Below are positions 1 through 38,448 of a stretch of DNA of 38,448 nucleotides, piece after piece. Every line of letters begins with the position of its first letter. Position 1 is the stretch's first letter. Position numbers and translations under genes: made by a program. The notes beneath the pieces were generated by a model. That model searched no databases. It had not been told where the DNA came from and worked only from the letters and a program-made list of their open reading frames with translations. The stretch is from Gemmatimonadales bacterium (lineage in GTDB: Bacteria > Gemmatimonadota > Glassbacteria > GWA2-58-10): NCBI GenBank assembly GCA_024278175.1, contig JAJRTS010000026.1, forward strand, positions 1 through 38,448, given 5' to 3'.

Positions 1-247
1 AGTGACAGGCTCTGTTTCTATCCTATTGAGACCTTTGAAACATTGGGCGACTGAATTGTGATGAGGAAGTTTTTTGGATCACTCATTTTTGTGTATCAAA
101 GGAGAATTCAGGGGTTGTTAATTGTAACTACATGATCTGATTAAAGATCTGCCCCTTGATAAGAAGTTTTGGAAAAAGAGTGGGGGAGTGACTATTCTTT
201 CAATTCTTTGATTTAATCAAAGGTCTCTTGAAGATTGCTTTCATCAC
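1..247. other. AT-rich region without a convincing gene
   Basis: This stretch is clearly richer in A/T than the coding DNA downstream. Frame 1 of the plus strand stays open from base 1 to a TGA at 52-54, so the last 17 codons of an upstream gene could lie here, but 17 residues are not enough to recognise anything. Bases 206-222 form a near-perfect palindrome, CTTTGATT-T-AATCAAAG, which could be an operator. I see no RNA gene or mobile element here. Confidence 0.4.
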
Positions 248-275
248 GCCGGTGGCCCGCGCCATCGGCTTTTTT
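248..275 (+). terminator. Intrinsic terminator upstream of icd
   Basis: The stem GCCGGTGG (248-255) pairs with CCATCGGC (262-269) around a six-base loop, with one G-U pair, and six T residues follow (270-275). This is a textbook Rho-independent terminator. It probably ends transcription arriving from the left, because the icd promoter candidate lies just after it. Confidence 0.8.
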
Positions 276-289
276 CGTTTGCGCGCCGC

Positions 290-318
290 TTGCCGGGGCC
301 GTCGCAATTCATTATATT
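290..318 (+). promoter_or_regulatory. Candidate sigma-70 promoter of icd
   Basis: TTGCCG (290-295) and TATATT (313-318) are separated by 17 bases, matching the vegetative consensus at 4 of 6 and 5 of 6 positions. The promoter lies directly downstream of the terminator at 248-275 and would give a leader of about 100 nt before icd. Confidence 0.5.
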
Positions 319-424
319 CTGTCCCCCGTACAAACTCAGCGACGGAAGAGTGTTGTTGATACGACAGACAACCAACAAATAATCAGCGACTTGAATACTG
401 CTGTTTTATTGCAAAGGAGGCAAA

Positions 425-1675
425 TTGACTGTGAAAACCGACCTCACTCCACCGGCAGGCGGCGCCAGGATAACCGCGGATTCAACCGGCAAGCTCAACG
501 TTCCCGACAACCCGATCATTCCCTTTATCGAGGGCGACGGGATCGGGCCGGATATCTGGGCGGCCTCGGTGCGCGTGTTCGACGCTGCGGTGGAGAAAGC
601 CTACGGCGGCAAGCGCAAGATTCACTGGCTGGAGATTTACGCGGGCGAGAAAGCCAACGCCAACTATGGCGAGTGGCTGCCCCAGGCCACGCTCGATGCG
701 ATCAAGCAATACCTGGTCGCGATCAAAGGGCCGCTGACCACCCCGGTCGGCGGCGGTTTCCGCAGCCTCAACGTTTCGTTGCGCCAGCAGCTCGAGCTTT
801 ACGCCTGCGTGCGCCCCGTGCGCTATTTCCGCGGCGTGCCCTCTCCGGTCAAACATCCCGAATTCGTGGACATGGTAATCTACCGCGAGAACACCGAGGA
901 CGTTTATGCCGGGATCGAGTGGCAGGAAGGCTCGGCGGAAGTAAAAAAAGTGATCGATTTTCTCAATGAGCAAATGGGCACAAGTATCCGCACCGACAGC
1001 GGGATCGGGATCAAGCCGATGTCCGTTACCGGTACCAAGCGCTTGGTGCGTAAGGCTATCCAGTACGCTGTCGATAACAACCGCTCCAGCGTGACCCTTG
1101 TCCACAAGGGCAACATCATGAAGTTCACCGAGGGCGCGTTCCGCGACTGGGGCTACGAGCTGGCCCGCGAGGAGTTCGGCGATGTGACGATCTCTGAGGA
1201 CGAGCTGTGGAGCAAGCACGACGGTAAGCTGCCCGAGGGTAAGATCCTGATCAAGGACCGGATCGCCGACGCCATGCTCCAGCAGATCCTGACCCGGCCC
1301 AGGGAATACGACGTTCTCGCCCTGCCGAACCTGAACGGCGATTACATGTCCGACGCCCTGGTGGCGCAGGTGGGCGGTCTGGGACTCGGCCCCGGGGCCA
1401 ACCTGGGCGATGAGATGGCCCTGTTCGAGGCTACCCACGGCACGGCGCCCAAGTACGCGGGCCAGGACAAGGTCAACCCCGGCTCGGTGATTCTCTCGGG
1501 CGTGATGATGTTCGACCATCTGGGCTGGAAGGAAGCCGGTGAACTGGTGGTTCGCGGGATCGAGAGCTCTATCGACAAGAAAACGGTCACTTACGACCTG
1601 GAGCGCCTGATGGATGGGGCCACGTTGCTCAAGTGCAGCGAGTTCGGCGATGCGATTATCGCCAACATGGGCTGA
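425..1675 (+). CDS. icd: Isocitrate dehydrogenase, NADP-dependent
   Basis: Oxidatively decarboxylates isocitrate to 2-oxoglutarate in the TCA cycle (cytoplasmic homodimer). The 416-residue length and the whole sequence match the E. coli-type enzyme. The substrate loop [13 protein letters not shown] carries the serine (about residue 114) equivalent to the one phosphorylated by AceK in E. coli. The motif [17 protein letters not shown] near residue 338 keeps the K-Y...V pattern associated with NADP rather than NAD. AAAGGAGG at 413-420 is a strong ribosome binding site. It sits 4 bases from TTG 425 and 10 bases from the in-frame GTG 431, so either could be the start. It has its own promoter and is not obviously in an operon with obgE, 111 bases away. 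Confidence 0.95.
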
Positions 1676-1730
1676 AACGTGCCTGGGCGCAGCCGATGAT
1701 TATTAGAGATACCCTCTAGTTTTCCCGTGA

Positions 1731-1756
1731 AAGGGCGCTCCAGCCGGGGCGCCCTT
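1731..1756. repeat. GC-rich hairpin between icd and obgE
   Basis: AAGGGCGC (1731-1738) and GCGCCCTT (1749-1756) form a perfect 8-bp stem with a 10-base loop. No T-run follows, so it is not a standard terminator. It may weaken read-through, protect the icd mRNA end, or be part of the obgE leader. Confidence 0.4.
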
Positions 1757-1786
1757 CATGCTCTGAATCTGATCCGAAAAGAAAAA

Positions 1787-2809
1787 ATGTTCGTCGATAA
1801 AGCAAAAATCCAGATCGCGGCCGGAGAGGGCGGCAAGGGCATGATCGCTTTCCGCCGCGAACCGCACAACAGCCGGGGCGGACCCTGCGGAGGCCGTGGC
1901 GGCGATGGCGGCAGCGTCTGGTTCGAGGCGGACGAGGGGTTGGCCACGCTGATGGATTTCCGTTACAACCGCCACTACCGGGCTCCCCGCGGACAGCACG
2001 GGGGCGGCAACAACCGCACCGGGGCCGGTGGCGAGGACATTGTGGTGCGTGTGCCCGCCGGTACGATCATCCGCGATATCGAAACCGGCGAGCAGATCGC
2101 CGACCTGACCCGGCATGGCCAGCGCGTGCTGGCGGCCGGCGGCGGGCGGGGCGGGCGGGGTAACTCCTCGTTCGTCAGCGCCACCCATCAGGCCCCCCAA
2201 CATGCCGAGGACGGCTTCCCGGGCGAGCAGCGTGAGGTGGAGCTGGAGCTTAAGCTGCTGGCCGATGTGGGCCTTGTCGGGTTTCCCAACGCCGGTAAAT
2301 CGACTCTGCTCTCGCGGATCACTTCCGCGCGGCCCAAGGTGGCCGACTACCCGTTCACCACGCTCACACCCAATCTGGGCGTGGTCGGCACGGACACTGG
2401 GGGAGGGTTCGTGGTGGCGGACATCCCCGGACTGATCGAGGGCGCGCACGAGGGCAAGGGGCTGGGACACGAGTTCCTGCGCCATATCGAGCGCACCAGG
2501 ATTCTGGTGTTCCTGGTCGATATAACGCAGGAGCAACCGCTCAAACAGTACGAAACTCTGCTGAACGAACTTCGCGGCTATGCTCCCGCCCTGGCACAGA
2601 GGCCGCGCTGCCTGCTGTTCACCAAGCTGGACGTCCTTCCTCCCGATGAGATTGAGCTGCCGGTGAGCCGGCTTGACGGGGTGTTCATGGTGGCGGGGAT
2701 CAGCTCGGTCAGCGGGCGGGGGATTGACGAGCTTATGCGTACACTGGCGAGCAGGGTGGAACAGATACGCGCCGGGGAGCGCGAGAGCGCAACCGATTCC
2801 GGCGGCTGA
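1787..2809 (+). CDS. obgE: GTPase Obg (ribosome assembly)
   Basis: Essential GTPase involved in 50S subunit maturation and stress responses. The start ATG 1787 is chosen because MFVDKAKIQIAAGEGGKG matches the family's usual N-terminus; the frame stays open upstream but those residues do not. The glycine-rich Obg fold covers about residues 1-158. The G domain follows, with G1 GFPNAGKST near 165, G3 DIPGLIEGA near 212 and TKLD near 278. At 340 residues it lacks the extra C-terminal OCT domain of some Gram-positive Obg proteins. Its usual partners rplU and rpmA are not upstream; dprA follows after 14 bases, so the two are probably co-transcribed. Confidence 0.95.
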   Translation: MFVDKAKIQIAAGEGGKGMIAFRREPHNSRGGPCGGRGGDGGSVWFEADEGLATLMDFRYNRHYRAPRGQHGGGNNRTGAGGEDIVVRVPAGTIIRDIETGEQIADLTRHGQRVLAAGGGRGGRGNSSFVSATHQAPQHAEDGFPGEQREVELELKLLADVGLVGFPNAGKSTLLSRITSARPKVADYPFTTLTPNLGVVGTDTGGGFVVADIPGLIEGAHEGKGLGHEFLRHIERTRILVFLVDITQEQPLKQYETLLNELRGYAPALAQRPRCLLFTKLDVLPPDEIELPVSRLDGVFMVAGISSVSGRGIDELMRTLASRVEQIRAGERESATDSGG

Positions 2810-2823
2810 TAAGGGGCCGCCCG

Positions 2824-3960
2824 ATGGGACCGATGATGGATGCGGACAGGGAAAAGTTGCTGCGGGACATGCTGCGCCTGATGATCACACCGAGGGTCGG
2901 CTCGGTAAAGCTGGCGCGCCTGCTGGCTAAGCTCGACTCCGCGGGCGCGGTGCTGGCCGCCTCGTTCGAGCGCCTGGCCGACACCAACGTGCTCAAGGCC
3001 GATCAGATTCGCTGGATCACCGGTCGCGCCTGGGACGAAATGCTGGTCGACGGGCAGATCGAGGCGATGAAGCGCACGGGTACGCACGGGCTGTTTGCCG
3101 ATGACGACGACTACCCGCGGTGGCTGCTCCAGATCTACGACCCGCCGCCGCTGCTGTTCGTCCGTGGCGATATCAGCTGCGCCTCGGCTCCCTGTGTCGG
3201 TATTGTCGGCACCCGCGAACCAACCTCCTCCGGACGCGATATCGCCCGCCGCACCGCTGCTGAACTGGCCTCGGCGGGGGTCTGCATTGTCAGCGGCATG
3301 GCCCTGGGTATCGACTCCGCCGCCCACGAGGGCGCGCTGGAGGCCGGCGGCAAAACAGTGGCCGTGCTGGGCAGCGGCGTGGATGTGCTCTATCCGTCGC
3401 AGAACGAAAAACTGGCCGGGCGCATTGTTGAAAGCGGTTGCGTTATCAGCGAATACAGGATGGGCACGCCGCCGGAGGCGCGTAACTTTCCCCGCCGCAA
3501 CCGCCTGATCAGCGGACTCTCACGGGGTGTGCTGGTGGTGGAGGCCCCGCGCAAAAGCGGTGCGTTGCTGACCGCCGGTTACGCGCTGGAGCAGAACCGC
3601 GATGTGTACGCCGTGCCGGGTGACCCGAGCTGGCCCAGCCGCGTGGGGACCAACAATCTTATTGCCGACGGCGCCCGGCTGGTGCAGTCGGCGGCGGATA
3701 TTCTTGCCGAACTGGGATTGAGGGCGGGGAATGGTCTCACAGGGCCAACAGGCGCACCGGGGGCCGCCGGGCAAAAACTACCGCCGTTGAGCAGCGAGGA
3801 GAAGCTGGTCTACGAGGGTCTGGACCGGGAAGCCTGCCATGTCGATGAGCTGGCGGACCGGCTGGATATGGATGTGAGCCAGCTGCTGGGCGTACTGCTG
3901 CGCCTGGACATGAAAAGCCTGATCCGCGAGCACCCCGGCAAGCTGTATAGCCTGTCCTGA
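2824..3960 (+). CDS. dprA: DNA-processing protein DprA
   Basis: Loads RecA onto incoming single-stranded DNA during natural transformation and protects it. An N-terminal helical region (about 1-75) is followed by the Rossmann-like domain with VGIVGTR near residue 123, SGMALGIDSAAH near 160, VLGSGVDVLYP near 180 and NFPRRNRLISGLS near 222, all DprA hallmarks. The C-terminal 55 residues form the winged-helix domain seen in many DprA proteins. Start ATG 2824 has a purine-rich AAGGGG upstream; ATG 2833 and 2836 are possible alternatives. It lies between obgE and hemW with gaps of 14 bases on each side, which suggests one transcript. No other competence gene is in the window. Confidence 0.93.
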   Translation: MGPMMDADREKLLRDMLRLMITPRVGSVKLARLLAKLDSAGAVLAASFERLADTNVLKADQIRWITGRAWDEMLVDGQIEAMKRTGTHGLFADDDDYPRWLLQIYDPPPLLFVRGDISCASAPCVGIVGTREPTSSGRDIARRTAAELASAGVCIVSGMALGIDSAAHEGALEAGGKTVAVLGSGVDVLYPSQNEKLAGRIVESGCVISEYRMGTPPEARNFPRRNRLISGLSRGVLVVEAPRKSGALLTAGYALEQNRDVYAVPGDPSWPSRVGTNNLIADGARLVQSAADILAELGLRAGNGLTGPTGAPGAAGQKLPPLSSEEKLVYEGLDREACHVDELADRLDMDVSQLLGVLLRLDMKSLIREHPGKLYSLS

Positions 3961-3974
3961 CGAGGAGGCTGGCG

Positions 3975-5153
3975 GTGAATGTATGCGACGGCGACAGCAA
4001 CGGCAAAAAAAACGGTAAAAAATTCGGAGTTTATTTTCACGTCCCGTTCTGCCGCGCCTCGCGCTGCGCCTATTGCGATTTTTACTCCATTGCCGCCGGC
4101 CGCTCCGCTGTCGGGAGCTGGCTGGAAGCGGTGGCTGCCGAATGCGAGCAGGCCCGGCAAGGCAGGTTCGGCGGGAGCTGGACTGTGAGCTCGATATTTT
4201 TCGGCGGCGGCACGCCCTCGCTGCTGGCCCCGCGGGATATCGCCGGTTTGCTGGAGGTTGTCGGCAGGTGCTGGAATATCGCCGGGGAGGCGGAAATAAC
4301 GGTCGAGTGCAACCCGGAGGACGTGGACGGCCGCTGGGCCGGGGGCTGCCGGAAAGCCGGTGTCAACCGGCTCTCGGTGGGTGTGCAGAGTTTCGACCGG
4401 CACTACCTGGCCGCTATCGGCCGCCGCCATCGTCCGGGTAAAGCGGCCCGGGCCATCACGGTTGCCCGCAAGGCCGGTTTTGCAAAAGTATCGGCCGACC
4501 TGATCCTGGGTGGGCCGGGTTCGAGCGAACCGCTGGTGCTCGGGAGCGTGGAGCGGGCGCTGGAACTGGGAGTGGAGCACCTCTCCGCCTACGGCTACCA
4601 TCTCGATCCACCGGCCTCCGGGTACGGACGCGCCGGGTTCGGTCCGGTCGATGACGACGCCTGGAGCGGTCAGTACCTGGCTGTCTGTGCTCTGCTGCGC
4701 AAACGGGGCTGGCGGCATTATGAAATATCCAACTGGGCGAACGGCGATGACGCTCAGTGCCGTCACAACCTGACCTACTGGGAACGCAGGCCGTACCTTG
4801 GCCTGGGACCCTCGGCCCATTCGTACGGCCCCGGCGAGACCCGCACGGCCAACGCCGCCGACCTGGAACGCTGGCTGGCCGCCGCCCGTAGCGGGGATTT
4901 TTCCGCCGTGCGCACGCGCGAAACCCTGGACGGGGATACGGTGGCCTGTGAGCAGGTGATGCTCGGCCTTCGCCTGGAGGATGGAGTCCCGCTGCGGCTG
5001 CTGGAGCGTCTTCACGGTGCGGAGACGGCACAAAAACTTGATTTGCTTGCCGGCAGGAGCTTGCTTGCTTTGCGTAGCGAGCGGGTCTGTCTTACCGACG
5101 GGGGTTTCCTGCTCTACGATTCGATCGCCGGGCGACTGCTGCCGGCCGGCTGA
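3975..5153 (+). CDS. hemW: HemW-type radical SAM protein (heme chaperone)
   Basis: Radical SAM protein related to oxygen-independent coproporphyrinogen oxidase; HemW members are heme carriers rather than the oxidase. The motif GGGTPSLL and the C-terminal HNLTYW...YLGLGPSAHSY signature support HemW over HemN. Start GTG 3975 is preceded by GAGGAGG with good spacing. The [4Fe-4S] cysteines are C26, C31 and C34, read codon by codon. This gives CX4CX2C, one residue longer than the CX3CX2C expected for the family. The gene ends directly at an interspersed repeat: its TGA at 5151-5153 abuts the left end of copy A. Length (392) is normal. Confidence 0.9.
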   Translation: MNVCDGDSNGKKNGKKFGVYFHVPFCRASRCAYCDFYSIAAGRSAVGSWLEAVAAECEQARQGRFGGSWTVSSIFFGGGTPSLLAPRDIAGLLEVVGRCWNIAGEAEITVECNPEDVDGRWAGGCRKAGVNRLSVGVQSFDRHYLAAIGRRHRPGKAARAITVARKAGFAKVSADLILGGPGSSEPLVLGSVERALELGVEHLSAYGYHLDPPASGYGRAGFGPVDDDAWSGQYLAVCALLRKRGWRHYEISNWANGDDAQCRHNLTYWERRPYLGLGPSAHSYGPGETRTANAADLERWLAAARSGDFSAVRTRETLDGDTVACEQVMLGLRLEDGVPLRLLERLHGAETAQKLDLLAGRSLLALRSERVCLTDGGFLLYDSIAGRLLPAG

Positions 5154-5365
5154 AAGCGTGTTGAAATATTAGAAAGTATGGGAATAATGGTTGTCAAGGG
5201 CCGTTTCCCGCTATCCCGGCCCAAAGCTGGCGTGAGCAATCTAACTGCTTGAAATAAAACAAATAGCAGAACCGGTAAAAAAACGGCTTGCCCTGCCCTT
5301 GACAACCAACGGCGCGAAATTTTCCATTCCAGGGCGTTGAGCGTATTATTTCAATGCCCCTCTAA
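5154..5365 (+). repeat. Interspersed element, copy A (about 215-bp family)
   Basis: First of four related elements in the window (others at 20240, 23959 inverted, 38305). It starts at AAAGCGTGTTGAA next to the hemW stop and ends at TTTCAATGCCCCTCTAA. The inner arms GGTTGTCAAGGGC (from 5190) and GCCCTTGACAACC (to 5307) are exact reverse complements. The right arm holds TTGACA at 5299-5304 facing hrcA; the left arm holds it facing hemW (5192-5197, minus strand). A hairpin GGGCGTTGA / TCAATGCCC closes the right end. No open frame is shared by all copies, so it is probably non-coding. Confidence 0.85.
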
Positions 5366-5373
5366 CGCGCGGG

Positions 5374-5402
5374 TTGACAAAAATTAATGGAATGAGCATT
5401 GT
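5374..5402 (+). promoter_or_regulatory. Candidate promoter of hrcA
   Basis: A perfect TTGACA (5374-5379) is followed after 17 bases by CATTGT (5397-5402), a weak -10 (3 of 6). An imperfect inverted repeat, ATGAGCA (5392-5398) and TGTTCAT (5410-5416), overlaps the -10 and could be an operator. It does not match the CIRCE consensus expected for HrcA autoregulation. Confidence 0.4.
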
Positions 5403-5426
5403 TAAAGGTTGTTCATAAAATAATAT

Positions 5427-6506
5427 ATGGTCGATAAAATTATGCAGGATAACAGAATACAGAAACTGCCGGTAGCGCGCAGGGCCGACCTGACCGAGCG
5501 GGAGTTTGCGATTCTCGAAGCAGTGATCTCCAGTTATATCGCCACGGCCAGGCCGGTGGGCTCGCGCACGCTGAGCAAGCTGCCGGGCCAGAGTCTGAGC
5601 CCGGCCAGTATCCGCAATACCATGAGCGATCTGGAGGAGAAGGGATACCTGGCCCAGCCGTTCCAGAGCGCGGGCCGCGTACCCACTGACAAGGCGTACC
5701 GCCTGCACGTGGACAATATCCTGCTCTACTGTCGCAGCACCCCCCGCAGCGCCGTACGGGCGCTGGAGAGGATTGCCGAGGACCCGGCCGTGCAGCGGAT
5801 GTTGCACCGCGCCGCCGACGCCCTGGGCGTGGTGACCCACGAGCTCGGCGTGGGGCTGGAGCCGGTGGTGGACGAGGGTGTGCTCGAGGGAGTGGAGCTG
5901 ATCCGGCTCTCGAGCGAGCGCGTGATGATGGTGCTCAATATCGGCCGCGGGCTGGTCAAGACCATCTTTATCGAGCTGGATTCCCGCTCCGACGATCCGG
6001 GGCTGGAACGTCTGGCCGCCCGCCTTCGTGAGCGCCTGGTGGGCTTAACACTCAAGGAGATCAGGCGCACCGCCGGCCGCCGCCTTCGTGAGGCGGTCCA
6101 GGATGAGAACGATCCGATGAACGTGTTCGTCCAGAGCGCGGACAACCTGTTCGAGCTCGAGGGCGACAGGCAGCTCGTGCTGGGCGAAACCGGCCGGCTG
6201 GCCGACCAGCCCGAGTTCCGCGAGGAAAGCCGCCTGCGCACGCTGATAAACCTGACCGACCGCAAGATGCTGCTGCTGGAAACGATGAAACGCCGGGTGG
6301 GCGAGGAAGGCCTCTGTATTTCGATCGGCTCGGAGAACAGCGCTTCCGAGCTGGCGGGGTTCACCGTTGTGACCGACACGTACCGGATGGGCGACATGTG
6401 CGGCATTATCGGCGTGATCGGTCCCACCCGGATGAGTTACAGCCGGATCATTTCTGTTGTGGAGTATTCGAGCAGGCTGCTCAGCCAGGTGCTCGACCGG
6501 CAATGA
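5427..6506 (+). CDS. hrcA: Heat-inducible transcription repressor HrcA
   Basis: Repressor of heat-shock chaperone operons; it normally binds CIRCE operators and is kept active by GroEL. The N-terminal winged helix (about 15-95) includes SPASIRNTMSDLEEKGYL and the GRVPTDKAYR signature. The GAF-like domain follows and the C-terminus GIIGVIGPTRMSYSRII is typical. Length 359 is normal. ATG 5427 and ATG 5442 are both possible starts, and neither has a good ribosome binding site. Unusually, grpE and dnaK, which commonly lie between hrcA and dnaJ, are absent here, and dnaJ follows after 56 bases. Repeat copy A sits just upstream. Confidence 0.95.
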   Translation: MVDKIMQDNRIQKLPVARRADLTEREFAILEAVISSYIATARPVGSRTLSKLPGQSLSPASIRNTMSDLEEKGYLAQPFQSAGRVPTDKAYRLHVDNILLYCRSTPRSAVRALERIAEDPAVQRMLHRAADALGVVTHELGVGLEPVVDEGVLEGVELIRLSSERVMMVLNIGRGLVKTIFIELDSRSDDPGLERLAARLRERLVGLTLKEIRRTAGRRLREAVQDENDPMNVFVQSADNLFELEGDRQLVLGETGRLADQPEFREESRLRTLINLTDRKMLLLETMKRRVGEEGLCISIGSENSASELAGFTVVTDTYRMGDMCGIIGVIGPTRMSYSRIISVVEYSSRLLSQVLDRQ

Positions 6507-6562
6507 ATAAAATTGAATATCATCAGAACCGGTAGTGATAACGGAGAGGGAAAAAATACAAA

Positions 6563-7729
6563 ATGGCGAAGAGAGATTTTTACGAGGTGCTGGGCGTGGG
6601 CCGGAACGCCACTGAGGATGAACTTAAGAAAGCCTACCGCAAGCTGGCTGTAAAGTACCACCCGGACAAAAATCCGGGCGATACGGAGGCGGAGAGCAGG
6701 TTCAAGGAAGTGTCCGAGGCCTACGAGGTGCTCAAGAACCCGGAGAAGCGCGCCCAGTACGACCGTTTCGGCCACGCGGGCGCGTTCAGCGGGGCGGGGC
6801 AGTCCTCCGGGGGCTACGGCGGAGGCTACAGTTTCGACCTCAACGATGCGCTCAACGCGTTCATGCGCGATTTCGGCGGGTTCGGTTTCGATGACCTGTT
6901 CGGCGGCGGCGGAGGGGGAGGCCGGGGCCGTCAGCGCCGCGCCAACCGTGGCGAAGACCTGCAGATCAGGCTCACAATCAGCCTGGCCGAGGCGGCGGCG
7001 GGTGCGGAGAAAACGCTTAAGATCAACTTGTTTCAAAGTTGTCGGGACTGCGGTGGCTCGGGATCGCGAACCGGCAAGACCACCACCTGCCCGGATTGCA
7101 ACGGCGCCGGCCAGGTGCGCAGGATCCAGCGTTCGATCCTGGGCCAGATGGTGACTGTCGGTGCGTGCGAGCGTTGCGGCGGCAGCGGTGAGATCACCGG
7201 TGACCCGTGCCCCTCGTGCAGTGGAGAGGGTCGCCGCAAGCAGGACCAGAAGATCAAGGTCAAAATCCCCGCCGGTGTGAGCACGGGCAATTACCTCACT
7301 CTCAGGGGTCAGGGCAACGCAGGGCCTCGCAGCGGCCAGCGCGGCGACCTGATCGTGCTGATCGAGGTGGCGGAGGACGATAATTTCGAGCGCCACGGCG
7401 ACGATCTTCTGTTCGATCTGCCGATCTCGTTCAGCCAGGCCGCGTTGGGCGCGCAGGTGGAGGTGCCCACGCTGGACGGCAAGGCGCGGGTGACTATCCC
7501 GCCCGGGACCCAGACCGGCAAGATTCTTCGGATGCGCGGCAAGGGCATTCCGCACCTGAACTCTTCCGGCCGCGGAGACCAGCTCGTACGGGTTACTGTC
7601 TGGACCCCCACCAGCCTCTCGACGCGGGAGAAAGAGTTGTACGCGGAGTTGGGGGAGGTGGAAAGCCAGAGTCCTCCGGCCAGCGGGCGCGGGTTCTGGA
7701 AACGGATGAGGGAAGCGTTCAGTGCCTGA
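6563..7729 (+). CDS. dnaJ: Chaperone DnaJ (Hsp40)
   Basis: Co-chaperone that delivers unfolded clients to DnaK and stimulates its ATPase. All four regions of a type I DnaJ are present: J domain (1-70) with HPD at 33-35, Gly/Phe-rich linker (about 75-125), and zinc-binding centre with [24 protein letters not shown] and CPSCSGEG (about 155-220). The C-terminal substrate-binding domains come last. GGAGAGGG lies upstream of ATG 6563. It follows hrcA and overlaps rsmE by 8 bases, a dnaJ-rsmE pairing common in bacteria. No dnaK lies in the window, so its partner must be encoded elsewhere. Confidence 0.97.
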
Positions 7730-8489
7730 GAGCCGTCATACCAGCGCATTCCACGTACCGCCGGTGGGGTTCGGCCCGGACGGCTCCGTGCGGTTCGACG
7801 GTCAGGAGGCGGCCCATATCACCCGCGTCCTCAGGCTGCCGCCCGGGGCGATGGTGGAGGTGCTCGACGGCGAGGGGGGTATTTACGAAGTGCGCCTCGA
7901 AAGCGGCGGACGCAGGCTGGCGGGCCGGGTGACCGGCTCACGCAAGGAGCGGCGGAGCGTTCCGCCGATCAGCGTGGCGCTGGCCGTGGGGCGCAAGGAG
8001 CGCCTTCGCGCGGCAGTGGAAAAGCTCGCGGAACTGGGTTGCCATCGGATCTGGCCGCTGGCCTGCGAGCATATCCAGTTCAAGAGCAGCCTGGCCGGTC
8101 AGGTCGGGAAACTTCAGGCAGCGGCGGTCAGTGCGCTCAAGCAGTCGCGGCAACCATACCTGACCCGTATCGAGCAGCCGCTGACGCTCGCTACGCTGCT
8201 GGCCGGGGCCGATAGCGACAAGATTCGGCCGGTGATCTGTCATCCGGTTGGCGAGGGCGCGGTAGTGCAGCCGGCCTGGGGCGCGGCAGCGGAAAATGAC
8301 GCTCAATACGTACTCGTGGTTGGACCGGAGGGTGGATTCAGCGGCCGCGAACTGGAATTGATTGACCGCCGGAGTGATTCCCGCCTGGAGCTCGGCCGCT
8401 GCTGGCTGCGCAGCGAAACGGCTGCCGTGGCCGGGTTTACCGTGCTTGCGGACAGGCTTTGGGCAGTGGCCCGGTTCCATGGGGGCTGA
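7722..8489 (+). CDS. rsmE: 16S rRNA m3U1498 methyltransferase RsmE
   Basis: SAM-dependent SPOUT-family enzyme that methylates N3 of U1498 in 16S rRNA. The N-terminal PUA-like part includes [12 protein letters not shown]. The C-terminal knotted domain has the cofactor-binding loops [12 protein letters not shown] and [12 protein letters not shown], both family signatures. Length 255 is normal. GTG 7722 overlaps the end of dnaJ by 8 bases, with GAGGGA upstream, which suggests translational coupling. Confidence 0.93.
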
Positions 8490-8517
8490 ATAAGGTGCTG
8501 GAAAATACCTGTGAATA

Positions 8518-8526
8518 TGCTATAAT
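8518..8526 (+). promoter_or_regulatory. Extended -10 promoter of the CheZ-like gene
   Basis: TGC followed by a perfect TATAAT (8521-8526) forms an extended -10 element; no good -35 is visible. The leader of about 130 nt holds a CGGGC/GCCCG hairpin and an 8-bp inverted repeat at 8580-8605. Confidence 0.6.
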
Positions 8527-8579
8527 TAAGGTTCGGACAAATAAGATTGGCTAAATATCCGGGCCGAATCGCCCGAAAT

Positions 8580-8605
8580 ATAGTTATGACGAATAATATA
8601 ACTAT
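8580..8605. repeat. Inverted repeat in leader of CheZ-like gene
   Basis: ATAGTTAT (8580-8587) and ATAACTAT (8598-8605) are exact reverse complements separated by ten bases. It could be an operator or an mRNA hairpin, about 55 bases upstream of the start codon. No T-run follows. Confidence 0.45.
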
Positions 8606-8659
8606 CCAGCTATGGTCCAGGCCTGCTCGGGTCCGGCCAGCCGTCGGAGGGATAACGAT

Positions 8660-10180
8660 ATGCAGGAAAAAGACATAGAAGGTATCCTCCACAAGGTGGA
8701 GGAAATGAAGGTGGTGTTTGCGTTCGGAGTCAAGTTCGTTCCGTTTCTGGAAGAGTTGTTGATCTTCGTCCAGGAAATGGCTCCGATCCTCAACGAAATG
8801 AACAGGTCGATCCAGGAAAGCAGCAGCAAGATGCCCGAGGCTGCCCAGCAACTCGACAAGGTCACCAGCGCTACCGAGCTGGCCACCAACGAGATTCTTG
8901 ACCGGGTCGACAGCATGTTGGGCAAACTCGACGAGATCAGCAAACAAGTGCAGAGTGTAAATAGCCGCCTGGACGTGGAACATCAGGCGGTTGTCGAAAT
9001 TACCGAGGGTGTGGAGAAGTTGCTCAAGGTCGACTCCGTGCGCAAGCAACTGGCCGCCGTGTTCGAGTTGGATGAGGCCCGTGAGGAGGGCATGCGGATT
9101 AAGGCTTCGGTCGATAAATTCCTCTCCTTGCGCGTCGATAAATCGGTGGGCCAACAGGTTGATCAGCTTGTGCAGGACGTTCAGTCCGATGCGTTCGACA
9201 TCATGAACAGCCTCCAGGTGCAGGATATCACCTCGCAGCAGATCGAGGGCGCTCACGCCATGCTGCGCTCGATCCAGGAGCGCCTTAACGGTCTGATAAC
9301 CAAGTTCTCCGAGGCCGAAGCCCCCGAGATGATCCGCGAGAACAAGGCTTTCGATGCAGCGGCGGACTACACCGGCGCCGGTGGCCGTCAGGCCGGCGTG
9401 GACGAGTTGTTCGGCAGCGCTGGGGTTGAAACCGAAGCCGAAGAGGAACCAGCCCCGGATGAGCCGAGCGTGGATGAAATTCTCCAGCAAGAGACCGCCG
9501 GGGACGAGCCGGGCCAGGAGCCGCAGGCGGCGAGCAGTCAGGATGAGATCGACTCGTTGTTCGAGGACTCGGCTGCTGTGGCCGATGAGGCTCCGGAGCA
9601 GGAGGCGACGGCGGACGCAGCGGAAGAGGAGAGTGTAGACGCACAGCCGTCCGGACAGGATGAAATAGACGAACTGCTCGACTGGGGAGATGTCGCCGCC
9701 GGGGGGCAGCAGGAGGAAGACGCTGACGGGGAAGCCGCCGATGAAGAGGCTGTGGAAGGCGTCTCGGGTGAGGAATTGCTTGACGCCGCGCTGAACGGCG
9801 AAACCGATGAAGCCGGGGAAGAACCCGTGGCAGCCGGGCCGGAAGAGCCTGCCGCCGCAGAGGAGGCCGGGCAGCCGGAAGCCGAACAGGAGCAGGAAAA
9901 GAAGCCGGACGCCGGGGAAGAACCCGTGGCAGCCGGGCCGGAAGAGCCTGCCGCCGCAGAGGAGGCCTGGCAGCCGGAGGCTGAACAGGAGCAGGAAAAG
10001 AAGCCGGACGCCGGGGAAGAACCCGTGGCAGCCGGGCCGGAAGAGCCTGCCGCCGCAGAGGAGGCCGGGCAGCCGGAAGCCGAACAGAAGCAGGAAAAGA
10101 AAGAAGAGAAACCGGCCGCGGACGACAGCGATGGTGGCGCGAGTATCAGCCAGGAGGAAATCGACAAGTTGTTCGGGTAA
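8660..10180 (+). CDS. cheZ: CheZ-like phosphatase with CheY-binding-type motif array
   Basis: Probably dephosphorylates CheY-P. ATG 8660 is chosen for CGGAGGG upstream. Residues 1-225 are predicted to be long helices. VQDITSQQ aligns with the E. coli CheZ active site FQDLTGQ, placing the catalytic Asp and Gln at D189 and Q193. The rest is acidic, Ala/Glu/Pro-rich and probably disordered. It carries six short motifs: GVDELFG, SVDEIL, SQDEIDSLFE, GQDEIDELLD, SGEELLDAAL and the C-terminal SQEEIDKLFG. These resemble the CheY-binding N-terminus of FliM/FliY and the C-terminal peptide of CheZ. Three 33-residue repeats lie at about 385-483. No other chemotaxis gene is adjacent. The phosphatase assignment is fairly good; the binding role of each motif is inference. 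Confidence 0.7.
   Translation: MQEKDIEGILHKVEEMKVVFAFGVKFVPFLEELLIFVQEMAPILNEMNRSIQESSSKMPEAAQQLDKVTSATELATNEILDRVDSMLGKLDEISKQVQSVNSRLDVEHQAVVEITEGVEKLLKVDSVRKQLAAVFELDEAREEGMRIKASVDKFLSLRVDKSVGQQVDQLVQDVQSDAFDIMNSLQVQDITSQQIEGAHAMLRSIQERLNGLITKFSEAEAPEMIRENKAFDAAADYTGAGGRQAGVDELFGSAGVETEAEEEPAPDEPSVDEILQQETAGDEPGQEPQAASSQDEIDSLFEDSAAVADEAPEQEATADAAEEESVDAQPSGQDEIDELLDWGDVAAGGQQEEDADGEAADEEAVEGVSGEELLDAALNGETDEAGEEPVAAGPEEPAAAEEAGQPEAEQEQEKKPDAGEEPVAAGPEEPAAAEEAWQPEAEQEQEKKPDAGEEPVAAGPEEPAAAEEAGQPEAEQKQEKKEEKPAADDSDGGASISQEEIDKLFG
9812..10108 (+). repeat. Three 99-bp in-frame tandem repeats
   Basis: Units begin at 9812, 9911 and 10010, each 99 bp (33 codons) starting AGEEPVAAGPEEPAAAEEA. 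They are nearly identical at DNA level. Unit 2 has TGG instead of GGG (Trp for Gly) and two silent changes nearby; the end of unit 3 has diverged. This indicates recent duplication within the gene tail. Confidence 0.95.
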
Positions 10181-10204
10181 AGCATATATAAATTTTGACT
10201 TTGC

Positions 10205-10233
10205 TTGACTTTTACGGTGGTCAATATTATCTT
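10205..10233 (+). promoter_or_regulatory. Candidate promoter of rpsU
   Basis: TTGACT (10205-10210), a 17-base spacer and TATCTT (10228-10233). The -35 lies in a small inverted repeat, TTGAC (10205-10209) and GTCAA (10220-10224). It lies in the only gap upstream of rpsU. Confidence 0.5.
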
Positions 10234-10287
10234 GAATTCACTTTGCCTCTGCAATTTTAGCTAATTTCTTCCTGGGGAGGTAGTTGC

Positions 10288-10479
10288 GTGCCTGAGGTTT
10301 ATATCGACGATGGTGATAATTTTGAAAAGGCGTTGAAAAGGTTCAAGAAGAAATGCGAAAAAGCAGGTATTCTCTCAGACTTGCGCAAGCACCGTCACTT
10401 TGAGAAACCCAGCGAAAAACGCAAGCGTAAGCTGAACTCCGCCAAAAGAAAAATGAGAAAGGACATGGGCCGCAGGTAG
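10288..10479 (+). CDS. rpsU: 30S ribosomal protein S21
   Basis: Small basic 30S protein near the anti-Shine-Dalgarno end of 16S rRNA. The 63 residues match the family throughout: an N-terminal NFEKALKRFKKKCEKAGIL segment and a basic C-terminal tail KRKLNSAKRKMRK. GTG 10288 has GGGGAGG seven bases upstream. It appears monocistronic, with its own promoter and a strong terminator at 10549. Confidence 0.95.
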   Translation: MPEVYIDDGDNFEKALKRFKKKCEKAGILSDLRKHRHFEKPSEKRKRKLNSAKRKMRKDMGRR

Positions 10480-10548
10480 TTGCCCTTGCAGGGCCTGAAA
10501 TTTTTGATAGCTGGATATTCAGGTCTGCTGTAAATGTCCGCATAGATT

Positions 10549-10580
10549 AGCCTTTAACAACCCACGTTAAAGGCTTTTTC
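10549..10580 (+). terminator. Intrinsic terminator of rpsU
   Basis: AGCCTTTAAC (10549-10558) and GTTAAAGGCT (10566-10575) form a perfect 10-bp stem with a 7-base loop, followed by a T-run to 10579. Confidence 0.92.
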
Positions 10581-10636
10581 TATTTGATCGTTATGGAAGT
10601 TGTGAAAAACTGTGATAATGCTAAAGTGTGACCGCG

Positions 10637-13042
10637 ATGATCGTTTCCGACAGAGTGAAAGATACGCTCGAATATGAGCGGGTGCTGGGCCTGATTGCCG
10701 GCAACGCAGCCAGCGAGATGGGCCGCCGCCGCGTGATGGCGTTAGAACCGACAAACTCCGAACAGGAGCTGGCCCGCGAACTGGACCGCCTGGCGGAAAT
10801 GTGTTCGATAACTTCCGATGACTCCATGTTCTCTCCGCCGGAGGTCCCGGTTCTGGGCGAGCAGATCGCTCGGCTGACAATGCCTGCGGTGGTGCTCGAG
10901 GGCGATGAGATCGTGGCGTTCTCGCGCCTGTTCGAGGGCGCTCAGGCGGTGCGGAGTTATCTCATTCGCCGCGAGGAGTCGCTGCCCACGCTCTCCGTGC
11001 TGGCTGGAGAGCTGGAGGGATTCGAACAGCTCAACAGCGATATAGCGCGCACGTTCGACGAGAATAATGAAGTGCGCTCAAGCGCCTCGCCGGTGCTGGG
11101 CGGACTCCGCAAGGATGCCCGCAACCTTCGCGAACGCCTGGAAAAGCGCCTGACAGACATGGCCGCCAAGCTTGTCAGTAATGGTTCAGCCGGGGATAAT
11201 TTTGTCACCCTGCGCCAGGAACGCTACGTTATCGCCGTGCCGCGCAACGAGATGCACACATGTCCGGGAATCATCCAGGGCGAGAGCGGCAGCGGCAACA
11301 CTCTTTTTATCGAGCCGGAGCAGGCGGTGAGCCTCAATAACCGGCTCCGCGAGGTGGAGCTCGATATCCGCCGTGAGATAGTGCGTATCCTGGCCTCGCT
11401 GAGCGCCGAACTGGCGTCGGTGCGCGAGCAGTTACGCACTAATATCGACGTGCTGGCCCGGATCGACTGTCTGTTCGCCCGCGCCCGTTTTGCCGCTCTT
11501 TTCCGCTGCAATCGTCCTACGCTGGGGCCGGATGCAAGGCTCAGGTTGCTTAATGCCCGGCATCCGTTGCTGGCGGCCCGCCAGGACCGTACCGTACCGC
11601 TGACCCTGGAGCTGGAGCAGGGCGAGCGCACCCTGCTGGTCAGCGGACCCAACGCGGGTGGTAAAACCGTGATGCTCAAAACAGTGGGCCTGGTCGCGCT
11701 GATGGTCCAGAGCGGGATATTCCCTCTGCTGGACGAGGAGTCCAGCCTGCCGCTGTTCGGTAACGTGCTGGTCGCTATCGGCGATGAGCAGTCCATCGAC
11801 AAGGACCTCTCCAGTTTCAGCAGCCACGTAATGGAACTCAAGGTGGCGCTGGAGCAGGGCGACAGCCACAGCCTGGTGCTGCTCGATGAGATAGGCGCCG
11901 GCACCGACCCGGCCGAGGGCGCGGCCGTGGCCGCGGCCGTGCTGGAAGACCTCACCCGCCGTGGTTGTCTAACACTGTCCACAACCCACTACGGCGAGCT
12001 CAAGTTGCTGTTCGAGCAGGTACCGGGTCTGGTCAACGGCTCTCTGGAGTTCGATCCGGCCCGGCTGGCTCCCACGTTCGTATTCCACAAGGGGCTGCCG
12101 GGGCGCAGCTATGGCCTGGAGATCGCCGGCAACATGGGGCTCTCCAGCGAGGTGCTCGGCCGGGCGCGGGAGTTCATGGGCGGTGATGCCGTCCTTCGCG
12201 AATCCTACCTTGCGGGGCTGGAGAAGCAACAGCGGCAGCTCAACGAGTTGATCGAATCGGCCCGTCGCCGCGACCGCGAATCCGAGAGCCGCGAACGGGA
12301 AATAATGCGCAGACAGTCCGACTGGCAGCGCAGGATGCGCAAGCTGGACGAGTTGGAGCATAGTTTTGACGCTCGGATGGAGCGCAGGGTCCGCGACGCC
12401 CTGCTCCGCTCCCGCAAGGACGTGGAGGCTGTTATCTCCCGGCTGGAGGGCGAGTACCGGCAGGACAGCGCCCGGGCGGCGCGCCGCGCCCGCAAGGAGC
12501 TTGAAAACAAAATTCGCGCCCTGGAGCACGGCGCGGCGCAACAGACGCGGCAGCTTGAAGAAATTGGTGCCGGAGTCGATCCCGCGGAGCTTTCAGCCGG
12601 CGACCGGGTCAGCGTCCCTTCGATGGGGTTCACCGGCGAAGTGGCGGGTGGACCGGACAGCGGCGGAAAATTCACGGTCGTGGCCGGGGGAGTGAAAATC
12701 AGCGTGGCGCCCGCGGAGATGGTCAAGCTCGCCGGTGATGATCTGAAAAAGAACACCGGGTTCGAGTTTACCCCGTCCGGGGAAGATGGCGCCGTGGAGC
12801 CGGACCGGCTGGATATCCGTGGGATCCGGGTGGATGAGGTGAGCTATCAGCTCGACAGGTTCCTCTCTGCGGCGGTGCTGGAGAATCTTTCGGAGGTGGT
12901 GGTTCTGCACGGCAAGGGCACGGGAGCGCTGCGCGCCAGGGTGTCGGAGTTGCTGGGCGATGACCGCAGGGTCGAGAGTTTGCGTCCCGGCCAGTGGAAC
13001 GAGGGCGGCACGGGCGTGACTGTTGTCAGGCTGGCCCGCTAA
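10637..13042 (+). CDS. mutS2: MutS2 family ATPase/nuclease
   Basis: MutS paralogue with an endonuclease domain, linked to control of recombination and, in Bacillus, to splitting of collided ribosomes; it lacks the mismatch-recognition domain of MutS1. The helical core and ATPase carry Walker A GPNAGGKT near residue 337, and DEIGAGTDP and STTHYGELK follow. A long coiled coil (about 520-640) comes next. The C-terminal Smr nuclease domain (from about 723) has LDIRG and VVVLHGKGTGAL. ATG 10637 is used; GTG 10628 in the same frame is equally possible because neither has a clear ribosome binding site. dnaG follows after 67 bases. Confidence 0.95.
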   Translation: MIVSDRVKDTLEYERVLGLIAGNAASEMGRRRVMALEPTNSEQELARELDRLAEMCSITSDDSMFSPPEVPVLGEQIARLTMPAVVLEGDEIVAFSRLFEGAQAVRSYLIRREESLPTLSVLAGELEGFEQLNSDIARTFDENNEVRSSASPVLGGLRKDARNLRERLEKRLTDMAAKLVSNGSAGDNFVTLRQERYVIAVPRNEMHTCPGIIQGESGSGNTLFIEPEQAVSLNNRLREVELDIRREIVRILASLSAELASVREQLRTNIDVLARIDCLFARARFAALFRCNRPTLGPDARLRLLNARHPLLAARQDRTVPLTLELEQGERTLLVSGPNAGGKTVMLKTVGLVALMVQSGIFPLLDEESSLPLFGNVLVAIGDEQSIDKDLSSFSSHVMELKVALEQGDSHSLVLLDEIGAGTDPAEGAAVAAAVLEDLTRRGCLTLSTTHYGELKLLFEQVPGLVNGSLEFDPARLAPTFVFHKGLPGRSYGLEIAGNMGLSSEVLGRAREFMGGDAVLRESYLAGLEKQQRQLNELIESARRRDRESESREREIMRRQSDWQRRMRKLDELEHSFDARMERRVRDALLRSRKDVEAVISRLEGEYRQDSARAARRARKELENKIRALEHGAAQQTRQLEEIGAGVDPAELSAGDRVSVPSMGFTGEVAGGPDSGGKFTVVAGGVKISVAPAEMVKLAGDDLKKNTGFEFTPSGEDGAVEPDRLDIRGIRVDEVSYQLDRFLSAAVLENLSEVVVLHGKGTGALRARVSELLGDDRRVESLRPGQWNEGGTGVTVVRLAR

Positions 13043-13109
13043 GGTTATAGTACTGCGAGAAAACTCCGTTGCAGATCAGTTCACTCCCGGCCACGACAGG
13101 TTCAGCGAG

Positions 13110-14891
13110 ATGGCAGGCTACCTTCCAGACGACTTTATCGATACCCTCCGCGAGCAGACGGATATTGTAGAGGTGATCGGCCAGTACGTCGAGCTGCGAC
13201 GGCGGGGCCAGAGCTGGGTCGGACTCTGCCCGTTCCACACCGAAAAGACGCCCTCGTTCACGGTCACTCCTTCCAGGGACATGTTCAAGTGTTTCGGCTG
13301 CGGCAAGGGCGGCGACATCTATTCGTTCATGATGGATCACCAGCAGCTCTCGTTCGGCCAGGCCGTGGAGCAGCTTGCCGGGCGGGCCGGAATCCCGATG
13401 CCCCGCCAGACGGGTGCTGTTTCCGATGATTCCGGGCGCAAGCGGCTGTTCTACGCCAACGAGTTCGCCGGCCAGTACTACCACGGCCTGCTCACCGGCG
13501 GCAAGGGCGGCGCTAAAGCCCTGGACTATCTAAAAAAACGCGGGCTGGACGAGAAGCTGATCGCCGAGTTCGAGCTGGGCTGGGCGCCGGCCGGGCGCGA
13601 TGAGTTTAAAAATGCGGCCCTCGGCCACGGGATTGTGGAGGATGATCTTGTCAGCGCCGGTTTGTTGGGTGTTTCAGAGCAGGACGGTAAAAAGTTCGAC
13701 CGTTTCCGTAACCGGCTGCTGTTCCCGATCCGCGACTCCCGGGGCCGCACGATCGGTTTCGGCGGCCGCGTGCTGGACGACTCCCTGCCCAAGTACCTGA
13801 ACACCTCCGATACCGAGCTGTTTCACAAGGGCGAGGTCCTGTTCGGGCTGGACAAGGCGCGCGGCCAGATCAGTCGCGAAAGCACCGCGCTGGTTGTGGA
13901 GGGCTACATGGACCTGCTCAGTCTCTGGCAGGCGGGGGTGCGCAACGTGGTCGCTCCGCTGGGCACGGCGCTCACCTCGGGCCAGGCCAGGTTGCTGGCG
14001 CGCTATGCAAAGGAGGTGTTCCTGCTCTATGACGCCGACAGGGCGGGCCTTAAGGCCACGTTCCGCGGCGGCGACGGGTTACTGGCGGCGGGAGTGGCCG
14101 TGCGGGTGGTTACGCTGCCGGGGGGCCAGGACCCGGACGACTATATCCGCGCCAACGGTCGGGAGAAATTCGAGTCGCTGCTGGCGGGGGCCGAGGACCT
14201 GCTGGAGCGCAAAATCGAAATCCTGAAGCGTAAGCTCAAACTGGAGGTTGTCAGCCAGCGGGAGCTGGCCGCGGACAAATGCCTGGAAACAGTGGCGCGT
14301 TGCTCCAACGAACTGGTGCGCGAGCTGTACATGCAGAAAACAGCGGAGTTTATCGGTGTCCCCCAGAGCGTGATAGCCGAGAGGCTGCGCCGCGTCAGCG
14401 AGGGTGCTCCCCGGCGGAAATCGGGCGCCGGGCGGAGCGGAGACAAAGCGGCGGAAAAAAAATCGACTTCGGCCGGGTACCTGCTGGCCCTCTGCCTGCG
14501 CAACCCCGAGTATATCGAGCGCGTGCAGGAGAAGCTGGGCCGCGATCCGTTCGAGCGCGAAAACCACGAGCGCGTGTTCGAGGCCATGCTGACCGCCTGG
14601 GAGGACGGCGTGCGCAACATCGGCGAGGCGCTCTACACTAATCTGCCAGAGGAACTGCATCCCGAGATCGCGCGCCTGCGGGAAATCGACGATCTCGAAC
14701 CGGCCGGGGAGGTGTTCGACCGGGCCTGGCGCAAGATCGAGATCGGCAGGATCGAGGAGCGGATCCGGGCCGTGATCGGTGGTAAGGACCCGGAAGGTCA
14801 GTCGGCCAGAGAAGAACTGAAAACGTTGCGCGACCGGCTTGTCAATTTGCAGCGCGAATTGCCCGGAGCTTGCTGGCTGATAAAAAACTGA
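13110..14891 (+). CDS. dnaG: DNA primase DnaG
   Basis: Makes RNA primers for replication, recruited by DnaB helicase. ATG 13110 is chosen because MAGYLPDDFIDTLREQTDIV matches the family start; the frame stays open upstream into mutS2 but without similarity. The CHC2 zinc finger is intact (CPFH near residue 43, then CFGC). The TOPRIM core includes VVEGYMDLLSL and YDADRAGLKA. The C-terminal helicase-binding region is less conserved. It stands directly before rpoD, as in the macromolecular-synthesis arrangement of many bacteria, but rpoD has its own promoter starting 8 bases after the dnaG stop. Confidence 0.96.
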   Translation: MAGYLPDDFIDTLREQTDIVEVIGQYVELRRRGQSWVGLCPFHTEKTPSFTVTPSRDMFKCFGCGKGGDIYSFMMDHQQLSFGQAVEQLAGRAGIPMPRQTGAVSDDSGRKRLFYANEFAGQYYHGLLTGGKGGAKALDYLKKRGLDEKLIAEFELGWAPAGRDEFKNAALGHGIVEDDLVSAGLLGVSEQDGKKFDRFRNRLLFPIRDSRGRTIGFGGRVLDDSLPKYLNTSDTELFHKGEVLFGLDKARGQISRESTALVVEGYMDLLSLWQAGVRNVVAPLGTALTSGQARLLARYAKEVFLLYDADRAGLKATFRGGDGLLAAGVAVRVVTLPGGQDPDDYIRANGREKFESLLAGAEDLLERKIEILKRKLKLEVVSQRELAADKCLETVARCSNELVRELYMQKTAEFIGVPQSVIAERLRRVSEGAPRRKSGAGRSGDKAAEKKSTSAGYLLALCLRNPEYIERVQEKLGRDPFERENHERVFEAMLTAWEDGVRNIGEALYTNLPEELHPEIARLREIDDLEPAGEVFDRAWRKIEIGRIEERIRAVIGGKDPEGQSAREELKTLRDRLVNLQRELPGACWLIKN

Positions 14892-14898
14892 ACACACG

Positions 14899-14927
14899 TT
14901 GACAATTGACTGCCGGGTACTTACATT
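14899..14927 (+). promoter_or_regulatory. Promoter of rpoD
   Basis: A perfect TTGACA (14899-14904), a 17-base spacer and TACATT (14922-14927, 4 of 6). It begins 8 bases after the dnaG stop and implies a leader of about 250 nt before rpoD. Confidence 0.65.
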
Positions 14928-15183
14928 AAACCTGGCACGAAAAAGATGCAAAATAGCTGATACCGTTTAATCTTTCCGGTAAAAGATGCCTTTCCGGCAG
15001 ATTGCCAACTGGCCTGATTTGGCCGACACTCTGCCGGTTTTGATACCAGGGATGCGTAGCTGAGTCGATGAAACATTAGCTGAAACGTTAATCCCGATAT
15101 GCCGGTGTTGCGCTAATATCCACTGCCAGCCAGACTGCTGGTGTGTGGCAAGCTACCCCCCTACCCAAGGATGAGCGAACCTG
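14928..15183 (+). promoter_or_regulatory. Long structured 5' leader of rpoD
   Basis: No gene is visible in this stretch. CCGGCAGA (14994-15001) pairs exactly with TCTGCCGG (15030-15037), which is followed by TTTT (15038-15041), giving a terminator-like hairpin with a 28-base interior. A second hairpin, CCAGC (15126-15130) with GCTGG (15137-15141), lies near the start codon. These could form an attenuator. I recognise no known riboswitch class. Confidence 0.4.
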
Positions 15184-16848
15184 ATGGATCGGTCAGCCGC
15201 CAGTATTTCCAAGCCGCAGCCAGCAAAACCATCCGATGCGACAGGCTTCGATTCCGCGGCCGGGCTTGAGTCCGGGCAGGAGGAGCAGGATGCATTCGCC
15301 ACCTCCAGACTGGCAAAGCGTAAGCGGATGCTCAAGCGCAAGAACCAGATGACCGAGAGCGGCAGTCAGGCCTCCGACGACCCGGTGCGCATGTACCTTC
15401 GCGAGATGGGCAAGGTTCCCCTGCTCGACCGCGAGGACGAGGTCGCCCTGGCCCAGGTGATCGAGCGGGGGCGCAGGAAGATCAAGTCCGCGGTGTTCGA
15501 CTGCCAGCTGGCTGTCGGGTTGATCGTGGAGGAAAAAGAGCGGATCGAGCAGGAAACCCTGGCTGTGGAGGATTTCCTGGACGCGGATATCAGCGACTGG
15601 AAGGGCCAGGATCTGGGCCAGCGGGAAAAATCCAAGTTGCTGCGCAAGCTGGACCGTGGCGCGAAGGCGTACTCGGCTATCAGGCAACTCAACGAGAATA
15701 TCGCCGTGGCGCCCAGCGCCGAACACGAGCGGCTTCGGCGGGAACTGCACGCGCAGCAGATCAGTCTCAAGCGCGCGTTCATGCGTCTGCCGCTGGCTTA
15801 CCCGCAGGTCAAGCGCATTTCCGAAGCCATCCACGATATCGGCGCGGAGCTGGAAGACCTCAACACCCGGATTGCCTACCTGGACAAAGTTATCACTCGC
15901 CAGCAGCGCGCCAAGCGCCCGATGAATTCAACCCAGGTCCGTCAATACCTGGCCCGTAAGGCGGGGATGGGTTATTTCGGCGACGCCGGGGTGAGTGGTC
16001 TGAGCGGTTACCGCGACGAGATCGACGAGCGCCGCCGGCGTCTGGAGATCGACTACGGCATGGACAGCCCGGCGTTCGGCCGCCTCTGCCGAAGGCTGGA
16101 CAAGTACGACAGCGCCGTGGAAGAGGCCAAGCAGATGCTGATCAAGGCCAACGTGCGGCTGGTGATTTCGGTTGCCAAGCGCTATGTCAACCGGGGGCTG
16201 GAGTTCCTGGACCTGATCCAGGAGGGCAACAAGGGGCTGATGCGCGCCACGGATAAATTCGATTACCGCCGGGGCTACAAGTTCAGCACCTATGCCACCT
16301 GGTGGATCCGCCAGGCTATCACCCGCGCTATCGCCGAGCAGGCCAGGGTTATCAGCGTGCCCGTGCACATGATCGAGACCCTCAACAAGGTCAACCGCGT
16401 AAGCTGGAAGTTCGTCCAGGAGTTCGGCCGCGAGCCCAAGCCCGAGGAAATATCGGCCAAACTGGGCCTGCCGGTGGAAAAGGTGCGCGAGGTGATGAAG
16501 ATCAGCCAGGAGACGATCTCGCTCAACGATTTTATCAAGGAGGGCGGCGAGAGCTCTATCGAGGACCTGATCGAGGACACCGAGGCCGATTCCCCGGCCA
16601 AAACCGCCGCGTTCAGCATGTTGCGCGACCAGATAGCCAACGCGCTCAACACCCTCACCGGCCGCGAGGAGAAAGTGATCCGCCTGCGCTTCGGCATCGA
16701 CGACGGCTGCCCGCGCACGCTGGAGGAGGTGGGCGCCATTTTCAACGTAACCCGCGAGCGTGTGCGCCAGATAGAAGCCAAAGCCCTGACCAAACTTCGC
16801 CACCCCTCCCGCTCCGGAATCCTGCGCAAGTACATGTTTTTCAGTTGA
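15184..16848 (+). CDS. rpoD: RNA polymerase primary sigma factor RpoD (sigma-70)
   Basis: Main promoter-specificity subunit. Region 1.2 ([17 protein letters not shown]) begins near residue 65. A long non-conserved insert of about 200 residues follows. Regions 2-4 are intact: [33 protein letters not shown] for the -10 element, and the region 4.2 helix-turn-helix [20 protein letters not shown] for the -35. The first 60 residues are basic and show no recognisable region 1.1 autoinhibitory domain. ATG 15184 has AAGGA 12 bases upstream. The consensus-like promoters in this window fit this sigma factor. Confidence 0.97.
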
Positions 16849-16990
16849 TTTTACAGTGTCTATCTTCTGCTCTTTTACGGGCATTCTGCAAAATTTTTAA
16901 ACTGCAAAGCAATCCGTAAAATAATCTGCGAAAAATTTGATTATCTCACAACAGATGCTTAATGTGGTTGTGTAGGGCTTTATGGCTGGC

Positions 16991-17012
16991 GGCCGTGCTG
17001 TGGCTCACGGCC
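16991..17012. repeat. GC-rich hairpin downstream of rpoD
   Basis: GGCCGTG (16991-16997) and CACGGCC (17006-17012) form a perfect 7-bp stem with an 8-base loop. No T-run follows. The 16849-17109 gap otherwise holds AT-rich DNA, then a short G-rich run, at the switch to the low-GC gene; no terminator for rpoD is obvious. Confidence 0.4.
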
Positions 17013-17109
17013 CGGGTGCTGGGGTGGCGGTAGGGGGGGGAGTTTGGGAGAAAGAAGAGCTAAAAGCTACACCAGTACCGATAGAAATGAATTGCAAGGA
17101 GGTGAGCTT

Positions 17110-17841
17110 TTGGAGAAGTTATCAAAGCAAGAAATAGAGCGACACTATTTCAAAAAGTTTGTTGCTAGTGATAAGTACAAGCTTCCAAAGTGTGAAGTGA
17201 TTTTTGGGGATCGTCCAGATGTGATAATTAAAGGCCAGCGGAAGGTAGGTATCGAAATAACAAACCTTTACAAAGCATGTGGTAAAGATAAAAAAAGTGA
17301 GCAACAGCAACGCGAGATTCGTAAAAAGGTTTTAAGGGAGGCAAAAAGGCGTTTTGAGAAGGGTGGGGGCAAGCCGATGAACATCCAATTCACATTCAGG
17401 TTACCCATCCCAATTAACGGGAAAAGAGATCAAGAAATTACAGACAAAATAGTGCTGCTTGCGAGCAAAATAGCGTCACTTGCGAAGCGAAGCGAATTCG
17501 GGGAGGTGCCTTGGTGTCTGCTCATGGATATTCCTGAACTGAGTAGCGTTTTGTTTTCCGTTCTTTCGGATGATGATCCCCAGTGGACTGAGTGTAATGC
17601 ATACGATGCACCTGATGTGTCAATTCCACGATTGAAAGAAATCGTTAAAGGCAAAGAGAAGAAGGTAAAGGGCTATGATTCTTGTGATGCATATTGGCTG
17701 CTAGTTGTAATAGACATTTGGGACCCTGCGCAAGATCAAAGAATTGGCGCCGATGGTTTGAAAATCTTATCTAAGAAATTTGAGAGGATACTCATTTATG
17801 AAAATGGTCGTAATCAGGTAGTTGAGGTTGCAACATCCTAA
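17110..17841 (+). CDS. Hypothetical protein, possible PD-(D/E)XK-type nuclease
   Basis: Not recognised as a named family. The start TTG 17110 is chosen because AAGGAGGTGA (17096-17105), a near-perfect Shine-Dalgarno, stands just before it; TTG 17044 is an in-frame alternative without one. The segment PDVIIKGQRKVGIEITNL (about residues 36-53) has the D...ExT pattern and alternating hydrophobic strands of restriction-endonuclease-like folds, followed by a Lys/Arg/Gln-rich helix. Thr in place of the usual Lys makes this tentative. Base composition differs from its neighbours (25 of 60 G/C at 17161-17220), with AAA/GAA/ATA-rich codons, suggesting horizontal transfer. Its end overlaps nothing, and a secreted dockerin-like gene follows after 28 bases. 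No methylase or integrase is adjacent. Confidence 0.6.
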   Translation: MEKLSKQEIERHYFKKFVASDKYKLPKCEVIFGDRPDVIIKGQRKVGIEITNLYKACGKDKKSEQQQREIRKKVLREAKRRFEKGGGKPMNIQFTFRLPIPINGKRDQEITDKIVLLASKIASLAKRSEFGEVPWCLLMDIPELSSVLFSVLSDDDPQWTECNAYDAPDVSIPRLKEIVKGKEKKVKGYDSCDAYWLLVVIDIWDPAQDQRIGADGLKILSKKFERILIYENGRNQVVEVATS

Positions 17842-17869
17842 CAATCCCCGCAAGCTTAGGAGCGCACCC

Positions 17870-18421
17870 ATGAGAAGAATATTGCCAATTATCGTAGCGA
17901 TCTGTGTGGTGGTCTCTCCACTTTCCGCAAAAACCTACGGAGATTTCAACGACGACGGCTCAATTAATATCGTTGATCTGCTTGAGTTTGTTTTACATCT
18001 TCGCGGCAGCAATAATATTCCCGAAATCGGCCATGACATGGGAGAGATTATCGTCGATACCGTCACGTTCCGGGACACGATCTATCTCACCGAGAACGGC
18101 CAGCCGTTAGCCAATGAGCCGCTTTGGGGATGGTGGCAGGGAGCAATGGCCTCAGACTGGCAGGGAACGCCCGATGAGTGGGTTATCGGTTTTTTGCAGG
18201 ATAACACATTTGTTCTCTACCTCAAACACTTCGACACCGGAGAGTTCAGCGGCGGGATGAATGAGGACTACGTCTATAAATACGATTCATTTACAGGCCT
18301 GTTGTCTATCTATATATCCTCGTACTCTGGTTGGGAGCCGGTTTCCTTCGACGGGGATGGTTTCCGTTGGCGCGATCAAATTTACACAAAGATCGACACT
18401 CCCCCGGCGGGTATACCGTAG
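17870..18421 (+). CDS. Secreted protein with dockerin-like calcium-binding repeat
   Basis: ATG 17870 has AGGAG upstream and starts a clear Sec signal peptide (MRRILPIIVAICVVVSPLSA, cleavage after about residue 20). Immediately after it comes GDFNDDGSINIVDLLEFVLH, a single DxNxDGxxNxxDL loop-helix as in type I dockerins and EF-hands. The remaining 135 residues are acidic and rich in Trp, Tyr and Asp, with no recognised domain. One repeat is half of a canonical two-repeat dockerin, so cohesin binding is uncertain; such modules also occur in non-cellulosomal exported proteins. It probably acts outside the cytoplasmic membrane. It forms a two-gene accessory block with the upstream nuclease-like gene. 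Confidence 0.6.
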   Translation: MRRILPIIVAICVVVSPLSAKTYGDFNDDGSINIVDLLEFVLHLRGSNNIPEIGHDMGEIIVDTVTFRDTIYLTENGQPLANEPLWGWWQGAMASDWQGTPDEWVIGFLQDNTFVLYLKHFDTGEFSGGMNEDYVYKYDSFTGLLSIYISSYSGWEPVSFDGDGFRWRDQIYTKIDTPPAGIP

Positions 18422-18662
18422 CGGGGCTACTCCGGTCACAGCCGACCTGCCAACGCGCCGCTGGGGGAAACAGGGGGGTGTGTTTTTCTTTCCCCTCCAC
18501 CCTGAATCACAGATTACATGAATTGCCGGGAATTTCACGCTCAGGCACCGGTATAGATAGCGTTAAATCCGTGCAATCCGTGATTCCGCCGCCTCCGCCC
18601 CCCCCAACCGCCACGGCCAGCCTGCCAATTCATCCCCCCGGCAAAAATCCCCCAAATCGGGC
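18422..18662. other. Intergenic region with inverted repeat and C-rich tract
   Basis: No gene is evident. It contains a 21-bp imperfect inverted repeat (arms 18504-18524 and 18566-18586) and a pyrimidine/C-rich tract around 18585-18620. The tRNA promoter follows at 18663. Confidence 0.6.
18504..18586. repeat. 21-bp inverted repeat with tandem octamers in each arm
   Basis: The left arm (18504-18524) and right arm (18566-18586) agree at 17 of 21 positions as reverse complements, with a 41-bp spacer; all four differences are transitions. The right arm contains AATCCGTG twice at a 9-bp period, ending GATTC. It looks like a small palindromic mobile element or its remnant. It is unrelated to the 215-bp family. 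Confidence 0.65.
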
Positions 18663-18691
18663 TTGACAACTTCCCCCCGCCCCGTTATCTT
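18663..18691 (+). promoter_or_regulatory. Promoter of the tRNA operon
   Basis: A perfect TTGACA (18663-18668), exactly 17 bases, then TATCTT (18686-18691). Transcription would start about 50 bases before the first tRNA. Strong and well placed. Confidence 0.8.
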
Positions 18692-18749
18692 AAGTCCCTT
18701 GTGAAAAGGTGGCCTCGCGGCCCGCTTCAGGGAGTGGAATCGAACAGGA

Positions 18750-18826
18750 GGGCCCATAGCTCAGTTGGTTAGAGCAACGGACTCATAATCCGTCGGTCCC
18801 AGGTTCAAGTCCTGGTGGGCCCACCA
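18750..18826 (+). tRNA. tRNA with CAU anticodon (Ile2 or elongator Met)
   Basis: A 77-nt cloverleaf with encoded CCA. The acceptor stem GGGCCCA/TGGGCCC is perfect and the anticodon CAT is at 18784-18786. The D loop contains AGCTCAGTTGGTTAGAGC and the T arm GGTTCAAGTCC. A CAU tRNA is either elongator Met or the Ile tRNA whose wobble C becomes lysidine (TilS). The acceptor stem and overall sequence look more like Ile2. It is not initiator, because it lacks the mismatched first acceptor pair. Confidence 0.93.
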
Positions 18827-18847
18827 ATTTCTGAAAAAAACCGGCCT

Positions 18848-18924
18848 GGGCGATTGGCTTAGTTGGTTAGAGCGTCCGGTTCACATCCGGAAGATCACTG
18901 GTTCAAGTCCAGTATCGCCCACCA
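18848..18924 (+). tRNA. tRNA-Val (CAC)
   Basis: A 77-nt cloverleaf with encoded CCA. The acceptor stem GGGCGAT/ATCGCCC is perfect, the anticodon stem is TCCGG/CCGGA and the loop TTCACAT gives CAC at 18882-18884. It reads GUG. It lies 21 bases after the CAU tRNA and shares its promoter and terminator. Confidence 0.95.
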
Positions 18925-19007
18925 TTAAATTGAAATCAAGAGTTTAGATGAACAGGTCCAGGCTAAAATACCACTGCTTTCGAATTCTTGATTCAAGGTT
19001 CTAAACC

Positions 19008-19046
19008 AAAGTGTACTGTCCCTCCGGCGATGGTACACTTTTTTTT
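19008..19046 (+). terminator. Intrinsic terminator of the tRNA operon
   Basis: AAAGTGTAC (19008-19016) and GTACACTTT (19033-19041) are perfect complements with a 16-base loop, followed by T residues to 19046. Confidence 0.92.
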
Positions 19047-19117
19047 ACCCGGCAGGTGCGCGGGTGCGCCATGCAAGCTGCATAGAGTGTTGCTCAAGTG
19101 ATATCAGGAGGCGATTG

Positions 19118-19831
19118 ATGGTTGAGATTAAGGTCCTGCTGGAGTTGCAGGATCTGGACATCGGGTTGGAACGCTTTCGCCAGGAACGCAGGGAGTTGCC
19201 TGCCGAGCTTAATGAACTCGAGAGCGAGTTCGAGGCTATCGGCGGACAACTGGAGGCCAAAAAAGCCGAACTCAAGGCGCTCAAGGTGGAAATTCGCGAC
19301 TCCGAAAACCAGGTGAACCAGTTCGATGAGTCCCAGAACAAGTACAAACAGCAACTGCTGACAGTCAAGACCAACCGTGAGTACTCGGCCCTGCTGACCG
19401 AAATCGAGGGCGTCAAGCGGGAGAAGGAAGAGCTCGAAGAGCTGATAATCCGGAAGATGACCGCCGTGGAGGCCGCCGAGGCCGCGGTGAAAGAATGCAA
19501 GGCCAGGGCCAGGGAGATCGAGGGCCGTCTGAAAGAAAAGCGCGGCGAGCTCAGCGGCAAGCTCAAGGAGCTCGACGGCCAGATCGGGATGCGTGAGAAG
19601 AAACACTCCAAACTGGCCGCGGACGTACCGGCCGGAGTGATGAAACTCTACAGGCGCATCATGGGCTCCAAGATTTCCCGGGCGGTGGTCAACGCGCGCA
19701 ACGGCTCCTGCGGGGGCTGCTTTGCGCACATCCCGCTGCAGAAAGTGGCCGATATCAGGATCGGCGCGCAGGTTTATACATGCGATCATTGCGGCAGGAT
19801 ATTATATTACGATGACAGCGAAAGCAACTGA
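19118..19831 (+). CDS. C4-type zinc-ribbon protein with long coiled coil
   Basis: A member of the DUF164/C4 zinc-ribbon family; some relatives are described as putative nucleic-acid-binding proteins. ATG 19118 is chosen because AGGAGG (19106-19111) is six bases upstream. Residues 1-175 are Glu/Lys/Leu-rich heptads typical of an antiparallel coiled coil. The C-terminus carries two Cys pairs, CGGC and CDHC, forming the zinc ribbon. Length 237 is typical. The stop is only 10 bases before RNase P RNA, so the RNA may be processed from, or overlap, this transcript; a similar neighbourhood is known in some actinobacteria. Its exact function is unknown. Confidence 0.85.
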   Translation: MVEIKVLLELQDLDIGLERFRQERRELPAELNELESEFEAIGGQLEAKKAELKALKVEIRDSENQVNQFDESQNKYKQQLLTVKTNREYSALLTEIEGVKREKEELEELIIRKMTAVEAAEAAVKECKARAREIEGRLKEKRGELSGKLKELDGQIGMREKKHSKLAADVPAGVMKLYRRIMGSKISRAVVNARNGSCGGCFAHIPLQKVADIRIGAQVYTCDHCGRILYYDDSESN

Positions 19832-19841
19832 CCGCCTGTAA

Positions 19842-20225
19842 GGGCAGTGGAGAGTTGCGGCCGCGGCCCGTTTCAAGAGGCTACGGGTCGAGGAAAGTCC
19901 GGACTCCGCAGGGCAGGGTGCTGGATAACGTCCAGGCAGGGTGACCTGACGGAAAGTGCCACAGAAAACATACCGCCGTTCATTCGTGGACGGTAAGGGT
20001 GAAATGGCGCGGTAAGAGCGCACCGCTCGCCTGGCGACAGGCGGGGCACGGCAAACCCCACCCGGAGCAAAACCAAATAGGGGAGAAGAGACGGCCCGTC
20101 TCGCTTGACTCCCGGGTAGGTTGCGTCCAGCCGGAGAAGCGATTCCCGGCGCAGATGAATGGCCGCCGGCAACGTCCTTAACTGGCGCGCCGAACAGAAT
20201 CCGGCTTATGCTCCACTGCCCCTTT
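19842..20225 (+). ncRNA. rnpB: RNase P RNA, bacterial type A
   Basis: Catalytic RNA that trims the 5' ends of pre-tRNAs. Conserved blocks are all present: GAGGAAAGTCCGGACTCC near 19893, ACAGAAA near 19961, GGTAAGAG near 20011, AGATGAATGGCCGCC near 20153 and ACAGAATCCGGCTTA near 20194. The ends are set by the long-range P1 helix, where AAGGGCAGTGG (19842-19852) pairs with CCACTGCCCCTT (20213-20224). No promoter of its own is obvious in the 10 bases after the zinc-ribbon gene. Repeat copy B starts about 15 bases downstream. Confidence 0.95.
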
Positions 20226-20239
20226 ATTTCCTACGTTCT

Positions 20240-20455
20240 AAAAGCGTGTTGAAAAATTCAAAAGTATGGGAATTAAGGTTGTCAAGGGCCGTTTCCCGCT
20301 ATTACAGCCCGAAATGGCGTGAGCGATGCAACTGCCTGATATAACATAAGTAACGGGCTCAGCAAAAGAAACGGCTTGCCTTGCCCTTGACAACCAACAG
20401 CGCAAAATGTTTCATTTGCGGGCGTTGAACATCTTTATTTCAACGCCCCTCTAAA
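20240..20455 (+). repeat. Interspersed element, copy B (about 215-bp family)
   Basis: A full copy from TAAAAGCGTGTTGAA at 20240 region to CAACGCCCCTCTAAA. Inner arms GGTTGTCAAGGGC (from 20277) and GCCCTTGACAACC (to 20395) are exact complements. The right arm gives TTGACA (20387-20392), 17 bases, TTTCAT (20410-20415), facing recJ. The right end folds as GGGCGTTGAA (20420-20429) with TTCAACGCCC (20439-20448), a perfect 10-bp hairpin. It lies between rnpB and recJ. Confidence 0.9.
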
Positions 20456-20484
20456 TTAAATTCAGCGCACGAGGCAGGTGAATT

Positions 20485-22212
20485 TTGCGTCGCAGCAACC
20501 TCAAGCACCGCTGGATCAGTCCGGCGGTGGTCTACAACGAAGAGATCCTGGCGCTGGAAGAGAAACTGGACCTGCACCCACTGGTCTGCCAGATCCTGTC
20601 CAACCGCGGTTTTGCCGCGGTGGAGCAGGTCGAGACGTTTCTTAACCCCAGCCTCGATGATCTCCACGACCCGTTTCTGCTCGACGGGATGGAGCCGGCG
20701 GTGGAGCGGGTGGCCGGTGCGTTGAGCGAGGGTGAGCGGATCGTGGTCTATGGCGACTACGATGTCGACGGGATCACTTCGATCTCGCTGATGGTCCGTT
20801 ACCTGCGCCAGCTCGGCGGCAACGTGGGCTACTACATCCCGCACCGGATGATCGAGGGCTACGGGATCAGCAAGGCCGGCCTCGACCGGGTGGTCGAGCT
20901 CGGCGCCAGCCTGGTGATCACTGTCGATTGCGGAATCAGCGCTGTCGAGGCTATCGAATACGCCCGGAGCAAGAACCTGGAAACGATTGTCACCGACCAT
21001 CACGAACCGGCCGAAGGCGCGCTGCCGGCCGCCGTGGCGATTCTCAACCCCAAGAAGCCCGGCGACAAGTACCCGGAAAAAGAGCTGGCCGGGATCGGGG
21101 TCGCCTTCAAGTTCTGCCAGGGACTCAGTGAGCGGCTCGGCGTGGGGCAGGCTCAACTCAACGAGCACCTGGACCTGGTGGCGATCGGCTCCGTGGCCGA
21201 TATCGTCCCCCTGCTGGGTGAGAACAGAATCCTGGCCAGCGCGGGCCTTGAGAGGCTCGGCACCAGCGAAAAACCCGGCGTGCGCGCGCTGATCAGCCTG
21301 GCGGGAATCCGCAACAAGAAACTCGGCAGCAGCGATATCGTTTTCGGCCTGGCTCCCCGGATCAACGCCGTGGGCCGCATGGGTGACGCCGAGCGCGGGG
21401 TCCGCCTGTTCCTGACCGACGACATGGACGAAGCCCGGGAGCTGGCCAAGGTGCTCGATTCGGAAAACCGCTCGCGCCGCCAGGTGGACGTGCATACCCT
21501 GGAGGAGGCCCGCGAGGCCATCCTGCGCGATATCAATTTCGATGAGCGCTGGACAATTGTCCTGCACTCGGACAACTGGCATCCCGGCGTACTGGGGATT
21601 GTAGCCAGCCGGATTATCGAGGAGCACTACCGGCCCACCGTGCTGATCTCGTTCGATGAGAACGGGGATGGCAAGGGCAGCGCCCGCAGTGTGGCCAATT
21701 TCCATATCCACGATGCGCTCAAACGCTGCGGCGGCTGTCTCGATGCGTTCGGCGGCCATAAATACGCCGCCGGCCTTCAGGTGCGCCGCGAGCGGCTTGA
21801 CGAGTTTATCGAGGGCTTCGACAGGGCGGCCCACGAGATGATGCGCGAGAGCGACCTGGTGCCGGAAATTTCGGTTGATCTCGAAATCGACCTGACCCAG
21901 GCCAACGACGAGCTGCTTACCAGCCTCGACCGCTTCCGTCCATACGGCCCCGGCAACCCCCGGCCGGTGTTGGTGGCCAGCGATCTCTCGGTGGTCGGCT
22001 ATCCCAAGGTGGTCGGTACGAACCATCTCAAGATGCGGGTGCGTAAGGACGACTACCAGCTCGAGGTGATCGGGTTCGGGATGGCCGATAAACTGAAGGA
22101 AATCAACACGGCCCGCGAGAAAATCAGTATCGCGTTCGTGCTTGAAGAAAATCTTTGGAACAATAACCGCCAGCTTCAGGCCAACCTGCGGGACATCAAG
22201 GTCAGTGACTGA
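20485..22212 (+). CDS. recJ: Single-stranded-DNA exonuclease RecJ
   Basis: 5'-3' exonuclease of the DHH phosphoesterase superfamily, used in RecF-pathway recombination and mismatch/base-excision repair. Catalytic motifs are present: VVYGDYDVDGITS near residue 88, VDCG near 149, TDHHEP near 170, IGSVADIVPL near 233 and the DHHA1-type GGHKYAAGLQ near 420. Length 575 is standard. TTG 20485 is the only plausible start, with GCAGGTGA upstream. The stop overlaps the rsmD start by one base (TGATG), indicating coupling. Its most likely promoter is inside or next to repeat copy B, which ends 30 bases upstream. Confidence 0.96.
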   Translation: MRRSNLKHRWISPAVVYNEEILALEEKLDLHPLVCQILSNRGFAAVEQVETFLNPSLDDLHDPFLLDGMEPAVERVAGALSEGERIVVYGDYDVDGITSISLMVRYLRQLGGNVGYYIPHRMIEGYGISKAGLDRVVELGASLVITVDCGISAVEAIEYARSKNLETIVTDHHEPAEGALPAAVAILNPKKPGDKYPEKELAGIGVAFKFCQGLSERLGVGQAQLNEHLDLVAIGSVADIVPLLGENRILASAGLERLGTSEKPGVRALISLAGIRNKKLGSSDIVFGLAPRINAVGRMGDAERGVRLFLTDDMDEARELAKVLDSENRSRRQVDVHTLEEAREAILRDINFDERWTIVLHSDNWHPGVLGIVASRIIEEHYRPTVLISFDENGDGKGSARSVANFHIHDALKRCGGCLDAFGGHKYAAGLQVRRERLDEFIEGFDRAAHEMMRESDLVPEISVDLEIDLTQANDELLTSLDRFRPYGPGNPRPVLVASDLSVVGYPKVVGTNHLKMRVRKDDYQLEVIGFGMADKLKEINTAREKISIAFVLEENLWNNNRQLQANLRDIKVSD

Positions 22213-22751
22213 TGCGCATTATCGCTGGAACTCTGCGCGGCCACCGGCTGCGCTGCAAGCCCGGCGGTTCTCTGCGGCCCACCGGCGAGCGGATGCGGGA
22301 ATCGCTTTTTAGTAGCCTGGGCCCCCTGGTCAGCGGCGCTGTTGTCTGTGATCTGTTCGCCGGCAGCGGTGCGCTGGGGTTCGAATCGCTCAGCCGCGGC
22401 GCGGAGTATGCCACTTTTGTCGAGAGCAGGCGTAAGCTGGCCGATTCGATTTCCGCTGCGGCGGATGAGTGGGACGTGAGCCAGCGCTGCCGGGTGGTGT
22501 GCGCCGATGCGCTCTCTTTCCTGGCCTCCCTGGGCGGCAACCCGTTCGATCTCCTTTTCGCCGATCCGCCGTTCGCAAGCAGTCTCGCCCACCGGGTGTT
22601 TGATTGGTGGGCGGCTTCCGGCAGGCGGAGCGCCGTGCTGGTGTTGGAGCTTCCCGCCGCTGCCGACGGCCCGGTGGAGGCGGCCGGGATCACCCCGGCC
22701 AGGCACGCTGTTTTCGGCGAGAGCAGCTACCGGATTTACCAGCAGGGTTAA
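22212..22751 (+). CDS. rsmD: 16S rRNA m2G966 methyltransferase RsmD
   Basis: SAM-dependent N2-methyltransferase acting on G966 of 16S rRNA. It begins MRIIAGTLRGHRL and has LRPTGERMRESLFSSL, both typical. The SAM site is DLFAGSGALGFESLSRGA (about residues 47-64). The catalytic motif reads DPPF near 117, where DPPY is more common. Length 179 is normal. It overlaps recJ by one base and precedes coaD by 14 bases; rsmD-coaD is a widely conserved pair. Confidence 0.93.
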   Translation: MRIIAGTLRGHRLRCKPGGSLRPTGERMRESLFSSLGPLVSGAVVCDLFAGSGALGFESLSRGAEYATFVESRRKLADSISAAADEWDVSQRCRVVCADALSFLASLGGNPFDLLFADPPFASSLAHRVFDWWAASGRRSAVLVLELPAAADGPVEAAGITPARHAVFGESSYRIYQQG

Positions 22752-22765
22752 CAAGAGAGGTATAC

Positions 22766-23254
22766 GTGAAAATCGCGATTTACCCCGGCACGTTCGACCC
22801 GATTACGATGGGGCATCTCGACGTGGCCGCACGGGTGCTCAAGCTGGTGGACAAGCTGATTATCGCCGTGGCCGATGTGGACCTCACAAAGCCGACGTTC
22901 TCCTGTGAGGAGCGCATCGGGATGGTTAAAAGCAGCCTGGCCGAATACGGGCTTGACACGGAAGTGGACTCGTTCAGCGGTCTGCTGATGGACTATGCCA
23001 GTTCCCGGGGGGCGCAGATGGTGGTCCGGGGACTCAGGGCGATGAGCGATTTCGAGTACGAGTTCCAGATGGCCCTGATGAACCGCAGGCTGGCCCCGCA
23101 GATCGAGGAAGTGTTTCTCGCCAGCGATCAGCGTTTTATTTTTCTCAGCTCCAGCCTGGTCAAGGAACTGGCTTCCCTGGGCGGCGATATCCACGAATTT
23201 GTCGCGCCCTCGGTGGAGAAGGTGCTCCGGGAGCATTTTCGTCGCGCCGAGTGA
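22766..23254 (+). CDS. coaD: Phosphopantetheine adenylyltransferase CoaD
   Basis: Transfers AMP from ATP to 4'-phosphopantetheine, giving dephospho-CoA. The nucleotidyltransferase motif YPGTFDPITMGH is at residues 6-17, and the C-terminal SSSLVKELA matches the ISSSxxK region. VVRGLRAMSDFEYEFQMA is a strong family signature. GTG 22766 is preceded by AGAGAGG. Length 162 is normal. The terminator at 23343 probably ends this recJ-rsmD-coaD transcript. Confidence 0.96.
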   Translation: MKIAIYPGTFDPITMGHLDVAARVLKLVDKLIIAVADVDLTKPTFSCEERIGMVKSSLAEYGLDTEVDSFSGLLMDYASSRGAQMVVRGLRAMSDFEYEFQMALMNRRLAPQIEEVFLASDQRFIFLSSSLVKELASLGGDIHEFVAPSVEKVLREHFRRAE

Positions 23255-23306
23255 ATTTTCGCAACTCTCTCAAGGCCGCGCAACACATTTCCTTCTAAAG
23301 TTTTAC

Positions 23307-23335
23307 TTGATTTTTTCTTTTTGCCGATATATCTT
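23307..23335 (+). promoter_or_regulatory. Promoter-like sequence abutting a terminator
   Basis: TTGATT (23307-23312), 17 bases, then TATCTT (23330-23335). The predicted start site (about 23342) coincides with the first base of the terminator hairpin at 23343. It may drive the rimP operon through an attenuator or be a chance AT-rich match. Confidence 0.4.
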
Positions 23336-23342
23336 TATTGTC

Positions 23343-23371
23343 AGAGTGGGGCTAACCCCACTCTTTTTTTT
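23343..23371 (+). terminator. Intrinsic terminator between coaD and rimP
   Basis: AGAGTGGGG (23343-23351), loop CTAA, CCCCACTCT (23356-23364) and an unbroken T-run to 23371. It has a perfect 9-bp stem and is very strong. It ends the coaD transcript and may also control entry into the rimP-nusA operon. Confidence 0.93.
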
Positions 23372-23446
23372 CATCCGGCGGGCCGTCTCGGCGGCGGATT
23401 GCCGTGATGTCAGCATTTGAACGTAAAGCGGGGAGTGGCGCAGCGG

Positions 23447-23911
23447 ATGGAAACGGACCGGCGGCTGTTTGAGCTGTGTGAGCCGGCGCTGAAGCATGCG
23501 GGGTACGAACTCGTCTGGGTGCGGATCACAGGAGCCGGGGGCGCCCGTTGCAGGACGGCGATCTATATCGACAAGGACGGTGGGATCGATGTCGAGGACT
23601 GCGCCAGGGTCAGCCGTCTGCTTGATCCTCTGATCGAGGAGAGCGGAATATTCAAGAACGCCTACGTGCTCGAGGTTTCCTCGCCCGGCCTGGACCGTCC
23701 GCTTTTCAAGCCCGGCGATTACGAAAAATATGCCGGAAGCAGGGCCAAAGTGGTGCTCAAGCAGCCCTTGGGCGGCAAGCGCCGCAATTTCAGCGGGATT
23801 CTTCGCGGCCTGGAAAACGACTGCGTGATTCTCGAGATCGACGGCGGCGAGATTTTCCGGCTGCCGCTCGAGGGTATTCACCGGGCAAACCTGGTGTACG
23901 ACTGGAAGTGA
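23447..23911 (+). CDS. rimP: Ribosome maturation factor RimP
   Basis: Needed for 30S subunit maturation. The N-terminal domain includes LVWVRITG and the signature IYIDKDGGIDVEDCARVSR. EVSSPGLDRPL near residue 88 is the family hallmark, and the C-terminal part is an SH3-like barrel. ATG 23447 is used; TTG 23417 and GTG 23435 are in-frame alternatives, and GGGGAG lies 11 bases from the ATG. It heads the rimP-nusA-infB operon, but repeat copy C separates it from nusA by nearly 300 bases. Confidence 0.93.
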   Translation: METDRRLFELCEPALKHAGYELVWVRITGAGGARCRTAIYIDKDGGIDVEDCARVSRLLDPLIEESGIFKNAYVLEVSSPGLDRPLFKPGDYEKYAGSRAKVVLKQPLGGKRRNFSGILRGLENDCVILEIDGGEIFRLPLEGIHRANLVYDWK

Positions 23912-23958
23912 ACACGCCGTCCGCGCGGCGCCCGGAGTATTCGTAAAAGCAGAATATT

Positions 23959-24173
23959 TTAAAGGGGCGTTGAAATAATACTCTCAACGCCCTGGAATGA
24001 AAAATTTCGCGGGGTTGGTTGGCAAGGGCAAGACAAGCCGTTTCTTTTGCTGATCCTGTCACTTATGTTATACCAAACTATTGCATCACCCGCGGCGTTT
24101 TGAGCTGGTATAGCGAGAAACGGCCCTTGACAACCGTATTCCCATACTTTGTTATTTTTCAACACGCTTTTAA
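23959..24173 (-). repeat. Interspersed element, copy C, inverted
   Basis: A full copy in the opposite orientation to A, B and D. It is bounded by TTAAAGGGGCG and CGCTTTTAA, so both ends carry TTAA/TA-like bases. The left-end arm (CGGCCCTTGACAACC at 24122) faces nusA; the other arm has TTGCCA in place of TTGACA. The hairpin GGGCGTTGA/TCAACGCCC is kept. It is inserted between rimP and nusA, which are usually close together. Confidence 0.9.
24127..24155 (+). promoter_or_regulatory. Candidate nusA promoter inside repeat copy C
   Basis: A perfect TTGACA (24127-24132), 17 bases, then TGTTAT (24150-24155, 4 of 6). The start would be near 24162, about 44 bases before nusA. The -35 is part of the element's conserved inner arm. 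Confidence 0.45.
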
Positions 24174-24205
24174 TACATAACGACCTATGATGCGGAGTTG
24201 AGCAA

Positions 24206-25723
24206 ATGTCTGTTAATCCGATTCTGGACGCCTTCAGTGAAATAGCTCGCGAGAAAAGTATCGGGCGCGAGGAACTGATAGAGATGATCGAAGCCGGGCT
24301 GGTGGCCGCCGCTCGCAAGAAATACGGGCAGGGTTGCGAGGTTGATGTGGAAATCGATCCGCTGGCCGGCAAGATAGATATCGGTGTCGGCCGCGAGGTG
24401 GTCGAGGAAATTACCGACCCGGCCGCCCAGATCTTGCTCGAGGAGGCGAAGGAGTTCGACAGCGAGCTTGAGCTGGGAGATATCTACTGGATTCAGGTCC
24501 CGTTCGATGACTTCGGCCGTAACGCCATCCAGGCCGCCAAGCAGGTTGTGATCCAGCGTATCCGCGAGGCCGAGCGCGATAAAATCCGCGCCGAGTACAG
24601 TGGTAAGATCGGCGAGTTGCTCTCCGGCTCCATCCAGCAGGTGGAGCGCGGCAACTACGTGATCTTTCTCAACAAGCAGACCGAAGCTATTCTGCCGATG
24701 AAGGAAACCAACCGCAAGGACTATTTCAAGCAGGGTGATCCGATGCGCGCGGTGCTGATTGATATTCGCGAAACGACCAAGGGGCCGCAGCTTATTCTCA
24801 GCCGCACCAACGAGGCGTTTCTCAAGGCCCTGTTCCAGCTCGAGGTGCCCGAGATTTATCAGGGGATTATCGAGATCAAGGGCGTGGTGCGCGAAGCCGG
24901 CAGCCGCAGCAAGATCGCTGTTTCTTCCAACGACGAGCATATCGACCCGGTGGGTGCGTGCGTGGGACTCAAGGGCAGCAGGGTTCAGGCGGTGGTCAAC
25001 GAGTTGGGCGGCGAGCGGATCGATGTGATCCCCTTTAGCGGCGACCCACAGGAGTTCGTGCGCAGCGCGTTGAACCCGGCCAAACTCTACCGCACCTCTA
25101 TCGACCGCGATGAGCACACGGTTACCGCCGTGATCGAGGACGACCAGCTTTCGCTGGCGATTGGCCGTAACGGCCAGAATGTGCGGCTGGCCAGCCAACT
25201 CACCGGCTGGAAGATCGAGTTGTTGGCCAAGAAGGAGTTTATGCTCCAGCGCGATGAGATTCTGACCGGCGTGTTTGGCAAGAGCAGCGATAAAAAGGAC
25301 GAGGATGAGCAGGAGCAGCAGCAGGCCCCCGCCGGGGAGACTGGCGAGCAGGCTGTGGCGGAAAAGGCAGACCGGGAAACCGTCGCCGGGGAAGCGGTCG
25401 ATGCCGGAGCCGGGCAGGAGGATCAGGACCGGGACGACGCCGGGACGCCGGAAATCGATGGCTTGTCCAAAAAGCAGCGCGAGCTGGTCGATGAGTTGCC
25501 GGTCGAGGATTTCCAGATCGAGTTGATCGACTCCTTCACCCCTTCGTTGCGAGAGAAGTTGGAAGAGGCTGGTTTCGACACGTTCTACAAGCTGGTGCTG
25601 GTTACCGAGGATGAGTTGACAGGGGTCAAGGGTATCGGTAAACAGACTGCCGTGAAGATCAAGGAAATGATCGATTTCCTGGTCCAGCATTACGAGGAAG
25701 AGTGCGAGGAAGACGGTGAATGA
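24206..25723 (+). CDS. nusA: Transcription termination/antitermination protein NusA
   Basis: RNA-polymerase-associated factor controlling pausing, termination and antitermination. The N-terminal polymerase-binding domain covers about 1-130, the S1 domain about 135-200 and two KH domains about 230-345 (GACVGLKGSRVQAVV; SLAIGRNGQNVRLASQL). An acidic, Gln/Glu/Ala-rich linker follows (about 355-420). A C-terminal helix-hairpin-helix domain (VKGIGKQTAVKIKEM) resembles the acidic repeats of long NusA forms. GGAG lies eight bases before ATG 24206. Downstream, ylxR and the L7Ae-like gene often found before infB are absent. Confidence 0.97.
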   Translation: MSVNPILDAFSEIAREKSIGREELIEMIEAGLVAAARKKYGQGCEVDVEIDPLAGKIDIGVGREVVEEITDPAAQILLEEAKEFDSELELGDIYWIQVPFDDFGRNAIQAAKQVVIQRIREAERDKIRAEYSGKIGELLSGSIQQVERGNYVIFLNKQTEAILPMKETNRKDYFKQGDPMRAVLIDIRETTKGPQLILSRTNEAFLKALFQLEVPEIYQGIIEIKGVVREAGSRSKIAVSSNDEHIDPVGACVGLKGSRVQAVVNELGGERIDVIPFSGDPQEFVRSALNPAKLYRTSIDRDEHTVTAVIEDDQLSLAIGRNGQNVRLASQLTGWKIELLAKKEFMLQRDEILTGVFGKSSDKKDEDEQEQQQAPAGETGEQAVAEKADRETVAGEAVDAGAGQEDQDRDDAGTPEIDGLSKKQRELVDELPVEDFQIELIDSFTPSLREKLEEAGFDTFYKLVLVTEDELTGVKGIGKQTAVKIKEMIDFLVQHYEEECEEDGE

Positions 25724-25752
25724 TTTTTGGCGCTGCGCGGGCCGGGAAATCA

Positions 25753-25781
25753 TTTACAAACGTTTGTTGAAATGATATTTT
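25753..25781 (+). promoter_or_regulatory. Candidate promoter of infB
   Basis: TTTACA (25753-25758), 17 bases, then TATTTT (25776-25781). The palindrome CAAACGTTTG (25757-25766) overlaps the -35 and spacer and could be an operator. The site lies in the 168-base gap after nusA. Confidence 0.55.
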
Positions 25782-25891
25782 AGTAAGAATTTGCAGTAAT
25801 TTAGGGGGGGGCTTCCCACGGAGGCGCCCAGCCGATCCTGTCCGCGGGCGGATTCCCCCGGCGAAATCTTTCAGGTACACAGGAGTACAAT

Positions 25892-28198
25892 TTGAGTGGT
25901 TTGAGAGTATATCAGGTCGCCAAGAAGTTCGACATCTCCAGCGAGGCTCTGGTCAAGCTGCTGGTGGATATCAACAGGGAAGTACACAGTCACATGAGTA
26001 CGGTTGACGACGAGACCGTGGAGCTTGTGTCGCGCACATTGGCCAAGGAAAAGGCAGAGGCGCGCGATAGGATTGAAAAGAAAAAGCAGATGAGCGGCGC
26101 TGCGGACCGTGGGAAGGTTAAGAAAAGCGGCCGGAAAGATGGGCAGAAGCCGCATGGACGCAAGGAGGGCGGCGAATACCCCAAGAGTGGCGCTCAGCAG
26201 CAAAAGGGCAAAGGTGCCGTCAGGCCCGCCGGCGAGGGCGATAAGGCTCGCGGACCCGGAAAGAAAAAAAGAAAGAAGAAAAAGGTCAGCCAGAAAATTA
26301 TTGCCGAAAACATCAGGAAAACCCTGGCCAAGATCGATGCCGGCGGAGTGAAGCGTAAAAAACGCCGCCGCGGAACCGGCGGGGCCGGGGCGCCTCATAT
26401 CGATGAACCGGTTGCCGACCGCAAACAGATCAAAGTCATGGAGTTTATCTCCCTCGCCGAGTTGAGCGACATGATCGAGGTGCCCGCCAACAAGCTGGTC
26501 GGTGCCTGTATCGAACTGGGACTGATGGTTACGGTCAACCAGAGACTGGATTTCGACACGATCAGCCTGATCTGCGAGGAATTCGAGTATACGGCCGAGC
26601 GCGACGAGGAATACGGGCACGACATGTTAGAGGAGTTGACCCGTGTGCAGCAGGACGGGCTTGGCGACGAGCGTGGGCGTTCCCCGATTGTAACGGTTAT
26701 GGGGCACGTGGATCACGGTAAAACCACCCTGCTCGACCATATCCGCAAGACCAACGTTATTGCCGGTGAGGCGGGCGGAATTACCCAGCATATCGGCGCC
26801 TATCTGGTCAAGAGCAGCGCCGGAACGATCAGCTTTCTCGATACGCCGGGACACGAGGCTTTTACCGCCATGCGCGCCAGGGGAGCCCAGGTGACCGATA
26901 TCGTTATCCTGGTGGTGGCCGCCGACGATTCCGTGCAGCCGCAGACTGTCGAGGCGATCAACCACGCCAAGGCCGCCGGTGTGCCGATCATTGTCGCGAT
27001 CAACAAGATCGACCTCCCGGCGGCGAATCCGGATAAGGTCAAGCAGGAGCTTTCCCAGCATGAACTGCTGGTTGAGGAGTATGGCGGTAACACGCTCTGC
27101 GCGGAAGTCAGCGCCAAGAAGGGCGACGGCGTGGACCACCTGCTGGAGCTCGTGCTGCTGCAGGCCGAGATGATGGAGCTCAAGGCGATGTTCAGCGGCC
27201 CCTCCCGTGGAATTGTGGTCGAGGCCCGGCTGGACAGGGGCATGGGCCCGGTGGCCACGGTGCTGATTACCGACGGAGCGCTGGAAGTGGGCGACCCCTT
27301 TGTCTGCGGCCTGGTGGCCGGCAAGGTGCGTGCCATGCGTGATGAGCGCGGCGACGCGATTGAGGTTGCGGGGCCGGCGACTCCGGTGCAGATTCTGGGT
27401 TTCGACGGTGTACCGCAGGCCGGCGATAATTTCTACATTGTCGGCGAGGAACGCGAGGCCAAGGATATTGCCCACGTGCGCCAGCGTCTGAAGCGTGAGC
27501 AGGATTTCAGCCGCCATAGCAAGATGACGCTCAACCAGCTGTTTGAAAAGATCGTGGCGGGCGAGGTCCATAATCTGCCGCTGATTATCAAGGGCGACGT
27601 GGACGGCAGTGTAGAGGCGCTCAGTGACTCGCTGGAAAGACTTTCCAACGAGCAGGTTAAGGTCGAGGTCATCCACCGCGGCGTGGGCGCAATCAGCGAA
27701 AATGACGTGATCCTGGCCTCGGCCAGCAACGCGATCATTATCGGCTTCCACGTCCGTCCCGATGTCCGCGCCCGCGAGGTTGCATCGCGCGAGAGCGTGG
27801 ATATCCGTCTTTACCGCGTGATCTACGAGGCCGTGGACAACGTGCGCCAGGCGATGGAAGGGATGCTTACTCCGGAGGAGAAGGAGAAGCTGGAAAGCAC
27901 CGTGGAGGTCCGTGAACTGTACAAGATTTCCCGGATCGGTACTATCGCCGGTTGCTATGTAACCGAAGGCAAGATCAGGCGCAACCACAGGGCGCGGCTT
28001 ATCCGCGACGGCGTGGAGGTTTGGGAGGGCCAGATGGCCAACCTCAAACGCTTCAAGGAGGATGCCCGCGAAGTGGCCAGCGGCTACGAGTGCGGGATCC
28101 TGCTCGAGGGCTTCCACGATATCAAGGTGGGCGATGTGATCGAAACTTTCACGATTGAAGAGATCAAACGTCAGCTCATGCCCAGCGGCGGCAATTAA
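25892..28198 (+). CDS. infB: Translation initiation factor IF-2
   Basis: GTPase that places initiator tRNA on the 30S subunit and drives subunit joining. An N-terminal IF2_N module (LRVYQVAKKFDISSEALVKL) is followed by a Lys/Arg/Gly-rich linker (about 60-160) and a second IF2_N-like region. The G domain carries GHVDHGKTT near residue 270, DTPGHEAF near 317 and NKID near 371. Domains II-IV follow. TTG 25892 has CAGGAGT just upstream. Length 768 is normal. It has a likely promoter of its own as well as read-through from nusA. Confidence 0.97.
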   Translation: MSGLRVYQVAKKFDISSEALVKLLVDINREVHSHMSTVDDETVELVSRTLAKEKAEARDRIEKKKQMSGAADRGKVKKSGRKDGQKPHGRKEGGEYPKSGAQQQKGKGAVRPAGEGDKARGPGKKKRKKKKVSQKIIAENIRKTLAKIDAGGVKRKKRRRGTGGAGAPHIDEPVADRKQIKVMEFISLAELSDMIEVPANKLVGACIELGLMVTVNQRLDFDTISLICEEFEYTAERDEEYGHDMLEELTRVQQDGLGDERGRSPIVTVMGHVDHGKTTLLDHIRKTNVIAGEAGGITQHIGAYLVKSSAGTISFLDTPGHEAFTAMRARGAQVTDIVILVVAADDSVQPQTVEAINHAKAAGVPIIVAINKIDLPAANPDKVKQELSQHELLVEEYGGNTLCAEVSAKKGDGVDHLLELVLLQAEMMELKAMFSGPSRGIVVEARLDRGMGPVATVLITDGALEVGDPFVCGLVAGKVRAMRDERGDAIEVAGPATPVQILGFDGVPQAGDNFYIVGEEREAKDIAHVRQRLKREQDFSRHSKMTLNQLFEKIVAGEVHNLPLIIKGDVDGSVEALSDSLERLSNEQVKVEVIHRGVGAISENDVILASASNAIIIGFHVRPDVRAREVASRESVDIRLYRVIYEAVDNVRQAMEGMLTPEEKEKLESTVEVRELYKISRIGTIAGCYVTEGKIRRNHRARLIRDGVEVWEGQMANLKRFKEDAREVASGYECGILLEGFHDIKVGDVIETFTIEEIKRQLMPSGGN

Positions 28199-28230
28199 AT
28201 GGCCGGGCGTAACGGCGGTTAGCGGCGGAA

Positions 28231-28512
28231 ATGGTTATCGGAGTTTGTACTTTCGAGTTGTACCTCGGCGGTGTCTGCTCGCTTAAAGCTAAGCGGAGCG
28301 TGCTCAAGCGGCTTAAGGCGAAGATTGATAGTAAGTTCAATGTCTCGGTGGCCGAGATCGGCTCAATGGACAGTTGGCAGCGTTCTTCTCTCGCCGTGGC
28401 TATTGTCAGTAATGACCAGCGCTTCGCCAACCAGGTGCTGTGCAAGATCGCCGAACTGGTTAATGCCAACGGCGAAGTCACGATGGTCGGCCAGGAGATG
28501 CAGTTTCTGTAA
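28231..28512 (+). CDS. ylxP: YlxP/DUF503 family protein
   Basis: A 93-residue member of the DUF503 (YlxP) family, found between infB and rbfA in many bacteria and proposed to help ribosome assembly; its biochemical role is not established. The features are LKAKRSVLKRLKAKIDSKFNVSVAEI and NDQRFANQVLCKIAELV. The stop overlaps the rbfA start by one base (TAATG). Confidence 0.9.
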   Translation: MVIGVCTFELYLGGVCSLKAKRSVLKRLKAKIDSKFNVSVAEIGSMDSWQRSSLAVAIVSNDQRFANQVLCKIAELVNANGEVTMVGQEMQFL

Positions 28513-28886
28513 TGAGTCGGTTTTCTTACAAAAGAAGTGACCGGTTGGGCAACCAGTTACACCGCGAGATCGGTAAGGTTATCCAGTTCGATATCAACGA
28601 TCCCAGGTTGAAGTTCGTCACTGTCACCGAGGTCCGTCTTTCAGACAACCTGAAAGACGCCACGGTGTTTATTTCCGTTATGGGTGACGACAGCGAGAAG
28701 GCGTTCGCCCGCCTGGTACATGCAGGCGGCTTTATCCGTAAGCGCACTGGCGAGCGTTGCTACCTCAAGTACGTGCCCCGCTTGAATTTCAAGCTGGACA
28801 CCAGCAGGGAGCGCGGAGCGAAGATCGACAATTTGCTCGATCAGGTTAAGCGCGAGCAGGAAACGGACTCATCGTACAGTGATTGA
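28512..28886 (+). CDS. rbfA: Ribosome-binding factor A
   Basis: Binds immature 30S subunits near helix 1 of 16S rRNA and supports late maturation and cold adaptation. The KH-like fold carries DPRLKFVTVTEVRLSDNLKD and YVPRLNFKLDTS, both family signatures. Length 124 is normal. It is coupled to ylxP by a one-base overlap and followed by truB after 27 bases. Confidence 0.95.
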   Translation: MSRFSYKRSDRLGNQLHREIGKVIQFDINDPRLKFVTVTEVRLSDNLKDATVFISVMGDDSEKAFARLVHAGGFIRKRTGERCYLKYVPRLNFKLDTSRERGAKIDNLLDQVKREQETDSSYSD

Positions 28887-28913
28887 GCAGCCGGGAGAGA
28901 GGGCGGGGCGACG

Positions 28914-29918
28914 ATGAGCCGGAGAAAGCAGCGGGGACGGGAAATCTGCGGTGTGCTGCCGGTGGATAAGCCGGCCGCAATGACCAGCCATGACGTGGTC
29001 GACAGGGTAAGGCGTGTTTTGCGCCAGCGAAGCGTAGGCCACACCGGAACGCTGGACCCGGCCGCCACTGGCCTGTTGATGCTCTGCGTGGGCGGGGCTA
29101 CCAAGTTCGCCCGCTATCTGAGCGGCATGGACAAGACTTACCGGGCAGTGGTCAGTTTCGGCCGGGCCACGGATTCCTGCGACGGCGACGGCGAGACCGT
29201 GGCCCAGTACGACGGCGATCTGGCGCAGGCGGTAACGGCCGAAAAACTGGGCTGTGCTTTGCCAAAGTTTACGGGGAAATTCAACCAGACGCCCCCGGCA
29301 TACAGCGCCAAGAAAGTAAATGGCAAGGCGGCCTACAGGCTGGCCCGGCAGGGTATCGAGCCGCGGTTGAAGCCCGTGGCCGTGCGTGTCGATAAGATTA
29401 TCATGATCCGCTGCGAGCCGCCGGAGGTGGAGTTGGAACTGAGTTGCTCGGCCGGCTTCTACCTTCGCGCCCTGGCCCGCGACCTCGGCCGGGAGCTGGG
29501 AACAGGTGCGTATCTTAAGTCGCTGGTGCGCACGAAAGTGGGACCGTTCGGGTTAGAGCAGGCAGTGGATCTGGATAAGCTCTCCGCCGCGGATCCCGGG
29601 CGGATCGAAGCGGAAATGATGCTCGGTCTGGACGATGCGTTGAAATTCATGCCCGCGCTCTGCCTTTCGGATACAGCGGCCAGGGATCTGTTTTTCGGCC
29701 GGCAGGTTGAGCTCGAAAGCGGCACATTGATCGAGGGCGGTTGTGGCTCCGGCGGTGGGTTGGTTACGGTGCGAATCCGCGATAACAGGGGTACGTTTCT
29801 GGGTGTCGGCGAACTGGACTCTTTCCGTGGCGGCGCGGATGTGTTGCGCCCGCGGCGTTTGATGGCCGGAGCGTTTCCGGCTCATCCGGAGCGGGGCAAG
29901 CTGGATTCGACAGACTGA
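28914..29918 (+). CDS. truB: tRNA pseudouridine-55 synthase TruB
   Basis: Makes pseudouridine 55 in the T loop of nearly all tRNAs. GHTGTLDPAATGLL contains the catalytic Asp, D48 here by direct count. DKTYRAVVSFGRATDSCDGDG and the C-terminal domain follow in the normal order. Length 334 is slightly above the E. coli protein. GAGAGAGGG lies upstream of ATG 28914. Confidence 0.96.
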   Translation: MSRRKQRGREICGVLPVDKPAAMTSHDVVDRVRRVLRQRSVGHTGTLDPAATGLLMLCVGGATKFARYLSGMDKTYRAVVSFGRATDSCDGDGETVAQYDGDLAQAVTAEKLGCALPKFTGKFNQTPPAYSAKKVNGKAAYRLARQGIEPRLKPVAVRVDKIIMIRCEPPEVELELSCSAGFYLRALARDLGRELGTGAYLKSLVRTKVGPFGLEQAVDLDKLSAADPGRIEAEMMLGLDDALKFMPALCLSDTAARDLFFGRQVELESGTLIEGGCGSGGGLVTVRIRDNRGTFLGVGELDSFRGGADVLRPRRLMAGAFPAHPERGKLDSTD

Positions 29919-29942
29919 AATAGTTGGGCGGTTGTTGATATA

Positions 29943-30911
29943 ATGTCATTAGCTAGATCTCAGGTAATCCCCGAACTGCCCCCTGGTGTTAAAACCGCGG
30001 TTACCGTGGGAACGTTCGACGGGGTGCACGCAGGACATCTGGCCATCCTGGAGCAGTTGCGCCAGGCGGCCACGAGCAGGGACTTGCGTTCGATGGTGAT
30101 CACGTTCGATCCCCATCCACGCCAGTTACTTCAGCCCGAGAGTGACATCCGTCTGCTCACTGCCACCCGCGCCAAGCTGCGGCTGCTTGCGGAGACCGGT
30201 ATAGAATACACGGCCGTACTGGCGTTCAGCAGGGAGTTCAGCCGGGTCAGCGCCGAGCGTTTCGTGATCGATTACCTGATCGGCCGGTTCAACATGAACT
30301 GCCTGGTGGTGGGTTACGACCACGCTTTCGGCAGGGGCCGGGTCGGCGGCGAAAAAGTGCTGGCCCAGTTGTCCAGAGCCTATGATTTCGACCTGATCGA
30401 GGTGCCGCCGGTAATCCGCGAGGGCGCTCCGGTATCGAGTTCGAGGATTCGCAGGGCGCTCTCGGAGGGTGCCATGGGGCAGGCCGCCAGGTTGCTGGGC
30501 CGGTTTTACACTATCGGCGGTAAAGTTGTGGCGGGGGCGGGCAGGGGCAAAGTCCTCGGCCATCCCACGGCCAATATCCGCCCCTGCGAGCTCGGCAAAG
30601 AAGTTATCCCGCATGGGATCTACGCCGCGGCGGTCGACCTGGATGGAGTGATGATGCCCGGGGCGCTGCACTATGGCCCGCGGCCCACGTTCGATGAGCA
30701 GAAGTCCACCCTGGAGCTTAACCTGTTCGACTACAATGGTGATCTCTACGGACGTGAGCTGGATGTGGCCGTTATCGAGCGGATCAGACCGATCCTGAGT
30801 TTCGCTGGGGCGCAAGAGCTTGTCAGCCAGATGGATGAGGACGACAGGATGATAAAAAAAATACTCAAACGGCTGGGCCCGGAACTGAAACCGGCCGGCC
30901 ACGCAGTCTGA
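29943..30911 (+). CDS. ribF: Bifunctional riboflavin kinase/FAD synthetase RibF
   Basis: Phosphorylates riboflavin to FMN and adenylylates FMN to FAD. The N-terminal nucleotidyltransferase has VTVGTFDGVHAGH (about 20-32) and VSSSRIRRAL. The C-terminal flavokinase has GRGKVLGHPTANI near 200 and the LELNLFDYNGDLYG segment. Length 322 is typical. The ribosome binding site is weak. It sits between truB and rpsO, a common arrangement. Confidence 0.96.
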   Translation: MSLARSQVIPELPPGVKTAVTVGTFDGVHAGHLAILEQLRQAATSRDLRSMVITFDPHPRQLLQPESDIRLLTATRAKLRLLAETGIEYTAVLAFSREFSRVSAERFVIDYLIGRFNMNCLVVGYDHAFGRGRVGGEKVLAQLSRAYDFDLIEVPPVIREGAPVSSSRIRRALSEGAMGQAARLLGRFYTIGGKVVAGAGRGKVLGHPTANIRPCELGKEVIPHGIYAAAVDLDGVMMPGALHYGPRPTFDEQKSTLELNLFDYNGDLYGRELDVAVIERIRPILSFAGAQELVSQMDEDDRMIKKILKRLGPELKPAGHAV

Positions 30912-30974
30912 AAACGATAAAAAACATGAGATATTTTCGTTATCCCAACCGCAAGCCGTTTTGGAGGTAGTTAG

Positions 30975-31244
30975 ATGAGCATAACCAGGCAGGCCAAAGA
31001 GGAAGTTATCAAGAAATTCAGGAAGCATGACGACGATGTCGGCAGCGCCGAAATCCAGGTCGCCGTGTTGACCGAGCGCATCCGTAATCTGACCGAGCAT
31101 TTCAAGGCTCACAAGAAGGATTACCACTCCCAGCGTGGACTGCTGCAGATGGTCGGCAGGCGCAAGAGGCTGCTGGAATACCTGCGCAAGAACGATTTCA
31201 GCTCCTATAAAAGCGTAATCGAGAGCCTCGGTCTGCGGAAGTAA
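30975..31244 (+). CDS. rpsO: 30S ribosomal protein S15
   Basis: Primary 16S rRNA-binding protein of the 30S platform. Length 89 is exact for the family, with GSAEIQVAVLTERIRNLTEH, HKKDYHSQRGLLQMVGRRKRLL and a final YKSVIESLGLRK. TTGGAGG precedes ATG 30975. rpsO-pnp is a conserved pair, and pnp starts 76 bases later. In E. coli S15 represses its own translation through the leader; the 63-base gap here shows no clear matching structure. Confidence 0.97.
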   Translation: MSITRQAKEEVIKKFRKHDDDVGSAEIQVAVLTERIRNLTEHFKAHKKDYHSQRGLLQMVGRRKRLLEYLRKNDFSSYKSVIESLGLRK

Positions 31245-31320
31245 AACGGTATTGAATGGAAGGACTAATCGCCGGCACATGGCTGGCATCTGCGGAATTT
31301 ATCAGTATGCGGAAGGCAAG

Positions 31321-33429
31321 ATGATACACAAGGTCGAAAAAGAATTCGCCGGCAGAACACTGAGTCTGGAAACCGGCAGAATGGCTAAACAAGCCCACGG
31401 ATCGGTTTTTCTGCAATATGGAGAGACCTCGATCCTGGCCACGGTTGTCGAGAGCAAAAAACCCAAGCCGGGCGTGAATTTCCTGCCCATGTTTGTCGAT
31501 TACCGTGAGCGTGCTTTCGCCGGCGGGAAAATCCCCGGCGGTTTCTTCAAGCGTGAGAGCCGTCCGGGCGACCGCGAAGTACTCTGCGCCCGGATGATCG
31601 ACAGACCGATCCGGCCGCTGTTCCCCAAGGGTTACCGTAACGACATCGTGGTGATGATCACCGTGCTCAGCGCCGATCAGGAAAATCCTGCCGACATGCT
31701 GAGCCTGCTGGGCGCATCCAGCGCCCTGACCCTGAGCCAGATTCCGGTAACCGAGCGCGTGGCGTCCGTACGTGTCGGCTATATCGACGATCAGTACGTG
31801 ATCAACCCCACGTTCGCTCAGCAGGATGAGAGCTCGTTGAACCTGGTGGTGGCCGCTACCCGCGATGCGATCGTGATGGTCGAGGGCGGCGCCGATGAGC
31901 TTCCGGCCGCTGTTGTGCTGGCAGGGCTCAAAACCGCCCACACGGCGATCAGCCAGTTGCTGGACATGGTCGAGGAGCTGGCTACCGCGGCGGTGCCGAA
32001 GCGGGAATTCGTTCTGGAGCCGGAAGACGAGGAACTGCGCGCCAAAGTGACCGCCAGGGTCGAGGGACCTGTTGTCGAGCTGCTCAAGATCGCTGACAAG
32101 GCCGAGCGCGAGAGTGGCTACCAGGAGCTGGTGGCCAAAACAGTGGAAGAGCTGGCCGAGGAGTACCCCGAACAGGCAGGCGTTATCGGCGACATCATCC
32201 ATGATATAGAAAAAGCCAAGATGCGCGCGATGGTTGTCGAGGAAGGCCGCCGGATCGATGGCCGCCGTACCGACGAGATCAGGGAAATTACCTGCGAGGT
32301 GCAGATGCTGCCGCGCGTTCACGGTTCGGCGCTGTTCACCAGGGGCCAGACCCAGGCGCTGGCGACTGTTACGCTCGGCACTGCTGTCGACAGCCAGGTG
32401 ATCGACAATATCGAGCAGCCCGAATACCGCAAGAAATTCATGCTGCACTACAACTTTCCCTCGTTCAGTGTGGGCGAGGCCGGTATCCCGCGCGGCCCGG
32501 GCCGTCGCGAGATCGGCCACGGCGCGTTGGCCGAGCGGGCCCTGAGGCCCGTGGTCGAGATCGGCGATGATTTCCCCTACACGGTCAGGCTGGTCAGCGA
32601 CATCCTTGAATCCAACGGTTCGAGCTCGATGGCCACGGTGTGCGGCGGAGCGCTGGCGATGATGGACGCCGGGGTGCCGCTCAAACGCCCCGTGGCCGGA
32701 ATCGCAATGGGCCTGATCCACGAGCCGGGCAAAGGCACCGCGATCCTCAGCGACATTCTGGGCACCGAGGACCATCTTGGCGACATGGATTTCAAGGTGG
32801 CCGGTACCAGCGAGGGTATCACCGCCTTTCAGCTCGACTGCAAAATCAGCGGGATTGAGCTGGATGTGCTGGAGAAAGCACTGGACCAGGCCGTGCAGGG
32901 CTACACGCATATCCTCGGGATCATGAATCAGACCCTGAGCGAGAGCCGCAAGGAAACCAGCCCGTACGCGCCGCGGATCCATACGATCAAGATCGATACG
33001 GAAAAGATTCGTGACGTGATCGGCCCCGGTGGCAAGATCATCCGCAAGATCACCGAGGAGAGCGGCGCCAAGATCGATATCCAGGACGACGGCACCGTCA
33101 CTATCGCCTCGGCCGACGAGACCGCCTGCAGCACGGCTATTCGCATGATCGAGGACATTGTCAAGGACCCGGAAGTGGGACGAATCTACCCCAGCGAGGT
33201 CAAGACTGTCACATCGTTCGGCGCTTTTGTCGAGTTCCTGCCCAGCAAGGAAGGCCTGGTTCATGTCTCCGAGCTTGAGGAAGGCCACGTCAAGGACGTG
33301 GAATCGGTGGTCAAAGTCGGCGACAAGTTCCCGGTCAAGCTGGTCGCTATCGACAAGCAGGGCCGCGTGCGGTTGTCCAAAATAGCCGCCACGCGCGAGT
33401 TGAACCAGAAAGGCCAGCAGCAGGACTGA
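31321..33429 (+). CDS. pnp: Polyribonucleotide nucleotidyltransferase (PNPase)
   Basis: 3'-5' phosphorolytic RNase of the RNA degradosome. ATG 31321 is chosen because MIHKVEKEFAGRTLSLETGR matches the family N-terminus and GGAAGG precedes it; the frame is open further upstream without similarity. Two RNase PH domains (about 1-215 and 310-540) are separated by an all-helical domain. The second contains GVPLKRPVAGIAMGL and SDILGTEDHLGDMDFKVAGT. The KH motif VIGPGGKIIRKI and an S1 domain (GRIYPSEVKTVTSFGAFVEF) end the protein. Length 702 is normal. Confidence 0.97.
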   Translation: MIHKVEKEFAGRTLSLETGRMAKQAHGSVFLQYGETSILATVVESKKPKPGVNFLPMFVDYRERAFAGGKIPGGFFKRESRPGDREVLCARMIDRPIRPLFPKGYRNDIVVMITVLSADQENPADMLSLLGASSALTLSQIPVTERVASVRVGYIDDQYVINPTFAQQDESSLNLVVAATRDAIVMVEGGADELPAAVVLAGLKTAHTAISQLLDMVEELATAAVPKREFVLEPEDEELRAKVTARVEGPVVELLKIADKAERESGYQELVAKTVEELAEEYPEQAGVIGDIIHDIEKAKMRAMVVEEGRRIDGRRTDEIREITCEVQMLPRVHGSALFTRGQTQALATVTLGTAVDSQVIDNIEQPEYRKKFMLHYNFPSFSVGEAGIPRGPGRREIGHGALAERALRPVVEIGDDFPYTVRLVSDILESNGSSSMATVCGGALAMMDAGVPLKRPVAGIAMGLIHEPGKGTAILSDILGTEDHLGDMDFKVAGTSEGITAFQLDCKISGIELDVLEKALDQAVQGYTHILGIMNQTLSESRKETSPYAPRIHTIKIDTEKIRDVIGPGGKIIRKITEESGAKIDIQDDGTVTIASADETACSTAIRMIEDIVKDPEVGRIYPSEVKTVTSFGAFVEFLPSKEGLVHVSELEEGHVKDVESVVKVGDKFPVKLVAIDKQGRVRLSKIAATRELNQKGQQQD

Positions 33430-33457
33430 TGCCGAGGGCCGGAAGCGAAGGGGTTAG

Positions 33458-34711
33458 ATGCAGGAAGACGTAAGGCGGATAGTCGAAGATGACGGCATGC
33501 GGATCGTGCTGGAGCATATCCCGCACGTGCGCAGTTGCTCGGTGGGAGTCTGGGTGGGACGTGGCAGCCGCCACGAACTGCCGGAAAAAGTGGGGATCAG
33601 CCATTTCCTCGAACACATGGTGTTCAAGGGCACCGAGCGCCGCAACGCCCGCGAGATCGCCAGTTCAATTGAATCCGTGGGCGGCAGCATCGATGCGTTC
33701 ACCGGCCGGGAATATACCTGCTTCCATGCCCGCGTGCTGGACGAGTATATCGACCTGGCGTTCGATGTGCTCAGCGATCTTGTCTCCTCGCCGTTGCTCA
33801 GCCAGGAGCACATGGAGCGCGAGAAACAGGTGGTCTACGAGGAAATCCGTAACATGGAGGACACTCCCGACGACCTGATTCACCAGTTCTACAGCGAAAC
33901 TGTCTGGGGCGACGGGCCGTTGGGTTACCCCCTGCTGGGTACTTACGAGACTGTCCGCTCGCTGAGCCCCGAGGATATTCGCGCTTACATGGACGAGGAG
34001 TATATAGCGCCGAATTTCGTCATCTCCGTGGCCGGCAATATCAATTACGAAGCTACAGTTGAGTTGATCCGCCGCAATTTCTCGTTTCTCGAGCAGCGCG
34101 GCGGCTCCGCCGGCAACGGCCGCAGGGCGGAGGTGGCCCTGGACAGGCTCAAGCCGGTAAGCCGTCACCTGGACCGCGACTGCCAGCAGACGCATATCTG
34201 CATGGGCACGGTCAGTTTCGCCCATTCCGATTCCCGGCGCTACGCGTTGCTGCTGTTGAGCAATATCCTGGGCGGCGGAATGAGTTCCCGTCTGTTCCAG
34301 CGCGTTCGCGAGGACGAGGGTCTGGCATATGTGATCTACACCTACCAGCAGTTCTACAAGGACGCCGGTCTTTATGGCGTCTATGTAGGCACCGAGCCGA
34401 GCCAGCGCAACAGGGCGATCGACGTGATTTCCGAGGAGTTCGCCCGGATTCTGCTCGAAAGCGTTTCCGAGCAGGAGCTTGAGCACGCCAAGAACCAACT
34501 CAAGGGCCAGTTGCTGATCGGTCTGGAGAGCACGACCACCAGGATGTTCCGGCTGGCCAATTTTGAGCTTAACGGCGAGGGCTACCAGCCGGTGGACAAG
34601 GTGATCGAGCGGATTGAGGCGGTTACTCCGGAGCATATTTACGGCGTGGCGAAAGTGATTCTCGATCCGGACAGACTGTACTCGGTTTCGCTGGGGCCGG
34701 ACAGGAAATAG
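33458..34711 (+). CDS. M16 family zinc metallopeptidase
   Basis: Insulinase/mitochondrial-processing-peptidase-like protease. The inverted zinc motif is H49-F-L-E52-H53, with the distal Glu in EKQVVYEEI near residue 130. The C-terminal half (GGGMSSRLFQRVREDEGLAY) is the second M16 domain. At 417 residues it is the one-chain bacterial form often found just after pnp (YmxG/MlpA type). There is no signal peptide, so it is probably cytoplasmic. Its substrates are unknown. It is probably the last gene of the rimP-pnp operon, since a terminator hairpin follows. Confidence 0.92.
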   Translation: MQEDVRRIVEDDGMRIVLEHIPHVRSCSVGVWVGRGSRHELPEKVGISHFLEHMVFKGTERRNAREIASSIESVGGSIDAFTGREYTCFHARVLDEYIDLAFDVLSDLVSSPLLSQEHMEREKQVVYEEIRNMEDTPDDLIHQFYSETVWGDGPLGYPLLGTYETVRSLSPEDIRAYMDEEYIAPNFVISVAGNINYEATVELIRRNFSFLEQRGGSAGNGRRAEVALDRLKPVSRHLDRDCQQTHICMGTVSFAHSDSRRYALLLLSNILGGGMSSRLFQRVREDEGLAYVIYTYQQFYKDAGLYGVYVGTEPSQRNRAIDVISEEFARILLESVSEQELEHAKNQLKGQLLIGLESTTTRMFRLANFELNGEGYQPVDKVIERIEAVTPEHIYGVAKVILDPDRLYSVSLGPDRK

Positions 34712-34741
34712 CTCTGAGTGAACTTAAGCTGAACCGACTTT

Positions 34742-34784
34742 ACGCCCCGGGACTCGCGCTGTCAACCGATCCCCGGGGCGTTTT
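34742..34784 (+). terminator. Terminator-like hairpin before rsmA
   Basis: ACGCCCCGGG (34742-34751) and CCCGGGGCGT (34772-34781) form a perfect 10-bp stem with a 20-base loop and end in TTTT. It closes the large operon. rsmA starts 25 bases later, so read-through or an unseen promoter must serve it. Confidence 0.75.
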
Positions 34785-34808
34785 GCCTTGCAACGGAGGA
34801 ATGATTAC

Positions 34809-35660
34809 GTGAAAGAGCGCGGGACCATTCAGGGCCGGGGCCGGAGCCGTACTCAGCGCCTGGGCCAGCATTTTCTGGCCGGCCGGGGTATCGCCGGCAG
34901 GATAGTGGACTCGCTGGGTGAGCTGGCGGGCTGCCACGTACTGGAAATCGGCCCGGGGCGGGGAGCGTTGACCGGCCTGCTTGCCGAGCGGGCCGCCAGG
35001 CTGAGTGCTCTCGAACTCGACAGCCGCCTGGCCGCGGCGGCCGCCGCCGGGTTCGAGAGCAACGAGCGGGTGGAGATAGTGCATATCGACGCCCTGCACT
35101 TTGATATCGCGGCCTGGGCGCGCTCGGTCGCTCCGCTGCTCCCGGTGGTGGTGGGCAACATCCCTTACTCGATCACAAACGACTTGCTGCACAAGCTGAT
35201 CGCCGCCCATCGGGAGTTGGGCGCGGTGGTGCTGATGCTCCAGCAGGAAGTGGCCCGCAAGGTCACGGCGCCTGCAGGCGGAAAGCCATACGGGATGATC
35301 AGCGTGCTTTGCGCCTACCATGCCCGCGCCGAGTATCTCTTTACCGTCGGACGGGGAAATTTTGTCCCACCGCCGAAAGTCGATTCCGCGGTCATCAGGC
35401 TCGATTTCAACTCTCCGCCCCGGAGCAAAGCCGCCGATTACACGGTTTTCGACTACCTGGTCCGCTGTCTGTTCGACCAGCGCAGGAAACAGGTACAGAA
35501 AGTGCTTCGTAAGGGCAGCAGGTTCAGCATTGACGCGGACGATATCGACAGGATAGCCCGGCGCAGCGGGGTGAGGCTTACCCGTCGGCCGGAGGAACTG
35601 GCGGTGGATGATTTCGTGCGCCTTGCCGATGTACTGGCTACCTGGGAGAGCAAGGCTTGA
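34809..35660 (+). CDS. rsmA: 16S rRNA dimethyladenosine transferase RsmA (KsgA)
   Basis: Dimethylates A1518 and A1519 of 16S rRNA; a late 30S assembly checkpoint. GTG 34809 is chosen for ACGGAGGA nine bases upstream; TTG 34788 in the same frame would place that site inside the gene. RTQRLGQHFLAG is the usual N-terminal motif, EIGPGRGALTGLL binds SAM and NIPYSITNDLL holds the catalytic NIPY. QRRKQVQKVLRK marks the C-terminal helical domain. Length is about 283. Its stop codon overlaps the fliN promoter -35. Confidence 0.95.
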   Translation: MKERGTIQGRGRSRTQRLGQHFLAGRGIAGRIVDSLGELAGCHVLEIGPGRGALTGLLAERAARLSALELDSRLAAAAAAGFESNERVEIVHIDALHFDIAAWARSVAPLLPVVVGNIPYSITNDLLHKLIAAHRELGAVVLMLQQEVARKVTAPAGGKPYGMISVLCAYHARAEYLFTVGRGNFVPPPKVDSAVIRLDFNSPPRSKAADYTVFDYLVRCLFDQRRKQVQKVLRKGSRFSIDADDIDRIARRSGVRLTRRPEELAVDDFVRLADVLATWESKA

Positions 35661-35686
35661 TATTCCGCCCCCGATAACTGTATAAT
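35657..35686 (+). promoter_or_regulatory. Promoter of fliN
   Basis: TTGATA (35657-35662) overlaps the rsmA stop; an 18-base spacer precedes a perfect TATAAT (35681-35686). It looks like a sigma-70 rather than a flagellar sigma-28 promoter. Confidence 0.75.
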
Positions 35687-35766
35687 GGTATAAATATTGC
35701 AGTTTTGCCGGCCGTAACTTACTAAGGCCGTAAATCGCCAGTTGTGTTCAAATGACGGTATCGTAA

Positions 35767-36111
35767 ATGGATGATCAGCCAAAAATAAACAAACTCACGC
35801 TCGAGCAGTTCGGTGACAGCCAGCGTGCCGAGAAAGAGCTGGAGCTCAAGCAGCTTAATGATGTTACCCTGCGGTTACGCGTCGAACTGGGCCATGCGAA
35901 GGTTCCGCTGAAGGAAATTCTCGCCTGGAAGCGTGATACGATTATCACGCTGGATAAGCTGGCCGGTGAAAACGTGGACGTCTATATCCACAGCGTCAGG
36001 TTCGGCAGCGGCGAAGTGCTGGTTGTTGAAGACAATTTCGCCGTGCGCCTCACCGAGTTGCTCAGTTACCTGGAACGGGTCAAACTTGGCCTGGGGCGGG
36101 CGACGGAGTAG
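35767..36111 (+). CDS. fliN: Flagellar motor switch protein FliN-like (SpoA domain)
   Basis: Cytoplasmic C-ring protein that, with FliM and FliG, sets rotor direction and helps type III export; some SpoA proteins instead serve injectisomes. The SpoA domain covers residues 30-105: LRLRVELGHAKVPLKEIL, LDKLAGENVDVYIHSVRF, GEVLVVEDNFAVRLTELL. Length 114 suits FliN. It lacks the N-terminal CheY-binding peptide of FliM/FliY. No flagellar operon surrounds it; the next gene encodes an unknown membrane protein. Confidence 0.85.
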   Translation: MDDQPKINKLTLEQFGDSQRAEKELELKQLNDVTLRLRVELGHAKVPLKEILAWKRDTIITLDKLAGENVDVYIHSVRFGSGEVLVVEDNFAVRLTELLSYLERVKLGLGRATE

Positions 36112-36180
36112 CTCCTGCGTCCTTGTTACTGTCCTGGATTGCTCCCACCTTTTATCGATGTCCTACAGGTGGTTCACGCA

Positions 36181-36729
36181 ATGTCCCCGGAAATTACAAA
36201 CCTGCTGATGACTGGTGGACTGATTATTGTTCTGCTGGTGATTTTTATCTGGCTCCTGCGCGCCCTGATGCCCAGTGCCCGGCATGATGCCCGCAGGGCC
36301 GCCAGCGATAACTTCGACAACGCCGGTTACGAGACGATGGACCAGGTCCGCCGCAAGGAGTACGCGGTGATGGGACTCGGTGTGTTTACGATCATGCTCT
36401 GCGTGGCTATCGTAGGCGCTCTGGGATATCTGGTGTGGCAATCGGGGTTCTCCACCACCCCGGCGGACCTGGAAGGGATGAACACATTACTGGTTTTTAT
36501 CCCCGCAATGGTGATGCTGGTGATGATTGTCAAGGCCAGCAAGCGCTATGTCAAACATCAACTGGCAGTGCTGCGGGAATACCGGCTCTTTCGCTCCAGG
36601 CGTGAGAGGGCGATCAAGGAGTACGAGGCCAAACGGGCCGGGAAAAACAAAAATCAAAAGGAAGAAAAGAAGCCTCATCGCAAGCGGGTAGTCAAGCCGA
36701 AACGAAGAGGGCCACCAAAGTTACGGTAA
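36181..36729 (+). CDS. Unknown three-helix membrane protein with basic tail
   Basis: Not recognised. ATG 36181 is chosen because AGGTGG lies upstream and the first hydrophobic segment starts soon after. Predicted membrane helices lie at about residues 8-28 (LLMTGGLIIVLLVIFIWLL), 62-84 (VMGLGVFTIMLCVAIVGALG) and 100-118 (LLVFIPAMVMLVMIV). The last 55 residues are very rich in Lys and Arg and probably face the cytoplasm or bind nucleic acid or lipid heads. It is the second gene after fliN, 69 bases on, sharing its terminator. A FliO-like role is conceivable from context, but FliO usually has one helix. Confidence 0.65.
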   Translation: MSPEITNLLMTGGLIIVLLVIFIWLLRALMPSARHDARRAASDNFDNAGYETMDQVRRKEYAVMGLGVFTIMLCVAIVGALGYLVWQSGFSTTPADLEGMNTLLVFIPAMVMLVMIVKASKRYVKHQLAVLREYRLFRSRRERAIKEYEAKRAGKNKNQKEEKKPHRKRVVKPKRRGPPKLR

Positions 36730-36733
36730 CAAT

Positions 36734-36780
36734 AAAGGCGGGTAAGCACAGCGAAAAAAGTGCATACCCGCCTTTTTTTA
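36734..36780. terminator. Two-sided intrinsic terminator
   Basis: AAAGGCGGGTA (36734-36744) pairs with TACCCGCCTTT (36765-36775), and inner GCAC/GTGC extends the stem; the T-run continues to 36779. A shorter T-stretch on the other strand makes it usable for the minus-strand fumarase genes, which end at 36799. Confidence 0.92.
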
Positions 36781-36798
36781 TCCGGGGTGTTTTGCCGG

Positions 36799-37356
36799 TC
36801 AATCCTTGCGGTAGCGGTCGATACCCTCGCGAAACAGGTCGCCGCCGTGGCAGTCGTTGGCCACGACCACCTGAAAATCTTTAACCTCCAGGCGGTGGAT
36901 GGCTTCCGCGCCCAGGTCTTCGTAAGCAATGACCTCGCACGAAGTTATCCAGCGCGAGATCAGGGCGGCCGCCCCTCCGGTGGCGGTGAAATACACCGCC
37001 TTGTGACGTTGCATCGCCTCCAGTACGTTCCCGCCGCGATTGCCCTTGCCGATCATTCCCTTCAGGCCCAGCTCTATCAACTGCGGGGCGTAGGAGTCCA
37101 TCCGGTAGCTGGTCGTGGGCCCGGCAGAGCCGATCACTTCGCCGGCTTTGGCGGGAGTGGGGCCCACATAGTAAATCACCGCGCCGTCAACCTCGAACGG
37201 CAACTTTTCGCCGGCGGCGATCAATTCCACCAGCCGCTTGTGGGCGGCGTCGCGGGCGGTGTAAATAACCCCGTTCAAACTCACCTGGTCGCCGATCCGC
37301 AGGTTCTCTACGTCCCGGTCACTCAGCGGCGTGGTCAGTAAAATCGACTTGCTCAT
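36799..37356 (-). CDS. Fumarate hydratase class I, beta subunit
   Basis: C-terminal half of the iron-sulfur-dependent fumarase (or L-tartrate dehydratase) that hydrates fumarate to malate. ATG at 37356 is chosen because MSKSILLTTPLSDRDVENLR matches the usual start. The sequence VDGAVIYYVGPTPAKAGEVIGSAGPTTSYRMD is the strongest signature (given here as the segment near residues 55-86), and GMIGKGN follows. It is 71 bases after the alpha subunit. Together with icd, it suggests an active TCA branch. Fumarase is preferred over tartrate dehydratase but not proved. Confidence 0.92.
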   Translation of the reverse strand: MSKSILLTTPLSDRDVENLRIGDQVSLNGVIYTARDAAHKRLVELIAAGEKLPFEVDGAVIYYVGPTPAKAGEVIGSAGPTTSYRMDSYAPQLIELGLKGMIGKGNRGGNVLEAMQRHKAVYFTATGGAAALISRWITSCEVIAYEDLGAEAIHRLEVKDFQVVVANDCHGGDLFREGIDRYRKD

Positions 37357-37427
37357 ATCCTGCCCTCTCTCCATGTCCGTCGTTCGCGCCTGAGAGCGTC
37401 TACCACAACACAGTAAAAGGATAATGT

Positions 37428-38273
37428 CTACAGTGTAATACTCTGGTGCCGCGCGCTGTGGCATTGCATGTTCAGCGCCACGGGCAGGCTGGCGATATGG
37501 CAGGGGTAGACCTCGATCAGTACGTCCAGCGCGGTGGTTGTGCCGCCAAGCCCCTGCGGTCCTACTCCCGTGCGGTTCACCAGTTCGAGCAACTCCTCTT
37601 CCAGGTCGGCGTAAAATTTGTCCGGGTGACGGGAGCCGAGCTCACGCAGCAGGGATTTCTTGGCCAGCCACGCGCTTTTCTCGAATGTACCGCCGATACC
37701 CACGCCGATAATCACTGGCGGGCAGGGGTTGGCTCCCGCGCGCCGCACGGCGTCGATCACGAACTGCTTGACCCCCTCCACGCCGTCGGCCGGCTTGAGC
37801 ATCGCCTGGCGGCTCATGTTCTCGCTGCCGCCACCCTTGGCCGTAAAAGTAATCTTGAGCTTGTCGCCGGGCATCTGGGTCAGGTGCACCACCGCGGGCG
37901 TGTTGTCCCCGGTGTTGACCCTGCTCAGGGGGTCGCGGACGATCGACTTGCGCAGGAAGCCGCTGGTGTAGCCCTCGGCCACTCCCCGGTCGATCGCGTC
38001 CTGCAGCGTGCCCTCGCCCCTGAGTGCCACATCGCGGCCCAGTTCCACGAAAAAGACCGCGTAGCCGGTGTCCTGACATAGCGGAACCTGCTTGTTCCTG
38101 GCAATATCTGCGTTTTCCAGAATTTGCTCGAGAATCCTGCGTCCGGTGGGGGATTTTTCCCTTGCCAGCGCACGCCGCAGCGCACCGGCCACGTCCTCGC
38201 CCAGGTTCTGGTTTGCCTGAGTGCAGAGGATGCTGACCTGCCGGGAAACAAGTCCCAGATCAATAGTTTTCAC
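37428..38273 (-). CDS. Fumarate hydratase class I, alpha subunit
   Basis: Iron-sulfur-binding subunit of two-subunit class I fumarase. The three cluster cysteines are visible in PLCQDTGYAVFFVELG, ANPCPPVIIGVGIGGT and MQCHSAR. GTFEKSAWLAKKSLLR and the PQGLGGTTTALDV segment are also typical. GTG at 38273 has GGAG eight bases upstream on the minus strand. Length 281 is normal. The predicted promoter lies inside repeat copy D, which begins about 30 bases upstream. Confidence 0.94.
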   Translation of the reverse strand: MKTIDLGLVSRQVSILCTQANQNLGEDVAGALRRALAREKSPTGRRILEQILENADIARNKQVPLCQDTGYAVFFVELGRDVALRGEGTLQDAIDRGVAEGYTSGFLRKSIVRDPLSRVNTGDNTPAVVHLTQMPGDKLKITFTAKGGGSENMSRQAMLKPADGVEGVKQFVIDAVRRAGANPCPPVIIGVGIGGTFEKSAWLAKKSLLRELGSRHPDKFYADLEEELLELVNRTGVGPQGLGGTTTALDVLIEVYPCHIASLPVALNMQCHSARHQSITL

Positions 38274-38304
38274 CCTGGCTGCTCCGGGGATGAGGTTGTC
38301 TTCT

Positions 38305-38448
38305 AGGAGCGTGTTGAAGTATTCGAAAGTATGGGCGCCTGGTTGTCAAGGGCCGTTTCCCGCTATTCAAGCCCAAAACGATGCGTGCGACGCAACTTAC
38401 TTGGTATAGTACAAGTAGCAAAATTGACAAAAGAAACGGCTTGCCTTG
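38305..38448 (+). repeat. Interspersed element, copy D, cut by window end
   Basis: Begins TAGGAGCGTGTTGAAGTATTC and matches copies A-C through GGTTGTCAAGGGCCGTTTCC and AAGAAACGGCTTGCCTTG, where the window stops. The right inner arm and right terminus lie beyond the window. It lies directly upstream of the minus-strand fumarase operon. Confidence 0.88.
38321..38349 (-). promoter_or_regulatory. Candidate fumarase promoter inside repeat copy D
   Basis: On the minus strand, TTGACA (38349-38344), 17 bases, then TCGAAT (38326-38321, 4 of 6). The start would lie about 40 bases before the alpha-subunit GTG. No other promoter fits the short gap. Confidence 0.45.

Follow-up and report, generated by a model that had tools for sequence, protein, structure and literature searches.

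CheZ is the phosphatase that ends the swimming signal CheY-P. Why does a protein with its active-site signature carry behind it a long acidic tail with sequences like those that FliM and CheZ use to hold CheY-P? In the known systems, FliM and CheZ both dock on one common face of CheY-P, each with a single copy of a related peptide. The gene in question comes from Candidatus Glassbacteria, a little-known group, and lies in the 38,448-nucleotide stretch of DNA analyzed here (the window). The reading we favor, at a probability of roughly 0.6, is that it encodes a CheZ-family CheY-P phosphatase that would recruit several CheY-P molecules through three extra FliM-type peptides in its tail. This proposal is built on the architecture of the protein, the specificity of the motifs, their conservation, a predicted disorder with helices at the motifs, and a genome that encodes both CheY and FliM.

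The gene, its domain and its surroundings

The gene runs from the ATG at 8660 to the stop codon at 10178-10180 and encodes a product of 506 aa (P0001; Table 1). An in-frame ATG is also found at 8612, 5' of the chosen start; the orthologues begin with MQEK or MQER at the position of 8660. In a direct scan, PF04344 matched P0001 with E=1.9e-5 and 25.1 bits, under the 30.7 cut-off, and in the genome search it gave 36.7 bits for P0001 with neighboring stretches. The orthologue from G003 (P0004) scored above the cut-off (E=2.8e-8, 34.3 bits), and hhalign of the P0001 domain to flagellar CheZ paralogues returned a probability of 98.2. The DxxxQ pair, D143/Q147 in E. coli CheZ, represents the acidic anchor and the catalytic amide of CheZ (PMC3035606, PMC7750401), and the AxxFQ element that precedes the CheZ active site (PMC7750401) corresponds to SLQVQ in P0001. 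On the PF04344 matches, the profile-profile probability and DxxxQ, P0001 can be placed as a divergent member of CheZ, which bears out the CheZ-like domain proposed in the first-pass annotation; the open reading frame, the string VQDITSQQ and the residues D189/Q193 were all as given there.

Other searches of the protein were less informative. The score of the NCBIfam CheZ equivalog on P0001 was far under its cut-off, and a domain scan detected neither the CheC domain PF04509 nor the FliM core domain PF02154 in P0001, which has only the FliM-type peptide in common with FliM. A sequence search of solved structures returned coiled-coil noise only, and tblastn of the N-domain against plasmids gave no match. 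CheZ is a long helical hairpin that dimerizes into a four-helix bundle; for the P0001 domain, the model predicted two long helices with low confidence (mean pLDDT 66, pTM 0.43), and Foldseek found no fold match for this N-domain model at E<=0.001.

The order of genes is dnaJ-rsmE-gene-rpsU-mutS2, a housekeeping cluster with no chemotaxis genes alongside, and this location away from chemotaxis genes counts against the favored reading, as do the sub-cut-off Pfam and NCBIfam scores of P0001, the low confidence of its domain model, and the orthologues in which the active site (G002) or the 9536-type motif (G002, G004) is missing. A promoter-like site with an extended -10 (TATAAT) lies at 8499-8526, between rsmE and the CheZ-like gene, and a terminator-like site at 10549-10575, 3' of rpsU; the counts of both kinds of site are near chance expectation. 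Elsewhere in the window, positions 19064-19831 encode a CT398-like protein with a coiled-coil hairpin and a C4 zinc ribbon (PF24481, PF02591), which we take to resemble the HP0958 proteins of Helicobacter, a family with a link to the regulation of flagella.

Table 1. Features of the CheZ-like gene, in positions of the window, with the basis of each assignment.
Feature	Positions	Strand	Basis
CheZ-like gene with extended tail	8660..10180	+	506 aa; ORF and orthologue starts
CheZ-type helical domain, residues about 1-217	8660..9310	+	PF04344 and hhalign
Putative catalytic DxxxQ, D189 and Q193 (QDITSQQ)	9224..9238	+	pattern as in E. coli CheZ FQDLTGQ
RQAGVDELFG, CheZ C-terminal element now internal (9395 motif of the first-pass annotation), residues 243-252	9386..9415	+	CheZ ends of the phylum; predicted helix 240-253
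Weak motif SVDEILQQ (second of the first-pass annotation)	9467..9490	+	within shuffles; short predicted helix 272-276
FliM-type CheY-binding-like motif SQDEIDSLF, residue 293	9536..9562	+	matrix, genome pattern; predicted helix 291-307, pLDDT >=50
FliM-type motif GQDEIDELLDWG (9-mer GQDEIDELL, residue 332)	9653..9688	+	matrix, genome pattern; predicted helix 332-343
Weak motif SGEELLDAAL (fifth of the first-pass annotation)	9764..9793	+	within shuffles; predicted helix 371-379
99-bp tandem repeat, 2.9 copies, 96% matches	9812..10101	+	in-frame 33-residue acidic Pro/Ala spacer
C-terminal FliM-type motif SQEEIDKLFG, residue 497	10148..10177	+	matrix, genome pattern, orthologue C-termini; predicted helix 498-505

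The tail, its motifs and their conservation

The ordinary CheZs of the phylum (e.g., P0006, L008-L013) share with P0001 the QDITxQQ site and an RQxxADEIF-like element, mostly RQxxADEIF, but they finish at this element or shortly past it. RQAGVDELFG occupies the equivalent position in P0001, so that the rest of the protein amounts to an extension of ~255 residues with three FliM-type peptides; from this comparison, the 9395 motif is the normal end of CheZ, made internal by the extension. By analogy with the C-terminal helix of E. coli CheZ, RQAGVDELFG may bind CheY. As C-terminal CheY-binding-type element after a linker, P0001 has, by sequence only, RQAGVDELFG and the terminal SQEEIDKLFG. In another family of the phylum (L012 689-1779, G040), a CheY-like gene is located directly upstream of a CheZ with FQDITAQQ, a plain cheY-cheZ pair.

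The tail of P0001 (~280 residues) is acidic (Asp and Glu make up 33% of it, and its net charge is -80), and 18 of its 21 large hydrophobic residues fall within the six motif stretches, whose limits were set after seeing the sequence. In AlphaFold models (no templates, five sequences), the pLDDT of the tail was <50 almost throughout and short helices appeared at all six motifs; over their full length, only the three FliM-type stretches reached pLDDT >=50. The tail is thus predicted to be disordered, in line with the flexible tail of the first-pass annotation.

That annotation had also described six motifs of one form (9395, 9467, 9536, 9653, 9764 and 10148). All six coordinates are exact; as equivalent motifs they are rejected, since only three of them exceed shuffles with a FliM matrix. 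The matrix, nine residues long, was made from the N-terminal peptides of FliMs found within the phylum (LSQxEID(A/R)LL and similar) with no P0001 sequence in it; the threshold was the 99% point of the shuffle maxima, and the absolute maximum among 5000 tail shuffles was 17.2. Exactly three matches were obtained in P0001, SQDEIDSLF (25.8), GQDEIDELL (18.9) and SQEEIDKLF (21.4), all above 17.2, so the common form stands for 9536, 9653 and 10148. It fails for 9395, 9467 and 9764, whose scores lay between about -21 and 2.0 and which do not resemble the FliM peptide; the 9467 and 9764 motifs are weak and without reproducible conservation in the orthologues. Searched for as DNA, the strict motif Q[DE][DE]IDxL was present five times in the 4.18-Mb genome, three times in the P0001 gene, once in FliM and once in a cellulase-like protein, the last judged a chance match, and the reversed control pattern had 0 matches across the same genome. 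A survey of 298 genomes from the phylum turned up no further gene with more than one match. A motif match in G001, in a large protein encoded next to a fliS-like gene, was likewise judged to be chance.

A contig scan with Glassbacteria-specific peptides pointed to one relative, Candidatus Glassbacteria, and the set of orthologues comprised four further genomes of the family (G001-G004) besides P0001. In these, dnaJ and rsmE precede the gene and mutS2 follows it wherever the contigs extend that far. Counting P0001, QDITxQQ (D189/Q193) is invariant in four of the five orthologues and gone in G002, where FQEQGFG--K stands in its place and a tail with two motifs is kept (L007, G002:C192, 1-1479, its N-terminus cut by the contig start). 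Conservation of the motifs, on which the first-pass annotation had staked its reading, is found: each tail has two to three FliM-type motifs and the same C-terminus, [SK]ISQ[ED]EIDKLFx in all four that are visible (the G003 contig ends earlier), and the reading stands after this comparison. The motifs keep their order, and the linkers are unalignable, growing by in-frame repeats (99 bp x 2.9 in P0001). The 9653-type motif aligns across all five orthologues (Q....LL.WG); the 9536-type is absent from G004 and G002. The G001 tail has SQAEIDALF and SQEKIDELL, and its C-terminus, SISQDEIDKLFE, is on a second contig adjoining mutS2. The contig break in G001 falls in an in-frame spacer repeat particular to this genome, and from the repeat, common to both pieces, and the gene order we infer that the two pieces are one gene. 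G003 shows SQEEIDALF and SQKELDELL before the contig end, G004 has NQAEIDELL and the C-terminal end KISQEEIDKLFS, and G002 has NQEELNQLL and the C-terminal end SISQEEIDKLFQ.

Chemotaxis partners in the genome

A CheY, which the first-pass reading presupposed, is present, so that the reading stands here too: one clear CheY of 124 aa is encoded on contig C67, 54% identical to E. coli CheY, and its nearest solved structures are the CheYs of H. pylori and E. coli. It keeps D12, D13, D57, T87, Y106, K109, K119 and K122 and has Ile for K91. Its gene is ~5 kb from that of a second CheZ, the short-tailed P0006 of the flagellar cluster, in which the FliM matrix found no FliM-type motif; FapA, a sensor kinase, an AAA+ regulator and a flgB-like gene are nearby. 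The only FliM of the genome, on contig C91, carries the strict motif in its N-terminus, MSKILSQEEIDALLSGE.

There are two CheA in the genome, one of them a hybrid (L131 1637-4762, contig C9 of the same genome) with Hpt, three CheW-like stretches and a C-terminal receiver. The genome has 72 receiver-domain matches; the receiver of this CheA is 36% identical to E. coli CheY, against 54% for the C67 protein, by far the most CheY-like receiver found. No CheC-type phosphatase (PF04509) was detected in the genome. In G001, which belongs to the same genus, the CheZ paralogue of the flagellar cluster (G001:C1:114197-114429; L136, L138) consists of two short pieces with an in-frame TAG and may be broken or mis-assembled.

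What the tail may do

In the proposed mechanism, the original CheY-docking end RQxxxDELF would be followed by a disordered acidic extension of ~255 residues with three FliM-type peptides, one of them C-terminal. Against the alpha4-beta5-alpha5 face of CheY-P, each tail peptide would fold into a short helix, like the N-terminus of FliM, whose LSQxEIDALL peptide is disordered and folds when bound to CheY-P (PMC6700473, PMC9126983). The tail would keep several CheY-P close to the catalytic Gln of the CheZ domain, where they would be hydrolyzed in turn, and its peptides would compete with FliM for CheY-P. By homology, the three FliM-type peptides should bind CheY-P; like this binding, catalysis, the local-concentration effect and the competition with FliM are inferences.

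The first-pass annotation had expected high avidity or ultrasensitive signal termination from such a tail, and this was not borne out. In an occupancy model with n=3-6 independent tethers supplying one active site, half-saturation dropped ~n-fold at most (when coupling was strong; the drop was smaller when it was weak), with an effective Hill coefficient of 1.00-1.33; a titration variant of this toy model showed no consistent sharpening over the assumed concentrations. With a Hill coefficient <=1.33, ultrasensitivity from independent tethers is rejected, and what the tail is likely to bring, on this model, is the ability to capture CheY-P when it is scarce and to compete with FliM. Since monomeric CheY offers a single face for peptide binding, additional peptides would boost its local concentration, not the avidity for one CheY. 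True cooperativity needs added assumptions, like those made for E. coli CheZ (PMC2673030).

A serious rival, since G002 lost the active site but kept the tail, is that the peptides mainly sequester CheY-P from FliM or keep a reserve of it, dephosphorylation being secondary. As each chain would have three to four peptides but a single active site, most of the CheY-P that is bound would then be off the catalytic site. The tail-less second CheZ of the flagellar cluster could handle the bulk of dephosphorylation, and the G002 protein, with its two tail motifs and the same C-terminus, fits such a role. However, the DxxxQ that is invariant in four of the five orthologues would be needless in a pure decoy, and the second CheZ was not found in G002 and appears to be broken in G001. 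We consider sequestration as the main role unlikely. Its most novel form, which we advance only tentatively and with considerable doubt, is that the multi-peptide CheZ is a CheY-P depot, the dimer holding six to eight CheY-P on FliM-like peptides and thereby setting the free CheY-P at the motor, and that in at least one lineage the depot outlived the phosphatase.

The peptides might instead dock the phosphatase on receivers other than the motor CheY, e.g., the C-terminal receiver of the CheA hybrid, which would bring its activity to the kinase array. Dedicated elements do localize E. coli and other CheZs (PMC7750401), and the genome offers both that CheA, with its three CheW-like stretches, and many receivers; the motifs, however, match FliM, whose known partner is CheY, and the free CheY is far more CheY-like than the CheA receiver, which makes docking of this kind improbable. 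Least credible of all is that the motifs arose by accident in a tail of low complexity and acidic composition. A third of its residues are Asp or Glu, a 99-bp repeat has recently expanded in it, and two to three of the six motifs first noted are within chance; nevertheless, this reading is already contradicted by the shuffle, orthologue and genome-pattern results, as three motifs beat all shuffles, they follow the same order in orthologues despite unalignable linkers, and outside P0001 the strict motif occurs in FliM and hardly anywhere else in the genome.

For the recruiting phosphatase that we favor, the known systems provide partial parallels. E. coli-type CheZ (PF04344) likewise has a helical domain, a DxxxQ pair, a linker and a related C-terminal CheY-binding helix (SQDQVDDLL), a single helix (199-214) past the linker (PMC7750401). 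This one terminal peptide lies ~31 residues past the domain, whereas in P0001 the end-element is internal and followed by the extension. The three tail motifs match the FliM N-terminal peptide (LSQxEIDALL), including that of the genome's own FliM (ILSQEEIDALL), but P0001 is without the FliM middle and C-terminal domains and has several internal and C-terminal copies against one at the N-terminus. An accessory element that elaborates CheZ function is also known from the ChePep-CheZ partnership of Helicobacter (PMC11237671); ChePep, compared here by description only, is a separate protein reported only from Campylobacterota, and the addition in P0001 is in cis. Text searches of the literature, of incomplete coverage, turned up no account of a CheZ that bears several FliM-type peptides, and the genome survey took in the 298 genomes of the phylum.

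The P0001 gene is an example of a chemotaxis gene that is placed in a housekeeping cluster, is easily missed by profile search and has been conserved within a lineage about which little is known. If the depot proposal were true, it would be a chemotaxis element acting via sequestration, not catalysis, in at least one lineage. As a natural experiment, P0001 sets the number of tethers against signal termination and competition with the motor, and truncation varies the peptide count.
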